Source: Actinomycetota bacterium
GTDB lineage: Bacteria > Actinomycetota > Nitriliruptoria > Nitriliruptorales > Nitriliruptoraceae
Reading direction: 5' to 3'
NCBI GenBank assembly: GCA_019347575.1
Contig: JAHWKY010000007.1
Coordinates: 62,001-126,000, forward strand
DNA length: 64,000 nt
Part shown: one piece after another, positions 1-64,000 of the stretch
Layout of the letters: every line of letters begins with the position of its first letter
How positions within the stretch are numbered: position 1 is the stretch's first letter
Program-made: the position numbers and the translations under genes
Notes under the pieces: model-generated
Told to the model about the DNA's origin: nothing
Databases searched by the model: none
Seen by the model: the letters and a program-made list of their open reading frames with translations, nothing else

Positions 1-1
1 A

Positions 2-1930
2 TCAGTTCTCGGCCGGGCTGAGCCAGTCGCGGCGGCGACGGTCGCCGGTGCGCAGGTCGTGACGCAGCCCCTCGATGACGGGCGCACCGGCTGCGGTCAG
101 GACGGCGGAGATCTCCTCGCCGACCAGCTCGTCGCGCTCCAGCAAGGCGTCCCGGAGCGCCTCGACGAGGTGGCGGTTGGCGTCGAGCAGCGCGCGCACC
201 CGCACCTTGGCGGTCGCGAGCAGGCGGTCGACCTCGGGGCGGGCCTCGCGGTCGCCGAGCACGCGACCGACGATGTTGGTGTCGTTGAGAGCGCTGTTCT
301 CGACCGCGGCGAGCGAAACCAGCGACGAGCCCATCCCGGCCGACCCGACGATCTCGCACGCGACGCGGGTGGCGTACGCGAGATCGCTGCTCGGGCCCGT
401 GCTCGCCTCGCCGAACCACAGCTCCTCGGCGACCATGCCGCCCATCGCGATGTCGACGAGGGCGTACATCTCGGCCTTCGTGCGGGTGTAGACCTCCTCG
501 AGGTCGCCGTGCGCGAGCAGCCCCAGCGATCCGCTGCGCTTGATGATCGTCAGCACCTCGAGGCGTCGCGTCCCTGCCAGGTAGGCGACGGTGGCGTGAC
601 CGGCTTCGTGCGTGGCGACGACCTGCCGTTCCCGCGCCGTGTACTCGACCGGGTTCTTCAGCCCGACCTCCTGGATGAGGCGCGCCTCCTGGACGTCGTT
701 CGCCGACATCCCGTCGTGCCCGCCCTTGAGCGCCAGCACGAGCGCCTCGTCGAACAGGTGCCCGAGCATCACCGGGGTGTACCCGAAGGTCTGGGCCGCG
801 ATGAGGTCCCGCGCCTCGCCCTCGTCGAGCCCAGGATCGTGCGCCTTGCGGTCGAGGAAGTAGTCGACGAGTTCACGGCGAGAGCTCCTGGCGGGGAGCT
901 CGAAGGTCAGTCGCCGATCGAACCGACCCGGACGGAGCAGCGCCGGGTCGAGCATGTCGGCCCGGTTGGTCGCGGCGATGAGGAGCACGTTGTGGTAGGG
1001 GGCGGGGCGCCGTTTGATGTTGCGGTGCGGCGGCAGGAACGCGTTGATCATGTCGGCGAGCCGGTTGCGGACACGGTGCCCGAACGGGGGCGTGTCGAAC
1101 GACTGCATCTGGACGAGCAGTTCGTTGACGACCCCGCCGGTCCCCTCGCTCGTGAACGCGTTGACCTCGAGCGACGCTGGCGTGGCCGGCGTCGTGTTGC
1201 AGCCTCCGGCTCGCGAGATGGTGCCCTGCCACACGGCACTGCTCATCTCCGAGCGGCGGCCGGCGATGGCGTCGATCTCCTCGATGAACCCGATGGCACC
1301 ACCTTCGCGGAGCGCCGCCTTGCGGAGCTGCTTGAAGTAGCTGCGGATGCGCCGGGCGGTGGCGCCGTACCACATCGATTGGAAGCTGGTCGACGATGCG
1401 TAGAGGAACGGCACGCCGGCCTGCCGCGCCATCGCCTTGGCGAGGTGGGTCTTGCCGGTGCCGGGTGCGCCCTCGAACAGCAGACCACGACGAGGGGTTC
1501 CGCCGAGCCGGTCACGGTAGAGCCGGTGGCCCAGGAAGATGTTGAGCGTCTTGACCACCTCGTCGAGGATCGGGTCGAGTCCCTTGACGTCCTCGAACGA
1601 GACCTCGATCTCCTCGGGACGGTAGAGCACGTGGGGCGACCGACCGCTGAGTAGCGGTGCGGCGACGGCCGCGCCGAGGGCCAGCACGATGGCGATCGGG
1701 ATGAGGTAGATCGGCCAGTCCGGCGGGAGCGTGGGCAGTCGGAAGAAGTCGAACGGGGCCCCAGCGACGATGCGCAACCACAGGTACAGAGCGGGGATGC
1801 CGAGGACGACGGCGAGGATGGTCAGTCGACGGCGTCGTGCGGCCTCGCGGAGGAAACCGACGTCGGCGGCCGCCGCCTCTACCAGGCCGCCGCCCAGCCG
1901 AGCCGCGACGGACTCGTGCTGTTCGGACAC
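2..1930 (-). CDS. FtsH-like membrane AAA+ zinc metalloprotease, divergent
   Basis: Membrane-bound ATP-dependent protease of the FtsH/M41 type, expected to extract and degrade membrane or regulatory proteins at the cytoplasmic face. Numbering from GTG 1930 (642 aa): two N-terminal membrane segments at about 36-54 and 73-93, Walker A GAPGTGKT at 154-161, second region of homology ATNRADMLDPALLRPGRFDR at about 320-339, zinc motif HEAGH at 441-445, and a likely third ligand Asp near 516 in SSDLAYATR. Oddities: the Walker B reads GFIEEIDAI where FtsH normally has FIDEID, and a long insertion separates Walker B from the second region of homology. A GTG at 1945 is also in frame, but 1930 is preceded by a G-rich RBS-like stretch. 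The stop lies at the window edge, so the protein is complete. Probably an accessory FtsH paralogue rather than the housekeeping one (inference). Confidence 0.9.
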   Translation of the reverse strand: MSEQHESVAARLGGGLVEAAAADVGFLREAARRRRLTILAVVLGIPALYLWLRIVAGAPFDFFRLPTLPPDWPIYLIPIAIVLALGAAVAAPLLSGRSPHVLYRPEEIEVSFEDVKGLDPILDEVVKTLNIFLGHRLYRDRLGGTPRRGLLFEGAPGTGKTHLAKAMARQAGVPFLYASSTSFQSMWYGATARRIRSYFKQLRKAALREGGAIGFIEEIDAIAGRRSEMSSAVWQGTISRAGGCNTTPATPASLEVNAFTSEGTGGVVNELLVQMQSFDTPPFGHRVRNRLADMINAFLPPHRNIKRRPAPYHNVLLIAATNRADMLDPALLRPGRFDRRLTFELPARSSRRELVDYFLDRKAHDPGLDEGEARDLIAAQTFGYTPVMLGHLFDEALVLALKGGHDGMSANDVQEARLIQEVGLKNPVEYTARERQVVATHEAGHATVAYLAGTRRLEVLTIIKRSGSLGLLAHGDLEEVYTRTKAEMYALVDIAMGGMVAEELWFGEASTGPSSDLAYATRVACEIVGSAGMGSSLVSLAAVENSALNDTNIVGRVLGDREARPEVDRLLATAKVRVRALLDANRHLVEALRDALLERDELVGEEISAVLTAAGAPVIEGLRHDLRTGDRRRRDWLSPAEN

Positions 1931-2162
1931 GTCGCCACCCCCCACGAGTGGTCTCGGAACCCGAGGCTACGGCCTAGAACTCTCCGCGTCCATCCGAGCA
2001 CCGAACGCGAGCAGGGGCGCGAACCGGTGGAGCGCATCTTCGCAGCCAGCGGCGGCTGCGCTACGGTGCCCGAGGTCGGACGAGCACCGGGTGCGTGGAG
2101 CGAGGGGTCCCGTGGCCTAGGCTCGGTCCGACGTCCGTCCGCGACGAGGGGTCCGGCCTACC

Positions 2163-2684
2163 GTGACGCGCAGTCTGCAAGCGCTCTTCATCGCTGCCGC
2201 CGCCATCCTGCTGGCTGCGGTGATCGGACTCGGGGTCATGAGCACCGACGACGACGAGCCGACGGCGATCGACACTCCATCGCCCACCGCTACGGTCGAG
2301 ACGCCAGGTCCTACCGCCACCCTGACGTTCCCGACCGAGACGCCGACGTTGGAACCGACGCCCGGTCCGACGGGCACGGCCACCGAACCGACCCCGGCCA
2401 CGACCGGCACGTCGCCCACCGTCGGCGGCACCGGCGCCGGTGCGACCGAGCCGACCGCTACCTCAACGCCGACGGGGACGACCGGGACGGCCTCACCGAC
2501 ACCTACCACGACGCCCACCTCGTCACCCACGCCGAGCCCGACGCCCACGGGCACGGCACTGCCGACCACCCCCACCCCCCAGGGCGAGGTCGACGACATG
2601 CCCGACACCGGCGGCGGTCTCGCCGCCATCGGGGCGTTCGTCGCCATCGCCGGAGCGCTCGGTGTCGCCCGCCGCAGAGGCTGA
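2163..2684 (+). CDS. Thr/Pro-rich surface protein with sortase-like C-terminus
   Basis: Short 173-aa cell-surface protein. Residues 1-26 form a signal peptide or membrane anchor (Ala/Ile/Leu-rich after MTRSLQ). Residues about 30-140 are a low-complexity linker of Pro, Thr, Glu, Gly and Ser, typical of O-glycosylated wall spacers. The C-terminus has MPDTG, a hydrophobic stretch of about 20 residues and RRRG, which is the layout of an LPXTG-type sortase signal with Met in the first position. No catalytic or binding domain is visible between the ends, so it is mostly spacer. GTG start; it is divergent from the FtsH-like gene across about 230 bp. Function unknown. Covalent wall anchoring is inferred, and no sortase gene is in the window. 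Confidence 0.75.
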
Positions 2685-2694
2685 GGATCGCCGC

Positions 2695-2711
2695 CCCGAG
2701 CTACCCTCGGG
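2695..2711 (+). terminator. short hairpin between the surface protein and tRNA-Arg
   Basis: CCCGAG and CTCGGG form a 6-bp GC-rich stem with a 5-nt loop, ten bases after the stop of the surface-protein gene, followed by CTTCT. It could end that transcript before the tRNA. There is no proper U-tract, so confidence is low. Confidence 0.35.
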
Positions 2712-2716
2712 CTTCT

Positions 2717-2793
2717 GCGCCCGTAGCTCAGTTGGATAGAGCGACGGACTTCTAATCCGTTGGTCGGGGGTTCGAATCCCTCCGGGCGCGCCA
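2717..2793 (+). tRNA. tRNA-Arg(TCT)
   Basis: Complete cloverleaf: acceptor stem GCGCCCG pairs with CGGGCGC, D-arm TAGCTCAGTTGGATAGAG, anticodon stem ACGGA/TCCGT around loop CTTCTAA (anticodon TCT at 2751-2753), T-arm with GGTTCGAATCC, discriminator G, and encoded CCA at 2791-2793. It reads AGA/AGG codons, which are rare in such GC-rich genomes. A tyrosine integrase gene starts 158 bp downstream, so this tRNA is the likely integration target of the island. Confidence 0.95.
2749..2793 (+). other. probable left attachment site (tRNA-Arg 3' half)
   Basis: Tyrosine integrases commonly recombine at the anticodon-loop to 3'-end part of a tRNA and restore it on insertion. The integrase gene starts 158 bp after this tRNA and the cargo beyond it is island-like, so the 3' half of tRNA-Arg is the natural attL. 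I looked for a second copy of the T-arm/acceptor segment up to 45.5 kb and saw only 9-11 base matches expected by chance. The exact core and attR therefore remain unassigned. Confidence 0.45.
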
Positions 2794-2950
2794 CCCGAAA
2801 CCGCCCCTAGCTGCCCGAACTCGTGCGATTACGACGGTATCGCGCTTGAGCGGCCTGGTTGTCCACAGAGCCTCGTGCCAAATCCGTGCCAAACGGCGCC
2901 TGGTCGCGTAGCGTCCTCGACGAACATGACGGCGCGGGAAGGTCGACCTC

Positions 2951-4036
2951 GTGAGCATCCGCAAACTCCCCTCCGGCAGCTACCAGGCGCGGGTCACCAT
3001 CGACGGCGTCAACCACAGCGGCACGTTCGCGTCGAAGGAGGAGGCCGCCGACTGGCTGGTCGTCACGCGCGCCCGCTCCATCACGGGCGGACTGCCGAAG
3101 CGCGTGACGGTGCGCGACTACGCGGAGCGGTGGATGACGACCTACGACGAGGCGCCGTCCTCGACGCGGAAGTGGCACCAGTCGAACCTCGACCTCTACA
3201 TCGTCCCGGCGCTGGGGCATCGCCGTCTCTCCGACGTCACGCCGACCGACATCTCCCGGATGCTGAACGCCATCCGCAAGTCGGTGTCGGCGGCCAAGGC
3301 CGACGCGGTGTACCGCACGTGCTCGGCGCTCTTCAACGCCGCGGTCGCCGACGACGTCACCTCTCGCAGCCCGGTGCGGTCGAAGAAGCATCGACCGCGG
3401 CGGCAGCGCCCCGCCCAGGTCGTGCTGGAGCGTTCCCAGGCCCGCGATGTGCTGCTGCAGATGCGAGGGTGGCATCGCGACGTCGCTCTCTTGCAGATGT
3501 CTCTCGGTGCTCGGTTCGGCGAGATCGCTGCGCTCACTCCGCACGACCTCGACCTCGGTCGGCGCCGCATCACCATCGCACGCCGCTACTACGACGGCAC
3601 CGTCCGAGCGACCAAGAACCACCGGTTCCGGACGGTGGATCTTCCGCAGGTGACCCTCAGCACGGTCGAGCGGCTGTGCCGAGAGGCGGGTGACGTCGAA
3701 CCGATCCCGCCACTCGACGACCGTGAGCACGATGCTCTGCAGTTCATCGGACGGTGGCTGATCCAGACTTCGACGGGGCGACCCGCGAACCACTCCGCCT
3801 TCACCAAGGCCCTCTCGAAGGCCTGCTCGGACGCCGGCGCGCCCCGCATCACGTCGCACGGGCTCCGTCACACCTACGTGTCGTGGATGATCGACAAGGG
3901 CTACTCGGCAGAGCAGGTCGCGTTCTGGATCGGGGATACGCCCGCGACCGTCCACACCGTGTACGCCCACATGCTCGAGGCCTCGTCGGCACCGGCGGCC
4001 GCCGAGATCGACGACGCCCTCCGGGACCTCGCCTGA
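2951..4036 (+). CDS. tyrosine recombinase / phage-type integrase
   Basis: Site-specific integrase of 361 aa, full length for the family. N-terminal residues 1-45 resemble an arm-type DNA-binding domain (KLPSGSYQARVTIDG). Residues about 50-140 form the SAM-like core-binding domain. The catalytic domain carries Arg188 (GARFGEIAAL), HGLRH at 303-307, Trp/His in the WIGDTPATVH stretch at 326-335, and the nucleophile Tyr338 (VYAHM). It should cut and join at the tRNA-Arg attachment site. GTG start; its stop lies 12 bp from the end of the convergent excisionase-like gene. It has all the catalytic residues and looks intact. Confidence 0.93.
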   Translation: MSIRKLPSGSYQARVTIDGVNHSGTFASKEEAADWLVVTRARSITGGLPKRVTVRDYAERWMTTYDEAPSSTRKWHQSNLDLYIVPALGHRRLSDVTPTDISRMLNAIRKSVSAAKADAVYRTCSALFNAAVADDVTSRSPVRSKKHRPRRQRPAQVVLERSQARDVLLQMRGWHRDVALLQMSLGARFGEIAALTPHDLDLGRRRITIARRYYDGTVRATKNHRFRTVDLPQVTLSTVERLCREAGDVEPIPPLDDREHDALQFIGRWLIQTSTGRPANHSAFTKALSKACSDAGAPRITSHGLRHTYVSWMIDKGYSAEQVAFWIGDTPATVHTVYAHMLEASSAPAAAEIDDALRDLA

Positions 4037-4048
4037 CCCGACGACGAC

Positions 4049-4312
4049 CTAGTCGCCCGCGTATCCCCTCGCGATGCGGCGCAGGTGCTCGTCGAGGACT
4101 GCGACCTCCAGCTTCCACCGTGTGCCTAGCCGGACGTGCGGGATGGAGTGCTCGATGATCGCTTGGCGCAGGGTTGGCCACGAGACGCCCACGTACTCCG
4201 CCGCCTCCTGCCCGGACAGCCACACGGTCGGAGCGGGGCGTGAGAGGCGCTCGCGTAGCGTCGCCTGCACGCGCTCACGCCGCGAGGCCTCCGCCGGGGC
4301 TGTGCTCGACAT
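4049..4312 (-). CDS. excisionase-like helix-turn-helix protein
   Basis: Small 87-aa DNA-binding protein. After a charged N-terminus it has a MerR/HTH_17-type motif at about 33-75 (WLSGQEAAEYVGVSWPTLRQ, then a wing-like HVRLGTRWKLEV), the usual architecture of excisionases and directionality factors of integrative elements. ATG 4312 is chosen because GAGGG lies just upstream; ATG 4339 is also in frame. It is convergent with the integrase. Probably steers excision and may act as regulator (inference from family and position). Confidence 0.7.
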   Translation of the reverse strand: MSSTAPAEASRRERVQATLRERLSRPAPTVWLSGQEAAEYVGVSWPTLRQAIIEHSIPHVRLGTRWKLEVAVLDEHLRRIARGYAGD

Positions 4313-4525
4313 ACCCTCATCCTTCTCGCTGGCACGCATCCCTCACGAGAGAGAAGGCCGTCGGGAGCCTCCGACAGTGACAACGACTTTCGCAATTCGC
4401 TTGAACGCCAGATCGCGGACGTCGCCGGCAGCCTCGGCCGACGTGTGATCGATGCTGGGCCGCGAACTGGCAGATGCGCTGTCGGCTGACGCCGACCTCG
4501 CGTCGCGACGAAGTGACGCCCGCCA

Positions 4526-5287
4526 TCAGCCGAACTCATATCGAACCCGGGCGCTCGTGCGCACGTGCTCGTACGCTTCAGGTGGTGCCGCAGGACCCAG
4601 CTGTCGCTCCGCTTCACTCAGGGCCAACAGGTACGCCTTTCGGTCGTAGAGGTTGAGCGCCAGCACGAACTCCGACGCACGGACGAGATGGTCGACGCGG
4701 AGCGAGACTTCTGCGCCGGTGACCAGGCGGTACCAGCGAGCGTGGATGTCTGCGACATGGTCCAGAAGTGTCTGGACGTGCACCTCGGTCACAGCCGGCT
4801 TGTCCTGTGGGTCTCGGTGCGCCACGATGCGTGTGGCGAGAACCCGGATCTCGCGACCTGCGACCTCGAGCTGTTCCAGGCTCTCCTCGACTGCAGCAGG
4901 GTCCAGTTGCAGCCCCGACGCGCCTATGAGACCGACGGACTCCAGATCAGCTCGTGCGAGCTGTTCCAGCTCTCCCCTCACGTAGTCGTTGGCGTGCTGG
5001 GCTCGGGCTTGCACAACCCAGTCGTCGGTTACGTGCTGGGCGTTATCGCGAAGGAGTTGGAGGGCACGGACGAGGCTGACGGCCCGCCCATCCTTATCCA
5101 GTAGACGGCGGCAGCCCGCCAGGATCGAGTCCCGATACCACACCTCGATCCAAGGCGCCACCCGGTAGCGAGCTAGGGGACCACGTAGCTCGTCCCACAG
5201 CAGCCGGGAGGCACGCTGCTGCACGATCTCGGACAGCCAGAGTTCCTCGAGCATCTCCGCAGCGCGACCTACCTGCTCCAGACTCAC
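4526..5287 (-). CDS. HEPN-family protein, AbiU2-like
   Basis: Helical 253-aa protein. The N-terminal half (WIEVWYRDSILAGCRRLLDK at about 46-65) and the motif RIVAHRDP at 153-160 resemble the HEPN-type AbiU2 family, whose members occur in abortive-infection and toxin contexts and are often RNases. The R..AH pair fits the HEPN active-site pattern loosely (Rx3H rather than Rx4H), so nuclease activity is uncertain. GTG 5287 has GGAGG 4 bp upstream. It lies in tandem with the DUF4145 gene, about 95 bp downstream of it, both reading away from the restriction operon, which suggests a defence role. No partner antitoxin is obvious unless DUF4145 serves. Confidence 0.5.
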   Translation of the reverse strand: MSLEQVGRAAEMLEELWLSEIVQQRASRLLWDELRGPLARYRVAPWIEVWYRDSILAGCRRLLDKDGRAVSLVRALQLLRDNAQHVTDDWVVQARAQHANDYVRGELEQLARADLESVGLIGASGLQLDPAAVEESLEQLEVAGREIRVLATRIVAHRDPQDKPAVTEVHVQTLLDHVADIHARWYRLVTGAEVSLRVDHLVRASEFVLALNLYDRKAYLLALSEAERQLGPAAPPEAYEHVRTSARVRYEFG

Positions 5288-5382
5288 GGTGCCTCCCTTC
5301 GCTGTCCACGTAAGGTCGACGCGGCGGCTCTACCACGCACCGCGGGTTCCCTCGGCACCGAAGTCACGTCGACCCCGTCCCG

Positions 5383-6084
5383 TCACTCGGCGTCGGCGCT
5401 TCCTCCTCGAGGGGCATCCGGCCCTGGTCCCTCGATGTGGTCGCGGAGAGCCTTGACGCGCGCGGGCAGGATCAGGAGGTACTGCACCAGCGCTTCCAGT
5501 AGCTCCAGAGCGTCCCGGGCGAGTCGCGCGTCGGCGGGTTTCCGTAGGTCGAGGTGTGACCCGAGGTTGCCGCCGTCCTTGACCGCCTCCGCTGTCGCGA
5601 CGAGTGGATCACCGAGACCGTCGAAGTTGGCCAACAACTTGAGGAGGTTGCCCAGCGGAGCGTGATCATCGTCCTTGGTGCTGAGAACGGAGCGGACCAC
5701 GCCTTCCAGTGTCCGTCGCGTCTGGACGAGTGCGCTACTCCACCGCTGGTCGACCACGTTGGCCACCGCCTCTGCGTACGCCTCGGCGAGCAACGCGTTC
5801 TGGTCCTGCAGCGCCTCGATGACATCCCCACGCAACTGCACCGTCCCGGGCGGGTCGGGGTGCATCCAGACCCACTCGTCGGAACCGGGCGCTCCCGTCA
5901 CGTAGAACTTCACGACCTGTCGGCAGCCCGGGCAGTTGGTCGCCTTCGCGGGGCGGTTGGCATCCGCCACCTCGAGGCCCACATCGAACCATGCGAACCC
6001 GCCACAGTGCGGGCATGTGGTGCCGATTGGCGGTCCCCGCCTCTTCGCCGATCTGCTCGTCACCTGTATCCGAGGTTGGTGCAA
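5383..6084 (-). CDS. zinc-ribbon DUF4145 protein next to type I restriction genes
   Basis: 233-aa protein with an N-terminal zinc ribbon (CPHCG at about 24-28 and CPGC at about 51-54) and a helical C-terminal DUF4145-type domain (RRTLEGVVRSVL at about 123-134, GNLGSHLDL at about 170-178). DUF4145 is HEPN-like and is often found beside or fused to type I restriction subunits. TTG 6084 is chosen for its upstream GGAGGA; a GTG at 6063 is an alternative. It is divergent from hsdR across 263 bp. Probable accessory or regulatory role in the restriction locus; biochemical function unknown. Confidence 0.65.
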   Translation of the reverse strand: MHQPRIQVTSRSAKRRGPPIGTTCPHCGGFAWFDVGLEVADANRPAKATNCPGCRQVVKFYVTGAPGSDEWVWMHPDPPGTVQLRGDVIEALQDQNALLAEAYAEAVANVVDQRWSSALVQTRRTLEGVVRSVLSTKDDDHAPLGNLLKLLANFDGLGDPLVATAEAVKDGGNLGSHLDLRKPADARLARDALELLEALVQYLLILPARVKALRDHIEGPGPDAPRGGSADAE

Positions 6085-6347
6085 CCGTTCCTCCGCGCTC
6101 GCTGCGACAGACTGTACGACTCGGACGAGGCCTAACGAGGGATCCAGCCAGTGAGTTCAGGGCTCGAGGCGGCATGCCCAACCTCAGGACGCCTTGCCTA
6201 GCGGCAGTCGGCATCGGGAAAGCTCGTCGGGCCTCCATCAACCGTGCTCAACCTTCCTGTCACTCGACCCGGTCCAGTTTGGCTTCATCCTGCTCCATCG
6301 CACGCCGGTCCATAGTCTGCGCACGACGGTCTGATGGAGGAGGCTCG

Positions 6348-9173
6348 TTGGTCGCCGGGGAGGACGGCTACCTGCACCCGGAGCAGAAGGCGCGCGTCCG
6401 CATCGACGAGATGCTGGAGGCCGCCGGCTGGGTGGTGCAGGACTACCGGTCCATCAACCTCTACGCGGGTGTGGGTGTCGCTGTCCGAGAACTCGTGACC
6501 ACCGCCGGACCCGCCGACTACGTCCTCTTCATCAACCGCCAAGCGGTCGGTGTCATCGAGGCCAAGAAGGCAGGCACGACCCTCTCCGGCGTCGAGTGGC
6601 AGACGGTCAAGTACCAGACACACATCCCTGACGAGCTACCCGCTCTGCTCGTCGACGGGTACCTGCCCTACGGCTACGAGTCAACCGGCATCGAAACCTG
6701 GTTCACCTGTCGCTTCGACCCGGAGCCGACCGCCCGGCAGGTCTTCTGGTTCCATCGCCCGGAGTCGCTGGACGGCGAGCTGTCCGAGTGGTCGCACCAC
6801 GGGACCGGGTCGCTTCGCGCGCGGCTCCGAGAGCTGCCGCCGCTGGACACCGACCCGTGGTGGCTTCGGGACGCGCAGGCCGAGGCCATCCGCAATGTGG
6901 AGGCGTCGCTGAAGGCGGGTCGTCCTCGTGCGCTGATCCAGATGGCTACCGGATCCGGGAAGACGTTCTGTGCGGTCAACATCGCCGAGCGTCTCCTGGA
7001 CCACAAGAAGGGCGCGCGGGCAACTCGCGTCCTGTTCCTGGTCGACCGAGCGAACCTCGGCAGGCAGACCCTCAAGGAGTTCCAGGGGTTCGACGTTCCG
7101 GGGTCAGGCCGCAAGTTCACCGAGCTGTACAACGTGCAGCAGCTGACGCACAACCGGATCGACCCGGTCGCCAGCGTCTGCATCAGCACCATCCAGCGCC
7201 TGTACTCGATGCTCCGGGGTGATCCCGATCTCGACGAGGCGATCGATGAGGTCTCGGGGTTCGAGCTGGCTCCCGAGCAGCCGGTAGAGGTCGACTACAA
7301 CCCCGACATCCCCATCGAGACGTTCGACGTCATCATCGTCGACGAGTGTCACCGCTCTATCTACGGCGTGTGGCGTCAGGTCCTGGAGTACTTCGACGCG
7401 TTCCTCGTAGGCCTCACAGCCACGCCCGGCAAGCAGACGTTCGGCTTCTTCAACAAGAATCTCGTCATGGAGTACGGCTTCCCGCAAGCGGTTGCCGACG
7501 GGGTGAACGTGGACTTCGACGTCTTCCGGATCTCCACCGAGATCAGTGAACGTGGAGCCACCATCGAGGCCGGCTACGTCACGACCTTCCGGCATCGGGA
7601 GACCCGCCAGGAACGGCTTGAGGTGGTGGACGAGGACCTCCAGTACGCCGAGTCCGAGCTCGACCGAAGAGTCGTAGCCAAGGACCAAATCCGCACTATC
7701 GTTCGCACGCTGAGAGGCAACCTCCCGGCCATCTTCCCCGACCGCGAGACCGACGAACACGGACGGCTCAGGCACATCCCGAAGACGCTTATCTTCGCCA
7801 AGACCGACAGCCACGCCGAGGACATCGTGCGGGTCGTGCGGGAGGAGTTCGACAAGGGCAACGACGTGATCGCCAAGATCACCTACAAGGCCTCGGACGG
7901 CAACAAGCCCGAAGATCTGCTCTCGGCGTTCCGCACCGGCTACAACCCGCGCATCGCCGTGACAGTGGACATGATCGCCACCGGCACCGACGTGAAGCCG
8001 ATCGAGATGGTCGTGTTCATGCGCATAGTCAGGTCTCGCAACTTCTTCGAGCAGATGAAGGGGCGGGGCACGCGCACCATCGCCGACACCGACCTGCAGG
8101 TCGTGACGCCCGACGCTGGCCACAAGGACCGGTTCGTGCTCGTCGACGCCGTCGGCGTGACCGAGACCAAGTTGCTCGAGACCACGCCGCTGGAACGCAA
8201 GCGGGGCGTGAAGCTGGAGAAACTGCTCCACCAGATCAGCCTCGGCCAGATCTCCGAGGACGCTGTCTCGAGCCTCGCCTCTCGGCTCGCCCGCATCGAT
8301 GCTCGCATCACCGCCGCCGACCGGGCTCGCCTCGAAGAGACCGCAGGCACCAGCCTCGACGACATCAAGCACGCGCTCGTTGAGGCCATCGATCCCGACA
8401 TCCAGGTCGCTGCCGCCCAGCGAGCCACCGGCAAGGACGAACCCGACGCGGACGACGTCGCTGTCGCCCGTACCAAGCTGCTCGAAGCCGCTGTCCAGCC
8501 GCTCGCCTCGAACCCGTCACTTCGAGAGCAGCTCGTCCACGTACAGCGCAGTTTCGAGCAAGTTATCGACGAGGTCAGCACCGACACCGTCACCCGCGCC
8601 GAGTTCGCCGTCGACGCCAAAGCCCGTGCCGCCCACACCATCGAGTCGTTCCGCGAGTTCCTGGAGGAGCACAAGGACGAGATCACCGCCCTCCAGGTCC
8701 TATACAGCAAGCCCTACGCTCAGCGGCTCACGTACCGCGACATCAAGGAACTGGCCGACGCCATCAGGCGACCGCCCCATGCGTGGACTGCCGAGCGGCT
8801 GTGGGAGGCGTACGAGACCCTCGACGCCACGAAGGTCCGCGGCTCAGCTGGCACCGTGCTCACCAACATCGTCTCCCTCGTTCGCTACACCCTCGCCCTT
8901 GACGACGAGCTCATCCCGTACCCCGATCGCGTGACCGAACGCTTTGAGACCTGGCTGCTCCAACAGCAGAACGCTGGCCGCGCCTTCACCACCGAACAAA
9001 TCGAGTGGCTCCGACTCATCCGCGACCACCTCGCCGCCAGCCTCAGCATCGAACCCATCGAGTTCCAAGGCCCGCCCTTCAGCCAGCGCGGCGGCCTTGG
9101 CAAGGCACGCGAACTGTTCGGCGACGAGCTGAGAGTGCTGCTTGACGAGATCACGGAAGCGGTTGCGGCATGA
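6348..9173 (+). CDS. hsdR: type I restriction enzyme R subunit (EcoEI-like)
   Basis: Restriction and translocation subunit, 941 aa. N-terminal nuclease region with VGVIEAKK (PD-ExK lysine segment) within the first 75 residues; SF2 helicase core with QMATGSGKT at about 198-206 and DECHRS at about 332-337; helicase C motif near MIATGTDVKPIEMVVFMR; and a long helical C-terminal region of the EcoEI type that docks to the methylase. It pumps DNA and cleaves unmodified targets as R2M2S. TTG 6348 preceded by GGAGGAGG is the best start; the frame is open further upstream but that part does not look like hsdR. The stop overlaps hsdS (ATGA). Confidence 0.95.
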   Translation: MVAGEDGYLHPEQKARVRIDEMLEAAGWVVQDYRSINLYAGVGVAVRELVTTAGPADYVLFINRQAVGVIEAKKAGTTLSGVEWQTVKYQTHIPDELPALLVDGYLPYGYESTGIETWFTCRFDPEPTARQVFWFHRPESLDGELSEWSHHGTGSLRARLRELPPLDTDPWWLRDAQAEAIRNVEASLKAGRPRALIQMATGSGKTFCAVNIAERLLDHKKGARATRVLFLVDRANLGRQTLKEFQGFDVPGSGRKFTELYNVQQLTHNRIDPVASVCISTIQRLYSMLRGDPDLDEAIDEVSGFELAPEQPVEVDYNPDIPIETFDVIIVDECHRSIYGVWRQVLEYFDAFLVGLTATPGKQTFGFFNKNLVMEYGFPQAVADGVNVDFDVFRISTEISERGATIEAGYVTTFRHRETRQERLEVVDEDLQYAESELDRRVVAKDQIRTIVRTLRGNLPAIFPDRETDEHGRLRHIPKTLIFAKTDSHAEDIVRVVREEFDKGNDVIAKITYKASDGNKPEDLLSAFRTGYNPRIAVTVDMIATGTDVKPIEMVVFMRIVRSRNFFEQMKGRGTRTIADTDLQVVTPDAGHKDRFVLVDAVGVTETKLLETTPLERKRGVKLEKLLHQISLGQISEDAVSSLASRLARIDARITAADRARLEETAGTSLDDIKHALVEAIDPDIQVAAAQRATGKDEPDADDVAVARTKLLEAAVQPLASNPSLREQLVHVQRSFEQVIDEVSTDTVTRAEFAVDAKARAAHTIESFREFLEEHKDEITALQVLYSKPYAQRLTYRDIKELADAIRRPPHAWTAERLWEAYETLDATKVRGSAGTVLTNIVSLVRYTLALDDELIPYPDRVTERFETWLLQQQNAGRAFTTEQIEWLRLIRDHLAASLSIEPIEFQGPPFSQRGGLGKARELFGDELRVLLDEITEAVAA

Positions 9174-10477
9174 ACGATCTTCCGATGGGCTGGGAGTGGT
9201 CGAGCCTCGGCGAGATTGGCAAGTACATCAACGGCCGCGGCTTCAAGAAGACCGAGTGGCGCGAGTCCGGCCGACCGATCATCCGCATCCAGAACCTCAC
9301 AGGAACCAGCGACGCTTTCAACTACTTCCAGGGCGAGGCTGACGAACGCCACATCGTCCGGGACGGCGATCTACTCGTCTCCTGGGCTGCGACGCTTGGA
9401 GTCTTCGTATGGCGGGGTCCAGAGGCGGTACTCAACCAGCACATCTTCAAGGTCGTCTCCTACGTGGACCCACGCTTCCATCGGCACCTGCTCGAGCACG
9501 TTCTCGGGGACCTGCAACGGCAGACGCACGGGTCGGGCATGGTCCACATCACAAAGAAGCGGTTCGATGCGACGCCAATCCCAGTGCCACCGCTGAATGA
9601 GCAGGAGCGGATCGTCGCGGCGATCGAGGAGCATCTGTCAGTCTTGGATCGAGCGTCGCTTACGACGAGTGCAGTGGCGGCGCGACTGCCTCGCCTGCTG
9701 GACGCGACCACGCGCCGACTTATCCACGGCCACGGCCCTTCGGGAGAGGCCGAGTTCTCCCAAGACCCCGGGCACCCGTTGCCCGAGGGGTGGTCGTGGA
9801 AGCGTCTTTCCGATCTCGGCGAGATGGGAAGGGGCAAGTCAAAGCATCGACCGCGCAACGATCCCATTCTCTATGGCGGCCCATATCCCTTCATTCAAAC
9901 CGGCGATGTAGCGGCCGCACAGGGTGTGCTAAAGGAGTACAGGAAGACGTATTCAGAAGCGGGGCTGGCTCAGAGCCGGCTCTGGCCTGCCGGCACCGTG
10001 CTCATCACGATCGCAGCCAACATCGCCGACTCGGCGATCCTCGGGCTCGACGCCTGTTTTCCCGACAGCGTGGTCGGCCTGATTCCCGACGTGACAGGCG
10101 TCCGAGCGGAATGGGTCGAGTACTTCCTACGAGTCGAGCAGGAGCGCTTGGAACGATTCGCGCCAGCGACGGCGCAGAAGAACATCAACCTCAGGACTCT
10201 CCGGGCGGTGGTTGTCCCCGTTCCACCTCTGGTCGAGCAAGATCGAATCCTAGACGAGCTCGACACGTGGTCGACGACGGTGTCGGCCCTGTCGAAGTCC
10301 CTTGCTCGCACGAAGCGGCGTGCCGCCAAAGCGCGCCGTTCGATCGTTGCTAGCGCGTTCTCAGGTCGGCTCGTTCAGCAGGATCCCTCAGACGAGCAGG
10401 CGAGCGAGCTGCTCAAACACATCCGTGCCGAGAAGCCGGTGAAGAAGCGTCAATCGAAGACGAAGGTGTCATCGTGA
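9170..10477 (+). CDS. hsdS: type I restriction enzyme specificity subunit
   Basis: 435-aa target-recognition subunit. Two target recognition domains (about 1-190 and 200-410) each end in the conserved coiled-coil spacer, seen twice as PPLNEQERIV and PPLVEQDRIL, with helical spacers RLPRLLDATTRRL and RRAAKARRSIVASAFSGRL. The two different recognition domains imply an asymmetric bipartite target sequence that cannot be read from the protein. It overlaps hsdR by ATGA and hsdM by GTGA, so the three are translationally coupled. Nothing suggests truncation or phase-variable repeats. Confidence 0.94.
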   Translation: MNDLPMGWEWSSLGEIGKYINGRGFKKTEWRESGRPIIRIQNLTGTSDAFNYFQGEADERHIVRDGDLLVSWAATLGVFVWRGPEAVLNQHIFKVVSYVDPRFHRHLLEHVLGDLQRQTHGSGMVHITKKRFDATPIPVPPLNEQERIVAAIEEHLSVLDRASLTTSAVAARLPRLLDATTRRLIHGHGPSGEAEFSQDPGHPLPEGWSWKRLSDLGEMGRGKSKHRPRNDPILYGGPYPFIQTGDVAAAQGVLKEYRKTYSEAGLAQSRLWPAGTVLITIAANIADSAILGLDACFPDSVVGLIPDVTGVRAEWVEYFLRVEQERLERFAPATAQKNINLRTLRAVVVPVPPLVEQDRILDELDTWSTTVSALSKSLARTKRRAAKARRSIVASAFSGRLVQQDPSDEQASELLKHIRAEKPVKKRQSKTKVSS

Positions 10478-11952
10478 GCGACTCGAAGGCGCTCGTCGAC
10501 AAGCTTTGGAACTACTGCAACATCCTGCGGGATGACGGGCTGTCGTACGGAGACTACTTGGAGCAGCTCACCTACCTGCTGTTCCTGAAGATGGCCGAGG
10601 AGCAGCGCCAGCTCGGCCTCGACCGGATCGTGCCGGAGGATCTCGACTGGCCGTCGCTGCTGGAGCTGAAGGGTGAGGCGCTCGAGGCGCACTACATCAC
10701 GATCCTCAACGAACTCGGCCGCAATGGCGACATGCTGGGCGTGGTCTTCCGCAAGGCCCAGAACCGCATCCAGGACCCGGCCAAGCTGGAACGGCTCATC
10801 AAGGACCTCATCGACGGCCAGGAGTGGATGACCCTCGGCGCGGACGTGAAGGGCGACGCGTACGAGGGTCTGCTGGAGAAGAACGCGGCCGACACGAAGT
10901 CCGGCGCCGGCCAGTACTTCACACCTCGGGCGTTGATCTCCGCCATGGTCGAGGTGATGCGGCCGAGCCCGGACATGCGGATTTGCGACCCGGCGTGCGG
11001 CACGGGCGGATTCTTCCTCGCCGCCTACGAGTACATCGTGGGCCACCACCCCCACCTCGACCCCGACCAGAAGAAGCACCTACGCTCAGGCGCGTTCACC
11101 GGCTGGGAGATCGTCGACAACACCGCCAGGCTGTGTGCGATGAACCTGCTGCTGCACGGCATCGAGTCACCCGACTCGGACAGTCCGATCTATGTCGACG
11201 ACGCACTGAGAGCCGATCCGGGTGAGCGGTTCGACATGGTGCTGACCAACCCACCGTTCGGGAAGAAGTCGTCGGTCACGATCGTCAACGCCGAGGGCAA
11301 GGCTGAGCGCCAGTCGATGACGGTGGTGCGAGACGACTTCTGGGCGTCGACGTCGAACAAGCAGCTCAACTTCCTCCAGCACGTCAAGACGCTGCTCAAG
11401 GTTGAAGGCTCGGCGGCGATCGTCGTGCCGGACAACGTGCTCTTCGAGGGCGGCGCCGGCGAGACCATCCGCCGGCGGCTCCTGCACGAGTGCGATGTCC
11501 ACACCCTCCTCCGCCTGCCGACGGGGATCTTCTACGCCCAGGGTGTGAAGGCGAACGTCCTGTTCTTCGACCGCAAGCCGGGCTCCGACACGCCCTGGAC
11601 GAAGGAGCTGTGGATCTACGACCTGCGCACGAACATGCACTTCACGCTCAAGACGAACCCACTCAGCCGCTCCGACCTCGACGACTTCGTTGACTGCTAC
11701 CAGGCCGACGACCGCTCGAAGCGCGAGGAGTCCGAGCGGTTCAAGCGCTTCATGTACGAGGAGCTCGTGGCAAAGGACAAGGCCAGCCTCGACATCTTCT
11801 GGCTCCGCGACGAGAGTCTCGAGGACGTCGACAACCTCCCGCCACCGGGCGTCATCGCCGCCGAGATCGTGGAGGACCTGGAGGCAGCGCTCGCCGAGTT
11901 CTCAGAGCTGGCGGAGTCTCTCGCTGATGTCGGGGGAACTGGGGCTGACTGA
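10474..11952 (+). CDS. hsdM: type I DNA adenine methyltransferase M subunit
   Basis: 492-aa N6-adenine methyltransferase. An N-terminal helical HsdM_N domain (LWNYCNILRDDGLSYGDYLE) leads into an SAM-binding motif DPACGTGGFF at about 172-181 and the catalytic NPPFGKK at 259-265. It modifies host sites and forms the core of the restriction complex. GTG start overlaps hsdS by 4 bp. Gene order R-S-M is less usual than R-M-S. The locus appears complete and likely active. Confidence 0.95.
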   Translation: MSDSKALVDKLWNYCNILRDDGLSYGDYLEQLTYLLFLKMAEEQRQLGLDRIVPEDLDWPSLLELKGEALEAHYITILNELGRNGDMLGVVFRKAQNRIQDPAKLERLIKDLIDGQEWMTLGADVKGDAYEGLLEKNAADTKSGAGQYFTPRALISAMVEVMRPSPDMRICDPACGTGGFFLAAYEYIVGHHPHLDPDQKKHLRSGAFTGWEIVDNTARLCAMNLLLHGIESPDSDSPIYVDDALRADPGERFDMVLTNPPFGKKSSVTIVNAEGKAERQSMTVVRDDFWASTSNKQLNFLQHVKTLLKVEGSAAIVVPDNVLFEGGAGETIRRRLLHECDVHTLLRLPTGIFYAQGVKANVLFFDRKPGSDTPWTKELWIYDLRTNMHFTLKTNPLSRSDLDDFVDCYQADDRSKREESERFKRFMYEELVAKDKASLDIFWLRDESLEDVDNLPPPGVIAAEIVEDLEAALAEFSELAESLADVGGTGAD

Positions 11953-12290
11953 CCCGGCGGAGCCGCGTTGCGCCCGCCGCTCACCGAACCAGCGGAAACC
12001 CTCACCGAGGCGACACGGTCAGTGATGTGGCCGAGGCGCACGGTGTCGTGCGCACATCGCCATCACCGCGCGATCGTCTCTGATCGGTTCGACCGTCCGC
12101 GATGCCAGCTGGCCTTCCGGTGCTCAGAAAGGTGGGTCTGCAGCCGAGTTCGTGATGAAGCGGTCACCCGACCGACGGCGCGGAAAGCCGCGAGATGTTG
12201 CCTTTCGGGGCGTGAAAGGCCACTTCCTGAGAGGTCCGTGAAAGGGTGGGCCTGCACCGTCCTCGCGTCGCCTGATGCGAGGAGGAGCCG
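11953..12290. promoter_or_regulatory. repeat-containing intergenic region ahead of the mobilisation block
   Basis: 338 bp without a convincing gene between hsdM and the mobilisation genes. It contains a perfect 7-bp inverted repeat, GCCTTTC at 12200-12206 and GAAAGGC at 12214-12220, and two near-identical direct repeats: GAAAGGTGGGTCTGCA at 12127-12142 and GAAAGGGTGGGCCTGCA at 12240-12256. The second repeat sits just before the RBS of the next gene. Such repeats ahead of transfer genes fit an operator/promoter or part of an oriT. Confidence 0.4.
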
Positions 12291-13013
12291 ATGGGAACCG
12301 ACACCGTCATCACCTTGTTCGACGAGCTGGATCAGGACTGGTCGCGGCAGATGGCCCGAGGGGAAGGCGCCAGAGCCCTCACGGGATGGCGGCAGCGGGA
12401 GCCGCGCCTCGGCGGGTTCGACAGCGTGCAGCAGCTCATGCGCTTCCTGGGCGATCGTCGGCAGGACCCCGAAGACCAAAGCGACGTGTTGCTGTCGCTG
12501 CTCGAAATCGGTCGTGGCGACGCCCTCGCGCTGAGGCTCGTGCTCCAGCGCTTCGTGCCCGCCTTGAAGCGCATCGCGTCGTGGGACGTCCCGTTCACGC
12601 AGCCCGACTGGAACGCCCGGGTTGTCTCCGCTGCCTACGACGTCATCGCTAGCTATCCGGTCGAGGATCGCCCGCGCGCCGTCTCAGTGAACATCGTGTG
12701 GGACATCCGCAAGCGCTTGTTCTCGGAGCTGGACTCCCATCGCTGCACGCAGGCGGAGCTGCTTGGCGACCTCCCCGAGAACGTGTTCGTGGCGCCGGAC
12801 CCCAGCCAAGCCGTCGAGGCCGCGGCCATGCTGCGGTGGGCGGTTCGGCGTGCACGTGTCGCGCCCAAGGACGCCTTCCTGATCGCCGTCACGCGCGTCG
12901 CCGGCGTCCCACTGACAGAGGTTGCCGCGAAAGAAGGTGTCCCCTGCACGCGTCTGCGTCAGCAGCGTCTGCGGGTCGAGCGGCAGATGCGCCGAGTGCT
13001 GTCCGCGGCATGA
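12291..13013 (+). CDS. sigma-factor-like regulatory protein of the element
   Basis: 240-aa protein. The middle (GRGDALALRLVLQRFVPALKRIA, about 67-89) resembles a sigma-70 region 2 core. The C-terminus (DAFLIAVTRVAGVPLTEVAAKEGVPCTRLRQQRLRVERQMRR) resembles a region 4 helix-turn-helix. Similar sigma-like proteins head transfer regions of actinobacterial integrative elements. ATG with GAGGAG 7 bp upstream. It is first in a tight run of genes leading to the relaxase (its stop overlaps the next start, ATGA). Predicted to control the mobilisation operon, possibly through the repeats just upstream; whether it is a true sigma factor is unknown. Confidence 0.55.
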   Translation: MGTDTVITLFDELDQDWSRQMARGEGARALTGWRQREPRLGGFDSVQQLMRFLGDRRQDPEDQSDVLLSLLEIGRGDALALRLVLQRFVPALKRIASWDVPFTQPDWNARVVSAAYDVIASYPVEDRPRAVSVNIVWDIRKRLFSELDSHRCTQAELLGDLPENVFVAPDPSQAVEAAAMLRWAVRRARVAPKDAFLIAVTRVAGVPLTEVAAKEGVPCTRLRQQRLRVERQMRRVLSAA

Positions 13014-13672
13014 GCCCCCACGGTTCGAATCCAGGTCAGCCCTCGTCCTCCGAGCACATCAATGACGAGCCAACAGGCACGGACGGGTCAGACCGCGTAG
13101 CCGCCCTCCTGGAGATGCTTGACGAGTGGGTCCTCGAGCGGGTGAGGACCGACCCAGACGCCAGCGACCTCCTCGGGCGTCGTGCGCAGCAGGCTCGACG
13201 ACAGGCGTGGGCTCGACAGCGGGCGGCCAGGGATCGGGCCGACGCCGTCTACGAGGAACAGCAGATGCGCTCCTCAGATTGGGGAGCCGTCCTGTCCGAC
13301 GCGCTCGATGACGCCCAGCTCACGCTGGCCGTCGAACGGGTGACGACGCCGGTCGCCGGCATCGACCGACGATCCGTACCGGTCGTCAGGGCGCAGCTGC
13401 TCGCGTGGGCCGTGGCCGTGCACGCCCAGCATCCGGATCAGTTCTTGCGTCTGGCCCTGGGGGCGGACCTCGAGGACGGGCCGAGCCCACCGGCGAATCT
13501 CGAGGAGGGCCTGCCTGAGCCACCGCCAGCCGAGGACCTCGACGACGACCTCAACGCACGGATCGCAGTGGTGCTTCGACGCCGCCCTGATGTCGCCTTC
13601 GAGGCCGTAGCGCCACCCCATGGGGACGGGCCCGCCCTGGAACGGAGCCTCGACCGCTCGCTGAGCCCATGA
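13010..13672 (+). CDS. hypothetical protein of mobilisation block
   Basis: 220-aa acidic, charged protein with no recognised domain. The N-terminus is polar and probably disordered. Residues about 22-80 are a helical, Arg/Ala/Gln-rich stretch with possible coiled coil (RRAQQARRQAWARQRAARDRA region). The C-terminus has a Pro/Glu/Asp-rich linker. The start ATG overlaps the stop of the sigma-like gene, and the next gene follows in 11 bp, so it belongs to the relaxase operon. Could be a relaxosome accessory factor, but nothing in the sequence proves it. Confidence 0.65.
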   Translation: MSPHGSNPGQPSSSEHINDEPTGTDGSDRVAALLEMLDEWVLERVRTDPDASDLLGRRAQQARRQAWARQRAARDRADAVYEEQQMRSSDWGAVLSDALDDAQLTLAVERVTTPVAGIDRRSVPVVRAQLLAWAVAVHAQHPDQFLRLALGADLEDGPSPPANLEEGLPEPPPAEDLDDDLNARIAVVLRRRPDVAFEAVAPPHGDGPALERSLDRSLSP

Positions 13673-13683
13673 CAGGAGTCCCC

Positions 13684-13953
13684 ATGCAAACCACATCGAA
13701 CCTCACTGGGGCGGACAGTCCTCCAGCGGCCGCGACAGACGAGGCAACGGCTGTCACCCGTTCGGCCCGGCTCTGTTGGCACGCCGCACAGATCTGTGAC
13801 GTTCTCCGAGGCGCCCTGGAGGCGCTCCACGCCGCGCTCAACCAGGTCGGCGAGCACACGGACGAGATCATCGGCCTGGCCCTCGACATCGGTCTCGCCA
13901 TCGATGCGCTGACCGTGCCCGTCCCGGCACCCCCAGAAGGGAACGGACAGTGA
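13684..13953 (+). CDS. small helical hypothetical protein
   Basis: 89-aa protein with a polar first 30 residues and a helical C-terminal half (HAAQICDVLRGALEALHAAL, then IIGLALDIGLAIDALTV), amphipathic and perhaps oligomerising. ATG 13684 has GGAG 6 bp upstream and is preferred over ATG 13669. The stop overlaps the next GTG start by 4 bp. No family recognised. Confidence 0.6.
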   Translation: MQTTSNLTGADSPPAAATDEATAVTRSARLCWHAAQICDVLRGALEALHAALNQVGEHTDEIIGLALDIGLAIDALTVPVPAPPEGNGQ

Positions 13954-14663
13954 GTGCACCGCACAAGACACCCGCGTTCCGCAACTCAGCCGAGTACCTG
14001 GTCGCCATCACCATCCGCGTTGAAGGCGGCGCACGGCGACAGACCGCACATAGGCGGGCGGAGATCATCGCAGAACGTCTCGCCAACGCAGCAAGCCGAG
14101 CGGCTCACGTCGTCGAGGTCACCGCCACCGCGGGCCCATCCCATGACGGGACCGGGTCGTTCGCGGAGCGGGTCCGCTTCTCGGCCGCGAACACCGGCCG
14201 TGGCACCTCAGCCGAGCCGGACAAGCTCGACCGCTACCTCGACCCCGAGTTCGAGCTCGCGCTCGCGTCTCTGGCAGAGGCCAAAGCCCAGGACACTGCT
14301 CTCCGCGAGGCAGACCGCGAACGGCGCCGCTCCCTGGGTTGCCTCAAGGCCTTCCGTGTCGGCTCGGAGGACGTCGCGCGCTGCGCCTGCGTGTACTGCG
14401 CCCCGGACGACCACGAGCAGCAGCTGTGGCTCGCGGAAGCCGGCCAGGTCAACGTGCTGCGACCCCCCCGTTGCATCTGCGGCCGCCCCGTCCCACTACC
14501 TGGGAACCGCTGCGCACGACGTCACGACCACGAATTGGTCGTGCTCGAAGGAGACCCTGACTCGCTTCGACGGCTGGCACGAGGCTCGGGGCGCGACACG
14601 CCCGAACGCGACCAGCAGCCGCGTCGACCCGATGGTCCCGATCTCGCCCCGCCCGGGCGCTGA
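13950..14663 (+). CDS. hypothetical protein with cysteine-rich, zinc-finger-like centre
   Basis: 237-aa protein. Residues 1-60 are mixed; residues about 85-125 are acidic and helical; residues about 126-190 have repeated Cys pairs (LGCL, RCACVYC, RCICGRP, NRC) that could bind zinc. The C-terminal tail is rich in Arg, Asp and Pro. It lies directly upstream of the relaxase and is coupled to the gene before it (GTGA overlap). A DNA-binding accessory of the relaxosome is plausible from position and Cys pattern only. Not a recognised family. Confidence 0.6.
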   Translation: MSAPHKTPAFRNSAEYLVAITIRVEGGARRQTAHRRAEIIAERLANAASRAAHVVEVTATAGPSHDGTGSFAERVRFSAANTGRGTSAEPDKLDRYLDPEFELALASLAEAKAQDTALREADRERRRSLGCLKAFRVGSEDVARCACVYCAPDDHEQQLWLAEAGQVNVLRPPRCICGRPVPLPGNRCARRHDHELVVLEGDPDSLRRLARGSGRDTPERDQQPRRPDGPDLAPPGR

Positions 14664-14683
14664 GCCATCCGAGGGAGTTCGCC

Positions 14684-14902
14684 ATGACGCGGCACGTGCT
14701 CTGCAGCGAAGACCCGGACCCCACGTTCCGCCAGGTGTCATCGCGGCCCCTGCGCGCCCAGCACCTTCTACGTGGGCCCGGAACGACCTCGGCCGTGCTC
14801 GCGGCGTCACCTTTCCCCACCCCCCAGCGCGCTCACAGACTTGCACTGGCGTGCAGGCCCGCCCGGCGCCCCTCCCGTGGACCTGGGGGTGGCGCGTGCT
14901 GA
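14684..14902 (+). CDS. possible small ORF overlapping the relaxase start
   Basis: 72-codon ORF with a good GAGGGAG RBS 7 bp before ATG. Its stop TGA lies inside the first codons of the relaxase (GTGCTGA), an arrangement that could couple translation. The product is Arg/Pro-rich with no recognisable fold, so it may be a leader peptide or a chance ORF. The same DNA also holds the hairpin at 14842-14855. Confidence 0.35.
   Translation: MTRHVLCSEDPDPTFRQVSSRPLRAQHLLRGPGTTSAVLAASPFPTPQRAHRLALACRPARRPSRGPGGGAC
14842..14855 (+). other. hairpin just upstream of the relaxase, candidate nic-proximal element
   Basis: TGCAC and GTGCA form a perfect 5-bp stem with loop TGGC, 40 bp before the relaxase start. 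MobF relaxases bind a small hairpin next to their nick site, so this is one candidate oriT component; the repeats at 12127-12256 are another. No known nic sequence is recognised. Confidence 0.25.
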
Positions 14903-17751
14903 ACGTCGGCAAACTCGCCTCCGGAGGCGAGGACTACTACCTCTCGCAGGTCGCGACCAGCGTCGAGGAGTACTACACCGGCGAGGGCGAGGCTCCCGGA
15001 CGCTGGCTCGGCCGCGCATCGCCACGCCTGGGGCTGTCCGGCGAGGTCGATGCCGACGAGCTGCGGGCTGTCCTGGGCGGTCGTGACCCCACCACCGGCG
15101 AGGCCCTGCTCTCGCGTCCGCGTAAGGTGCCCGGCTTCGACCTGACGTTCCGAGCGCCCAAGTCGGTGTCACTGGCGTGGGCGCTCTCGGACGTCGAGAC
15201 CTCACGGGAGGTTCGCCGCGCCCACGAAGCGGCGGTCGCCGCGGCCGTCGACTATCTGGAGCGGCATGCCGCCTTCACACGCCGAGGCGCTGGAGGCGCC
15301 GAGCGCGTCCCCGTCGAGGGCTTCGTGGGCGCGGGCTTCCGCCACCGCGCCTCGCGGGCGCACGATCCCCTCTTGCACACGCACGTCCTGGTGCCCAACC
15401 TCGTCTACACCCCCGACGACGACACCTGGCGCACGCTCGACGGTCGCCAGCTGTACCTGCACGCCAAGACCGCCGGCTACCTCTACCAAGCCCACCTCCG
15501 CCACGAGCTGACCCGCCGCCTTGGCACCGACTGGGGACCCGTCCGCAACGGCTACGCCGACATCGACGGCGTGCCACGCGACGTCATCGAGGCCTTCAGC
15601 CGCCGTCGCTCACAGATCCTCGACGAGCTGGAGCGAGTCGGACAGTCGTCCGCCCGTGCCGCACAGGTCGCCACCCTGGCGACCCGCCCGACGAAGACAG
15701 CGGAGCCTGCCGGTCTCCGCGAGCAGTGGCAGCGCCGTGCCGCCCAGCTCGACTTCGACGACGAATCCGTCGCAGATCTCACGGGTCGGACCACGCCTCC
15801 CCAGCCGGACAGGTCGTCGTTGCGGATGGCCGCCGAAGATCTTCTCAGCGAGCAGGGCCTCACCGCACGCGCCTCGACGTTCACGCGTCGCGACGCACTC
15901 CAAGCTTGGTGCCTGAAGCTCCCCCTCGGAGCGGAGGTCGCCGACATCGAGCGGCTGGCCGACCACTTGCTGGAGGGCGAGGCCAGGACGGTGCGGCTGT
16001 CCAGCCACGGCAGTGACGTCCGTCACCTGGCGAGCGCAGGCATCCGACTGCGCGACGGTCGCCTCGTCGCCGTCACCGAGCGGCGCTATTCCACCCTCGA
16101 GCTTCTCGCTCTGGAGCAGCAGCTCGTCGAGCAGGCCGTCGCCCGGCGGGACGCTGGCGTGGCAACCGTGGACCCGGCGGAGGTCGAGCGCTGCCTGGCA
16201 GGTCGGTCCTGGCTGTCCGACCAGCAGGCAGAAGCCGTCCACCACCTGACACAGTCGGGAGACGGGGTGGCTGTCGTCGTTGGTCGCGCCGGGTCGGGCA
16301 AGACCTCGATGCTGGGCGCCGCACGTGCCGCGTGGGAACGCGCTGGCATCCCGGTGGTGGGGTGCGCGCTGGCGGCTCGTGCCGCGCTCGAGCTGCAGAA
16401 CGGCGCGGCTATCCCGTCGATGACGATCGCGCGCCTGCTCGCCGACATCCAGCGACCGGGCGGCGGCCTCCCGGCAGGCGGCGTGCTCGTGATCGACGAG
16501 GCGGCCATGGTCGGCACCCGCACTTTGGCGCGCTTCCTCGACGAGGCCAACCAGATCGGCACGAAGGTCGTCCTCGTCGGCGACCACCACCAGCTGCCCG
16601 AGATCGACGCCGGCGGCGCCTTCGCAGGACTGGTCAACCGCCTTCCCGCCATCGAACTGACGGACAACCGCCGACAACAGCAGGCCTGGGAACGCGACGC
16701 CCTCGACGAGCTGCGCGACGGGAACGTCCGAGACGCCCTGGACGCCTACCTCCTCCACGATCGAGTGGTCGTCGGAGACACCGCCGCTGCGCTGCGAGAG
16801 CAGCTCGTCGGCGACTGGTGGCAGGCGGTCGCCGAGTTCGGCGACGACGCCCTGATGATCGCTGCCCGCCGCGTCGACATCGACGACCTGAACGCCCGTG
16901 CGCGCGAACACTTGACCGCCGCCGGCGAACTCCACGGGCCCGCGCTCATCGCAGCGGGGCGCGAGTTCCACCGCGGCGACCGCATCCTGTGCCTGCGCAA
17001 CCACCGCTCCGTCGGAGTTCTCAACGGCACGCGCGGCACCGTCACCCGCATCGACCACATCCCCCGCAGCTTGACCTTCACCCGCGACGACACCGGCGAG
17101 TCCGTCGTATTGCCGACGGACTACCTGGACGCCGGCTGGGTCGACCATGGCTACGCGCTCACCGCGCACAAGGCACAGGGCCTGACCTGCGAAGCCACGT
17201 TCGTCCTGGCCGACCAGACCATCTACCGCGAGTGGGGTTACGTGGCCTTGTCGCGTGGCCGTCAGCTCAACCGCCTCTACGTCGTCGAGGACCCACAGGA
17301 TCCCGATCCGCCCGACGACCCGACGCATCCACAGACACTGCAAGGCGAAGACCGTCCCGCCGAAGTGCGTGTGGCTGCCGAACTCCGGCGCAGCCACCAG
17401 CAGGTCTGCGCGATCGAGCACCTCCCCGAGGCCTCACACGAAGCCGTCGGTGAGACCCACGCTGCCGAGTTCGATCCGCCCTCCTACATCACGCGTGTTC
17501 TCGGAGCCCGGCCTTCGCACGCTGGTAAACGACGGATCTGGCGTGAGGCCGTTTCCGCTGTCGAGGCATACCGCGAAGCCCAGGCGGTGACCGACAACGA
17601 GCAGCCCCTCGGCCCTCGACCCGACGCGCCGAGGGAGCGGGAGTCGTACAACGCGGCGCTCCGCCAGCTTCTACACGCTCGTCGTCAGATCCAACCGGTC
17701 CGAGAGGCGGGTCCTGACCAGGCCCGCGACCTCGGCGTCGGTCTGGCCTGA
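14896..17751 (+). CDS. MobF (TrwC/TraI-type) relaxase-helicase
   Basis: Conjugative relaxase that nicks oriT and unwinds the transferred strand, 951 aa. N-terminal TrwC relaxase domain: paired Tyr at 14-15 (DYYLSQ) and 26-27 (EEYY), and a histidine cluster in HRASRAHDPLLHTH ending at His161 and His163. The C-terminal SF1 helicase has GRAGSGKTSM at about 462-471, VIDEAAMVG, LVGDHHQLPEIDAGG and the motif VI-like TAHKAQGLT. GTG 14896 is chosen because the open frame upstream is low-quality and MLNVGKLASGGEDYY is the normal relaxase N-terminus. Domains are complete, so mobilisation is likely functional. Confidence 0.93.
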   Translation: MLNVGKLASGGEDYYLSQVATSVEEYYTGEGEAPGRWLGRASPRLGLSGEVDADELRAVLGGRDPTTGEALLSRPRKVPGFDLTFRAPKSVSLAWALSDVETSREVRRAHEAAVAAAVDYLERHAAFTRRGAGGAERVPVEGFVGAGFRHRASRAHDPLLHTHVLVPNLVYTPDDDTWRTLDGRQLYLHAKTAGYLYQAHLRHELTRRLGTDWGPVRNGYADIDGVPRDVIEAFSRRRSQILDELERVGQSSARAAQVATLATRPTKTAEPAGLREQWQRRAAQLDFDDESVADLTGRTTPPQPDRSSLRMAAEDLLSEQGLTARASTFTRRDALQAWCLKLPLGAEVADIERLADHLLEGEARTVRLSSHGSDVRHLASAGIRLRDGRLVAVTERRYSTLELLALEQQLVEQAVARRDAGVATVDPAEVERCLAGRSWLSDQQAEAVHHLTQSGDGVAVVVGRAGSGKTSMLGAARAAWERAGIPVVGCALAARAALELQNGAAIPSMTIARLLADIQRPGGGLPAGGVLVIDEAAMVGTRTLARFLDEANQIGTKVVLVGDHHQLPEIDAGGAFAGLVNRLPAIELTDNRRQQQAWERDALDELRDGNVRDALDAYLLHDRVVVGDTAAALREQLVGDWWQAVAEFGDDALMIAARRVDIDDLNARAREHLTAAGELHGPALIAAGREFHRGDRILCLRNHRSVGVLNGTRGTVTRIDHIPRSLTFTRDDTGESVVLPTDYLDAGWVDHGYALTAHKAQGLTCEATFVLADQTIYREWGYVALSRGRQLNRLYVVEDPQDPDPPDDPTHPQTLQGEDRPAEVRVAAELRRSHQQVCAIEHLPEASHEAVGETHAAEFDPPSYITRVLGARPSHAGKRRIWREAVSAVEAYREAQAVTDNEQPLGPRPDAPRERESYNAALRQLLHARRQIQPVREAGPDQARDLGVGLA

Positions 17752-17762
17752 AGGGAGACACC

Positions 17763-18731
17763 GTGCCGACCAGGCAGTTCACCGACGCTCAGCTCCGCGC
17801 CGTGCTGAGGCAGATCGCGAGGACCTACCTCGAGGTCGAGCGCGGCCTACGACCACCGGACCACTTAGCCGCCTTCTTGATCGACGCCGAGTACCAGCGT
17901 CACCGCAAACGACCCCAAGAGCTGGTCGCGTCCGCGGGCCCCGTCATGCGGGAGGACATCGGTCGCATCCACCTCGAACGCCGGACCGCGGGAAGCATCA
18001 CCGCGACCATCGTCGCCCGCCACTACGAGAAACGTCGGGGCGCGCTCATGGTCGGACTCCGGGAGGGCAGTGGCGGATGGAGGGTCTCCCAACTCACGTG
18101 GCTCGAGCGCCTACCCGTCGTCTCCAGCCGGGGCGAGGTGCAGCCACCCGAGCCCGACGACTTCGACCGTCGCCTCCAGGACGTCGAGCGGGAACTCAGG
18201 CTCGTCACTGCGGCCCATAAGGCGGCGACGCGATGGGTCGAGGAGCTGCAGGCTGATGCCACGGTGGACAAGCGACCTGGTGCGCTCCTGCGGGCTCGCG
18301 AGCAGACGGCGAGATGGTCCGACCGCGTAGACGAGCTCGAACGGGAGATCGGGATCATGAAGGCAACAGAGCAGCTGCGTCGGACGCTCGATGAGGGAGG
18401 CGCCGAGAGCGCGCCAGCACCGCTGACCGACGACCCAGTGCTGGGCACGCTAGGCCCACGACCCGACCACGAGCGTTGGGCAAAGATCTGGGACGAGACC
18501 GTCGACGAACTCAACCGCTACAGGGAACGCTGGAACATCGCCGCCACGGACGACCCTTTAGGTGACGTGCCGGAAGACTCGGAGCAGATGAGACAGCGGG
18601 AACTACTGACCCAACTCCTCCGGGCCGTCGTCCCGTGGCTCGAACACGGCCGCCGAAGCACGCGCGAGGCACCGTCGGTCCACATGACGGTCGAGCACGC
18701 GCCGGCGCCGGGTTTCGGGCTCGAGGCGTAG
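17763..18731 (+). CDS. Rv3235-like N-terminal domain protein with coiled coil
   Basis: 322-aa protein directly after the relaxase (11-bp gap, GGGAG RBS, GTG start). Residues about 5-115 resemble the actinobacterial Rv3235/DUF6459 family (ARTYLEVERGLRPPDHLAAF and a beta-rich RRGALMVGLREGSGGWRVSQL segment). Residues about 130-215 are strongly charged and helical, probably a coiled coil. The C-terminus is helical and acidic. Role in transfer unknown; operon position suggests a relaxosome or secretion partner. Its last 129 bp overlap the 3' end of the convergent immunity-like gene, which is unusual and suggests the neighbour was inserted from elsewhere. Confidence 0.65.
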   Translation: MPTRQFTDAQLRAVLRQIARTYLEVERGLRPPDHLAAFLIDAEYQRHRKRPQELVASAGPVMREDIGRIHLERRTAGSITATIVARHYEKRRGALMVGLREGSGGWRVSQLTWLERLPVVSSRGEVQPPEPDDFDRRLQDVERELRLVTAAHKAATRWVEELQADATVDKRPGALLRAREQTARWSDRVDELEREIGIMKATEQLRRTLDEGGAESAPAPLTDDPVLGTLGPRPDHERWAKIWDETVDELNRYRERWNIAATDDPLGDVPEDSEQMRQRELLTQLLRAVVPWLEHGRRSTREAPSVHMTVEHAPAPGFGLEA

Positions 18732-19112
18732 CGAAACGTAATTGACGCCACTGATCATGCCGTTTGACAGGCGGATGAGGCTCACGTCGATGACTTCTTC
18801 GTCGACCGTACTGCTGTACTCAGGACGATTTGTTACATCGAACCGAGTCCACTTGCCGGAGCGTTCGACGTAGTCTCGATTCTCGGGTGAGAATTCGCCC
18901 GAGAAGGGATCCCTCCACGGCGATGACCTTACCCTCAGGCTGGATCCGTCCGGATCGCCATCGAGGAATAGCGTGGTTACATCGGAGAAGTGGAGTTCGA
19001 TCGCGCCTCTCGACTCGTCTACATCGCCACGGTACACGTAGAAGGTCCTATGGACGCTGGTGATGACTCGCCCATGTAGCTCCATCAGAGTCTCCGAAGC
19101 TTCCTTCGTCAT
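18603..19112 (-). CDS. hypothetical protein, possible immunity partner
   Basis: 169-aa protein. Residues about 8-130 are beta-rich with aromatic and acidic residues (HRTFYVYRGDVDESRGAIEL, LFLDGDPDGSSLRVRSS), a composition common in polymorphic-toxin immunity proteins. The last 40 residues are Arg-rich and may be an out-of-family extension created by overlap with the convergent gene. ATG 19112 overlaps the stop of the upstream 88-codon gene (ATGA), so the two are coupled. Function as immunity protein is inferred from this pairing. Confidence 0.5.
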   Translation of the reverse strand: MTKEASETLMELHGRVITSVHRTFYVYRGDVDESRGAIELHFSDVTTLFLDGDPDGSSLRVRSSPWRDPFSGEFSPENRDYVERSGKWTRFDVTNRPEYSSTVDEEVIDVSLIRLSNGMISGVNYVSLRLEPETRRRRVLDRHVDRRCLARASAAVFEPRDDGPEELGQ

Positions 19113-19375
19113 TGGAGTCGACCTGCACTCTGATACCAAGCGTCGATGTGGCCTCCACGAAGGATGGTGACGAAGTTGCCCGAGCCATCCGTGACCACGA
19201 CGTCGGGGCCCTTGCGGAAGAAGCAGTAGTCGGCGCCTCCGCCACCCTCGGGGTGCCAAGAACCCTGACGAACCTCGTCTGCGTTAGCGTGGATGTTGAG
19301 TATCTCCAAGCGTATGAACTCGCGGGCGTAGGTCACGAGTCCCGTCAGGCCGGCAGGATGTTCCCGAACTGACAA
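19109..19375 (-). CDS. orphan toxin-like C-terminal domain (88 aa)
   Basis: Short protein from TTG 19375, 39 bp after the TIR gene. Its C-terminal half (GGADYCFFRKGPDVVVTDGS followed by GNFVTILRGG) resembles the end of CdiA/RHS-type toxin domains, where a VVVTD-GNFVT strand pattern is common. There is no signal or delivery domain, so it may be a detached cargo domain, and it is followed by an overlapping immunity-like gene. The start is weak (no clear RBS). It may also be a remnant. Confidence 0.45.
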   Translation of the reverse strand: MSVREHPAGLTGLVTYAREFIRLEILNIHANADEVRQGSWHPEGGGGADYCFFRKGPDVVVTDGSGNFVTILRGGHIDAWYQSAGRLQ

Positions 19376-19414
19376 CAGCCAGGAGTCCGCGTCATTCCCT
19401 CTCAGGACGCATCG

Positions 19415-20362
19415 TCAATCATGCTGCAGCGTGGACGGGTCGATGGGAGCGGGAGAGGAATGTCTAATAGCGTCGCCCAGTACTGAGTAGGCGTCTTCAA
19501 GCACTCTCTGGGCCTCTCGTTCTGAAAGGCCGCCGCTCAGGTCCGCCACAACGAGAATGCCACTGGGGACGAATAGGCCACTCGTGGCTCGGGCACCCAT
19601 TCGATCTACGAGGCCGAGGGCATCTCGCAGGTCCCGAGAAGGTTGTCGTTCCGTGACCAGGAGCCCACATGTCTCTTGGATCTCCTCTGTCACGCGGTGC
19701 GCCCAATCATCGAAATCGGCGCGCGTGAGGTCCTCCGGTCCGCCGAATGAAGAAACTACGTCGACCACAACGTCACGCTCATCGATCGTGATCCCTTCAA
19801 AGTCAATGTCCCGGATGGCTGAGACCTCCATGCTGGCCGAGAACCAGCCCTGCTCGGAGAGACCAGCTAGGAACTTCTCGTAGGCTTGATGTCTCGTCCA
19901 TGCGTCCGCAGAGTCCATCGTGATCGGAGGCGCAGGTTTAGGGTATTTGGCGGCCTCGGACTCAAGTGTGTCGAGGATGCGACGCAGTCCTCCTCGCTTG
20001 CCAGGTCGCATGTCGGCGTACAGTCGACCCGCGAGTTCAGCCGGAACTTCAACATCATCGATGAGAACTGGCAAGACTCGGCAGTGTCCCTTGATCATGC
20101 GTTCGGTGGCAATGTCCAACTCATATTGGAGCCATTGCGACTCCAATGACGCTTTCGAAACGACGACCAGGACGATCTTGGCGGTCTTCACGCCCTCCGA
20201 GACCCTACCGGCCAGCGCATCACCGACTGCGATCTCCTTCTCATCGAGCCAAGTGTCGTATCCCCCGGCTCGAAGGCGCTTCTCTAGTCGCCGAACCTTG
20301 GGTTTATCTGCGGATGAGTGAGAGATGAACAACTTTCCGAGCGCCTGCTTGCCCCACGCCAT
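19415..20362 (-). CDS. TIR-domain protein
   Basis: 315-aa cytosolic protein with an N-terminal TIR domain at about 8-140: KLFISHSSADKPKVRRLEKR, then YDTWLDEKEIAVGDALAGRV, IVLVVVSKASLESQWLQYEL (with the Glu expected at the NADase site) and RVLPVLIDDVEVP. Bacterial TIR proteins usually cleave NAD+ or make cyclic ADP-ribose signals during antiphage defence. The C-terminal 170 residues are alpha/beta with no recognised family and may be a sensor. It opens a three-gene minus-strand run with the toxin-like and immunity-like genes. ATG has a G-rich RBS-like stretch. Confidence 0.85.
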   Translation of the reverse strand: MAWGKQALGKLFISHSSADKPKVRRLEKRLRAGGYDTWLDEKEIAVGDALAGRVSEGVKTAKIVLVVVSKASLESQWLQYELDIATERMIKGHCRVLPVLIDDVEVPAELAGRLYADMRPGKRGGLRRILDTLESEAAKYPKPAPPITMDSADAWTRHQAYEKFLAGLSEQGWFSASMEVSAIRDIDFEGITIDERDVVVDVVSSFGGPEDLTRADFDDWAHRVTEEIQETCGLLVTERQPSRDLRDALGLVDRMGARATSGLFVPSGILVVADLSGGLSEREAQRVLEDAYSVLGDAIRHSSPAPIDPSTLQHD

Positions 20363-20938
20363 GTGGTTCGTCCCCCTTCAAGTTGATTGTGTCTAGAAGG
20401 GTAGGTCGTCGCCGCTGGGCTAGGGCGGCGGCACGTTCGTGAGCTGTTCCTACGGCGACGGGTCGCCGTCTGGTGGCGGAGGCGGCGGAGGCGATGCAGG
20501 TGGAGCCGCGAGCGGGGTGTTACGTGGGGGCCGTCCCCAGCCCCGTCCCCACGGAGGTCTGCCGTCTCGTTGTGCTGGGCGACAGGGCGAGCCCGAGCCA
20601 GCAGCTCGTCGAACGTGATGATGTCCACGTCGCTGATGGAGCGGCGTATGGATTCCGTCAGGTCCCCGCCGGTGCGACCTTCACGGCCCCAAGGACGTTG
20701 CGCCTCTGCGCGTCCCTGAGTAGGTCAAGAAGCCCCGCAACCTGGTCGTCGGCGACCACCAGTGGGACGCGTTCGCCGGGCACACTGATGTTGTCGAAAA
20801 CCCGTGAGGAAGGGAACTATGCGCCAGAAGTTCTCGTTCGTCCTGGCGGCCGCTACCGTCGACCATGGCCGCATAGCCCCGGGGTCCGGCCCGTCGGGGA
20901 AGGCGTGGCCGCCTTGGCCGAGGCGACGGGGTGATTGA
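20363..20938. other. intergenic region with decayed coding remnants
   Basis: About 575 bp without an intact gene between the TIR gene and the helicase. The minus strand holds a recognisable Shedu tail (20554-20664) and another 53-codon open segment (20658-20816) with a protein-like sequence (VFDNISVPGERVPLVVADDQ) ended by TGA at 20658. Plus-strand ORFs here look non-coding. The promoter for the helicase gene must lie near the right end. Confidence 0.5.
20554..20664 (-). pseudogene. remnant of a second Shedu (DUF4263) gene, C-terminal tail
   Basis: Translation gives DLTESIRRSISDVDIITF then DELLARARPVAQHNETAD, which aligns with the C-terminus of the intact Shedu protein at 37447-38691 (RRSIHDVEIITFDELLERAR and HETAD). 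The rest of the gene is missing: upstream frames are interrupted and do not match. The two DNA sequences differ a good deal, so this is a relic of a diverged paralogue rather than a recent duplication. Confidence 0.6.
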
Positions 20939-23641
20939 GTGACGACTGTTGATGTACAGCTCCGTAATGCGGACGACGCGATCTGTTCGAACATCGAATT
21001 GCTCGCCGATCAGCGGGCGCTCCTGTCGGGGAATGTCCTGTCGCACCTTCGCAACCTCGTCGAGGCAGCGGCGATGCGGCTACACGTCGGTTCGCCCGGC
21101 GCAGACTTCACTTACGACGCGGTCGGACACGCCATCGCCTTCGTCAAGACCCGAGCGAACCTGAACTTCCTCGGCAGGTTCCACAAGCTGCTCCAGAAGA
21201 GCACCTCGCACTACACGCCTGACAGGGATGCGTCTGAACGGTTGATGCTCAAGTACTACGAGTACCTGCTGCAGTTGCGCACCCTGCTGGCAGACGAGTG
21301 CGGGGTCGCCGTGCTGGCCAACCTCGAGGAGTTCCCACTCGACACCGACCCTGCGCTGCGTGAGTACCACGACCGGATCGCGGCGCGGGTGAACGAGCCC
21401 GCCCGCCAACTCGACGACGGCTCACCGCGCCGCTACTACATCCACAAGACGCGGCCGTTCTTCGTCGACGGGCGCATCTACTACGAGGTGACGTGCTACC
21501 CGGCTGTGAATAGGGTCAGCAAGTTCGACCGCATCGTTGCGTTCACCGACATCGCCATGACCGACAAGTACTCGGCATTGCTGACGTTCCAGCACGACCA
21601 CATCGAGATGTTCGGCCAGCAGCTTCCCATCACGATCGTGCGCGACTGGAAGGTGTCGATTCGACCGTGCGAGTTCAACAACTTTGCGAAGCTGCTGGGG
21701 ATAAGGGTGAACGTCAGCACCTCGTCGGCCGAGTACCGCTTCCTGATGCGTGCGTTGACGGTCGGATCGTCCAACTTGCTCGACCTGATCGACACCTCAG
21801 ATGAGGGGTACTCGCAGATCAGAAGTAGGGGCACTGAGAGGACGCGCACACCGGCGATCTTCCCGATCATCGACAAGGCACGACAGATCATCATGTCTGC
21901 GTCGCCGGGCCACAACGTGCTCAGGTACCTGCTGCTGCGAATGAACAATCAGATCATCAAGCCCCAGTACTCCGCGGACGGCTGCCGCCTGTTGTCCGGC
22001 CTGAACCTCGACTTCGGCTGCATCCCGTTCGACACGATGCCGTTCTGCACCTCTCCAAGGGGACACAACCCCAGCTACTGGGATCTCATGGAGGCCCTGG
22101 ACCCGGCGCGCCGCGACCACGAGCTGCTTGCGCGGCGGGTGAAGACGAACGTGGACAGCCACGGTGTGCTGTACACGCCGGTGAGTGAGTTGGAGCGGTT
22201 CGGTGACGTCAACGAGCTCGTCGACACTTACAACGACGCGCTCTACTCCAAGCACGGTCGCCGGCGTCTCATCGTGGACATGGACCACGTGTTCATCCGC
22301 AGCTATGAGGACGACACGGTCGAGATCGTGGCGACCCTTCAGCAGTACGCGTCCGCGGGTGTGGACGGCTACACCCAGGCGGTCGACCGGTGGCTGGCCG
22401 AGGCGAACCGCGGCATCGACGACCCGGTCAAGGAGGAAGCGCTGCGTCGGTTGTTCAGCGATTCGCACGTCGCGATCATCTACGGGGCGGCTGGCACGGG
22501 CAAGTCGACGATGGTCGACCACATCGCCAGCCGCTTCAACGACATGCGCAAGCTGTTTCTGGCTCAGACCCACCCGGCCACGGACAACCTGAGGCGGCGC
22601 GTGACCGCGCAGAACTCCGAGTTCCGCACGGTCGCCAGCCACAACTACCGCTCATCGGGGCAAGACATGGAGTTCGATGTGGTGTTCATCGATGAGTGCA
22701 GCACCGTCAGCAACGAAGAGCTGCTCGAGGTGCTTCGGAGCACGTCGCTTCAGCTGTTGGTCTTGGTCGGTGATGTGCACCAGATCGAATCGATCCGGTT
22801 CGGCAACTGGTTTGACATCATCCCGTCGTTCGTCCCTGACAGCGCGGTGTTCGAGTTGACGACGCCGTTTCGGACCACCAGCCAGGCGCTGCTGGGGTTC
22901 TGGAGCAAGGTTCGCGCGCTTGACGACGACATCGCAGAGGTCGTCGCCGCCAACGGGTACTCGTCGCCGCTCGACGAGTCCCTTCTTGCCCCGTCGAAAG
23001 GCGATGAGATCGTGCTGAGCTTGAATTACGATGGCCTGTACGGCATCAACAACATCAACCGGTTCCTTCAGGCCAGTAACCCGGCGGAGCCCACACGTTG
23101 GCGTGATGCGACCTACAAGGTCGGTGACCCCGTGCTGTTCCACGACACAGAGCGGTTCCGGCCAGTCATCTACAACAACCTGAAGGGCTGGATTGTCGCC
23201 ATCGACGCCGCACAGGGACGGATCCGCTTCGACGTGAAGCTCGACCGGCCGCTCACCGAGCTGGACATCTCTGACGGCGATCTTGAGTGGATCGGCAACT
23301 CGACCGTGAGGTTCACCGTGTACGACATCGACGTCAGCGACGATGACAGTGACGCGCTACACACGACCGTGCCGTTCCAGGTCGCCTACGCAGTGTCGAT
23401 CCACAAGGCGCAAGGTCTGGAGTACGACTCGGTCAAGGTCGTAATCACGCACGCCAACGAGGACCACATCACCCACAACATCTTCTACACCGCCATCACC
23501 CGCGCACGTAGCGACCTACGCATCTACTGGGCTCCCGAAACCCAACAGGCTGTCCTTGGCTCCCTTGGGCGACCCTCGAACCACAAAGACGTAGCCCTGC
23601 TAAGGGCCCGCCGAACGCTCGTCCCAGCGGCCCGCGGGTAG
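20939..23641 (+). CDS. SF1 (UvrD/RecD-like) helicase with large uncharacterised N-terminus
   Basis: 900-aa protein. Residues about 510-870 form an SF1 helicase: IIYGAAGTGKSTMVDHIASR (Walker A at about 516-523), VVFIDECSTVS near 584, LVLVGDVHQIESIRFG (motif III), TTPFRTTSQ (motif IV-like) and AVSIHKAQGLEYDSVKVV with AITRARSDLRIYW at the C-terminus (motifs V/VI). The first 500 residues have no domain I can name; they hold helical (about 30-130) and alpha/beta stretches and may include a nuclease or sensor. GTG start. Stand-alone large helicases of this kind are common in defence islands. DNA or RNA target unknown. Confidence 0.85.
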   Translation: MTTVDVQLRNADDAICSNIELLADQRALLSGNVLSHLRNLVEAAAMRLHVGSPGADFTYDAVGHAIAFVKTRANLNFLGRFHKLLQKSTSHYTPDRDASERLMLKYYEYLLQLRTLLADECGVAVLANLEEFPLDTDPALREYHDRIAARVNEPARQLDDGSPRRYYIHKTRPFFVDGRIYYEVTCYPAVNRVSKFDRIVAFTDIAMTDKYSALLTFQHDHIEMFGQQLPITIVRDWKVSIRPCEFNNFAKLLGIRVNVSTSSAEYRFLMRALTVGSSNLLDLIDTSDEGYSQIRSRGTERTRTPAIFPIIDKARQIIMSASPGHNVLRYLLLRMNNQIIKPQYSADGCRLLSGLNLDFGCIPFDTMPFCTSPRGHNPSYWDLMEALDPARRDHELLARRVKTNVDSHGVLYTPVSELERFGDVNELVDTYNDALYSKHGRRRLIVDMDHVFIRSYEDDTVEIVATLQQYASAGVDGYTQAVDRWLAEANRGIDDPVKEEALRRLFSDSHVAIIYGAAGTGKSTMVDHIASRFNDMRKLFLAQTHPATDNLRRRVTAQNSEFRTVASHNYRSSGQDMEFDVVFIDECSTVSNEELLEVLRSTSLQLLVLVGDVHQIESIRFGNWFDIIPSFVPDSAVFELTTPFRTTSQALLGFWSKVRALDDDIAEVVAANGYSSPLDESLLAPSKGDEIVLSLNYDGLYGINNINRFLQASNPAEPTRWRDATYKVGDPVLFHDTERFRPVIYNNLKGWIVAIDAAQGRIRFDVKLDRPLTELDISDGDLEWIGNSTVRFTVYDIDVSDDDSDALHTTVPFQVAYAVSIHKAQGLEYDSVKVVITHANEDHITHNIFYTAITRARSDLRIYWAPETQQAVLGSLGRPSNHKDVALLRARRTLVPAARG

Positions 23642-23726
23642 ACGCGAATACTTGTTCGCCGCGCGAGGAACGGCACTCACCGGTGCTCTCCACGCGCGAC
23701 CTCCAGGACCGCGATCCCGGCGACGT

Positions 23727-23985
23727 CTATCTCCTCTTCGCACGCTTTGCAGCGATGACGTCGCGGCCGTCGTACCCATGGACCAGCGGGGCCACCACCG
23801 CCGTGTTCGCTAAGCGATCGCGGTCGAACTCGTTATGGAACGGATCCTGAGCGTCAACGACTTGTGTCGTGGCGGACCGGGCCCACCATCTCCGAGGTGA
23901 CCTTCTCGACGTGGACGACGTTCTCGTGCGCCTGGGCCGCGATGTACTCGGCGTTCTCTTGCTTCTCACGCGCAGTGGCACGCAT
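23727..23985 (-). pseudogene. small gene interrupted by a frameshift
   Basis: From ATG 23985 an ORF gives MRATAREKQENAEYIAAQAH and ends at TGA 23854 after 43 codons. Immediately beyond, a different frame continues with protein-like sequence (QVVDAQDPFHNEFDRDRLAN) to a stop at 23727, which together would make about 85 aa. The change of frame falls near ACACAAGTCGTTGAC. This looks like one small gene broken by a one-base indel, though chance ORFs or a sequencing error are possible. No family recognised. The rest of the 23642-24111 gap shows nothing else. Confidence 0.35.
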
Positions 23986-24111
23986 GGGGTCACCTGAAAG
24001 GCTCTCAACGGTGATTGGTACTACGTGGCCTAGCCGATGCTCGACTCATTCGGAGTGGAGCTTGCTCCCGAGACTCGAACAAACTCGTGCTCGCGTCGTC
24101 CAGCATCCAAG

Positions 24112-24756
24112 CTACGTCGATACCCATTCGATGACATCGGCCATCCGCACGGCGTAACCGACACGGATCCCCTCCGCTTCGTTATGTCTCTCGCTGATGT
24201 AGACCCCCACGACCTGCCAGCCCGGATCCCGAAGAACGGGGCTGCCCGAACAACCCCGCCCAGCCGCTGTACCCAGTTCAAGCAATCGTTGCCCCGTGAC
24301 CTCTTCGACGGGGTGGCTGACACGGCGACGTACGTGTCCGGCTGTGAAGACCAGGTCAGGTCGGGGGTGAGCAAGACCATCGACAACGATGTCGTACTGT
24401 GCGTCCATCGGATAGCCCCACATAGTGTAGGGCATGGCGGATCCTTGCCAGTCGGGGTTTGCCACAAGCGGTGAACCGGCTAGGGGTCCCACTAGATCGA
24501 GCTTGGCGATGTCCTCTTCGGGATGTGTTTGCACATGGAGAATCTCGTTGACGGTCCAGGCACCCTCCCTGACGGTGAGGAAACCGAGTTCCTGAGCCGT
24601 CAGGCCGTGGACTACGTGAGCCGCCGTGATCATCCGAGCCTCGCCTTCAAGCGCGAAGCCCGTGCCGCGGAACTCGAAGGTGGCATGTTCATTGTCGGCT
24701 CGGATCGCACCGATAGGTACCACCCAGTCCCTGACCTTGCCGCTGTCCGTCGCCAT
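24112..24756 (-). CDS. trypsin-like serine protease
   Basis: 214-aa cytosolic protease without a signal peptide. The chymotrypsin-fold catalytic triad is visible: His47 in ITAAHVVHG, Asp82 in HPEEDIAKLDL, and Ser170 in GRGCSGSPVL. It follows the double-HEPN gene by 47 bp on the same strand with its own GGAGG (ATG 24756). Cytosolic trypsin-like proteases in defence loci typically cut and activate a partner effector; here the partner would be the HEPN protein (inference). The start upstream of 24756 would add an Arg/Pro-rich stretch that does not look coding. Confidence 0.85.
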   Translation of the reverse strand: MATDSGKVRDWVVPIGAIRADNEHATFEFRGTGFALEGEARMITAAHVVHGLTAQELGFLTVREGAWTVNEILHVQTHPEEDIAKLDLVGPLAGSPLVANPDWQGSAMPYTMWGYPMDAQYDIVVDGLAHPRPDLVFTAGHVRRRVSHPVEEVTGQRLLELGTAAGRGCSGSPVLRDPGWQVVGVYISERHNEAEGIRVGYAVRMADVIEWVST

Positions 24757-24803
24757 AGGGGCCTCCGTGGGGTGCCGACGCCCGGGCGCGCGATGCGGAT
24801 CGG

Positions 24804-26981
24804 TCACGGTGTCGCCCACGGCACCGGAGCTAGCAGCGTGCCGGAGTCCGCGTTGCCGATTCGAGATCGAACCTTGCCTTGGTAGCCGAGTTCGTTCAGC
24901 AGCGCCAACTCGAGGTAGTGGAGGGCGACGAAACCCGCCTCGGCCCACTCGTACACGTTGCGTGCCGCCCGATGCGCGTGCTTTGGATGGACGACGTGGT
25001 TCCGGAGTCGGATTATGCACGTCAGCGCGTCCACATCGTCTCCCGACGTGCAGTGAAATTCCTCGGCGACGTTTGCAAGGTGCGCGAGGTGTGGGGGGAC
25101 CGCGGTCGGGATCTCGGAGTCATCCAGTAGCGTCCGGAGCTGCTGTTCGGTGGGCACTTTCTTCCATGCCTTGCGCGAGAAGTCGCCGCTCGACTCTACG
25201 AACCGGTGGTACGCGAGCAACTGGAGACCAGATGTTGCGATGGCGACGATGAGTTCGGCGTTCACGTCGACGTTCGCGGTCAGGTAGTACGAAATGGCGT
25301 ACCTCAACACATCACGACGCAGTGGGTCCTTCCACTGCCCTACGACCAGCGGCAGGAGCTCCGAGAGCTGCTCGTTCGCGAGTCTCTCGTCGAGCCAAGT
25401 ACCCGCTGACCACAACCGATCGACAGGGGCTTCGTGCCAGGACGTCCACGTTGGCGTGTCCCCGATCCATCCAACGGGGAGGAGCGTGGCCGTTGAGCGG
25501 CCGACAGCGAAGCTCAGTCCGAGCCCGATCGCTTCGAGGAAGACCAGAGCTTGCGCGGAATCGAACGAGGTTCCGTCCACACGACGGAGCTGCCCTATTT
25601 GCGTGAAGTCGTAGCCACCCTGACCCTTCCGCTCCTTCCAGTACGCGTGCTGACTCGCCTCGCGTCGAGAGTCGAGCGTCAGTTCCCACGACTCAATGGG
25701 GACCACCAGCCGGCTCGGCCACCTCGTCCGACGATCGGCCGGGTCACAGACGAGTGTCCCCTGAGGGCACCACCATCCGTTCGGCACGAGGAAGGTCACT
25801 CGCTCCACGCCTCGGCCTGCCCCCAGCTGCTGCGCTCCAAGACGCTGATTGACGGAGGCCGTAGTCCTCGCTGCTCCGTCAGACGGAGCGCGCTCACCCG
25901 CCATCGGTGGAGGGGGTACAGGAGGGATCGCTTCGCGCAGCTCGACGGTGGGGTTTGATACCCAGCCCGGCTCTCGTGCTTCCAAGAGCGCGTTCAAGTC
26001 CTCAACGTTCGCATGCCGCGCTCCTTGCGCGACAACCCGCGGCGAGGGTGCCCAGCTGAACGCCACCTCACCCGTCCACGGTTCGACGGTCTCCGACTCG
26101 TCGGAGAAGGTGAACTCGCCCTGGAATAGCGGTAGGTCCTCGTTGGGTCCGCATGGCGCATAGTGATGCACTAGCGCGTCCGGCGAGTCGTGCCTAATGA
26201 CCACGCTCCGTTCGTCAGCATCGGTGATGGTCCATTGCACGATCCGCCGCCCGTCGACTTGGACGACGTCGACGTCCCGGGATGGGTCAGTCTCCAGGGG
26301 CCCGGCGGCAGTACTTCGGTTCTCGCCTGACTCCTGTGCCGACGTCATCTGAAGCTCATCGACAAGGTCAGCCAGTCGATCAACGAGCTCCTCTCCGTCT
26401 CTCCAGATGTCGAGGCCGGCAACGCTTTCGGGCCGATGAATCATGGTGGTGATCAGGAAGGTCGTGAACTCCCCGAGCGCTTGACGCGATACACCGCGCT
26501 GTTCCGCAACACGAGACAGGAGCACCTGGATCAGGTCCTGGGCCAACGCGAGGAACTCGTCGGCTGTTGTCTGCAACTCAGAGCCCAGTACATCGGCATG
26601 CCCGCCAAGTAGCCGCGGAAGCTCGACCAGCCAGAAGTCGTGGGCAAGGTAGTTTCGAGTCTCGCGCGCAGTGTCGAGTCGCGCACGGAGATCCTCCGGC
26701 ACTTCGAGATCTGCTGGCCACGCCTGCTCCAGCTCCTCCACTGCGGCGAACAGCCCGCGCTTCAGTGCCGCAGCAAACATCCGGGCGGCGGAGTCATCAT
26801 CGGCATCTGCGGCTGCGGCGGCGGGGGCGGAGAAGCGCACCGTCACCTCGAACAGCTGCGCACAGGCCATCGCCCAACCGTGCGCACCGGCAACGCGTTC
26901 AACATCCGCCAGCACCCGCTCCGCCTCATCTGACGTCGCCAAGAACTCACGTAGCTGTGGCCAGATCTCATCTACTCCCAC
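24804..26981 (-). CDS. double-HEPN protein, putative defence RNase
   Basis: 725-aa protein with two HEPN-type Rx4H motifs: RNYLAH at 109-114 in a helical N-terminal region, and RNHVVH at 660-665 in a helical C-terminal region whose tail EAGFVALHYLELALLNELGY resembles the HEPN domain of ApeA/YopA-like proteins. The middle (about 235-560) is beta-rich with many Trp and Gly and may be a sensor. HEPN motifs usually form RNases that stop translation. GTG 26981 overlaps a 36-codon ORF upstream, and the protease gene follows in 47 bp. Predicted toxin or effector of a protease-linked defence cassette; the family is not known to me by name. Confidence 0.7.
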   Translation of the reverse strand: MGVDEIWPQLREFLATSDEAERVLADVERVAGAHGWAMACAQLFEVTVRFSAPAAAAADADDDSAARMFAAALKRGLFAAVEELEQAWPADLEVPEDLRARLDTARETRNYLAHDFWLVELPRLLGGHADVLGSELQTTADEFLALAQDLIQVLLSRVAEQRGVSRQALGEFTTFLITTMIHRPESVAGLDIWRDGEELVDRLADLVDELQMTSAQESGENRSTAAGPLETDPSRDVDVVQVDGRRIVQWTITDADERSVVIRHDSPDALVHHYAPCGPNEDLPLFQGEFTFSDESETVEPWTGEVAFSWAPSPRVVAQGARHANVEDLNALLEAREPGWVSNPTVELREAIPPVPPPPMAGERAPSDGAARTTASVNQRLGAQQLGAGRGVERVTFLVPNGWWCPQGTLVCDPADRRTRWPSRLVVPIESWELTLDSRREASQHAYWKERKGQGGYDFTQIGQLRRVDGTSFDSAQALVFLEAIGLGLSFAVGRSTATLLPVGWIGDTPTWTSWHEAPVDRLWSAGTWLDERLANEQLSELLPLVVGQWKDPLRRDVLRYAISYYLTANVDVNAELIVAIATSGLQLLAYHRFVESSGDFSRKAWKKVPTEQQLRTLLDDSEIPTAVPPHLAHLANVAEEFHCTSGDDVDALTCIIRLRNHVVHPKHAHRAARNVYEWAEAGFVALHYLELALLNELGYQGKVRSRIGNADSGTLLAPVPWATP

Positions 26982-27082
26982 AGTGAGCTCGCGTCCTCCC
27001 CGGACAGAGACATCGGACCCGCGGCGTCGGCACTCATGGGTCCTGTCGCGATGTCGATGGTTCCGGCAATGTACGTGTCCAT
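26972..27082 (-). CDS. 36-aa small ORF coupled to the HEPN gene
   Basis: ATG 27082 has AGGA 8 bp upstream. The product starts MDTYIAGTIDIATG and ends EDASSLWE. Its stop TAG overlaps the GTG start of the HEPN gene by 10 bp, a layout typical of translational coupling. It is acidic and Ser/Met-rich with no family. It might be an antitoxin, a sensor or a protease substrate. Too short to be sure. Confidence 0.4.
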   Translation of the reverse strand: MDTYIAGTIDIATGPMSADAAGPMSLSGEDASSLWE

Positions 27083-27125
27083 CGCTTCAGTCCTGTTGAA
27101 CATGCGACTGACAGGACTGCAGGAG

Positions 27126-27284
27126 TCACGGGCTCCATCGAGTTGACACGAGCGAACGACGCTTGAACTGGCCAGTGCATGTCGGGAGGCTCACCCTGGA
27201 TAGTAGATCCTTTCGTGCCGCCCCCGTGACGGCAATGTCCCCGTGCATCGGAGTGGGTGTCTCGCCCTGCCGGAGTTGCCTCAT
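27126..27284 (-). CDS. 52-aa small ORF overlapping the acidic protein gene
   Basis: ATG 27284 overlaps the stop of the 64-codon gene upstream (ATGA). The product begins MRQLRQGETPTPMHGD and is basic at its C-terminus. Only the overlap and strand argue for a real gene; no family and no independent RBS beyond the end of the preceding gene. Confidence 0.25.
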   Translation of the reverse strand: MRQLRQGETPTPMHGDIAVTGAARKDLLSRVSLPTCTGQFKRRSLVSTRWSP

Positions 27285-27475
27285 GGCGTCAGTTCCTCGG
27301 TCTCAACCCCGAACACGCGGATGAGCGCCTCCCAGAGGTAGTCGCGGAAGTCCTCCCACTCGGATGAGGGATCGTGCTCGGCACGGGCCAGCTCGATCGC
27401 GTACAGGTACTCCTCACGCAGGATCGCGGGGAGATCGTCCACGCTGATGCCTGCCTGCTCGTCTCGTTCGTTCAT
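27281..27475 (-). CDS. small acidic helical protein (64 aa)
   Basis: ATG 27475 has a perfect GGAGG 7 bp upstream. The product is acidic and helical (LREEYLYAIELARAEHDPSS, then EWEDFRDYLWEALIRVFGVE), the look of a small antitoxin or adaptor. It is the first gene of the minus-strand run leading through two tiny ORFs to the HEPN and protease genes. No family recognised; antitoxin role is inference from size, charge and position. Confidence 0.6.
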   Translation of the reverse strand: MNERDEQAGISVDDLPAILREEYLYAIELARAEHDPSSEWEDFRDYLWEALIRVFGVETEELTP

Positions 27476-27824
27476 CGCCCAACCTCCATTCTGTGAGTAC
27501 ATGTAGCGAAGCTGCGGTCGCATGGACACAGGACGAGCGGCGCACCCTGTGGATAGTGACCAGGCTGGTCGCCCACGCCCCGAGCTCAAGTGAGTCCGCA
27601 GCCGCTCTTGAACGTCGAGATCCATGGCGTCGCGTTCGTCCATCCGGGGGAGCACTCGGTAAGAGGACGGGTGAGTAGTCACCTGCCCTGTTGTGGCTTC
27701 GGCGTTGGATGGCCCACCATGCTCCATTGGTGTCCGAACTCGGGGGATGTCGGCAGTGGGTTCGCTGAGCATCTCGGGCTCGCCGCTCCACCCTGCTCTG
27801 CATCACTCGCGCTGGCCCCTGCGC

Positions 27825-28226
27825 ATGCTGCTCCGCACGACGACCACGCTCACGAGGCTTGCCGAGGCTTACCGAGTCGCCCTCGCGGTGAGCGCTCAGT
27901 TCGGCGCCGAAGACAGGCGCGGAGCGATAGTGTTGATGCTGACACCCGAGGGCAGAGCCGCCGTCGAGACGACCCTGGAGTCTCTCTATGCCGCGGTCGC
28001 TACGGCGCTCGACGAGTGCACCCGTCTCGACGAATCGATCTCGCATGCCATCCACCATGACGTCGATGCGGTTTCAGTCGCCCTGGGACACGCGGTGGAG
28101 GCGCTGCGTGCCGCGGCAGAGACGTTGGCGGAGGGGAGCGGCTTCCTCGCGGGCGGACAGTTGGATTTGAAGACCATCCGCGAGTCGCTCTCACAGGCGA
28201 TCCACGACGTGGGTGAGGCAGGGTAA
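27825..28226 (+). CDS. hypothetical helical protein, start uncertain
   Basis: 133 aa from ATG 27825, mostly amphipathic helix (TTLESLYAAVATALDECTRL, HAVEALRAAAETLAEGSGF). No start in this frame has a convincing RBS; ATGs at 27747 and 27693 or a GTG at 27891 are alternatives. It is convergent with virD4. The amino-acid pattern looks coding, but no family is recognised. Confidence 0.4.
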   Translation: MLLRTTTTLTRLAEAYRVALAVSAQFGAEDRRGAIVLMLTPEGRAAVETTLESLYAAVATALDECTRLDESISHAIHHDVDAVSVALGHAVEALRAAAETLAEGSGFLAGGQLDLKTIRESLSQAIHDVGEAG

Positions 28227-28530
28227 GGCATCGCGGACGTGGACCGCAGAGTGGTCGACCTCGCAGCATCGACGTTGTACCCACCCACACCAAGGACGGA
28301 GGAGATCCGTCCAGAACTGAGGGGGGTGCCTGAGCTTCGAGCGGGTAACGGTCGTCGTCATCCCGGCTAGGAGTCGGCGGCAGACACTCTTGAGATCGGG
28401 AACCCCGCACGTGCTCCTGCAGCCGATCGCCCAGGGACGTCGAAGGAATCCACGCCGACGTCGCGCCGACGGCGTCGAAGGTCGTCATGTGGGTCCCGAT
28501 CTGGAGCATGGACACAACAAGAAGCCAGGT
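28227..28530. other. 304-bp gap downstream of virD4
   Basis: No gene is clear. A minus-strand frame from about 28515 gives a protein-like start (MSMLQIGTHMTTFDAVGATS) but soon becomes low-complexity, so it may be a decayed gene following the secretion operon. No terminator hairpin was recognised. Confidence 0.3.
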
Positions 28531-30228
28531 TCACCTCGAGCGAGGTCGTTCCCGCCACCGTTTCGGTGCGTCGAACCATGGCTTGAGGCGAATCCGCGTC
28601 GGCGGGAGATGGCCGTAGATCAGGACTCCCTCGAAAGGTCGCATCTGGCGCAGACCGGCTGCGCTGGTCAGGGGTTCGTGCTGAGTGGCGTGCGTAGCGG
28701 AGATGCGACCCTCGGGGTCGACGGTAGTGGTCCGCCGCGTCACCTCGGCCTCGCCGATGACCTGGGCAACCTCCGTCGTCGTGGTCGCGTCGGTGATGCC
28801 GGACAGCAGAAGCTTCGCGCGGTGGTTGTTGACCACGGTTGCTGCTTGGTGCCCATACCGGGCGACGATCTGAGAACGGTCCTGCCAGATGGTCACGAGC
28901 TGGATGCCCAGCCCGGCGGCCGTGGAGGCGACTTGTGCGAGTTCGCGCAGCGGCGCGATGTTGGCGGCCTCGTCCAGCACTAGCAATAGGTTCAGTCGTC
29001 CCTTGCTGCCGGCTCGCTCGTAGGCCGCCGCGAGCACGGTCTGGACGAGCGCCGTGAACAGAGGCCGGAGCCGTGCCTGCTCGTGAAGGGGTGCCGACAC
29101 GTAGAGGGTGTGCGCCCCGCCGCCCAGCAGCCGCTCAGGATCGATGTCGGAGCGTTGGGCCGAGGCCGCGACCTGGGGATCTGCGAACGCCGCGAGAACG
29201 GTCTCTGCGGTCGTGTACACCGACGAACGGGACCGTTCCTCGCGTCCCCAGCTCGCCCTCGCTGCCGCCAGGGCTTCGGGTACGCGCGCCACCTTGAGCA
29301 GGAGTTCGACCTCCTGCTGCTCCTTGAGGTCCACCCACCGAACGACGTCGCTGATGGTGCAGCCAGAGGTGGCCGCCGCGAACAGCAAGGGCGCGATCAA
29401 CTTGCCGGCGTTCGAGTACCAGAAGTCGTTCTCATCGAGCTGCCGGTCACGCGCCGCCTGGGTCAGCCACGACGCGGTCCGCAACGCCTCCTGCCAGCTG
29501 TGACACCCGGCCAAGGGCGTCCACGAGGCGCTGTCGAACTCAGCGACGCTCGATGTCGGGTCGTAGACCCAGACGTCACCGCGGTCGCGCCGCGTCGAGA
29601 TGGTTTCGGCCAGCAGATCCGCCTTGACGCTCGTGGCGACGACGGGACCGGGCCACTCGAGGATCGCCGGGATCGCCAGACCCGAGGTCTTGCCGCTCTG
29701 GGTCGGGCCAAGCACGAGGAGCGAGTGTCCCGCCTCCGTCGCGAGCAACCGGCCGCGTGATCCGTAGCCGAGCGTCAGCCGTCCGGGTACCGGTCCGGGA
29801 ACGACCAGCGGCGTCAGGTCCTGCGGAGTCGCCCATCGCGACGCATCCGACGCCTCCGGCTGTCGCCTCGCCCGGCGCCCCAACAGCCACCACACCGGAA
29901 CCAGCACCGCCACCAGCAGCAGTGACGCTGCGGTCCAGAACAGCACCGGACCAGGCAAGCGGCTGGCCGCCTCGACGGGGAACGCCGCCCGAGGGTCACC
30001 AGGATGCCGGGCCACCTCGAACGCGACCGGAACCATCTCCGACAACCTGATCGTCAGCCAGGAACCGGACGTGACGAGCGCCGCGAGCTGAGCGGCAGCC
30101 CACAGCCAGGCCGAGCCGGCCACCGCGACGCCGAGCCCGAAGGCGACGACCAGCTCGAATGGCGACAGGCCCGTCGCGATGTTGTGTCCGCCCGACAGTT
30201 GAGAGTTCCTTGACGGTGGTGCGTTCAC
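28531..30228 (-). CDS. VirD4/TraG-type coupling protein
   Basis: 565-aa membrane ATPase that links the relaxosome to the secretion channel. Two or three N-terminal membrane segments (about 20-45 and 90-115) precede the nucleotide-binding domain with LGPTQSGKTSGLAIPA at about 172-187, a Walker B VLDEAANIAPL near 413, and the QDRSQIVARYG segment typical of TraG/VirD4 motif 3. GTG 30228 starts 2 bp after the stop of the VirB4 gene, so it is last in the 35432-to-28531 operon. It is complete. With the MobF relaxase it supports a conjugative element. Confidence 0.92.
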   Translation of the reverse strand: MNAPPSRNSQLSGGHNIATGLSPFELVVAFGLGVAVAGSAWLWAAAQLAALVTSGSWLTIRLSEMVPVAFEVARHPGDPRAAFPVEAASRLPGPVLFWTAASLLLVAVLVPVWWLLGRRARRQPEASDASRWATPQDLTPLVVPGPVPGRLTLGYGSRGRLLATEAGHSLLVLGPTQSGKTSGLAIPAILEWPGPVVATSVKADLLAETISTRRDRGDVWVYDPTSSVAEFDSASWTPLAGCHSWQEALRTASWLTQAARDRQLDENDFWYSNAGKLIAPLLFAAATSGCTISDVVRWVDLKEQQEVELLLKVARVPEALAAARASWGREERSRSSVYTTAETVLAAFADPQVAASAQRSDIDPERLLGGGAHTLYVSAPLHEQARLRPLFTALVQTVLAAAYERAGSKGRLNLLLVLDEAANIAPLRELAQVASTAAGLGIQLVTIWQDRSQIVARYGHQAATVVNNHRAKLLLSGITDATTTTEVAQVIGEAEVTRRTTTVDPEGRISATHATQHEPLTSAAGLRQMRPFEGVLIYGHLPPTRIRLKPWFDAPKRWRERPRSR

Positions 30229-30230
30229 CC

Positions 30231-31505
30231 TCAACCTCGTTCCGTCAGCTCTCGGAGGACCGTCGTCATGCGGGCGTCCGTGTCGGTGATCGCACGTTCG
30301 TGGGAGCCGAGCGCGTGCTCGACGAGGAACGACCGGTTGCCGACGCGCCACAGAGCCACGCCCCGTCCGAGCTGAGGCAGCAGCTCCGCCTCGGTGTCGG
30401 TGAGCCCGAGCATCTCGCGCGCGGCGGCGGTCTCTGCTGGGGATTGGCCGTAGATGACACGCGTCTCGGAATCCGCCAGCAGGCCGCGCGCAAGCGCCAC
30501 CTGCTCCGAGCCAGCCTCTCCGGCCGCCTGCAGATCGCTGAGTCGGTGGATGACGGCAACGTTGGACACGCCGTACTGGCGCGACAGCTTCCACGACGCT
30601 TGGAGCCAACGTGCGATCTGGAGCTGGCGCAGCACCGCCCACGCCTCGTCGACCACCACGATGGTCCGCTCGGAGGTGACGCCCCGAAGCGCGGTTTGGA
30701 GCCAGGCCGTGGCGCACAGCATCAGGAGGCCCAGGGCCGCCGAGCCGTACAGCTCGGACAGATCGAGCACCACCACGGGCGCCGTGAGGTCGAGCGTCGG
30801 GCTGGTGGGTGCGTCGAACATCCCAGCGAGGTCGCCCTGGCACAGCCGCCGCAGGTCCAAGGCCACCTGCCGGCCTGCTTCCGCGAGCGAACTCGTGTCG
30901 GTCGCGACCCGTTGGGCGGCGTCAAGGTCCGGGCGTAGCAGTGCGTCCACCACGTGCGGGATCACTAGATCTTCGCCGTGCTCCCTCGTCGCCGACGTCA
31001 ACGCAAGCTCACAGGCGGTTTGCTCGTCGGGGCTCAGCGCACGGTCCAGGGATGCAGCCGCCAGCGATGTCAACAGGTTCAGCCGACGCCGGCCCCCCTC
31101 ATCGACGTCCGCGCCTCCGGGACCGGAGTCGAGGGGATTGAGGTGCACGCCGAGCCCAGGTCCGATGCGCACAGGCTCGACGCCGCACGCTTCTGCCAGC
31201 GGGCCGTACTCGCCCTTCGGATCGACGACCCACGACCGCCGTCCAAAGACCTGCTGGCGCCACAGGTAGGTCTTGACCCAGGCCGACTTCCCTCGGCCGA
31301 CCTGGCCGGCGACGAGGAGGTTGGGGTTGGTGAGCACACCCTCGTCGTAAAGGACCCACGGGTCGTAGCAGAACGCCCCGCCCAGCACCTCACGTCCGAC
31401 GTACACCCCGCGGCCTCCGAGCCCGCCCTCCGTCACGAAGGGGTAGGCAGCCTGGAGATGAGCAGTGGAGACCCGGTGGGAGCCGGCTCCTGGCGGAACG
31501 GTCAT
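30231..31505 (-). CDS. VirB4-like conjugation ATPase
   Basis: 424-aa cytosolic ATPase of the TraC/VirB4 type that powers pilus assembly and secretion. Walker A VAGQVGRGKSAW at about 65-76, DPKGEYGPLAEACG shortly after, Walker B TIVVVDEAWAVL near 280, and a C-terminal YGQSPAETAAAREMLGLT typical of these ATPases. ATG 31505 overlaps the stop of the SCO6880-like gene (ATGA); the frame is open further upstream but is a shadow there. The short N-terminus suggests that the domain usually joined in VirB4 is supplied by the neighbouring SCO6880-like protein. Confidence 0.88.
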   Translation of the reverse strand: MTVPPGAGSHRVSTAHLQAAYPFVTEGGLGGRGVYVGREVLGGAFCYDPWVLYDEGVLTNPNLLVAGQVGRGKSAWVKTYLWRQQVFGRRSWVVDPKGEYGPLAEACGVEPVRIGPGLGVHLNPLDSGPGGADVDEGGRRRLNLLTSLAAASLDRALSPDEQTACELALTSATREHGEDLVIPHVVDALLRPDLDAAQRVATDTSSLAEAGRQVALDLRRLCQGDLAGMFDAPTSPTLDLTAPVVVLDLSELYGSAALGLLMLCATAWLQTALRGVTSERTIVVVDEAWAVLRQLQIARWLQASWKLSRQYGVSNVAVIHRLSDLQAAGEAGSEQVALARGLLADSETRVIYGQSPAETAAAREMLGLTDTEAELLPQLGRGVALWRVGNRSFLVEHALGSHERAITDTDARMTTVLRELTERG

Positions 31506-32995
31506 CGCAGCCCACGGGCGAGCGGCAGCGTCCACGTGAACGCGACGTCCTGCTGGCCGTCCAGGCGACGCAGTTCGAGAGCCGACTGCTGGGCTGCTTG
31601 CTCGACCTCCCCGCACGAGGCTTCTAGCTCGTCGCGCGACGGTGCGGTGACCGTGACGTAGCCAGCCAGGCGGTAGTCGGCGTGGCCATCGGCCAGCTCT
31701 TGCTCGCGTCGCGCGGCCGTTTCCTGCATGCGCCGGCGTCGGGCGGTCGAGCTGAAGCCAGCGCGAGTGCGCACCTCCTCATCGGCTTGGCCCTTGAGGA
31801 CCGCCTGCTCCACCTCCCGGTGCGCCTTGTAGGGGCTCACCGGCTCCATCGTCACCGCCACGGTGCGCATCGCGGTGGTGCCCAGCAGCAGCGGGGCCAG
31901 GAAGTCGGCGCCGACCGGCGAGCGGGGCCACTGGGCGACCCAGTAGGTCGCGTGCCACACATCGGTCGTGCGGTAGGCCGACCAGCGGTTCTCCGCCACC
32001 AGCGGCCACGCGTTGCCGGGATCGGTGCCTCCCTCGGTCTGCGCCGCCGTCGCTCGGCGTGCGAGAGGTGCGCGTGAGTGGGGGTCGAACGCGGTTCGCA
32101 GCGCCCCGGCGAGCAGACGCGGCGTGAGGATCCCGTCGACGGTGAGGTCTGCGGCGGCGAGCTGACGACGCAGGCTGACCAGCTCACGCGTCAGGACGTG
32201 GAGGGCGCCATCGTGCCCGCCGCCGGCCTGTCGCACGGAGCGTCGTGCGCGGGCGACGGAGATCGACAGGACGAGGAAGGTCTCGTGGGCAGGCGCCGAC
32301 GGCCCTGCCCGGTCGACGAGCTCGAGGTAGGACGCCAGGCTCGGGTGGTCGCGCGGCACTTGCCGGGCCGTGGCCAGGTAGCGCCCCATCGCGTCGCCGT
32401 CCTCCGGTGCGGTTCGCTCGACCCACTGCACCCGGTGGACGGGCGAGGAAGCGCGCGCGAGCCCCGCCAACAGCCCGCCCCATGCCGCCAGTCGCCGCTC
32501 CCGGTCGGGTGTGTCGGCGAGCTGGAACGAGCCTCCGCGAACGGACAGCACCGCGCTGTAGGTGCCGGCACGGGCGTCGTGGACGACGCCGACCTCGCGG
32601 CCACCCGACCCCTCGAGAACGACCGGCAGGAGCCGCGTCCCCACCAGAGTTGGGGGCGGGCACTGGGGCAGCGCGCCCTGCGCGTCGTGACCCAGCAGTG
32701 GGAGCGGCGAGCGGTGGCGTTGTCGCCCGGTGAGACGCTGGAGCACCCAGCGGAGCGCCACCGGCGTCCACTGCTCGACCGTCCTGCCCGCAACCGGCCA
32801 CACGACGGCCATCGCCGCCAGCGCGACGACCCCGATCGCGACGACGAACGACCCGCGCGCCCCGGCCCCGAGACGGACCAGCGCGACCGCCGTCACCAGC
32901 GCACCGCCGAGTACGGCGAGCTGTGCGGCGCGCAGCCCCAGGACGACCGTCCGGTCCTCGGCGGCGGCACCGAACTCGTAGCGGGTCGCGTTCAA
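31502..32995 (-). CDS. SCO6880-family type IV secretion protein
   Basis: 497-aa protein. Two close N-terminal membrane segments at about 22-40 and 50-68 follow a short polar start, then a soluble region with an Arg-rich surface. The family is found next to VirB4 in actinobacterial conjugative elements and appears to replace the N-terminal part of VirB4/VirB3. TTG 32995 overlaps the VirB6-like stop (TTGA) and the end overlaps the VirB4 start (ATGA), so it is tightly coupled in the operon. Confidence 0.78.
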   Translation of the reverse strand: MNATRYEFGAAAEDRTVVLGLRAAQLAVLGGALVTAVALVRLGAGARGSFVVAIGVVALAAMAVVWPVAGRTVEQWTPVALRWVLQRLTGRQRHRSPLPLLGHDAQGALPQCPPPTLVGTRLLPVVLEGSGGREVGVVHDARAGTYSAVLSVRGGSFQLADTPDRERRLAAWGGLLAGLARASSPVHRVQWVERTAPEDGDAMGRYLATARQVPRDHPSLASYLELVDRAGPSAPAHETFLVLSISVARARRSVRQAGGGHDGALHVLTRELVSLRRQLAAADLTVDGILTPRLLAGALRTAFDPHSRAPLARRATAAQTEGGTDPGNAWPLVAENRWSAYRTTDVWHATYWVAQWPRSPVGADFLAPLLLGTTAMRTVAVTMEPVSPYKAHREVEQAVLKGQADEEVRTRAGFSSTARRRRMQETAARREQELADGHADYRLAGYVTVTAPSRDELEASCGEVEQAAQQSALELRRLDGQQDVAFTWTLPLARGLR

Positions 32996-34401
32996 CGTGA
33001 AGCGTCATTGGGCTGGTCGTCCCCGACGTGCGGGTCGGAGGCGCGGGGAGTGTCGCGCCTCGCCGCAGGTGAGCTGCGCCCGGCGCCACCAGCGGTCTCC
33101 GCCACCTGCTCGGCGCGCGTCCTTGCCGAGGCGATGGTGCTCTTCGTCGCCGCGGCGGCTGCGGCGACAGCGACCCCTCCACCAGCGGCCCCCGCCGTGG
33201 CGGCGCGTCCCGGTCCGGCTGCTGCCGATGCACCCCGCGCGACTCCTTGCGCGTCCCCACCGGCGCGTTGCTTGAGTATCCCGACGACCTGGTTGCGTGT
33301 TACCGGCGTGCCCACCGCGGCGGTCGGCCGGCGGAACGTGCCTTCGAGCTGGCCCGACAAACTGGACTCGAAGACGGGGATCAACCGCAGGACCACGTAC
33401 GGAGCGAAGGCGGCGAGAGTCAACAGCGCTGAGCCCGACACGACGACAGCGAAGCCATCGTCAGCGACATCCGCGTCGAGGGCGTTGGACGCCAGGGCCA
33501 GAACGGCGACGATCACGAGCTTGGACAGGACGATGGCGACGAGGCCCTGCACCAGACGGCGCAGCCAGTGGGCCGTGGCGGGCCAGACCATCGACATGAA
33601 CGCCAGCGGGAAGAACAAAACCGCCACGTAGATGGCGGCCTCCCTCAACAGGAGCTCGAGCCAGATCACGAACGATGCGAACGCAACGACCGCTCCACCG
33701 ATCAGTGCGGCGAAGCCCGCGACCGCGGCACCGGTCGTCGCGGAGGTCGGCACAGCGACCAGAGCCAGTCCCTTGCCGACCCCCGTTGCGAACGACGACA
33801 GGTCTGCGCCCATGCCGCGACGGATCCAAGCCGCGAGTTCATCGGTGAGCGACACCAGCAGGCCGACGACCGTAATCGCCACTGCCGTACCGACGGCTGC
33901 GAGAGGTACGTGCGCGAACGCCGCCCGCACCATCATCCCGATGTCCTGGCGCAGGAGCGCCTGGATCACGGCCAGGAGGAGGAACGGCAAGAGTCCCAGA
34001 GCGGCGACCACGGCCATGTCGCGGTAGGAGGCCTCGAACCATCCCGCGCTGAGTCGAGGCCGCGTCGACCCATCGATGAAGCCCGCCACCCCACCGAGCA
34101 TCCATCCCGCGCCGTCCACGACCCATCCGACGATCGCGCCGAGGATCGCGCTCGCGCCCCCGCCCACGATCGTCCTGATGCCGCCGCCGACTACGTCGCC
34201 GACGGCGCTGCACACGTCGCCGACGATCCAGGGGACGTGGCTACAGAACCCTGTGTCGCCAGACTCAGCGGTAGTTGGCGGCTCGGTCTCCACGATGGCG
34301 ACCACGTTCTCCTGTGCGTCGCCGACCGTCGGCGTTCCGCCGAGCGCCACGCCGAGACCGATGACGGCGACAGCGGCTGCTTGTGCAAGTCGCAGACGCA
34401 T
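32992..34401 (-). CDS. VirB6/TrbL-like multi-pass membrane protein
   Basis: 469 aa with a signal peptide (residues 1-29), an extracytoplasmic segment with two Cys, then about six to eight membrane helices between about 130 and 345 (for example VVAALGLLPFLLLAVIQALL and VPLAAVGTAVAITVVGLLV). The C-terminus is a long Ala/Gly/Thr-rich polar tail (about 360-469). This is the architecture of VirB6/TrbL inner-membrane channel proteins. ATG start; it is followed after 4 bp overlap by the SCO6880-like gene. Confidence 0.75.
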   Translation of the reverse strand: MRLRLAQAAAVAVIGLGVALGGTPTVGDAQENVVAIVETEPPTTAESGDTGFCSHVPWIVGDVCSAVGDVVGGGIRTIVGGGASAILGAIVGWVVDGAGWMLGGVAGFIDGSTRPRLSAGWFEASYRDMAVVAALGLLPFLLLAVIQALLRQDIGMMVRAAFAHVPLAAVGTAVAITVVGLLVSLTDELAAWIRRGMGADLSSFATGVGKGLALVAVPTSATTGAAVAGFAALIGGAVVAFASFVIWLELLLREAAIYVAVLFFPLAFMSMVWPATAHWLRRLVQGLVAIVLSKLVIVAVLALASNALDADVADDGFAVVVSGSALLTLAAFAPYVVLRLIPVFESSLSGQLEGTFRRPTAAVGTPVTRNQVVGILKQRAGGDAQGVARGASAAAGPGRAATAGAAGGGVAVAAAAAATKSTIASARTRAEQVAETAGGAGRSSPAARRDTPRASDPHVGDDQPNDASR

Positions 34402-34404
34402 CGC

Positions 34405-35139
34405 CTACTCCGCGAACGAGGTGGCGCGCGGGACGTAGTCGTACGGCTGGAACTCGTTGATCTGGCCGGCGATCGCGATGCCGCCAGGCTCCCCGGTCTG
34501 CGGTGGTTCGGGGCCGGGGCTGGTCAGGAATCCCACGAGGCGCCACCGGCCCCTCTCCCACACCAGTTCCACCTCCGTCGTACTCCAGGCGGGTTGCACG
34601 AGCGTCTGACCGCCCGCCATGACGATCCCCGTCGCCCAGATGGCGATCCGCGCTCGGTCGCGTGAGTACGCCCGCACCGTCCATCCGGCCGGCGTCGTCC
34701 GCCAGACGAACCCCATGTCGTTCCCAGCCCCCGACGCCAGCGGGAGGTTGGTCGAGATGGTGACCGCGACCTGCTCGAGGACCTGGCGCAGCTCGTCTTC
34801 GGCCTCCGTTGCCGCGAACTCGTCGAGGAGTTCGTGACGCTGTACCGGATCGAGAAGACCAGGGCCGTCAAGAGCCAGGCCGTAGGCAGTGGCCGCTTCG
34901 ATGGCGCCCTCCTTCGTACGGTCGAAGGCGCCGAGCGACGAACTTGGGTGGTCTTCGGCTGCGGCGTGTTCTTGGACCTGCGTGCTTCTCGCTTCGGTCT
35001 GTGCCGCTTCATCGGTCGAGCCGCTTGCAGTATCCGGTTGCTTGGGGGAAGGGACCACGGTCCGACCGGTGAGCAGTCCGAGGACGAAGACCGCCACCAC
35101 CGCGAGGGAGAGGGGGAGGATCCTGCGACGCGCTGTCAT
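34405..35139 (-). CDS. membrane-anchored VirB8/TcpC-like conjugation protein
   Basis: 244 aa. One N-terminal membrane helix at about 7-24 with a polar linker (25-75) and an extracytoplasmic alpha/beta domain (about 80-235, NTF2-like pattern with TVRAYSRDRARIAIWATGIV and TTEVELVWERGRWRLVGF). This fits the TcpC/VirB8 class that bridges the channel to the wall. ATG overlaps the pilin-like gene stop (ATGA); 3 bp separate its stop from the VirB6-like start. Assignment rests on topology and position. Confidence 0.65.
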   Translation of the reverse strand: MTARRRILPLSLAVVAVFVLGLLTGRTVVPSPKQPDTASGSTDEAAQTEARSTQVQEHAAAEDHPSSSLGAFDRTKEGAIEAATAYGLALDGPGLLDPVQRHELLDEFAATEAEDELRQVLEQVAVTISTNLPLASGAGNDMGFVWRTTPAGWTVRAYSRDRARIAIWATGIVMAGGQTLVQPAWSTTEVELVWERGRWRLVGFLTSPGPEPPQTGEPGGIAIAGQINEFQPYDYVPRATSFAE

Positions 35140-35432
35140 CGGACCGTGGTCCCCGTGTCGAAGAAGAAGTTAATGATCGCCGGGGCGGCACCGATGAGCA
35201 GCGCCGCCAACCCAGCGATGATGACGCCGCGACGCCCCGACACGGCGTACTGGTAGTTGTTCGAGTTGGACGCCAGCGCCCACGTCACCGCCGACACGAC
35301 CAGAGCGATGAGCGCGAGGATCAGCCCCCACCCCATGATCCCGTCGGTGAGCTGCTGCAGGACCTGCCCTCCCGGTAGATGGCTCGGGTCGGGGTCACCC
35401 GCGACCTGGGCGAGCGTCAGCGGTGGGGTCAC
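35136..35432 (-). CDS. small two-TM VirB2/pilin-like protein
   Basis: 98 aa with two membrane helices, about 34-53 (GLILALIALVVSAVTWAL) and 68-88 (RRGVIIAGLAALLIGAAPAI), separated by a short loop with Asn/Gln/Tyr residues (SNNYQYA). Size and layout match VirB2/TrbC-type conjugative pilins or DUF6112 proteins. GTG 35432 has a strong GGAGGAGG. It is the first gene of the secretion operon and starts divergently from the transglycosylase. Confidence 0.7.
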   Translation of the reverse strand: MTPPLTLAQVAGDPDPSHLPGGQVLQQLTDGIMGWGLILALIALVVSAVTWALASNSNNYQYAVSGRRGVIIAGLAALLIGAAPAIINFFFDTGTTVR

Positions 35433-35673
35433 GACGGTTCCTCCTCCTCGGACCTATGGAGAGGGACGGCGACTCGCGTCTTCTGCTCCCGTGAATGAGA
35501 AGGCCGATTCCGGGGTCGCGGTGTGACAACGAATTCGAACGGAACACGGAGACGGTCGGTGCTCTTGGGTGAGGCATGCGGTGCGCCGATGGCTGCCACG
35601 AGACGGCTGTCACGTTCGGGATGCCTACAGGGCCTTCTCTCCCTGTCGGGCGCGATGAGCAAGGAGCCGCGAC

Positions 35674-36741
35674 ATGGTCCGCGTCGCCTGGTCCCTCCTC
35701 GCGGGCTTCGGACTTCTCCTCGGGCTGCCCGTCGTGGCGGGACTCGCTGCGGTGGGATCGATCGATACGCCCTCGCAAGACGCAGTGGACGAGGTGCCGT
35801 CGGCCTTCCTCGCCCTCTACCAGGACGCCGTCGCGACTCGATGCCCGTCGTTGCCGTGGTCGGTACTCGCAGCCATCGGCGGCATCGAGTCAGACCACGG
35901 ACGAAGCGGCGGCGCGCAGCTCCTCCCGGACGGCCGAGTGATGCCTCCTGTCCTCGGTCCCGTCCTCGACGGCACTGACGGGACACGCGTTGTCCTGGAC
36001 ACGGATCAAGGGCACCACGACGGCGACGCCGTCTTCGACCGCGCGGTCGGGCCCATGCAGTTCATCCCGGCGACCTGGCAGGCCTACGGCGTTGATGCGT
36101 CCGGCGACCGCATCACTGATCCCCACAACGCCGTCGACGCGGCGCACGCGGCAGCGGTCTACCTGTGCGCGAGCGGAGCTACGGACCCGCCTCGACTCCC
36201 CGACGCGATCTGGGCGTACAACAACTCGTGGGACTACGTCGAGCGGGTCATGACGCTGGCGGCCCGCTACTCAAGCGCCGGATCACCCGGTTTCGTCACC
36301 GCCTCGCCGACCCTCGTGGCGATGGTGCTCGCCAACCCCAGACTGGAGATCTACGACGCGGGGAGAGCGGACATCGCTGCGGGGCGCATCGATGCGCGCG
36401 TCCTCCAGGTCTTGCAACTCGCGAGTGAACGACACACGCTTACGATCACGAGCCTCCGCACCGGCCATTCACGCTGCGTCGGAGGCGGCGACTTCGACGG
36501 CTGCCGGACCTCGCACCACTGGTACGGCCGCGCGGCCGATATAGCAGTCGTCGACGACCGTCCGGTCCATACGACCAATCAGCTGGCTCGCGGACTCGTG
36601 GAGTGGCTTGCGGCACTCGACTCGGGCCTTCGACCGACGGAGATCGGAACACCGTGGGCGGATCTGGGGGTCGCCCCGTTCTTCAGCGACTCGGATCATC
36701 GCGATCACGTGCACCTTGGCTATCGATCCAACCCCGGCTAG
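35674..36741 (+). CDS. secreted lytic transglycosylase with M15-like peptidase domain
   Basis: 355 aa. Signal peptide at 1-30. Transglycosylase domain at about 45-200 with catalytic Glu72 (GGIESDHG) and GPMQFIPATW at 126-135. The C-terminal domain at about 220-355 has zinc-ligand-like HHWYGRAADIAV and DHRDHVHLG, as in D-Ala-D-Ala/LD-carboxypeptidases of the M15 type. Together they would open a hole in peptidoglycan for the conjugation channel, a VirB1-like role. ATG has GGAG 7 bp upstream. It is divergent from the secretion operon with a shared 241-bp control region. Confidence 0.88.
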   Translation: MVRVAWSLLAGFGLLLGLPVVAGLAAVGSIDTPSQDAVDEVPSAFLALYQDAVATRCPSLPWSVLAAIGGIESDHGRSGGAQLLPDGRVMPPVLGPVLDGTDGTRVVLDTDQGHHDGDAVFDRAVGPMQFIPATWQAYGVDASGDRITDPHNAVDAAHAAAVYLCASGATDPPRLPDAIWAYNNSWDYVERVMTLAARYSSAGSPGFVTASPTLVAMVLANPRLEIYDAGRADIAAGRIDARVLQVLQLASERHTLTITSLRTGHSRCVGGGDFDGCRTSHHWYGRAADIAVVDDRPVHTTNQLARGLVEWLAALDSGLRPTEIGTPWADLGVAPFFSDSDHRDHVHLGYRSNPG

Positions 36742-36786
36742 CGGTGACGGGCTACCCGGCGAGTCACCATGACGAAAGGAACCACG

Positions 36787-37416
36787 ATGGTCGAGGCTCC
36801 TCGCCAACCCACCCACCCGGAGACCATGCGGTCAGGGGGCAAGGCCGGTACCGCCCAGACTGCCCAAGCAGTCAGCACCTCTCACCGAGGTCTCCCCTTC
36901 CAAGCCGCGCGTCCATCGCCAGAGGTCCCAACCCGGAAACATCCCGGGCGCGTGCTCGATGCCTTGTTGGCGGCCTCCGCGCCGGCCATCGTCATCGCCG
37001 ACGCGACCCTGGCATGGAGGGGCGGCGACTCCATCGCCAGGCTCGAGGCCGTCGTCTTCCTCGTAGTCGGGCTGCCGTGGATCGCGGTCCTTCCGGTCAT
37101 CGTGCGGGCGTGGCTCCGTCGAACTGGTCTCCCGAACCCCGGACAGTTCCTGCACGGTGCGCGCCGTTCGCACCGGCAAAGCGGCCCAATGGGCGACTTC
37201 GTACTGATCGTTGTAGCTGCGCTGGCGTCGATTCCCCTCTTCTATGCCTCGACGATCGCGCCCAGCGATGACATCGGCGTGCTCCTCATGGCGGCCGTGC
37301 CGTTCTCGATGGCCGTCGGCACATTGCTCACAGTCTCGAGACCTCGCGAGCCAGCGGCCCCAGACCTAAGCCACCTCGAGTCACATGGGGACCGTGCCGG
37401 TGGCTGGTTACCCTGA
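36787..37416 (+). CDS. hypothetical four-helix membrane protein
   Basis: 209 aa. A polar N-terminus of about 55 residues is followed by helices at about 58-74, 85-103, 140-157 and 163-180, with RR-rich loops. No family recognised. ATG 36787 (AAGGA 8 bp upstream) is preferred over ATG 36769. It follows the transglycosylase by 45 bp and may be an accessory of the transfer channel or an entry-exclusion protein (position only). Confidence 0.6.
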   Translation: MVEAPRQPTHPETMRSGGKAGTAQTAQAVSTSHRGLPFQAARPSPEVPTRKHPGRVLDALLAASAPAIVIADATLAWRGGDSIARLEAVVFLVVGLPWIAVLPVIVRAWLRRTGLPNPGQFLHGARRSHRQSGPMGDFVLIVVAALASIPLFYASTIAPSDDIGVLLMAAVPFSMAVGTLLTVSRPREPAAPDLSHLESHGDRAGGWLP

Positions 37417-37446
37417 GCTCCAGGGCGACATGTCGGGGGTGATCCT

Positions 37447-38691
37447 GTGGACTTCCGTTCACTCGAGCAGTGGTTGGATGAGCGCCGCCGTACCGAACTG
37501 TTCTTCGTTGGCTTGGACGAGTTCACGGACCTTGAGATCCGTCCGAGTGGAGATAGATCCGGCTTCAACTACTTCTTCGATGTCAAGCAGAGGCGCCTGA
37601 TCAAGGAGTTCGTCATTGACGAGACGGACCGAACGATCACCTACTGCGAGGTGACACTCATCGCCAAGGGCGAGAAGTTCGAGCCGCGCCTGTTCCTCAA
37701 GAAGGACAACAAGACGAAGGCCGGATTCAAGCGAGGTCAGGAGCAGCTCCGGAACCAGGAGGAGCACATCCTCGTTAAGACAGCGGTCAATCTTGATCCA
37801 TGCCACGAGAACTTCTGGCAGCTCGTCTCGTTCCTCGCCGCCTTGAAGGAGGTCGAATTCCCGGGCGAGCCCGTGGCAGTCGTGCCGCAGGACCTGCGAG
37901 ACCTCACGTCTGTGCTGGCCGATGCCGACACCAGCGAGGCCCGCCGGGTCGTTCAGAGTGCCATGCGTGGCCGACTGACGGAGGCTGACGTTCGTCTCCT
38001 CGTCGATCGCCGCGCTGCCCTCGACGAGTTCAACCATCTGATCGAGGATCCCGACTACCTGGCAGCCCGGATCGAGCAGACGGGAGCACGAGGAGAGGAG
38101 CCCATGTGGCAGGCATTCTTTGAGGAGCACCCATGGATTTTCGGTTATGGGCTCAAGCTGGTGGCTTGCGAGGGCTTCGACGACACGAAACTGGAGCAGT
38201 ACACGACGGGTGCTGATGCCTTCTCCCGAACGGGCGACAGAATCGATGGTCTCATGATCACGTTGGGCCTGATCCAGTCGCTCATGTTCGTCGAAATCAA
38301 GAAGGCCTCGGAGGATCTCCTCAACCCGAAGGAGTACCGGTCGGGTATCTACCGCCCTTCGGCTGAGCTGTCCGGTGCGGTCAGCCAAGTTCAGGTGACT
38401 GCGCATCGGGCTGTCAAGGGATTGTCGGACCTCGCGACACAGAAGGACAGGAAGGGATGGCCGCTCAGGGAAGTGGGGACAGTTGAGCCTCGGAAGGTAA
38501 TCGTCATCGGCCAGCTGCAGCAGTTCAGCCGCAACGGCGTCGTCAATGAGGACCTGTACAGGAGCTTTGAACTCTATCGTCGTTCGATTCACGATGTAGA
38601 GATCATCACCTTCGACGAACTACTCGAACGCGCACGATTCATCGCTCGGCATGAGACTGCGGATGGGTCGACGGATGCCGGTGGAGGCTGA
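37447..38691 (+). CDS. sduA: Shedu antiphage nuclease SduA (DUF4263)
   Basis: 414-aa single-gene defence protein. The C-terminal DUF4263 nuclease domain at about 220-395 has MWQAFFEEHPWIFGYGL, the PD-ExK-type pair Asp267 (IDGLM) and VEIKK at 282-286, and the family tail VEIITFDELLERARFIA. The N-terminal 200 residues, beta-rich then helical, are the usual Shedu sensor region. Shedu cuts DNA on phage challenge. GTG start after GGGGGTGA. It lies right after the conjugation genes as cargo. All visible active-site residues are kept. Confidence 0.88.
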   Translation: MDFRSLEQWLDERRRTELFFVGLDEFTDLEIRPSGDRSGFNYFFDVKQRRLIKEFVIDETDRTITYCEVTLIAKGEKFEPRLFLKKDNKTKAGFKRGQEQLRNQEEHILVKTAVNLDPCHENFWQLVSFLAALKEVEFPGEPVAVVPQDLRDLTSVLADADTSEARRVVQSAMRGRLTEADVRLLVDRRAALDEFNHLIEDPDYLAARIEQTGARGEEPMWQAFFEEHPWIFGYGLKLVACEGFDDTKLEQYTTGADAFSRTGDRIDGLMITLGLIQSLMFVEIKKASEDLLNPKEYRSGIYRPSAELSGAVSQVQVTAHRAVKGLSDLATQKDRKGWPLREVGTVEPRKVIVIGQLQQFSRNGVVNEDLYRSFELYRRSIHDVEIITFDELLERARFIARHETADGSTDAGGG

Positions 38692-39334
38692 GCCAATATC
38701 GCGACCGCTCCAACGGTCGGAGGACCTCCCGGGTACAACAGCCATCGGATGAGGTCCGCCGGTCCGAATCTCGTACGGACCAGTCGAGGCCGCCTTAGGC
38801 CGGGAAGCGAAATCCGCAATCGGCTTGCTCACTTACCCGCGTGCTAGGACTGCGGATTCGAGTCCCGATGCGAACGGGTGCACGAGCGTGATGGCGGTGT
38901 GTAGCGCCGCCTCGGTCTCGAGCGTGCCGCGGCTGGCTGGCGCGGTACCTACCTACAACACCCCCGCCGACGCCTGACGGCTGCAGATCATCCGCCGCGA
39001 ACTCGGACTCGCAGGACGGAGGGGAAGACCGACCCGACGACACCCCAACGGCGACGTCACAGCCGCTGCGTAGCATGCACGATCAGGAGCTGCGTCCAGT
39101 GGCGCTGTTACGCCGGGACCTGGGACGCGGCCGTCGTCGACACCGCTGGGCTCTACTGCTATGAGGGGCTCGATGCAACCTAGACGAGCTATCGCCGTTG
39201 TGCCGGCATCCCGACGGCCTACGAGCTCGAGCGTGTGCTGTACCGGGTGTGTAAGGAGTCGCAGAGCCTGCGGGAGACGCCGCCACACCCATCCCTCACG
39301 ACGTCGAACAGAACTCGGCGGCACTGGCTAAACG
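38692..39334. other. 643-bp region with a decayed ORF
   Basis: No intact gene. From about 39100 to 39330 the plus strand reads protein-like (WDAAVVDTAGLYCYEGLDAT, stop, then TAYELERVLYRVCKESQSLR), which suggests a small gene broken by a stop. Around 38961-39075 another short stretch gives LQIIRRELGLAGRRGRP. A tRNA-T-arm-like GGATTCGAGTCCC occurs at about 38854, but no cloverleaf could be built. Likely site of past insertions or deletions. Confidence 0.4.
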
Positions 39335-39979
39335 TTAGTAGGTCCTGACATCAATGACGACCGAGGCTGGATCGTCGACGAGATATGGCACGGTCAACTC
39401 CACGATGGGCTCAGCGGGGGCCACACGGCACCGCTGCCGCCACGGATAGTCCGAGATTCGGCTGAATGTGCCGACCCCCCGCGTGTAGTTTGCGCCGGGG
39501 TGAACAGCACCGCTGTTGAGAGGTGACAACTCCACAGCGTCCCCGAACCGCGCGAGAAGTCGTTCCGTGCTGACGACAAGGATGTCGTGTTGACGGTCCC
39601 GATATGGCGGGGCGTGACGCAGGCGATCTAGGCGCTTCCTGGTAAGCCAAAAAAACACTCTCCCGTTGAGCGTTCGATACCATTCGTCCTCGGTCATGCC
39701 GAAGAGAGTCCTCCTGAGCACGGTCTCGTTAATTGGCTTGTTATCTCGGATCCAAGCTGTGCCGTACCGAGGATGCTCAATCCGAACTGACTCCGGTCGG
39801 CGCCTAGCCTCGATCGTCTCACGCTCCGGGCCCTCGATCCCGTACAGATCAAGTAGAGCGGTGGTTGAGCGAAGTCCAAAGCGCTGAATACTTGCCCACG
39901 ATCCTTCCTCCGCCATGTGGAACAGGGTTGGCCAGCGCTCGACCATGTAGCCAACCGTCAGAACGTCCGAAGTCACCAC
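39335..39979 (-). CDS. DUF7002-like, possibly ADP-ribosyltransferase-fold protein
   Basis: 214 aa. The N-terminus LFHMAEEGSWASIQRFGLRSTTALLDL (about 20-46, shown in parts) has the His plus SI..GL..T pattern seen in DarT/DUF4433, Tpt1 and other ART-like folds and matches what I recall of the DUF7002 family. A middle segment WIRDNKPINETVLRRTLFGM and a C-terminal region VFFWLTRKRLDRL, SPLNSGAV follow. It overlaps the PurA/Z-like stop by 7 bp (or 4 bp from GTG 39976). With a macro domain encoded in the same operon it could be the transferase half of an ADP-ribosylation pair. Catalysis is not proven. Confidence 0.6.
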   Translation of the reverse strand: MVTSDVLTVGYMVERWPTLFHMAEEGSWASIQRFGLRSTTALLDLYGIEGPERETIEARRRPESVRIEHPRYGTAWIRDNKPINETVLRRTLFGMTEDEWYRTLNGRVFFWLTRKRLDRLRHAPPYRDRQHDILVVSTERLLARFGDAVELSPLNSGAVHPGANYTRGVGTFSRISDYPWRQRCRVAPAEPIVELTVPYLVDDPASVVIDVRTY

Positions 39980-41565
39980 TGTCGGCGGTCTATAATGCCG
40001 CGGTACTGCATGAAGCCGGTCGAGATGAGGGATACGCGGGCACCAGTCACCCGCTCAACCTCTTCTATGAAGCGGATAGTTTCGTCTGTCAACTGCTCGA
40101 AACGCCACGCCTCCACGTTTCTGCCGTCCAAGTAGTCGGCGAAGGTGAGTGCGATGTCGGTGGGTGCGTTCAATAGGGCCGCACGCCGCAACAGATCCCA
40201 TTCCGGTTCTCCCACCCGGCGCAGGCGTTGTGTCTTTGAAGTCAGTTCCTTCTCTGCCAAGCCCTTGAGGCCCGACCGTTCCTCGATCTCCTCCCACGTC
40301 AGTTCCGTCGTTAGCGGCCCCGACGTTCCTCCAACACGGATAGGATACGTCCTCACGACGAGAACCACGCGGCGGACGCGAGACGGCGCTATTCCAGCCT
40401 CAGCCAGACAGCCGGCCACGTTGGTGTCTCGTGAGGTGACGTAGGGATATGGGCCATGGAAGAGCGAGAGTCCGGATCCCTGTGTCCCTTCCAACATGAT
40501 CCGCTGCCGTGATGCGTAGGCTTGTTCAAGGATCTCGTACGTCGGTCGAACGTAGGGATGCAGTTCTGGGACGTCCCGAGCGAGCCGAACGTCATCGCCG
40601 CGCATGATCCGGCGAGCGGTGGCGAACCCCGTTCCGGATTTGGTGGAAGCGATGCCACCGAGTTTCTCAGCCTCGCGAGCTTTGTCAGCGTCGTCGATGA
40701 TCATCACTAGGGGGTCGATCGAAAGACGACTGCTACTGACGTCACAGCGTGCGATCTCGTCGAGCAACTCTGGCGGGTACACGACGGCACCTGGACCAAG
40801 GGCGAGCCGAGCATCGCCCGCTTGCGTACCTGACGGTAGGCTGAAGTGCGTGAAGATCTCGCCAGAGGCCAGATAGACTTTGTGTGCTGCGTTTGGTCCA
40901 CCGACTCGAAGCAGCAGGTCGTACTCGGGTGCGAGGTGGAATGCGATGTTGCCCTTCCCCTCGCTGCCATAACTTCCGCCAACGATCACGTCGACGCACG
41001 AAGCATGTTCGCGGTCAAGCAGCCCAAGTTGGGCAGCTACGCGAACGACTACATCGTCCGGACCATCTCGCTCGGTGTCCACAGCGACGTCAGCCATTGC
41101 GCCCAGGTCATCGATTCGCTCCTCCGTAGGGTCGGCGACGACAGCGGCGTACGACGCGGCTTCTTCAAACTCTGCCTCCGAGCGCCGATTCTCGTAGCGC
41201 TCGGCGCACACTTTCCGCGGCGCAGTTACATGCACGTGCCGAACGTCGCGTCCGAATGCCTGGCGAAGACCCTCGATCTGGGCTGCTATGCGCGCGGCGT
41301 CAACTATGACGACTTCCTCGTCTGCGTCGAAGATTCGGCGCGACAAGCCATCTACGACCCAGCGACCGTTCGTGCGCTCATCGAGCTCAGCACCAATGCG
41401 TTGGAGCGTGCCCCGGGTTGGTGTCTGTCCTTCGGCGAGGTGGGGTACGAGAAGATCCCGAGTGGAGAACCGGATTCCACCAAATCGCTCGGCCAGCGAT
41501 CGCGCCAACAGGCTCTTGCCGCCGGCAACAGGGCCAGACACGACGATCACCACGCGCTGCACCAT
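39973..41565 (-). CDS. P-loop kinase-like domain fused to PurA/PurZ-like synthetase
   Basis: 530 aa. Residues 1-185: a small P-loop NTPase with VVSGPVAGGKSLLARSLA, STRDLL and conserved Arg/Asp segments, like nucleotide kinases. Residues 190-530: adenylosuccinate synthetase fold with GGSYGSEGKGN at 196-206, GGPNAAHKV at 222-230, STKSGTGFATARRI near 307, EGTQGSGLSLFHGPYPYVTS at 359-378, VRTYPIRVGGTSGP and TSKTQRLRRVGEPEWD. PurA has Asp in GDEGKGK as catalytic base; here it is Ser201, the change reported for phage PurZ, which makes 2-aminoadenine precursors from dGMP. ATG has AGAGGG upstream. It lies between the macro fusion and the DUF7002-like gene. Substrate unknown. Confidence 0.85.
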   Translation of the reverse strand: MVQRVVIVVSGPVAGGKSLLARSLAERFGGIRFSTRDLLVPHLAEGQTPTRGTLQRIGAELDERTNGRWVVDGLSRRIFDADEEVVIVDAARIAAQIEGLRQAFGRDVRHVHVTAPRKVCAERYENRRSEAEFEEAASYAAVVADPTEERIDDLGAMADVAVDTERDGPDDVVVRVAAQLGLLDREHASCVDVIVGGSYGSEGKGNIAFHLAPEYDLLLRVGGPNAAHKVYLASGEIFTHFSLPSGTQAGDARLALGPGAVVYPPELLDEIARCDVSSSRLSIDPLVMIIDDADKAREAEKLGGIASTKSGTGFATARRIMRGDDVRLARDVPELHPYVRPTYEILEQAYASRQRIMLEGTQGSGLSLFHGPYPYVTSRDTNVAGCLAEAGIAPSRVRRVVLVVRTYPIRVGGTSGPLTTELTWEEIEERSGLKGLAEKELTSKTQRLRRVGEPEWDLLRRAALLNAPTDIALTFADYLDGRNVEAWRFEQLTDETIRFIEEVERVTGARVSLISTGFMQYRGIIDRRQW

Positions 41566-41597
41566 CGGATCCCTCTTCGTGCGCCCGAGGGGACTCG

Positions 41598-42941
41598 TTA
41601 CAGCAGAGCCATCTGGGCGCTGTCGTCAGCATCCTCTGGCATCAGTGCATTCGGAAGGATGTGCACAGTAACCCGAACATGGCGTCGGCTGAGTTCCTCA
41701 AGGATCAGATCTCGTACCTTTGGCCAGGGGGTCCCCCCTTGGCCCGTGCCGATGAGTGGCATGTGCACCTCGGCACGGAGACTTGTCGCCGTCTCTGCCA
41801 AAGATTCGAGGCATTGTCGCAAAGCAGGCAGCCTGAGCCGGGGTTGGTCCGATGGACCGTAGCCAGCCTGCGCGACGAGGCTTGCGATCCACAGGTCGTC
41901 TGCAGCCGGCGCTATGTGTAGTGCTCCGAGTCGCCGCTCCTTCGCCGGCCAATCAGCGTACGCATCCTTCGCGGCGGGAAAGCGCTTCATCAGCGAACGC
42001 GCGAACCCCTGTCCACCCCAGCGCTTCGCGCGGTTGTTGACAACGTGAGCGATGATCGCTCGACCGTCCGTTCGTGGCTGGGACGCATCACCTCTCACAT
42101 ATCGCAGGCCCGCGTCGTCTGGGACGGTCTCAGATGCTGGCTGCAGGAGCCCGATCACGCGCGGGAACCTGTCTCCGGGGTACGGCGGGACGCCTACGGC
42201 TTGGACGCGCAGTTCTTGCCCGTCCCAGATCTCGACGCCGTGGTCGGCGTAGCCGACCGCAGTGCAGCGGGCGAGCACTTCCGCAGATACGACATCTCCG
42301 CTCCGCAGCTCCGGGGTCCAAGCCCTCGAACGGACGGTGTAATCGATCCGGAAGCGCCCGTCATCGGTACGGGCGGCCGCGAACAAACACGCCGGCCGCG
42401 CCGTGAGTCGGATCACACGACGCAAGAGTGCCTCTGTCGACACACCGAACTTGGCCCGAAGATCGAGCAGACGCACTAAGTCGAGGTCCGTCGTCTCACC
42501 AATGGGCAGCGCTCCGGCCGGCATGAGCAGTTCAGCGGCCGCAACGTTGCAGAGAACCTCCAGTTGCCAGTCGTCGGCGCGGCGTTGATCCATGTCCCGA
42601 TAGCGCGTCCGGTCCGCATAGTCATCAAACAGAAGGTGCCCGATTTCGTGGGCCAGCGAGAAGCGGATACGCGCAGGCCGGCGTTGCGGGTTGAACTCGA
42701 TCCGGGGTTTGCCCTCGATGGCTACCAACCGTGCATCGTCCAAGTCTTGGCGTGCAACAACCTCAATGTCGAGCGCGTCCGCAAGCTTGAACGAGTCATA
42801 AGGTGGGCCGGTCCAGCCCTGTTCGATCGCCTGAAGCGCTAGGTCGCGAGCCCGCGTCTCCACCCATTCCAGGGGGTCCTTCGCGCCCTGTTGCTCGAGC
42901 ACTCGAAGCACGGAGGGGTGAGTCCAGTTGATTGCGGTCAC
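41598..42941 (-). CDS. ImmA/IrrE metallopeptidase fused to a macro domain
   Basis: 447 aa from GTG 42941. Residues about 40-190: ImmA/IrrE domain with zinc motif AHEIGH ending at 102 and a downstream helix LEVLCNVAAAELLMP. Residues about 190-260: a beta-rich linker (VRSRAWTPELRSGDVVSAEV). Residues about 275-435: a macro domain of the ALC1/TARG1-like kind with AHVVNNRAKRWGGQGFARSL and MPLIGTGQGG. ImmA/IrrE proteases cut repressors or antitoxins; macro domains bind or remove ADP-ribose. The fusion suggests a sensor that responds to an ADP-ribose-like ligand and cuts a regulator. It is 32 bp upstream of the PurA/Z-like gene. Confidence 0.85.
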   Translation of the reverse strand: MTAINWTHPSVLRVLEQQGAKDPLEWVETRARDLALQAIEQGWTGPPYDSFKLADALDIEVVARQDLDDARLVAIEGKPRIEFNPQRRPARIRFSLAHEIGHLLFDDYADRTRYRDMDQRRADDWQLEVLCNVAAAELLMPAGALPIGETTDLDLVRLLDLRAKFGVSTEALLRRVIRLTARPACLFAAARTDDGRFRIDYTVRSRAWTPELRSGDVVSAEVLARCTAVGYADHGVEIWDGQELRVQAVGVPPYPGDRFPRVIGLLQPASETVPDDAGLRYVRGDASQPRTDGRAIIAHVVNNRAKRWGGQGFARSLMKRFPAAKDAYADWPAKERRLGALHIAPAADDLWIASLVAQAGYGPSDQPRLRLPALRQCLESLAETATSLRAEVHMPLIGTGQGGTPWPKVRDLILEELSRRHVRVTVHILPNALMPEDADDSAQMALL

Positions 42942-43077
42942 GGCACTGGACCTCCACGGCTGGAGAGCGGGTCCTTCCGCAGCGTAGTGACTCGAACGGC
43001 GACCACCAGCGACCTGGCGGGCGTGTTCGTCCGGGCTGCGAGGGCATTGCTCCTACTCGCAAAATGCGGGGCGGGCC

Positions 43078-44364
43078 TCATAACGCGTCCACGGCTCGCG
43101 AGGCGTGAGTCAGTAACGCGGCGGGATCCAGGGTGGCTCTGAGTTCGTCATCGCTGAGCCCAACGCCGAGCCGCGCGGCCTCCGTGTACAACGTCGTTCC
43201 GTTGTCGGCGGCACTCCGGACGACGGACTGGACCGTTCTGTATGCCTCGTCGCGCGAACGTCCGATCTCGATAAGAGCATGCAGCAAGGCCTCGCTGCAC
43301 ACAACGTCCCCGCTACGGGCGAGGTTCTCCGACATGCGGTCGGTGTCGACGACCCACGTCGAGACGAGGTCCGTCGCCGTACACAGTGAGTAGTGCGCCA
43401 CGGTGCAAGCGTCTGCCAGGACGATTCGCTCGACCGAGCTGTGAGTGAGGTCCCGCTCGTGCCAGAGAGCGACGTTCTCCAACGCCGCTGGCATGAGACT
43501 CCGTGCGTACCGCGCTAGTCCACAGAGCTGTTCGGCCTTCACAGGGTTGCTCTTGTGCGGCATCGCGGACGATCCCTTCTGCTCGCCCGAAAAGCCCTCT
43601 CTGAGCTCAGCGACCTCCGTCTGATGACCTAGACGGACGGTGGTCGCGAGGTTCTCCACCGCGGCCATCACGAGTGCTAATGAGAACACGAAGTCGGCGT
43701 GCCGGTCCCGTGCGATGACCTGGGAGGCCGGTTCCGGTCGTAACTGAAGTGCTTCGCACACGACCGCCTCAACCCTTGGCTCAACCACTGCATACGTGCC
43801 GACCGCGCCAGAGAGCTTGCCGACACGAAGACCATCGGTCGCTAAACCAACTCGGCCGACGGCACGGGCTACCTGGAGCGCCAGCAGGGCGAGTTTCGAC
43901 CCAAACGTGACCGGGAGAGCATGCATACCGTGTGTGCGGCCCGGCATGGCAGCCGCTCGGTGCGCGCGCGCCTCACTCACCAACACTCGATGCAGGCGAG
44001 CACCAGCTTCGACAACCAGCTCCCCAGCGGCCACGAGTGCTAGGGCGAGGCCGGTGTCGACAACGTCTGACGACGTCAAGCCGAAGTGGAACCAGCGACC
44101 GTCGTTCCCCAGTCGCCCCGATACGACATCGACGAACGCGGCGACGTCATGGTGCGTCGTTTGCTCGCGAGCTTCAATCTCCGCGAGGAGCGAGTCATCG
44201 ACCGCCGGTGAGGCACGGCGAATGCGGGCAGCGTCTTCGGCGGGCACCCGCCCGATTGCTGCGAGCGCATCCACCGCCAGAAGCTCGACCTGAAGCCAGC
44301 GCTCGACGCGCGCGCGATCGCTAAACAACTCCGCCATTTCCGGCGTGAGGTAGCGCGGAAGCAT
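43078..44364 (-). CDS. purB: adenylosuccinate lyase, island-borne copy
   Basis: 428 aa, normal length for the family. All hallmarks are kept: TTHHDV at 69-74, FGLTSSDVVDT at 94-104, GRTHG at 142-146 and the signature GSSAMPHKSNPVKAEQL at 264-280. It releases fumarate from adenylosuccinate-type intermediates (or from SAICAR). ATG 44364 gives the family N-terminus (MLPRYLTPEM) but lacks a clear RBS; ATGs upstream at 44445 and 44598 are in frame. It sits first in the cassette with the PurA/Z-like gene, so it probably finishes that pathway rather than housekeeping purine synthesis (inference). Confidence 0.88.
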   Translation of the reverse strand: MLPRYLTPEMAELFSDRARVERWLQVELLAVDALAAIGRVPAEDAARIRRASPAVDDSLLAEIEAREQTTHHDVAAFVDVVSGRLGNDGRWFHFGLTSSDVVDTGLALALVAAGELVVEAGARLHRVLVSEARAHRAAAMPGRTHGMHALPVTFGSKLALLALQVARAVGRVGLATDGLRVGKLSGAVGTYAVVEPRVEAVVCEALQLRPEPASQVIARDRHADFVFSLALVMAAVENLATTVRLGHQTEVAELREGFSGEQKGSSAMPHKSNPVKAEQLCGLARYARSLMPAALENVALWHERDLTHSSVERIVLADACTVAHYSLCTATDLVSTWVVDTDRMSENLARSGDVVCSEALLHALIEIGRSRDEAYRTVQSVVRSAADNGTTLYTEAARLGVGLSDDELRATLDPAALLTHASRAVDAL

Positions 44365-44941
44365 AGGAGACACGTTCGCTGGCTGGACGGGGTCCTCAAC
44401 GTAGCCCACGGTGTACAGCGCGTGGCGGAGACGTGTCGCGATCATCACCTGGAGTATGAGACGCCGGTGTGACACCCACGCCCGCAAACGCGTGCCGTAG
44501 TCCTGGTCCCGAGCGTGGCGTCTGCGAGTGAATCGCGGCTTACCGTTCGGTAATTCCTTGGCAATCTCCGGCGCCACACGAGGAGAATCCGGCGGCACTC
44601 TCGGGACCCCGCAACGCTCTGACCAGGTACAACGCGGCTAGGCAAAATCCGACGTACCCGTCGGATGTCGGAAGCGCCTACGAATCAGGCGGTCGAGGAT
44701 CGCACTCTCATACACCACCTTGACGGACACAACCAGCGGTGATTGCCCAACCAGTGCGAGCGCGCCCGCGCTGACCTTGAGACCAGGCGACTATGCACGG
44801 CTCGCACCCACCCCGGCTCCTGCAGACGCGCCCGTGGCGCGGATCGGCGGGCGGTGGGTTCTGCCTCTAGAGGCGATTCTCGCGGTATCCGATTGAGCCT
44901 TGTGCGGCAGCTGGCCCCGAACGGTGCGACGGACACGTCGG
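44365..44941. other. 577-bp gap at the probable right side of the island
   Basis: No convincing gene on either strand: the ORFs here have neither RBS nor protein-like composition. It lies between the purB cassette and host-type genes and so should contain or border the right end of the island, but no copy of the tRNA-Arg 3' end is visible. Confidence 0.4.
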
Positions 44942-45241
44942 TCACTCCGCCTCCTTGCACACCGGGCAGGTCTGGGGTTTCGCGCCCCGGACCTTGATCC
45001 GTGTCCAATAGCCCTCGCAGGTCCGGCACGGGCCGAGGAGTTCCTGACCTTCGGCAATGGGGAGTCCCTCCGTGAGCACATCCTGCTCCTCGGGCGCTGC
45101 GGCTTCGGGCTCAGACTGCGGCTGAGGTGCCGCAGCCTCGGCCTCGGGCGGGCCCGGCATCGGCCCCGTGGGTTCGCCGGCCCCCGATCTGAGGTCGCGT
45201 TCGCTGCCGAACCAGGAGCGCACGCGGTCGGTCCAACTCAT
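44942..45241 (-). CDS. small zinc-ribbon protein
   Basis: 99 aa. The middle (about 18-60) is Pro/Ala/Glu-rich and disordered. The C-terminus has a four-Cys zinc ribbon, CRTCEGYW at about 72-79 and CPVCKE at about 92-97. ATG start. It is divergent from the lipoprotein that leads the pilus operon. Function unknown; such short Cys4 proteins are often nucleic-acid or protein-interaction adaptors. Confidence 0.65.
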   Translation of the reverse strand: MSWTDRVRSWFGSERDLRSGAGEPTGPMPGPPEAEAAAPQPQSEPEAAAPEEQDVLTEGLPIAEGQELLGPCRTCEGYWTRIKVRGAKPQTCPVCKEAE

Positions 45242-45530
45242 GGGCGGTGGCCTTCCGCTCTACGGGGATTTAGAACCGGGGACGTCCATGCGACGGTAGC
45301 GGCCGCGAGGTCTCCGACCGCGGACCTGCCCCTCCCCCAACACCGTCGAAGCCGGTGTCACATCTGAACTTCGAGATCGGCCTTCTCTCGACGAAGGGAC
45401 TGCACGAACGCGGTCCATGACGTTATCCACAACGCTGTGGAATCCGGAGCGCACGTTGAGGACGGAGTCGGTAGGGTCCCGTGCACGCACGGTGTTCGGG
45501 CGAGCACCGACAGCACGAGGGGACGGTGGC

Positions 45531-46529
45531 ATGACGCGCCGTCGGGGAGACGGTTCGTGGGCCTGGCTGGCCCGAGTGACGCTCGTCGGCATCGCCTTGC
45601 TCAGCGCGTGTAGCGACGAACCCAACGGCGGTGCCGAGCCGGGAGCGACGACGCCTGCGCCGGTGGCCACAACCGCCGAGTCGACCGCGACACCGTCGCC
45701 GAGTCCGGAGCCGACCTCGGAGGTGGAGGCCGCGTACCGCGCCTACCTCGACGCGACAGTCGAGGCGATGTCCACGGGCGATCCTGATAGCCCCGGACTC
45801 CGTGACCTGGCACGCGACCGAGCCTTGACAGCGGCGCAGGCACGCGTCGCGAACCTCACCTCCCAAGGCCGCATCGCACGGGGGGCGTTCGTCCCCGCAA
45901 TCCAGTCGCTCGAGGTCGACGACGACAGCGCGCGGCTGCTGGACTGCTACCGGGCCGACATCGTCGAGTACGACCGCGACTCCAGCGAGGAGGTCGCTGA
46001 TCGTGACGGCGTCCGATTCGCGGCGTCCGCCGAGCTGCGGAAGCAGGAAGGCGATTGGGTGGTCGTCGACTTCGCCGAGGACGACTTCTGCGTACCCGAG
46101 GATCTCGCCGCGGATATCGAGAGCAGCTACCTCGCGTTCTGGGACGCCGTCGAAACGGCGAGCCGGCCGCCGGACCCCGACCACCCCGCGCTGGCGGCGA
46201 CGGCTGGCGGTGAGCAGCTCGAGGGCTTGCGCCAGCGGCTCGCGGAGTTCCGCGACGAGGGCTACGAGGTCCGCGGCCACAACACGCCCAACCCGCTGGC
46301 GGTGCAGATCACGTCGGACGACACCGTGGCGCTGGTGCGGGACTGCCGCGAGCTCGACCCGGAAGCCGGTGTGTACGACGCCGAGACCGGGGAGCGCATC
46401 CAGGGCGGCGCTGAACCCGGCGAGCGCTCGCTGTGGGAGAGCCGCATGGAACTCAGGGGCGGCGCCTGGAAGGTCGTCGACGCGGACCTGATCGAGGAGG
46501 AGAGCACATGCGATCCCGCTTCCTTCTGA
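45531..46529 (+). CDS. lipoprotein of the Tad pilus cluster, hypothetical
   Basis: 332 aa. Type II signal peptide with lipobox LLSAC (Cys about residue 27), a Thr/Pro/Ser linker, then two similar extracytoplasmic segments (EVEAAYRAYLDATVEAMSTG and ADIESSYLAFWDAVETASRP), each followed by a region of similar pattern (VDDDSARLLDCYRADIVEYD and SDDTVALVRDCRELDPEAGV). This internal duplication resembles NTF2-like domains. ATG 45531 is chosen for the signal peptide. The last 22 bp overlap the next gene. Likely accessory to pilus assembly; the role is unknown. Confidence 0.7.
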   Translation: MTRRRGDGSWAWLARVTLVGIALLSACSDEPNGGAEPGATTPAPVATTAESTATPSPSPEPTSEVEAAYRAYLDATVEAMSTGDPDSPGLRDLARDRALTAAQARVANLTSQGRIARGAFVPAIQSLEVDDDSARLLDCYRADIVEYDRDSSEEVADRDGVRFAASAELRKQEGDWVVVDFAEDDFCVPEDLAADIESSYLAFWDAVETASRPPDPDHPALAATAGGEQLEGLRQRLAEFRDEGYEVRGHNTPNPLAVQITSDDTVALVRDCRELDPEAGVYDAETGERIQGGAEPGERSLWESRMELRGGAWKVVDADLIEEESTCDPASF

Positions 46530-47332
46530 GCGCCGCTCTCGCCGGACTCATGACCGTGCTGGCTGCCGCGCCCGCGTGGGCCAGCGACTCCGATGGCTGG
46601 GTCGACGTCGACGAGGACGACGCCACGATCGATGTCGGTGCCGAGGACCGAACCACCAACGGCGGGGGCAGCAGCGGCGCAGACTGCACCTGGACCCGCA
46701 TCGACCCGGCCGACCTGCCGGCCGGAAGCGACATCCTCCCCATCCTGGAGCGGGACGGCAACCAGGAGTACGACTGGTACGTGCGGGAGTGCCCGCTGCC
46801 GGACGGAACCGTCGTGCGCGACCTCATACCGGTTCCGCGCGAGGCGCCGCCGGTCGATCCGACACAGCTACGTGACCGCGCGGTGAGCCGTCTCGAACTG
46901 CCGGCGCCCCAGCTCGCGATGAACCCACCTCAGGAACAGGTGGTCCGCATCGAGTCGTGGCTGTGGATCGACGACGAGGTCTGGCAGCAGCACTCACGGT
47001 CCGCGTCCGCGGGCGGGGTCACCGCGACCGTCACCGCGACTCCGGTGCGGGTCGTGTGGGATCTGGGCAACGGCGACACCGTGACCTGCGCGGGACCGGG
47101 CACGCCCTACGACCCGGCGCTACCCGAGGCGGAGCAGACGACCGACTGCTCGTACACCTACGGACACAGCTCCGCCGCCCAGCCGAACGGCACCTACCTC
47201 GTGACCGCGACGGTCGAGTGGGAGGTGGGCTGGACGGTGACCGGCGCCGCAGGTGGCGGTCCGCTTCCCGCGCTCTCCACCTCCACGACGCTGCCCGTCC
47301 GCGTCGCCGAGTTCCAGGCGCTCAACGAGTAG
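46508..47332 (+). CDS. secreted protein of the Tad cluster with PKD-like segment
   Basis: 274 aa with a signal peptide cut near AWASDS (about residue 26), an acidic N-terminus, a middle Cys pair (CTWTRI, RECPLP) and a C-terminal beta-rich region (VRVVWDLGNGDTVTCAGPGT, YTYGHSS), which reads like a PKD or Ig-like fold. Similar genes sit beside CpaB/TadA genes in actinobacteria. It starts inside the preceding lipoprotein gene (22-bp overlap). Possibly a pilus surface or chaperone component. Confidence 0.7.
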   Translation: MRSRFLLSAALAGLMTVLAAAPAWASDSDGWVDVDEDDATIDVGAEDRTTNGGGSSGADCTWTRIDPADLPAGSDILPILERDGNQEYDWYVRECPLPDGTVVRDLIPVPREAPPVDPTQLRDRAVSRLELPAPQLAMNPPQEQVVRIESWLWIDDEVWQQHSRSASAGGVTATVTATPVRVVWDLGNGDTVTCAGPGTPYDPALPEAEQTTDCSYTYGHSSAAQPNGTYLVTATVEWEVGWTVTGAAGGGPLPALSTSTTLPVRVAEFQALNE

Positions 47333-47352
47333 TCCCAAGCGAGGAGCACACC

Positions 47353-48039
47353 GTGTCGATGATCACGAGCCAGCGGGGCAACGGTTCCGGCAAGACGCAG
47401 ACGCCACCGCTGCGCCTCGATCCGCCGGGCCGACTCCAGCGCCGTCCTCGCATGTCGTGGATCGGGCTGGGTGCGTTGCTCCTCGTGGCGTTCGGCCTGT
47501 TCGGGGCGATCACCATCGCACGAGTGGCGGACCGTGAGCCGGTGCTCGCGCTGGCGCAGCCCATCGAGCGTGGAGAGGAGCTGACAGCGGCTCACCTCAC
47601 CACCGTACGGGTCGGCACCGACGACGAAGTGGCGGTGGCGCCCGCCTCGGAGGCCGACGGCATCGTCGGTCTGCGAGCCACCAGCGATCTGTCCCCCGGG
47701 ACGCTCGTGACCCTCGACCACTTCACCGCCGGACCCTCCGTGGGTCCCGGGGAGAGCGTCATCGGTCTGGCGCTGGCACCGGGCGAGTACCCGACCGCGA
47801 ACCTCCACGCCGGCGATGCCGTCGTCGTCGTCAGGACACCTGCACCGAACGGGCTGGACCGTGAGGCGTCGACCGAGGCCATCGTGCTCGCCGAGGCGGA
47901 GGTCTTCGCCGTCGAGCCGCTCAGCGACACCGCACGCACCCTGATGGTCTCGCTCACGGTGCCGTCGGAGTCGGCGCGCGAGATCGCGGCGGCGGCGGCT
48001 GAGGGACGGATACGGCTCGCGCTGGTGGGCGGATCATGA
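47353..48039 (+). CDS. SAF-domain CpaB/RcpC-like pilus protein
   Basis: 228 aa. One membrane helix at about 37-55 (WIGLGALLLVAFGLFGAITI) and an SAF domain at about 65-130 (VLALAQPIERGEELTAAHL, GLRATSDLSPGTLVTLDHF), with a further beta region to about 220. CpaB/RcpC proteins line the periplasmic side of the Flp pilus machine. GTG 47353 with GAGGAG upstream; ATG 47359 is an alternative. Its stop overlaps the CpaE-like start (ATGA). Confidence 0.8.
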   Translation: MSMITSQRGNGSGKTQTPPLRLDPPGRLQRRPRMSWIGLGALLLVAFGLFGAITIARVADREPVLALAQPIERGEELTAAHLTTVRVGTDDEVAVAPASEADGIVGLRATSDLSPGTLVTLDHFTAGPSVGPGESVIGLALAPGEYPTANLHAGDAVVVVRTPAPNGLDREASTEAIVLAEAEVFAVEPLSDTARTLMVSLTVPSESAREIAAAAAEGRIRLALVGGS

Positions 48040-48809
48040 GCATCCTCGCCTTCGGCTCCGCCAAAGCGTCACCCGGTGTGACGACGTCGCTCCTCGCGAT
48101 GGCGGCCGTCTGGCCCGCGGACCGCTCGCTGCTCCTCGTCGAGGCAGACCCCGACGGGGGCGTGCTCAGTGCGCGGTGCGGCTTGGCGGCGGAGCCTGGC
48201 CTGTCGACGCTCGCCGTGGCAGGACGGCGGTCGATGCCCCTGGGTGAGCTCGCCCGCCACGTCCAGCGGCTGCCCGGCGGCGACGTCGACGTCCTCGTCG
48301 GACCTCCATCGGCCGAGCAGTCACGCCGGGCGCTCGAGCTGGGCGCGGGGCCGCTCGCCGTCGCTCTGCGGGAGCTGCCCGGTACCGACGTGCTGGTGGA
48401 CCTGGGCCGGTTGACGCCGGCGGCGACGACCTGGCCCCTCGTCGACGCCGCGGACCGTGTGGTCCTCGTGGCGCGTCCCCGTCTGGAGGAGCTCCAGATG
48501 CTCCCCGCGAGGTTGCGCGCGCTGACCGGTGCCGGAGTCGCCCCATCGTTGGTGCTCGTGGGTGAACGCCCCTACTCCCCCGCGGAGGTCACCACGGCGC
48601 TCGACGTGGACGTGCTCGCGGTGCTTGCCGACGACCCGCGCGCGGCGGCCGCCCTCACAGGCGAGCCGGGAGTGGCCGGACTGCGCCGCTCCCTCCTGCT
48701 GCGCAGTGCCCAGGACGCCGTCGCCGCGCTGCTCGCCGCATGCTCAGGCGGCCACGACGACGGCGAGGTGCGGGCGCCCGAGAGGGAGGAAGCGGAGGTG
48801 GTCACGTGA
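48036..48809 (+). CDS. CpaE-like ParA/MinD-family ATPase
   Basis: 257 aa. The N-terminus SAKASPGVTTSLLAMAAV is a deviant Walker A (KASPGVTT) of ParA/MinD type, with LLVEADPDGG (Walker A'-associated Asp) and VLVDLGRLTPA as the Walker B region. Tad clusters use such ATPases to place the pilus machine. The receiver domain found in some CpaE proteins is absent. It overlaps CpaB by ATGA and the TadA gene by GTGA. Confidence 0.8.
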   Translation: MSILAFGSAKASPGVTTSLLAMAAVWPADRSLLLVEADPDGGVLSARCGLAAEPGLSTLAVAGRRSMPLGELARHVQRLPGGDVDVLVGPPSAEQSRRALELGAGPLAVALRELPGTDVLVDLGRLTPAATTWPLVDAADRVVLVARPRLEELQMLPARLRALTGAGVAPSLVLVGERPYSPAEVTTALDVDVLAVLADDPRAAAALTGEPGVAGLRRSLLLRSAQDAVAALLAACSGGHDDGEVRAPEREEAEVVT

Positions 48810-50137
48810 ACCCAGGCGAGCGCGCGCTGCTCGTGTCCTCGATCGCCGGTGGTGTTGCCGACCAGCTCGCTGCCGAGGACGGCGCCGCGGAACAGGGCGG
48901 TCGCGCCCCGAAGCTGCCGGAAGACGAGCGGATGTACGCGCAGGCGCTGATCCGCGAACGACTCGAGGCCGACGCGGGTCGGCGGCTCCGGGTGGGCGAG
49001 GTGTCGCTGAGCACCAGCGATGAGGAGCTGGTCGCTCGCGAAGCGTTCGACCGCCTCTACGGGCTCGGTCGTCTCCAGCGCTACCTCGACGACCCGAGCG
49101 TCACCGACATCCACGTCCAGGGCTGTGACGTCGTGTGGTTGAAGCTCCTGGACGGATCGTGGTCGCGCGGCGCGTCGGTTGCGGACAGCGACGACGAACT
49201 CGTGGAGCTACTGCGAACGGCAGCCGCGCGCGTGGGCCGCACCGAGCGGCGCTTCGACTCGAGCGAGCCGGAACTCAACCTCCAACTCACCGACGGGTCG
49301 AGGTTGTTCGCGGTCATGGCGGTGTCCGCGCGGCCCTGTGTGTCGATCCGCAAGCACCAGTTCGACATCGCGCACCTCGATGACCTGGAGCTGCGCGGCA
49401 CCCTGAGTGCCCCACTCGTCGCGTTCCTGCGCGCGGCAGTGGAGGCGCGCCGCAGCATCGTCATCGGTGGAGGTGTCGGGTGCGGCAAGACCACGTTGAT
49501 GCGCGCGCTCATCAACGTGATACCTCAGCAGGAGCGCCTAGTGACCATCGAGGACGCGCTCGAACTCGGCGTGGATCGCTTCGTCGAGCTCCACCCCAAC
49601 CTCGTCACTTTCGAATCGCGCGAGCCCAACATCGAGGGCGAGGGAGGCATCTCGCTCGAGCAGCTCGTGCGCATGGCGCTGCGGATGGACCCCGACCGGG
49701 TGTTCGTCGGCGAGGTCCGGGGAGCCGAGGTTCTCCCGATGCTCCTCGCGATGAGCCAGGGGCAGGACGGTTCGATGTGCACGATCCACGCCAACACCGC
49801 CAGAGGCGTGTTCCGGCGGTTGCAGATGTACGCGATGCTCCCGCCCCACCGCCTGGCTCCCGAGGACACGGCGGTGCTGATCGCCAACGCCGTCGACTTC
49901 GTGGTGCACCTCGACAAGCGCCGGATCGGCAACGACCCCACCGAGCGGTTCGTGACGTCGGTGCTCGAGGTCAGCGACGCCGAGGGCCGCGAGGTCGTCG
50001 CCAACGAGGTCTTCCGCCCCGGACCGGACGGGCGCGCCGTCCCGACAGGGATGGTGCGTGACGAGACGCTCGCGGCGCTCGAGGACGCCGGCCTGCGTCC
50101 CGGGATCGTCTCCGGCAACGGCCGAGGAGGCTGGTAG
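48806..50137 (+). CDS. tadA: TadA/CpaF secretion ATPase
   Basis: 443 aa hexameric ATPase that drives Flp pilus extension and retraction. The N-terminal helical domain (about 1-120) precedes the ATPase core: GGGVGCGKTTLMRALI at about 223-238, EDALEL (Asp box), MRMDPDRVFVGEVRGAE (Walker B/Glu), SQGQDGSMCTIHANT (His box) and an Arg-rich arm. GTG 48806 overlaps the CpaE gene. Complete and probably active. Confidence 0.92.
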   Translation: MNPGERALLVSSIAGGVADQLAAEDGAAEQGGRAPKLPEDERMYAQALIRERLEADAGRRLRVGEVSLSTSDEELVAREAFDRLYGLGRLQRYLDDPSVTDIHVQGCDVVWLKLLDGSWSRGASVADSDDELVELLRTAAARVGRTERRFDSSEPELNLQLTDGSRLFAVMAVSARPCVSIRKHQFDIAHLDDLELRGTLSAPLVAFLRAAVEARRSIVIGGGVGCGKTTLMRALINVIPQQERLVTIEDALELGVDRFVELHPNLVTFESREPNIEGEGGISLEQLVRMALRMDPDRVFVGEVRGAEVLPMLLAMSQGQDGSMCTIHANTARGVFRRLQMYAMLPPHRLAPEDTAVLIANAVDFVVHLDKRRIGNDPTERFVTSVLEVSDAEGREVVANEVFRPGPDGRAVPTGMVRDETLAALEDAGLRPGIVSGNGRGGW

Positions 50138-50139
50138 CG

Positions 50140-51003
50140 GTGGTGCTCATCGGAGCGGTGTGCGGGGCGGGGATGGCCTTGGGTGCTCTCGTCCTCGTCC
50201 TCGGCCTCCGCGGGGCGGAGGACACACCCGCTCGACGCCCGCCGCGCTCCCCGCTGGCGACGCAGCCCCTCGCGCTCGTGTCGGTGCTCACCTTCGTCGC
50301 GGCGCTGGCCGTCTACCTCCTCACCGGCTGGGTGGTCGGTGCGGCCATGGCAGCGCTGCTCGCTGCGACGCTCCCGCGGAGCTGGCGGCGCAGCCGCGAG
50401 CAGCACGCGCTCGTCGAGCGCACCGACGCGATCGCGGCGTGGACCGAGATGCTGCGCGACACGCTCGCGGCAGCTGCGGGGCTGGAACAGTCGATCGTGT
50501 CGACCGCACCGCACGCCCCCGAGGCGATCCGGGCAGAGGTCGGCCGGGTCGTTCGCCGTCTGGAGCGCGGGGAGCGGCTCGTCCACGGCCTGCGCCTGCT
50601 GGCCGACGACCTCGCCAACCCCGCCGCCGATCTCGTCGTTGCCGCGCTGGTGATCGCTGCGGAGAGGGAAGCCCGCGACCTCGTGCCGCTGCTGACCTCG
50701 CTCGCGAAGTCCACGCGCGAGGAGGCGCAGATGCGCCTGCACGTGCGGGCGAGCCGCGCCCGGCTGCGGACAACGGTCCGGGTCGTGGTCGGGAGCCTCG
50801 CCGTCTTCGCGGGCGGGCTGATCCTGTTCAACCCGGTCTACCTGGCCCCCTATCGCACGGTGCAGGGCCAGCTCGTGCTGCTGCTGGTCGGGGCCATCCT
50901 GCTCACGGGCTACGTGATGCTGCAGCGGATGGCGCGCATCCGCACCCCGCAGCGATTCCTGACGAGCGCCGCGGTCGGCGCCATGTCCGAGGTCGACCGA
51001 TGA
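50140..51003 (+). CDS. tadB: TadB-like inner membrane protein
   Basis: 287 aa with membrane helices near the N-terminus (about 5-22, 47-65 and 70-87), a cytoplasmic T2SSF domain (about 105-215, WTEMLRDTLAAAAGLEQSIV, DLVVAALVIAAEREARDLV) and two C-terminal helices (about 226-246 and 252-272). It is the platform partner of TadA. GTG start 2 bp after TadA stop; overlaps TadC by 4 bp. Confidence 0.88.
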   Translation: MVLIGAVCGAGMALGALVLVLGLRGAEDTPARRPPRSPLATQPLALVSVLTFVAALAVYLLTGWVVGAAMAALLAATLPRSWRRSREQHALVERTDAIAAWTEMLRDTLAAAAGLEQSIVSTAPHAPEAIRAEVGRVVRRLERGERLVHGLRLLADDLANPAADLVVAALVIAAEREARDLVPLLTSLAKSTREEAQMRLHVRASRARLRTTVRVVVGSLAVFAGGLILFNPVYLAPYRTVQGQLVLLLVGAILLTGYVMLQRMARIRTPQRFLTSAAVGAMSEVDR

Positions 51004-51899
51004 CCGCGGCAGGGATGTTGGCCGGTGCCGGGATGGCCCTCGGGGCGCTGCTGATCGCCTGGGGAGTGGCGGCTCACCGACCACCGCTCGCGGAAGCGCT
51101 CGATGCGCTCCTCGAACCGCGACCGACCACGCCGGACTCGACCCGCACCGTGGCCGGGGACGGCTGGCGGCTCGGGCTGGCGCAGCGGGTCGGCCACTTC
51201 CTCGCAGCAGCAGGCATCGACGTGCGGAGGCTGGACGCCGACCTCCGAGTCGTCGGCCGTAGCAGCGAGGAGCACCTCGTCGAGAAGGCGACCGCGGCGC
51301 TGGTGGGCTTCGCCCTCCCTCCGGCCACGGTCGTGCTGATGCACCTCGGCGGCGGCGGTGCTCCCTGGTCGCTCGCGTTCGTGGGAGCGTTCGCGCTCGG
51401 CCTGGCCGGGTTCCTGCTCCCCGACCTGATCCTGGGGTCGCAGGCCGCCGAGCGTCGCCGCGACTTCCGCTACGCGCTGTCGTCGTACCTCGACCTGGCA
51501 CACATGGCGCTCGCGGCAGGGGCCGGTGTCGAGACGGCGCTCGGTTACGCGGCCGACGCGGGCGAGGGTTGGCCCTTCGTCGAGCTGCGAGCTGCGCTCC
51601 GCCGCAGCCGCCTGGCCCGCACCAGCCCGTGGAGCGCGCTCGAGCGTCTCGGGGAGGACCTCGACGTCCCCGAGCTGCGCGAGGTCGCGTCGAGCCTCGG
51701 CATGGCCGGCACCCACGGCGCCAAGGTCAAGGGGTCGCTACAGGCACGCGCGGCTGCGCTGCGGTCGCGCGACCTCGCGGAGATGGAGGGCGAGGCAGGC
51801 GCCGCCACGGAACGCATGGCTCTGCCTTCCGTGCTTATGGTCGTGGGCTTCGTCGTCTTCGTCGGGTTCCCGGCGCTGCACGAGATCCTCGGGTTCTGA
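51000..51899 (+). CDS. tadC: TadC-like inner membrane protein
   Basis: 299 aa. Helices at about 5-22, 98-115 and 120-140 and at the C-terminus (about 277-296, LMVVGFVVFVGFPALHEILG), with a T2SSF domain (about 155-275, LDLAHMALAAGAGVETALGY, LGMAGTHGAKVKGSLQARAA). Second subunit of the TadB/TadC platform. ATG 51000 overlaps TadB by 4 bp. Confidence 0.88.
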   Translation: MTAAGMLAGAGMALGALLIAWGVAAHRPPLAEALDALLEPRPTTPDSTRTVAGDGWRLGLAQRVGHFLAAAGIDVRRLDADLRVVGRSSEEHLVEKATAALVGFALPPATVVLMHLGGGGAPWSLAFVGAFALGLAGFLLPDLILGSQAAERRRDFRYALSSYLDLAHMALAAGAGVETALGYAADAGEGWPFVELRAALRRSRLARTSPWSALERLGEDLDVPELREVASSLGMAGTHGAKVKGSLQARAAALRSRDLAEMEGEAGAATERMALPSVLMVVGFVVFVGFPALHEILGF

Positions 51900-51921
51900 C
51901 AACGAGAGGGAAGGAACGGAC

Positions 51922-52119
51922 ATGGGAGAGATCGCCTACCTCACCACGCTGTGGAGCTACTACGTGGAGCGGCTGCACGAGGCACGCGACGACGAGACCG
52001 GCGCCTTCACGACCGAGGCAGCGATCATCACCGCGATCCTCGCCGGGCTGGCGCTGGCCGTAGGGGCCGTCATCGTGGCCAAGGTCACCGGCAAGGCCGA
52101 GTCGATCCCCACGGACTGA
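51922..52119 (+). CDS. Flp-type pilin, major pilus subunit
   Basis: 65 aa. A short polar leader, then ETGAFTTEAAIITAILAG: a Gly followed by a residue set with Glu at +5, the usual prepilin peptidase pattern, and a 20-residue hydrophobic stalk (IITAILAGLALAVGAVIV). This fits an Flp/type IVb pilin. RBS GAAGGAA 6 bp upstream. No prepilin peptidase gene is in the window, so processing must come from elsewhere. Confidence 0.8.
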   Translation: MGEIAYLTTLWSYYVERLHEARDDETGAFTTEAAIITAILAGLALAVGAVIVAKVTGKAESIPTD

Positions 52120-52123
52120 ACCG

Positions 52124-52516
52124 TTGGCCTCGGTGCAGCGACTGCGCAGCGACGCTGGTAGCAGCACGACCGAACTCGTGCTGCTGATGCCGGTCGTGCT
52201 CCTGCTGGTGCTGGTCGGCGTCCACGCGGGCCTGTACTACCACGCCGGTCACGTCGTCGAGGCCGCGGCACAGGAAGCCCTGGAGTCCGCGCAGGGGGAG
52301 CAGAGCAGTGCCCAGGACGGGCTCGACTCGGCGACGGCGTTCCTGGCGGAGGCGGGCGGCGTCCGGAACTCGGACGTCGAGGTGACCCGCGACGCCGCCG
52401 AGGTACGCGTCCTCGTCCAGGCGGAGGCGCCCAACGTCCTGCCCTTCGCCGTCTGGCACGTGACCGCCTCCGTGGCGGGGCCGGTCGAACGGTTCGTCGC
52501 CGAGGTGGACCGATGA
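52124..52516 (+). CDS. TadE-like pseudopilin 1
   Basis: 130 aa from TTG 52124. Leader with DAGSSTTELVLLMPVVLLLV: Gly-x4-Glu pattern then a hydrophobic stalk, followed by a soluble beta-rich domain. TadE proteins are minor pilins processed by the same peptidase. It is 4 bp after the Flp gene and overlaps the next gene by 4 bp. Confidence 0.78.
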   Translation: MASVQRLRSDAGSSTTELVLLMPVVLLLVLVGVHAGLYYHAGHVVEAAAQEALESAQGEQSSAQDGLDSATAFLAEAGGVRNSDVEVTRDAAEVRVLVQAEAPNVLPFAVWHVTASVAGPVERFVAEVDR

Positions 52517-52926
52517 GGACCGGATGGCAGGACGGGAGCGTCTCCACCGAGTTGGTGCTGCTCACGCCGGTCCTGCTCGCGCTGCTCGCGTTCGTGGTCT
52601 TCGCTGGCCGGGTCGGAGGGGCACAGCAGCAGATCACCGCCGCAGCGGACCAGGCCGCGCGCGCCGCCTCGCTCCGGGGCGATCCCGACTCGGCGATCGC
52701 CGCCGCATCGCAGGTGGCACAGGCGAACCTCGCCGATGCCGGCGTCACGTGCGCCGACGTGGGGATCGAGGTCGACACGGCTGCGTTCGGCGCCGGTGGC
52801 CAGGTCGGTGTCACCGTGACGTGCGTCGTGGAGCTGGACGACGTCGTGTTCGCCGGCCTGCCGGGGAGCCGGACGTTCACGTCGACCGCGGTCGAGATCA
52901 TCGACCGCTACCGCGGGGGCGACTGA
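52513..52926 (+). CDS. TadE/TadF-like pseudopilin 2
   Basis: 137 aa, ATG. Same plan as its neighbour: QDGSVSTELVLLTPVLLALL near the N-terminus, then a soluble region with two Cys (TCADVGIEV and VTCVVEL) that may form a disulfide. The pair probably forms a TadE/TadF heteromer. Overlaps neighbours by 4 bp and 1 bp. Confidence 0.78.
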   Translation: MRTGWQDGSVSTELVLLTPVLLALLAFVVFAGRVGGAQQQITAAADQAARAASLRGDPDSAIAAASQVAQANLADAGVTCADVGIEVDTAAFGAGGQVGVTVTCVVELDDVVFAGLPGSRTFTSTAVEIIDRYRGGD

Positions 52927-53348
52927 TGCTCACGCGATGGCGCGGCGAGGACGGGGCGATCACGGTGTTCGTGGTCGCGCTGGTCCCGGCGATCATGCTC
53001 GTCGCGGGCCTGGTGTACGACGGCGGTCGCCTCCTCGCGGCACGCCGCGAGGCACACGACCTCGCCGACAACGCCGCACGCGCCGCCGCGCAAGAGGTCG
53101 ACGTGGACGCGCTCCGCAGCGCTCGCACGCCGGTCGTCGAGCCGCTCGCCGCGCAAGCCGCCGGCGAGGCCTACCTGGCCGCGACAGGACACACCGGAAC
53201 CGTCGTCGTCACCGCAGACCGGGTCGAGGTCACCGTCTCGATCACTACGTCGATGGCGCTGCTGCAGCTCGCCGGCATCTCCGAGCGGACCGTCACGGCC
53301 ACCGGCCACGCGCGGATCGTGCGCGGCGTCACCGAACCGGAGAGCTGA
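52926..53348 (+). CDS. TadG-like N-terminal protein
   Basis: 140 aa. An N-terminal EDGAITVFVVALVPAIMLVA membrane anchor followed by GGRLLAARREAHDLADNAAR, the Tad_N/TadG signature, and a short soluble domain. The long VWA part of full TadG proteins is absent, so it is a minimal form. Last of the pilin-like genes; the LysM/BTAD gene starts 2 bp after its stop. Confidence 0.75.
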   Translation: MLTRWRGEDGAITVFVVALVPAIMLVAGLVYDGGRLLAARREAHDLADNAARAAAQEVDVDALRSARTPVVEPLAAQAAGEAYLAATGHTGTVVVTADRVEVTVSITTSMALLQLAGISERTVTATGHARIVRGVTEPES

Positions 53349-53349
53349 C

Positions 53350-56316
53350 ATGAGGTACCGCGAACGCACGCTGCTTCGGGGCTTCGGGGCGCTGGTCGCG
53401 CTGCTCGTGGTCGTGGTCGGTGTCCCGGCGCTGCTGGTTCGGTTCGTGGGCTGGCCGCTGCCCACCGCGCTGCCGACCTGGGCGCAGTTCTCCAACGCCA
53501 TCACCAGCGGCAACATCGACGACGCCACCATCATCAAGACCCTCGCCGTGGTCGTGTGGCTCGCCTGGTTGAACTTCAGCATCGGGGCGTCGGTCGAACT
53601 GGCGTCGCTCGTGCGGGGCGGGCGCGCGCGCCGTGTCGCAGGGCTGCGATCGGCGCAGCGTCTCGCCGCGAACCTGCTGACCGCAACATCCCTCGCTGTG
53701 GCCATGCTGACCCGCTCCGCTGCCGGTGTCGGGGCGGCGCCACCGACGCCTAGCCTCACCGCAGCGAGTGCTCTCATCGAGCAGCCCCAGCCATCCACGA
53801 CGGGCGGGTCCGACCACGACCCTGGCTCGACGCGACCCGAACGCGGGGCAGCCTCCTCGGGTCGCGGTGCCGACGAGGTCGCCGGTGCCTGGACCTCGTA
53901 CGTCCCCTACAACGTCGAGCGGGGCGACACCCTCTGGCGTCTGGCGGAGAGGTTCCTCGGTGACGGGTTGCGGTGGCGCGAGATCCGCGACCGCAACATC
54001 GGCCGCGTGCAGCCTGACGGCACGAAGCTGGCCGCCGGATCCACGGATCTCCGGCCCGGATGGACGCTGCTCGTACCCGCGAGCGATGCGTCCGCCGAAC
54101 GGCCACCCTCGGTGCGCGACGACCCCTCGTCGACGGTCACGGTCGATCGGGGTGACACGCTCTGGGATCTTGCCGACGAGCACCTCGACGACCCGTTGCG
54201 CTGGACCGAGATGTACGAGCGCAACCGCGGCGTACCCCAACCCGACGGCGACGCTCTGACGGAACCGGACCTCATCCAGCCCGGCTGGGTGCTGACGCTC
54301 CCCGAGGCTGGCCCTGGCGAGGAGAGCGTCGGCACGCTGGGGATCGGCGACGCGGGCGAAGTCCGGGATGTGACCGAGCCGTCCCCACACCGCGAGGGGC
54401 CGGTCGTCCCCGACGCGCTCGACCGAGCACGCGCCACTCCGCCAGCGGGCCGGTGGGAACCCCGGCCCGTCACCCCGACCAGCGGGGCGAGCCCACAGGA
54501 GACCGGAGCAGCCTCGCCGGTTGATGAAGTCGAGGACTCCTCCGAGGACTCCTCCGAGGACTCCGCGATCGCGGTGACCGCGGGCGGGGCGATCGCGGCC
54601 GGGCTCATCCTGACGCTCGACCGCATCCGACGTGCCCGCCGCCGGCGCCGTCGACCCGACCACCGCATCCCGCTGCCCGATGGGCAGGATGCGGCCGCCG
54701 AACGGTTCCTGCGGGTCCATGCCGACCACGACACCGCGACGTTCGTGGATCTCGCCCTGCGGCACCTTGCGGACGGATGCGGAGGACGCCCCTCGCCGGC
54801 AGTGACGCTCGTGCTCTGCGGTCAGGACGACGTCACCGTCCATCTCGATGCACCAAGCGAAGACGTTCCCGAAGGCTGGCTGGCCTCCGGCGATTCCACG
54901 TGGGTGATCGAGCGTCCGGACAACCTGGATGCTCTCGCCCAGCACAAGGCCACGCCCTCGTTGTTCCCCGTGCTCGTGACCGTCGGCTCGACGCCCGACG
55001 GCCGCGCTGCACTGGTCAACCTGGCTGGGCGAGACCCTCTGGGCGTTCACGGCGACCCGGACCGGGCGGCCGAACTCATGGCTGTGTGGGCACTGGAACT
55101 CGCGACGACACCGCGAGTAGATGCCCTCGAAGTCCTGACGGTCGGCATCGACGGCCTCCCCGCCGACCTCGAGCGGCTCACCCCGCTAACGGATGCGGAC
55201 GACCTGCATGCCGAACTTGCGCGAAGGCCCGTGACCGGCGAGGTCGAGGCTCCCTCATTGGTCGTCCTCGCCAACGGCGTCGACGACGAGGCGGAAGCGG
55301 CCGTGCGCGCGGCATCCGAGAAGCGCGAGGACCTGGTCGCGGTCATCAGCCGTTCGTGCTCACCAACGACACGACGGCATACCGAGATCACCGGCAACAC
55401 CGCCGTGCTCCACCCCGCCGGGCTCGCCGTCGAACTCGTCGAACTCGGCATCAGCGACCTGGCCAGCGTGGGCCGGCTGCTGGACCAGGCCAAGAACGAC
55501 CCCGAGCTACCGGTACCGCTCTCGGCGCTCGGGGACGACGACCACGAGGCCGGATCATCGGATACGCCTGTAGGTGAGGTCGACGTTCGGGTCCTCGGTC
55601 CGGTGGATGTCATCGGCGTGGATCGCTTCCCGACCAACAAGACCATGGAGCTCGTCGCCTACCTGGCCATGCATCGTGACGGGGCCACGACGGACATGCT
55701 CCTCGAAGCACTCTGGCCAAACCACGAGCCTCGCCCTGCCCGCCTCTACACCGAGGCCTCCCGCGCCCGCAAGGCCCTGGGCACGAGGGCGGACGGCAGT
55801 CCCTACCTACCCGACGCCGAGCTGGGTCGCTACCGCATCGCCGACGCGGTCACCTCCGACTACGAGCGCTTCAGCGCCCACGTCGCGGCGGCCACGAGAG
55901 ACCCGGACCTGGCCGACCAACATCTGCGCGAGGCTCTGACGCTGGTGCGAGGCGCACCGTTCTCTGCGACCGCGACGGCGTACACCTGGGCACACCAGCT
56001 CGAGATCCGGATCTCCGAGGAGATCGTCACGGCCGCCCATGACCTGGCCCACCAGATGCTGGACTCCGCTCGGTACGAAGACGCGGTGTGGGCAGCCGAG
56101 CGCGGGCTTAGCGTCAACCCTCTCGCCGAGCCCCTGATCCGCGTCCTGATGATCGCCGCCGACGCCACCGGCAACACGGCTCGCGTGCACGAAGTGATGG
56201 CCCGCCTCCGAGAGACTCTGGCGGAGGACGACGCCAACGACGCCGACGACTGGCTACACCCCGAAACCATCACGCTGTTCGAACGCCTCTCGAGACGGCC
56301 AGTCCCGATCGACTAA
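53350..56316 (+). CDS. membrane protein with two LysM and a SARP-type BTAD domain
   Basis: 988 aa. Three N-terminal hydrophobic helices (about 13-37, 56-78 and 108-122), two LysM-like domains (about 178-240 and 257-315, each starting GDTLW), an acidic linker with EDSSEDSSEDS, one membrane helix (about 409-428, AVTAGGAIAAGLILTLDRIR) and a basic RRRRRRP stop-transfer, a cytoplasmic region, and a C-terminal part (about 745-985) with VDVRVLGPVDV and a BTAD domain. This would carry a peptidoglycan-sensing side and a transcription-regulator-like cytoplasmic side. ATG 2 bp after the TadG gene. Similar proteins end Tad clusters in actinobacteria; function unknown. Confidence 0.85.
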   Translation: MRYRERTLLRGFGALVALLVVVVGVPALLVRFVGWPLPTALPTWAQFSNAITSGNIDDATIIKTLAVVVWLAWLNFSIGASVELASLVRGGRARRVAGLRSAQRLAANLLTATSLAVAMLTRSAAGVGAAPPTPSLTAASALIEQPQPSTTGGSDHDPGSTRPERGAASSGRGADEVAGAWTSYVPYNVERGDTLWRLAERFLGDGLRWREIRDRNIGRVQPDGTKLAAGSTDLRPGWTLLVPASDASAERPPSVRDDPSSTVTVDRGDTLWDLADEHLDDPLRWTEMYERNRGVPQPDGDALTEPDLIQPGWVLTLPEAGPGEESVGTLGIGDAGEVRDVTEPSPHREGPVVPDALDRARATPPAGRWEPRPVTPTSGASPQETGAASPVDEVEDSSEDSSEDSAIAVTAGGAIAAGLILTLDRIRRARRRRRRPDHRIPLPDGQDAAAERFLRVHADHDTATFVDLALRHLADGCGGRPSPAVTLVLCGQDDVTVHLDAPSEDVPEGWLASGDSTWVIERPDNLDALAQHKATPSLFPVLVTVGSTPDGRAALVNLAGRDPLGVHGDPDRAAELMAVWALELATTPRVDALEVLTVGIDGLPADLERLTPLTDADDLHAELARRPVTGEVEAPSLVVLANGVDDEAEAAVRAASEKREDLVAVISRSCSPTTRRHTEITGNTAVLHPAGLAVELVELGISDLASVGRLLDQAKNDPELPVPLSALGDDDHEAGSSDTPVGEVDVRVLGPVDVIGVDRFPTNKTMELVAYLAMHRDGATTDMLLEALWPNHEPRPARLYTEASRARKALGTRADGSPYLPDAELGRYRIADAVTSDYERFSAHVAAATRDPDLADQHLREALTLVRGAPFSATATAYTWAHQLEIRISEEIVTAAHDLAHQMLDSARYEDAVWAAERGLSVNPLAEPLIRVLMIAADATGNTARVHEVMARLRETLAEDDANDADDWLHPETITLFERLSRRPVPID

Positions 56317-56348
56317 GCAGCCTCGATGGGCCGAAGCTCTCCGACGTC

Positions 56349-56374
56349 AGGAGCCTGGGCTCAGGTTGGCTCCT
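56349..56374. terminator. inverted repeat between convergent genes
   Basis: AGGAGCC and GGCTCCT form a 7-bp stem with a 12-base loop between the end of the LysM/BTAD gene and the end of the XRE gene (it overlaps the XRE stop). Possible bidirectional terminator; no U-tract and a large loop. Confidence 0.3.
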
Positions 56375-56717
56375 GCTGCGGGTGCTTGAGCCGCCGAACC
56401 GTCTCGCGCGGGACGAACTCGATATCCGCATCGAGCGCCCAGGCGATGAGGCCGAGTGTTCTGACATCCGGCCACGTCTGACCGTTCTCCAGATCGCTGA
56501 TCGTGTTGGGTCGCAGGCCGGTCATCTGCGCGAGTTGGCTGCGTCTCAGGCCGCGTTCCTCGCGGCGGCGGATGATCGCGCGGACGAGGTGGACAAACTG
56601 TTCGGCTACGTAGGCCGCGGCGTCACCTTCGTCCGCCACGATCCTGGTCGACTCCGGCCACGCTCCGTCGACGTAGTCGACGGGACGACGCTCGGGCTTG
56701 CTCGGCGAGGACGACAT
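56361..56717 (-). CDS. XRE-family HTH regulator
   Basis: 118 aa. The HTH domain at about 46-102 (RRSQLAQMTGLRPNTISDLE) is Cro/cI type, followed by DADIEFVPRETV, a short tail typical of small repressors. ATG 56717 is the natural start for the family size; an upstream ATG at 56753 is possible. It is divergent from the 56831 gene and the shared control region holds a near-palindrome (56782-56814), its likely operator. Confidence 0.8.
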   Translation of the reverse strand: MSSSPSKPERRPVDYVDGAWPESTRIVADEGDAAAYVAEQFVHLVRAIIRRREERGLRRSQLAQMTGLRPNTISDLENGQTWPDVRTLGLIAWALDADIEFVPRETVRRLKHPQQEPT

Positions 56718-56781
56718 GCCGTCATCCTCAGCGCTCACCTGGCCGTCACGCAATCCCTCACCGACCCGGTGGACTTCCTAG

Positions 56782-56814
56782 CGTTCTAACGATAGAGTTC
56801 ATATCGTTGTAACG
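56782..56814. promoter_or_regulatory. operator-like inverted repeat of the XRE regulator
   Basis: CGTTCTAACGAT at 56782-56793 and ATCGTTGTAACG at 56803-56814 are inverted copies (10 of 12 match) separated by 9 bases. It lies 16 bp before the ATG at 56831 and about 65 bp before the XRE start, so binding could control both directions. Confidence 0.55.
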
Positions 56815-56830
56815 CAGAAAGGGAGCCCGC

Positions 56831-57196
56831 ATGCGTGTGCAGGTGTCGTACCCGGTGCCGTTCGTTCAATCCGGGCTGATCCACATCCTCGAGGACCTCG
56901 GGCACCTGATCGTGCCCGACCACCCCGACATCCTGATCACGGGCACCCTGCCCCAGGACCCGACCGCGCCGATCCTGCTGCTGTTGGATGAGCCCACACG
57001 GGCGCGCGCAGCCGAGGGCATCGCCCACCCGGGGGTGCGTGGCGTGCTGAGCGTGTCGGCGGAGCGGGACGAGATCGAGATCGCCCTCATGTGCATCTTC
57101 GACGGCGACATCCTCGTCGACTCGCGCGTCGGCCAAGAGGACGGCTTCGGCTACCTCGTACCTGGCAAGCGCAGCACCGACCGTCGCTACCCGTAA
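56831..57196 (+). CDS. pseudo-receiver-like protein without HTH
   Basis: 121 aa, ATG with GGGAG 6 bp upstream. The start MRVQVSYPVPFVQSGLIHIL and the alternating beta/alpha pattern (DILITGTLPQ, PILLLLDEPT, GVRGVLSVSAERDEIEIAL) match the N-terminal halves of the HTH proteins at 57198 and 60001, but the phospho-acceptor Asp region is not conserved and the HTH is missing. It may modulate the regulator encoded 1 bp downstream. Confidence 0.55.
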   Translation: MRVQVSYPVPFVQSGLIHILEDLGHLIVPDHPDILITGTLPQDPTAPILLLLDEPTRARAAEGIAHPGVRGVLSVSAERDEIEIALMCIFDGDILVDSRVGQEDGFGYLVPGKRSTDRRYP

Positions 57197-57197
57197 C

Positions 57198-57752
57198 GTG
57201 ATCGCCGTCGCCATCCTGAGCTCCGACCCGCTCAGCGACCGCGGCCTGCGAGAGATCCTCGTCGGCGTCGGCCTGCACGTCGTGGACGACCCCACGGACG
57301 CCGACGTCATCGCGACCACCGGCGAAGCCCCCGACGAGGCCAGCGCACCGGTCCTTCACGTGTCCAAGCCACAGCATCCGTCCGTCCTGCTGCTCGACCT
57401 GATCGTCGGCCGCATCGCAGGCATCGTGCTCATCGACCGCGAAGCCGTACACCTCGAGTTGGCCGTCCACGCGCTGGCCGGCGGGGAACGGTGGCTGGAC
57501 CCTGCTCTCATCGAGGAGATGATCGTCGCGGCCCGGCGCGGGACCAGGTGGCGAGGACCGGCGGGGTTGACCGCCCAGGAGCTGCGCGTGGTCAGGCTCT
57601 TGGACCAGCGCACGAACCGCCAGATCGCAGACACGCTGGGGATCTCGACGGAGACTGTCAGGGCCCACCTCCGCAGCGCCGTGAGCAAGCTCGGTGCCTA
57701 CGACCGGATCCATGCCGTCGACGTCGCACGGACGCGAAGGATCATCCGCTGA
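57198..57752 (+). CDS. LuxR-type HTH regulator with degenerate receiver
   Basis: 184 aa from GTG. The N-terminal receiver-like domain (about 1-115) lacks a clear phosphoacceptor Asp motif. The C-terminal LuxR HTH (about 122-180) reads LTAQELRVVRLLDQRTNRQI then ADTLGISTETVRAHLRSAVS. It starts 1 bp after the preceding gene. It is a paralogue of the 60001 gene (shared IAGIVLIDRE and GAYDRIHA motifs). Probably controls the nearby surface protein or pilus genes (inference). Confidence 0.8.
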   Translation: MIAVAILSSDPLSDRGLREILVGVGLHVVDDPTDADVIATTGEAPDEASAPVLHVSKPQHPSVLLLDLIVGRIAGIVLIDREAVHLELAVHALAGGERWLDPALIEEMIVAARRGTRWRGPAGLTAQELRVVRLLDQRTNRQIADTLGISTETVRAHLRSAVSKLGAYDRIHAVDVARTRRIIR

Positions 57753-58038
57753 GTCGAGACTGCACGCGGCCGCCCAAGGCCAAGCGGATGTACGGGCCGA
57801 GCGGCCGAGCCAGCCCGAGACGCCGTCGCCGTCGTGCGTGCGTGTCCGTGCTGCCGGGCTGGCGCTCCCCATCGCCGCGGGAGCGGGAACTACCTCGGCG
57901 GGGTTGTCTAACCCTGTACTGAAGACCGGCGTCAAGATGAGACCTCGGCAAAGCGGAGCCGCGGCTGAGCGGCCATCGGTGGGCCACCGTCAGCCAGGAC
58001 CCGGTACGACCTGCTTCACCTGCTCGGGACGGCGAGGG

Positions 58039-58503
58039 TCAGACTCGGCGCTTCAGATCCTCGAACGTCGCCAGGGCGCGGGTGTCTCCGAGCACCGTGG
58101 GATCCCACGCGAGCATCGGTCCGAATCGGTCGCGAACTACCGCTGACGGATCGAGCGCCCGTGACCAGAACTCGCGGACACTCTCGAGCTCCTCCATCCA
58201 CATCTCCCGGCGATCACTTGCGTCGCGCCCGTACTGCTCGGCGAGTTCGAAGTAGCCGTCGCCAGGCAGCCCAGAGGCCTTGACGACCAGGGACGTGAGC
58301 ATCGGGCGCCCGAGACGCTGCTCGTAGATCGCGATGTGGTACAGCATCCGACCCACAAGGTTGAAAGCTCCGGACTCCCGGAAGCCCTCCCCCGTCGTGG
58401 CCAGCCAGAGCTCCTCGTAGGTGACGTTCTCAGGAGTGTGGCTGGCGGCGATAGCGAGCAACCGCTCGCGCATCGCCCGTTCACTTGAAGTGAGCTGCAG
58501 CAT
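58039..58503 (-). CDS. hypothetical soluble protein
   Basis: 154 aa. ATG 58503 has GGAGGAG 10 bp upstream, so the larger open frame to 59289 is not the gene. Helical N-terminus (SSERAMRERLLAIAASHTPE), a central NLVGRMLYHIAIYEQRLGRP and helical MWMEELESVREFWSRALDPS. Seen as a family pattern of unknown function. Divergent from the 58645 gene. Confidence 0.6.
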   Translation of the reverse strand: MLQLTSSERAMRERLLAIAASHTPENVTYEELWLATTGEGFRESGAFNLVGRMLYHIAIYEQRLGRPMLTSLVVKASGLPGDGYFELAEQYGRDASDRREMWMEELESVREFWSRALDPSAVVRDRFGPMLAWDPTVLGDTRALATFEDLKRRV

Positions 58504-58644
58504 GAGAGATTCTCCTCCGGCCGAAACCGGCGTCGTCTTAACGGATTGCCCCCGTGGGAGCAGGCTCCGTAGAGCCGTCATGATCGTACCTACTCGTGAG
58601 CCTCCCAGCGAGTCGCTACGGTCCCGCCAGCGTCGGGAGATCAC

Positions 58645-59394
58645 ATGTGGATACTTGCTGACGCCGACGGCAACATTGCACGGGACGAGGCAGGCGACAC
58701 CGTCCCAGCCGCAGGCGGTATGCCCGCCTGCTTCATCGACCCACCTGTCACCACGAAGCGTCGCCGCACGGACACGGGGGTACGTGACGAGTTCGTCGTC
58801 CACTTCACCGGTCGACAGGGCCGGCTCAACAGCCACCTCCCCGCCCCTCTGCAGGCGCTCACCCCGCCGCAGCGCATCTTCAAGATCCTCCAAGATCGTG
58901 CGCTGCTCGCTGTCCAGGCCTTCGGACGCCATCGGAACTACCCAGTAATCTGTTTCTGCGAAGGCGACCAAGCGGCCCGCGCGAACCTCATGACCGGCGC
59001 CCGCTACGACCGATACGGGATTGCGTTCCATCGGCAGGCGGTCGAGGGCCTGGGGAGCCGCCCGGTCATCTACACCGACGCCGATGTGATCGAGCTGTTC
59101 TACACAGCGATACATCAGTACTGGCGCGACCACCGTGATGAACTCAGTGAGGACGACGAGCGGCGGCTCAAGATCACTCGGGCGCCGTTGATGCGGAACT
59201 GGCCCGGCGCTGAGGAGGATCAGGCCTACCTCCAGGAACATAGACTCAGCTTCGAGCTGCGCAACCCGAACGAGTGGTCTCATGAGCATGAGATGCGACT
59301 AGTGATGCCACGCCATAGTTCGGGAAGCGCCTGGGGCACGACGCCGAACATCTTCTACTGGCTGTTCGAGCCAAACCGGGGTCTTCCCCACTGA
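58645..59394 (+). CDS. AbiGi-like abortive-infection protein
   Basis: 249 aa, ATG with GGGAG 6 bp upstream. The segment NYPVICFCEGD, YDRYGIAFHRQAVEGLGSRP and VIYTDADVIELFY resembles AbiGi antitoxin-type proteins of abortive infection systems (FCD..., YG.YGIG...PV.Y pattern). A C-terminal HEHEMRLVMPRHSSG segment follows. No AbiGii-type toxin is adjacent unless the divergent 58503 gene serves. Function by analogy only. Confidence 0.5.
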   Translation: MWILADADGNIARDEAGDTVPAAGGMPACFIDPPVTTKRRRTDTGVRDEFVVHFTGRQGRLNSHLPAPLQALTPPQRIFKILQDRALLAVQAFGRHRNYPVICFCEGDQAARANLMTGARYDRYGIAFHRQAVEGLGSRPVIYTDADVIELFYTAIHQYWRDHRDELSEDDERRLKITRAPLMRNWPGAEEDQAYLQEHRLSFELRNPNEWSHEHEMRLVMPRHSSGSAWGTTPNIFYWLFEPNRGLPH

Positions 59395-59441
59395 GGTGGG
59401 TCACGCCGTAGAGCGCTAATCGGTTCCTGTGACGCCAATCA

Positions 59442-59705
59442 TCAACAGTCGGGCAGGTTGTCGAGGTTGTTGCGTGCGTCACCGTCTGGATCAGTCCGCA
59501 GGTAGGGACCGTCGCCGTCGTCAACGACGTGGATGTCGGTCCGGTCGGTACCAGGCTGCTGGACGTAGTAGGTGTGATCCCCGTCATCGATGTCAGCGAT
59601 CGCACTCGCCTTCGATCGCGGCGACCAATACTGGTCGGGATTACACAGCGCCAGGATGTCGCCATCCTTATCCTTCTTCGTCTGCGTGACGCGACGATCG
59701 GCCAT
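59442..59705 (-). CDS. DUF3892 protein
   Basis: 87 aa. The sequence RRVTQTKKDKDGDILALCNP, YWSPRSKASAIADIDDGDHT and YYVQQP matches the DUF3892 family pattern (small beta-rich proteins, role unknown). ATG with GGAGG 7 bp upstream. It stands alone; 59706-60000 shows no further gene. Confidence 0.8.
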   Translation of the reverse strand: MADRRVTQTKKDKDGDILALCNPDQYWSPRSKASAIADIDDGDHTYYVQQPGTDRTDIHVVDDGDGPYLRTDPDGDARNNLDNLPDC

Positions 59706-60000
59706 ATCGAGCCTCCTTGCCAGTTCTGGATCATCGGGTGGTGAGGACTGTCCCGGAGAAAACAGCCGTCACCTACTAGTACGGACGAGGAGGCCTTCTT
59801 GTTACGCGCAGCCGACAACTACTTCGTACGGTGGTGATGCGCTACGTAACGTGGCCGCCCGCTTAGCCAGGAACCCCAGCTCCCGCACGCCTTCCGCTCG
59901 GCGTCGGTGCGGTCTTAGGCGCCGAGCTTGTCGCGCTCGGCAGTCGCCTCCGACAGCGGATCGCTGACGATATCGTGGGACTCGACGCTCACCCCCGGTC

Positions 60001-60654
60001 GTGGTCACGGCCGACCCCAAGGCGCGCAGCGCCCCGACTCAGCTATTAGCCGCCGCGCGGCCCACCGGAGGGGCGCTGTTCACGGTTGCGCTCTCGGTCC
60101 GCTCGCCGGTCATCGCTGCCGGGCTACAGGCGATCCTCCAAGATGGAGACATCGAGTGCGTCGATGAGGCCGAGGCCGCGGACGTGCTGGCGACGGACGA
60201 CCTTCCCGTGCCGCAAGGGCCGCGCGTTCTGTACGCCGTCCAGGAGGCACCGTGCGCCCAAGTCCTTGAGCTTCTCCGCGCCGGGATCGCGGGCGTCATG
60301 CTGCTTGACAGGGAGCCCGTCACGGTGCTGGCCGCGACCTACGCCGTCGCCTCAGGCGGGATCTGGCTGGACCCGTGCTCAGCGATCGCCGGTGAGCTGG
60401 TCGTCGCTGCCTTCCGAGGTTCCCGGCTGCGTGGCCCATGGGGCTTGTCGGTCCAGCAGTTACGCGTCCTGCGCCACGTCGCACGGGGAGCGACGAACCG
60501 CCAGGTCGGCGACCGACTCGGGATCTCACCCGAAACCGTCAAGAATCACCTGAGTGATGCCATGCGCGCGATGGGCGCCTACGACCGTCTGCACGCCGCA
60601 GCGCTGTTCGAGCAGACTCTGTCGGAGGGATTTGACCCCTCGATCTTCCGCTAG
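60001..60654 (+). CDS. LuxR-type HTH regulator with degenerate receiver, paralogue
   Basis: 217 aa from GTG. Receiver-like N-terminus (LSVRSPVIAAGLQAILQDGD, GIAGVMLLDREPVTVL) and a C-terminal LuxR HTH (LSVQQLRVLRHVARGATNRQ, VGDRLGISPETVKNHLSDAM). It resembles the 57198 protein throughout. It lies upstream of the large secreted DNRLRE protein and a structured leader, so it may regulate that gene. Confidence 0.8.
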   Translation: MVTADPKARSAPTQLLAAARPTGGALFTVALSVRSPVIAAGLQAILQDGDIECVDEAEAADVLATDDLPVPQGPRVLYAVQEAPCAQVLELLRAGIAGVMLLDREPVTVLAATYAVASGGIWLDPCSAIAGELVVAAFRGSRLRGPWGLSVQQLRVLRHVARGATNRQVGDRLGISPETVKNHLSDAMRAMGAYDRLHAAALFEQTLSEGFDPSIFR

Positions 60655-60655
60655 C

Positions 60656-60705
60656 CCCGGCGCCCTATGTCCCGTCGGAGGGGACATAGATGCGCAGGCG
60701 CCGGG
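60656..60705 (+). terminator. nested hairpin after the HTH gene
   Basis: Inner stem CTATGTCCC (60665-60673) with GGGACATAG (60681-60689), loop GTCGGAG; outer stem CCCGGCGCC (60656-60664) with GGCGCCGGG (60697-60705). It starts 2 bp after the stop codon at 60652-60654. It could end transcription or act as a regulatory fold; no U-tract. Confidence 0.5.
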
Positions 60706-61131
60706 CCGGTCGCTGTGGTTCGAGGCCGCCGAACATCGTCCGCGCTCTGGACCTGGGCGCGCACCCCGTCCCACTCACCGGACATCCTTCGATTGGGTGG
60801 TGGCCATCCTCCACACCTGGCCCCTTCAGTCTCCGCCCAGTCTGACCATCGCGTTGTGGAGGAGTAGTCCCCCGGATTGGGGGAGGTGTCCCCCCAAGCG
60901 ACGGGACCGTGTGCGGCAGGCGTCGTGCGTGTGGCGGTTGCGCGGGCGGAGTCCGCGCGGTTGATAGGAGATTCCGGGCAGCCTATTGACGGCGTAGCCC
61001 GGCTGGAGGAGGGTATGGGCCTCGTGCGTTTTCGGTACGGGCTCCCCTCGCCCGGTACTGGTCGCGCGGTTGAGACGGGGGCCCGAGACTGCTCGGGGTC
61101 GTGTTGGCTGCGCCAGCTTTGGAGCGTGGCC
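60706..61131. promoter_or_regulatory. leader of the large secreted protein
   Basis: 426 bp without a confident gene. It has a small inverted repeat TCCCCC (60868-60873) / GGGGGA (60879-60884) and a second start ATG 61015 behind GGAGGAGGG, in frame with the next gene, which would add 39 residues before the signal peptide. Promoter expected here. Confidence 0.4.
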
Positions 61132-64000
61132 ATGGTGGGGTCGAGGGGTCTTCGGTTCGGTCGTCTCGTCGCGTTGACGGTGGCGTTAGCGTTGCTGGTG
61201 CCGCTGGTGCCCGCGGTGGCGGTGGAGGCGCCGTCGGATCCCGACGGGCCTGTGGACGTCGAGGTGTCGGAGCCGGTGGAGTCGCTGACCGGCGAGGAGC
61301 CGGTCGATGACGTCCCCTCAGGTCGTGAGACTCCAACTGCGCCGCTCGAGACGCCCGACGCGCCGACGTCGGAGACGTCGGAGCCTGACGACACGTCGGG
61401 GACGACGGTTCCGGAGGTCCCGCTGGCGGTGGAGGTTCCCGCCGACGATCTGCGCGAGGGCGAGGTCGCCGAGTTGCGCACGCGGACCTCGCACACCGTC
61501 CGTCGTGACGATGGCCAGCTCGACACGCAGGTCGTGGATGGGCCGGTGCACTTCCGCGACCAGCAGGGGGCGTGGCGCCGCATCCGCTCCGAGTTGGTGC
61601 CCGAGGCGGTCGCGCCCGGGGCGGGCTGGCGCAACGCCGCGAACGATTTCGCGGTGCGGTTCAACCCGCAGATGACGCAGCGGTTCGCGCAGCTGACGGA
61701 CCGGGCTGGGGCGCGCTGGTGGTGGACGCTGCAGGGTGCGACGGACGTGACCGGGACGGTGGAGGGCGCGACGATCACCTACCCGGGCGTGTTCCCGCAG
61801 GTGGACGCGGCCTACACGTCGTTGGCGACCGGGGTGAAGGAGACGTTGACGCTGCACGGCCCGCAGGCTCCCTCGACGTTCACGACCCGCATCGACACCG
61901 CCGGGGAGGATTGGCGCGCCGCCGAGCTGGAGGGCGGGTCGTGGGCGTTCTACCGCGCGCCCGCTACGGACGCGGTGTTCACGCTGTCCCCGCCGCTGGT
62001 GTTCGAGCAGCAGGCTGGTGTCGCGGGAGAAGACCCCCACGCGACGCTCGATGTCGAACCGGTCGAGGGCGGCTACGACCTGACCGTGACGGTCGATCCG
62101 GCGTGGCTGGCGGCGCCGGGACGGAACTGGCCGGTGGTGGTGGACCCGGTCGTCGACGTGGGCGATCCGACCAAGGACGCCTACTTCATCGCGTCGTGCT
62201 CGACCTGCACGGCGCGGGTGGGGTTCGAGCTGCCGGTGGGGACGACCGACGAGACCGTGTACCGCTCGGCGGTGGCGTTCGACCTGTCGGGCATCGCGAC
62301 CGGGTCGGACATCACCAGCGCCTCGCTGCAGCTGTACTACGACGGCGGGTGCCTGCCCCTAACCGACATCACTCTCTCAGACCCGTCGAGCACGAGCCAG
62401 ACCTCCTCGAGCGGGGCGACCGCCACGTGCGGGCTGGAGGACCATGTCCTGACCGTGCACGAGCTGTCACAGTCCTGGTCGGAGACCTCGACGTCGGCCG
62501 CCGTGTCGTCGTTCGGGTTCTCGCAGGCGTCGGCGACGGTACCGGCGGTTGGCACCAGGGGGTGGGTCTCGTGGGGCGTGACGAGCTCGGTGGAGGACTG
62601 GTATCTGGGGCTGGACCTGTCCAACGATGGCATGCTGATCAAGCGCAGCAGCGAGGGACCACGCAAGGGCGGCCCGAAGTTCGTGTCGCGGAACACCGCC
62701 GACGCGTCGAAACGGCCCCAGCTGCTGGTCACCTGGGTCGAGTCGGTCACTCTGGACGAGCCGGCCACGTTACGCTCCAACGGCGCCGAGCTGACCTGGT
62801 CGAAGTTCCTGGGCACGCAGGGCGACGGGTTCGCCTCCTACGAGGTCCACCGCAGCTGCCGGTTATGCTCCGGCAGTTTCTTCCCCTCGTCGTCGACACA
62901 GCTTGCGGTCATCGAGGACGCCGACACCACCTCGTTCACCGACACCACGGCCGGTCCGGGCCAGTTCCCCTACCAGGTCAAGGTGATCAAGGCCTCCGGT
63001 GCACACGCGACATCCAACCCACGCACCGTGACGTTGCCGGCCATCGGGCAGGTGCAACAGACGTTGCGGCCCGATCCGGTAGCGGGGACCGCCACGCAGA
63101 TCACCGGCTACGACAGCGCACCGGTGTGCGTGAACCACGGCGCGTCGAGCCGGATGCTGGTGGGTGCGCGGGCGGACGCCACGACCCGCGCGCTGCTGCA
63201 ATTCGACCTGTCCCACATCGCGTCGGACGCCCAGATCACCTCGGCCCAGCTGGGCCTGGAGCATGACCCGGTGTCGACCGGGCAGACCATCTCGGTTCAT
63301 CCGGCCACGGCAGCCTGGGTCGAGGGCAGCGGAGATGGGACCTGTAGCGGTGACGGAGCGACGTGGCATGACCGTCGCGAAGGCGCGGTGACGTGGGAGA
63401 CCGACGGCGGCGACCTCGACTCGACCGCCGCTTCGAGCCTGTCCAACGCAGCGGGGGATGTGGCGACCGACACGTTCAACCTCGCCGGGCTGGTGGAACA
63501 GTGGGTGGCGGGCACCCGACCCAACCACGGACTGGTGCTGTCCTCGTCACTGGGGTTGCCGGGCACCGATACGGCGATCAGCTACCTCACCGACGACGAG
63601 ACCGCTTCGTGGGGCAAGCGCCCCACGCTGCAGCTGACCTACATCGATGGGTCGGCACCCATCGCCCCCCGGCTGACTCTGACGGGTGTTGACGAGGGTG
63701 GGACGGTGCGCGGTCAGGTCACCCTGCACGCCGACGCCACCGACGACCGCCGCGTCAAGCTCGTGCACTTCTACCTCAACGACAGCTACATCGGATCCGA
63801 CACGAGCACACCGTTCGACCTGGCGTGGAACTCCACGACGTTCCCCAACACCACCGAGACCCACGGAGAGGCTGGCGCGCACGAGGAGTTCAAGGCGGTG
63901 GCGGTCGATGATGCCGGCAACGCGACCACGGCTCGCGGAGCCAAGGTACGCGTCGCCAACTCCACCCCGCCGACGGCGTCGATCACGGCGCCGCTGCAGG
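61132..64000 (+). CDS. large secreted DNRLRE/FN3/Ig-type protein, RHS-like N-terminus, partial
   Basis: 956 residues in an uninterrupted frame running off the window. Signal peptide at about 1-33 (FGRLVALTVALALLVPLVPA), an acidic Thr/Pro/Glu linker to about 95, then an N-terminal region typical of RHS-repeat proteins (GPVHFRDQQGAWRRIRSELV, VRFNPQ, ITYPGVFPQVDAAYTS). Then a DNRLRE-like domain (about 340-535, YRSAVAFDLSGI), an FN3-like domain (about 540-640), a second DNRLRE-like domain (about 645-840, RALLQFDLSHIASDAQITSA) and an Ig-like domain (about 840-950). ATG 61132 (GGAG 7 bp upstream) leads straight into the signal peptide; 61015 is an alternative. Probably a giant surface or polymorphic-toxin protein. 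Confidence 0.8.
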   Translation, partial: MVGSRGLRFGRLVALTVALALLVPLVPAVAVEAPSDPDGPVDVEVSEPVESLTGEEPVDDVPSGRETPTAPLETPDAPTSETSEPDDTSGTTVPEVPLAVEVPADDLREGEVAELRTRTSHTVRRDDGQLDTQVVDGPVHFRDQQGAWRRIRSELVPEAVAPGAGWRNAANDFAVRFNPQMTQRFAQLTDRAGARWWWTLQGATDVTGTVEGATITYPGVFPQVDAAYTSLATGVKETLTLHGPQAPSTFTTRIDTAGEDWRAAELEGGSWAFYRAPATDAVFTLSPPLVFEQQAGVAGEDPHATLDVEPVEGGYDLTVTVDPAWLAAPGRNWPVVVDPVVDVGDPTKDAYFIASCSTCTARVGFELPVGTTDETVYRSAVAFDLSGIATGSDITSASLQLYYDGGCLPLTDITLSDPSSTSQTSSSGATATCGLEDHVLTVHELSQSWSETSTSAAVSSFGFSQASATVPAVGTRGWVSWGVTSSVEDWYLGLDLSNDGMLIKRSSEGPRKGGPKFVSRNTADASKRPQLLVTWVESVTLDEPATLRSNGAELTWSKFLGTQGDGFASYEVHRSCRLCSGSFFPSSSTQLAVIEDADTTSFTDTTAGPGQFPYQVKVIKASGAHATSNPRTVTLPAIGQVQQTLRPDPVAGTATQITGYDSAPVCVNHGASSRMLVGARADATTRALLQFDLSHIASDAQITSAQLGLEHDPVSTGQTISVHPATAAWVEGSGDGTCSGDGATWHDRREGAVTWETDGGDLDSTAASSLSNAAGDVATDTFNLAGLVEQWVAGTRPNHGLVLSSSLGLPGTDTAISYLTDDETASWGKRPTLQLTYIDGSAPIAPRLTLTGVDEGGTVRGQVTLHADATDDRRVKLVHFYLNDSYIGSDTSTPFDLAWNSTTFPNTTETHGEAGAHEEFKAVAVDDAGNATTARGAKVRVANSTPPTASITAPLQ

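Follow-up and report, generated by a model that had tools for sequence, protein, structure and literature searches.

The stretch of DNA analysed here (the window, 64,000 nucleotides) carries four genes in tight order on its minus strand. A purB-type lyase gene, the cassette copy (P0001, 43078..44364; TIGR00928 389.8 bits, cut-off 326), is followed after 136 bp by a gene for an IrrE/PprI/CapP-type zinc peptidase joined to an ALC1/SCO6735-type macrodomain (P0002 or IrrE-macro, 41598..42941; Peptidase_M78 2.9e-13, Macro 0.006). The third gene, 32 bp further on, encodes a fusion of a P-loop NMP-kinase-like domain with a putative PurZ-type adenylosuccinate synthetase (P0003, 39973..41565; Adenylsucc_synt 8e-49, AAA_33 1.7e-6). 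Its stop overlaps by 7 bp the start of the last gene, which encodes a DUF7002 protein with a predicted DarT-like ADP-ribosyltransferase (ART) fold (P0004, 39335..39979; PF22531 3e-62). All four frames are open at these positions and are real genes, and the ORFs confirm the layout given in the preliminary description, with its overlapping last pair and short middle gap.

Full-length relatives of the fusion occur in many bacterial phyla and in some archaea, and we compared 98 loci that carry one (99 fusion proteins in the residue counts). DUF7002 lies directly downstream of the fusion on the same strand in 83 of the 98 loci, with a median gap of 3 bp. The IrrE-macro gene lies directly upstream, in the order seen in the window, in 48 (median gap 22 bp). 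This arrangement is not due to chance: the neighbourhood is conserved across phyla, and the fusion plus DUF7002 form the core of the cassette. The proposed four-gene system would have fallen if the homologues occurred singly, outside any conserved neighbourhood. They do not, so its operon core stands. PurB, however, is optional, a lineage-specific extra found in some loci only, mostly actinobacterial, and a fixed four-gene unit was therefore rejected. Other lineages have an HD nucleotidase plus a further protein in place of IrrE-macro, or carry an additional MazG or second kinase. The deoxynucleotide helper enzymes of other cassettes comprise MazG-like proteins, HD 5'-deoxynucleotidases, second kinases and PurB. 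Rhizobial cassettes keep the fusion and DUF7002 without a macro protein and some other cassettes likewise lack IrrE-macro; the presumed ADP-ribose eraser is thus not universal. Plasmid-borne copies of the cassette also exist.

The kinase domain of the fusion (residues ~1-185, 41011..41565; AAA_33/AAA_18) has a P-loop lysine, K17, which at least 95% of the 99 fusions retain, and a stand-alone copy of the domain scores as adk (1.5e-7). The synthetase domain (residues ~189-530, 39976..41001) was assigned by an active-site serine, a loop and a tree. Ser201 (40963-40965) occupies the position of the catalytic Asp13 of PurA, an aspartate that is kept in the alignment by the host PurA and by Pyrococcus PurA. 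Serine replaces it in 99/99 fusions. The peptide patterns used for the genome scan included GSEGKGN, so the serine was partly selected for in those loci; the plasmid set, which was derived by tblastn and not chosen by that motif, agrees (9/9). A PIRV...SG loop is common to the fusions and PurZ/PurZ0 and is missing from PurA, which has PTRVGAGPF there. In the tree, the domain groups with phage PurZ, apart from PurA, as a separate PurZ branch. P0003 scores below the curated PurZ cut-off (NF038379, 181 bits against 300) and below the PurA equivalog cut-offs too. Judged by these residues, we predict a PurZ-type enzyme that makes 2-aminoadenine; its use of dGMP is inferred without an enzyme assay. 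Since the domain retains the TxxD motif of PurA (D477), and the PurZ-like loop insertion of the window copy is short, with two residues, it is not certain that dGMP is preferred to GMP or IMP. P0001 is predicted to cleave the succino-nucleotide that the synthetase produces. It shares its neighbourhood with actinobacterial cassettes (L062, L067, L074, L077 and L107), at 38-43% identity.

An AF2 model of DUF7002 (pLDDT 96.1) has an ADP-ribosyltransferase fold, and the nearest solved structure is DarT1 (8baq, the top Foldseek match, 4.3e-4, probability 1.00). Eight residues (H21, R61, R78, D79, N155, G157, R167 and E194) are invariant in 73 homologues. From its position, without a superposition, we infer that E194 is the counterpart of DarT E152/E160. 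The only Pfam match at E <= 0.1 was to DUF7002; the DarT models of Pfam and NCBIfam were not matched, and neither was any other NCBIfam model or any PADLOC model. On the strength of the model we regard DUF7002 as a putative DarT-like ART, with an NAD+-dependent activity that is inferred and not assayed. In several phylum-mates a solo DUF7002 gene adjoins dnaE without an adjacent antidote, and no fusion was found in those genomes. DUF7002 is thus not an obligate toxin of the cassette. These solo genes and two plasmid-borne copies with no accompanying fusion led us to reject the idea that DUF7002 is confined to fusion loci. We also discarded DUF7002 as a phage gene, as none of 50,697 phage records matched it.

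The peptidase domain of P0002 (residues ~35-191, 42369..42839; PADLOC capP 4.9e-20) matches the PprI-ssDNA complex (8sln, 4.2e-11) and CapP (7t5t, 1.2e-8) by Foldseek. Its HExxH site is intact, with a HEIGH zinc motif at residues 98-102, and H98, E99, H102, E128 and R91 are invariant in 41 homologues. R91 aligns with R85 of PprI, which binds ssDNA (PMC10904395). The macrodomain (residues ~279-429, 41655..42107; phmmer 2afc 4e-22, 5e3b 1.7e-21) was aligned with DarG and 5e3b. An invariant glutamine, Gln358, falls at the position of DarG Lys80 and of Gln85, which is essential in SCO6735 (PMC9411070), and the HVVN motif aligns with H24, V25 and N27 of the same protein; the N27 equivalent varies in some homologues. 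SCO6735 hydrolyses ADP-ribose on DNA thymidines and not guanosine-linked ADP-ribose (PMC9411070). By sequence, P0002 is therefore a PprI/CapP-type peptidase with an intact active site and a SCO6735-type macrodomain, and de-ADP-ribosylation of DNA is inferred without an assay. PADLOC gave only partial domain matches for P0002 (capP, RmrA, DarG), and no conserved gene for a cleavable repressor partner was seen in a non-exhaustive search of the cassette neighbourhoods.

Shedu adjoins the window copy of the cassette and conjugation genes are present in the window. The defence-island setting extends to the other loci: neighbours of the cassettes gave 263 PADLOC families over 110 proteins, against 19 over 94 control proteins, which were drawn from other genomes. 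PADLOC found no match for P0001, P0003 or P0004, and the whole cassette is unrecognised. The literature search, which did not cover preprints, returned no description of DUF7002, or of PurZ in connection with macro domains or defence islands. The cassette is widespread and apparently undescribed. Given its anti-virus gene neighbours, it probably represents a novel type of immune system in bacteria, an inference made without a phage assay.

The preliminary description supposed that the island produces or edits an unusual purine nucleotide and that this is coupled to a module for ADP-ribosylation, acting as toxin/antidote or in sensing. The PurZ hallmarks, the DarT1-like fold, the SCO6735-type macrodomain and the conserved, non-housekeeping operon support this at the level of sequence and fold. 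Our main reading is a mobile immune cassette that links 2-aminoadenine deoxynucleotides to a DarT-like effector with an eraser/sensor; without enzyme or phage assays, we give it a probability of roughly 0.5. The PurZ-type domain would join aspartate to dGMP, PurB would cleave the product to dZMP, the 2-aminoadenine deoxynucleotide, and phosphorylation of dZMP by the fused kinase would lead on towards dZTP. DUF7002, whose translation begins at the overlapping start, would use NAD+ to place ADP-ribose onto DNA or a nucleotide and so halt replication during infection. P0002 may serve as restraint and sensor, its macrodomain stripping stray ADP-ribose off DNA and its PprI/CapP-type peptidase being switched on by ssDNA to cut a regulator. 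The Z-nucleotide would activate or feed the ART; this is inferred, and direct evidence linking dZ nucleotides with DUF7002 is lacking. The substrates, the sequence of steps and the nucleotide-effector connection are likewise inferred. By analogy with dITP in Kongming, the nucleotide would most likely act as a signal or trigger, since dGMP would rise when a phage degrades the host DNA. The fuller statement, that bacteria and archaea make 2-aminoadenine deoxynucleotides which activate or direct a DarT-like, DNA-ADP-ribosylating immune effector, with the peptidase-macrodomain protein as sensor/eraser, we hold more tentatively and at somewhat less than even odds.

Drifted housekeeping purine genes beside unrelated neighbours are already refuted and retain practically no probability. 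The PurB score above the equivalog cut-off would suit them, but the host genome has another purA (G000:C11, 595 bits) and another purB (G000:C1:232708, TIGR00928 405.6 bits), the synthetase lacks the catalytic Asp, and the operon is conserved. The earlier claim that this is not housekeeping purine synthesis thus holds, and the system idea, which would have fallen had these been the only copies, passes this check. A DarTG-like toxin-antitoxin that maintains the mobile element is an unlikely but more serious rival. Here DUF7002 would be the toxin and the macrodomain protein its antidote, the purine enzymes would only make a protective or regulatory nucleotide, and antiviral action would be incidental. 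The fold next to DarT, the conjugation genes and plasmid copies, and a macrodomain of the SCO6735 type, a type able to rescue E. coli from DarT (PMC9411070), all fit. However, rhizobial cassettes hold the fusion and DUF7002 without the supposed antidote, solo DUF7002 genes have none adjacent, the DarT sequence models miss DUF7002, and the catalytic Lys of DarG is absent.

Somewhat less likely still is DNA labelling, in which rapidly replicating (phage) DNA incorporates dZTP and DUF7002 blocks labelled DNA only, by ADP-ribosylating the exposed 2-amino group common to Z and guanine, or the partner T. DarT1, the nearest structure, ADP-ribosylates the guanine 2-amino group (PMC11543638), the PurZ product bears such a group, and the Z triad, which is toxic, introduces Z into the DNA of E. 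coli (PMC8342488). Against this, the macrodomain resembles SCO6735, which cleaves the thymidine- and not the guanosine-linked modification (PMC9411070), solo DUF7002 occurs where the fusion was not found, and most cassettes have no dATP-depleting enzyme. Synthesis of a small molecule (a purine nucleoside antibiotic or modified cofactor), with DUF7002 and the macrodomain as self-resistance, is improbable. Nucleoside clusters with PurA/PurB do exist, and a Rhizobium locus (L034) has PurA and PurB with FolE, QueC and QueE, yet its synthetase retains the Asp and groups with PurA. Moreover, no conserved transporter or tailoring genes surround the cassette, and its neighbours are defence genes.

The Z-genome phages phiVC8, S-2L and SH-Ab 15497 have a nucleotide cluster of PurZ with DatZ and MazZ. 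The cassette resembles this logic (PMC8342488) in its PurZ-type synthetase with Ser for Asp, in the occurrence of the fusion beside a phage DNA polymerase, and in the MazG-like, HD nucleotidase and PurB-type helpers of various cassettes. It differs in being a bacterial operon that also encodes an ART and a peptidase-macrodomain, with its synthetase fused to a kinase and on its own PurZ branch, and without a Z-specific DNA polymerase; no polymerase recurs in the bacterial neighbourhoods compared. As in DarTG (DarT1-NADAR, DarT2-DarG), one operon combines an ALC1-class macrodomain with an ART of DarT-like fold. However, DUF7002 is a separate sequence family, purine enzymes are present, and the macrodomain has Gln instead of Lys80, is fused to a PprI/CapP peptidase and is missing from many copies. 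As both a DarT sequence-model match and that lysine are lacking, membership in DarTG was rejected. In Kongming (KomABC), a deoxynucleotide from a purine-altering enzyme and a kinase is the alarm (PMC12948488). If the signal reading of our cassette is right, its alarm would be made in the same way, but by other enzymes; the Kongming product is dITP from dAMP, its effector depletes NAD+, and we recognised no Kongming protein in the cassette. The regulatory pairs PprI-DdrO and CapP-CapH share the HExxH peptidase and an arginine of the ssDNA patch (R85 in PprI), whereas here the peptidase is fused to a macrodomain and no repressor gene was recognised in the cassette.

To our knowledge, 2-aminoadenine deoxynucleotide synthesis has so far been established in phages. 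If the PurZ-type domain acts as its active site suggests, this synthesis would be widespread in cellular organisms. Z-DNA metabolism and nucleic-acid ADP-ribosylation, two separate fields, would then be joined in one operon, DUF7002 would gain a function and bacterial immunity a nucleotide chemistry. We would also predict that phages with the kinase-PurZ fusion have Z genomes. The same fusion is found, without DUF7002, in phage contigs beside PolA, with DnaB and primase as well in some of them; the phage contigs L120, L121, L123 and L167 carry a family A polymerase.

All four minus-strand open reading frames of the preliminary description are present exactly where it had placed them: PurB (44364-43078; TIGR00928, 389.8 bits), IrrE-macro (42941-41598; an IrrE-type peptidase match and a weak Macro match), a fusion with P-loop kinase and adenylosuccinate synthetase matches (41565-39973) and DUF7002 (39979-39335; family match 3e-62). 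The description had also held that these are not housekeeping purine genes, and this was borne out by the same genome, which has a separate full-length purA on a different contig (595 bits) and a further purB that scores 405.6 bits and so passes the equivalog cut-off. In other cassette-bearing genomes the cassette PurBs are 38-43% identical to that of the window and a further lyase about 30%; in Amycolatopsis (L236), the only genome tested, this further lyase passes the cut-off as a second purB.

PurA works with Asp13, and phage PurZ has a serine there, beside the guanine 2-amino group (PMC8342488, PMC12884076). We found serine at this position in 99/99 fusion proteins, including nine from the tblastn-derived set. 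In the substrate-side loop the fusion shares PIRV...SG with PurZ and PurZ0, where PurA has PTRVGAGPF. In a PurA/PurZ tree, built by a quick method and containing long branches, a split with a support of 99 sets PurA apart from PurZ, and the fusions fall on its PurZ side as a single clade (SH-aLRT 99). Judged from its sequence, the fusion synthetase is PurZ-type. Since it keeps the PurA TxxD motif (D477) and the curated PurZ model gives the window fusion 181 bits, under the 300-bit cut-off, we place it in a distinct subgroup whose use of dGMP is only predicted.

Full-length fusion homologues (43-55% identical) occur on rhizobial plasmids, viral contigs and genome contigs of Planctomycetota, Acidobacteriota, Verrucomicrobiota, Actinomycetota, Myxococcota, alpha-, beta- and gammaproteobacteria and archaea. 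The proposed check for co-occurrence across genomes showed a conserved neighbourhood. Among 98 loci with a full-length fusion (a few are duplicates of the same record), DUF7002 lies within the locus in 89 and directly 3' of the fusion on the same strand in 83 (median gap 3 bp); IrrE-macro is directly 5' in 48 (median gap 22 bp). The constant core is the fusion with DUF7002; the claimed set of four holds for this core and, in those 48 loci, for IrrE-macro, but PurB is found only in some cassettes. Actinobacterial cassettes may carry PurB and have an extra MazG-like protein (14 loci). In rhizobial and methylobacterial cassettes IrrE-macro is replaced by an HD protein of the phage 5'-deoxynucleotidase family (17 loci) and a 450-aa protein (16 loci), and beta- and gammaproteobacterial cassettes have an additional stand-alone kinase domain. 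The 450-aa protein (L028:10099-11457 and homologues) has no Pfam or PHROG match; its C-terminus resembles, by eye, the PEP-synthase/PPDK N-domain. An archaeal MAG contig (L045:8001-13375) holds two inverted copies, fusion and DUF7002 facing fusion and IrrE-macro.

Downstream of the cassette, on the plus strand, adjoins a Shedu nuclease gene (37447-38691; PADLOC SduA, 4.8e-117). A T4SS coupling protein matches nearby (PF02534, 2.7e-38). On both sides (28531-34401, 48740-51003) there are T4SS/TraG-type conjugation genes and T2SSE/T2SSF-type ATPase and membrane genes. Such flanking genes fit an integrated conjugative element. Across loci, the 110 non-cassette proteins closest to the cassettes matched 263 PADLOC families at 1e-10, including type I methyltransferases, GajB and Mads; 94 control proteins, taken from randomly chosen regions in relatives of the host, matched 19. 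The size of this excess is approximate, because families rather than proteins were counted and the control came from other genomes.

The AlphaFold2 model of DUF7002 (mean pLDDT 96.1) has an ADP-ribosyltransferase fold, with E. coli DarT1 as top Foldseek match in the PDB (4.3e-4, probability 1.00), followed by Thermus DarT, other ARTs and Tpt1. All 73 sequences compared share H21, R61, R78, D79, N155, G157, R167 and E194. The suggested ADP-ribosylation module stands as far as this modelled fold goes; the activity is only inferred. Because overall TM-scores were modest (0.43), we rejected DUF7002 as a DarT and consider it a remote relative. In several phylum-mates (L216-L224, e.g. L217:493-4639) a solo DUF7002 gene lies next to or near dnaE with no fusion nearby, which suggests a replication-linked role outside the cassette.

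The IrrE-macro peptidase retains HExxH and E128, and its R91 occupies the position of PprI R85, which is required for ssDNA binding (PMC10904395). Its best fold matches are PprI with ssDNA, and CapP. The macrodomain is nearest to BT1257 and SCO6735. Where DarG has the catalytic Lys80 it has an invariant Gln, as does SCO6735, in which this residue (Gln85) is essential; SCO6735 takes ADP-ribose off DNA thymidine, not guanosine, and rescues cells from DarT (PMC9411070). On these PprI/CapP-like and SCO6735-like features, IrrE-macro reads plainly as a peptidase that senses ssDNA, joined to a domain that erases DarT-like marks, both activities being inferred.

We infer that the cassette would convert dGMP through dSMP and dZMP to dZDP/dZTP, that DUF7002 would attack DNA or a nucleotide, and that IrrE-macro would erase and sense. 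The nucleotide may act as trigger, by analogy with Kongming (PMC12948488); this is the weakest step. The dZ nucleotide could instead label phage DNA. However, DUF7002 also occurs alone beside dnaE, and guanosine 2-amino links are not cleaved by SCO6735, so we favour the trigger over labelling. The preliminary description knew of no system with this gene set, and we found none in the published literature searched (preprints not covered) or PADLOC 2023; the cassette is new relative to these sources only.

In phage contigs L120:3807-9692, L121:6645-14657/L124, L123:5192-9584 and L167:6605-14602 the fusion lies in or beside replication modules, each with DNA polymerase A (carrying a UDG-like domain in L121), and in L121 and L167 with a DnaB-type helicase and primase. 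In L126:1020-3381 a gene for a nucleoside deoxyribosyltransferase fused to MazG comes after it. Since phage fusions adjoin replication and deoxynucleotide genes, a dNMP role of the fused kinase is supported. These settings fit Z-genome metabolism, and we predict that L120, L121/L124, L123 and L167 are 2-aminoadenine-genome phages with a fused kinase. The L126 deoxyribosyltransferase-MazG protein resembles a combined DmtZ-MazZ.

Two other plasmid loci were also seen. In Sinorhizobium medicae pMl5 (L033:6296-11509) a stand-alone PurZ-like synthetase (GSEGKG) occurs with a divergent HD nucleotidase and dCTP-deaminase-like, E1-like and JAB-like proteins, possibly another bacterial system containing PurZ. 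The Rhizobium leguminosarum pCC283b_4 cluster (L034:5369-11623) holds FolE, PurA (Asp kept), PurB, QueE, QueC and nitrile hydratase-like and IMP dehydrogenase-like genes, and is probably a 7-deazapurine nucleoside pathway.
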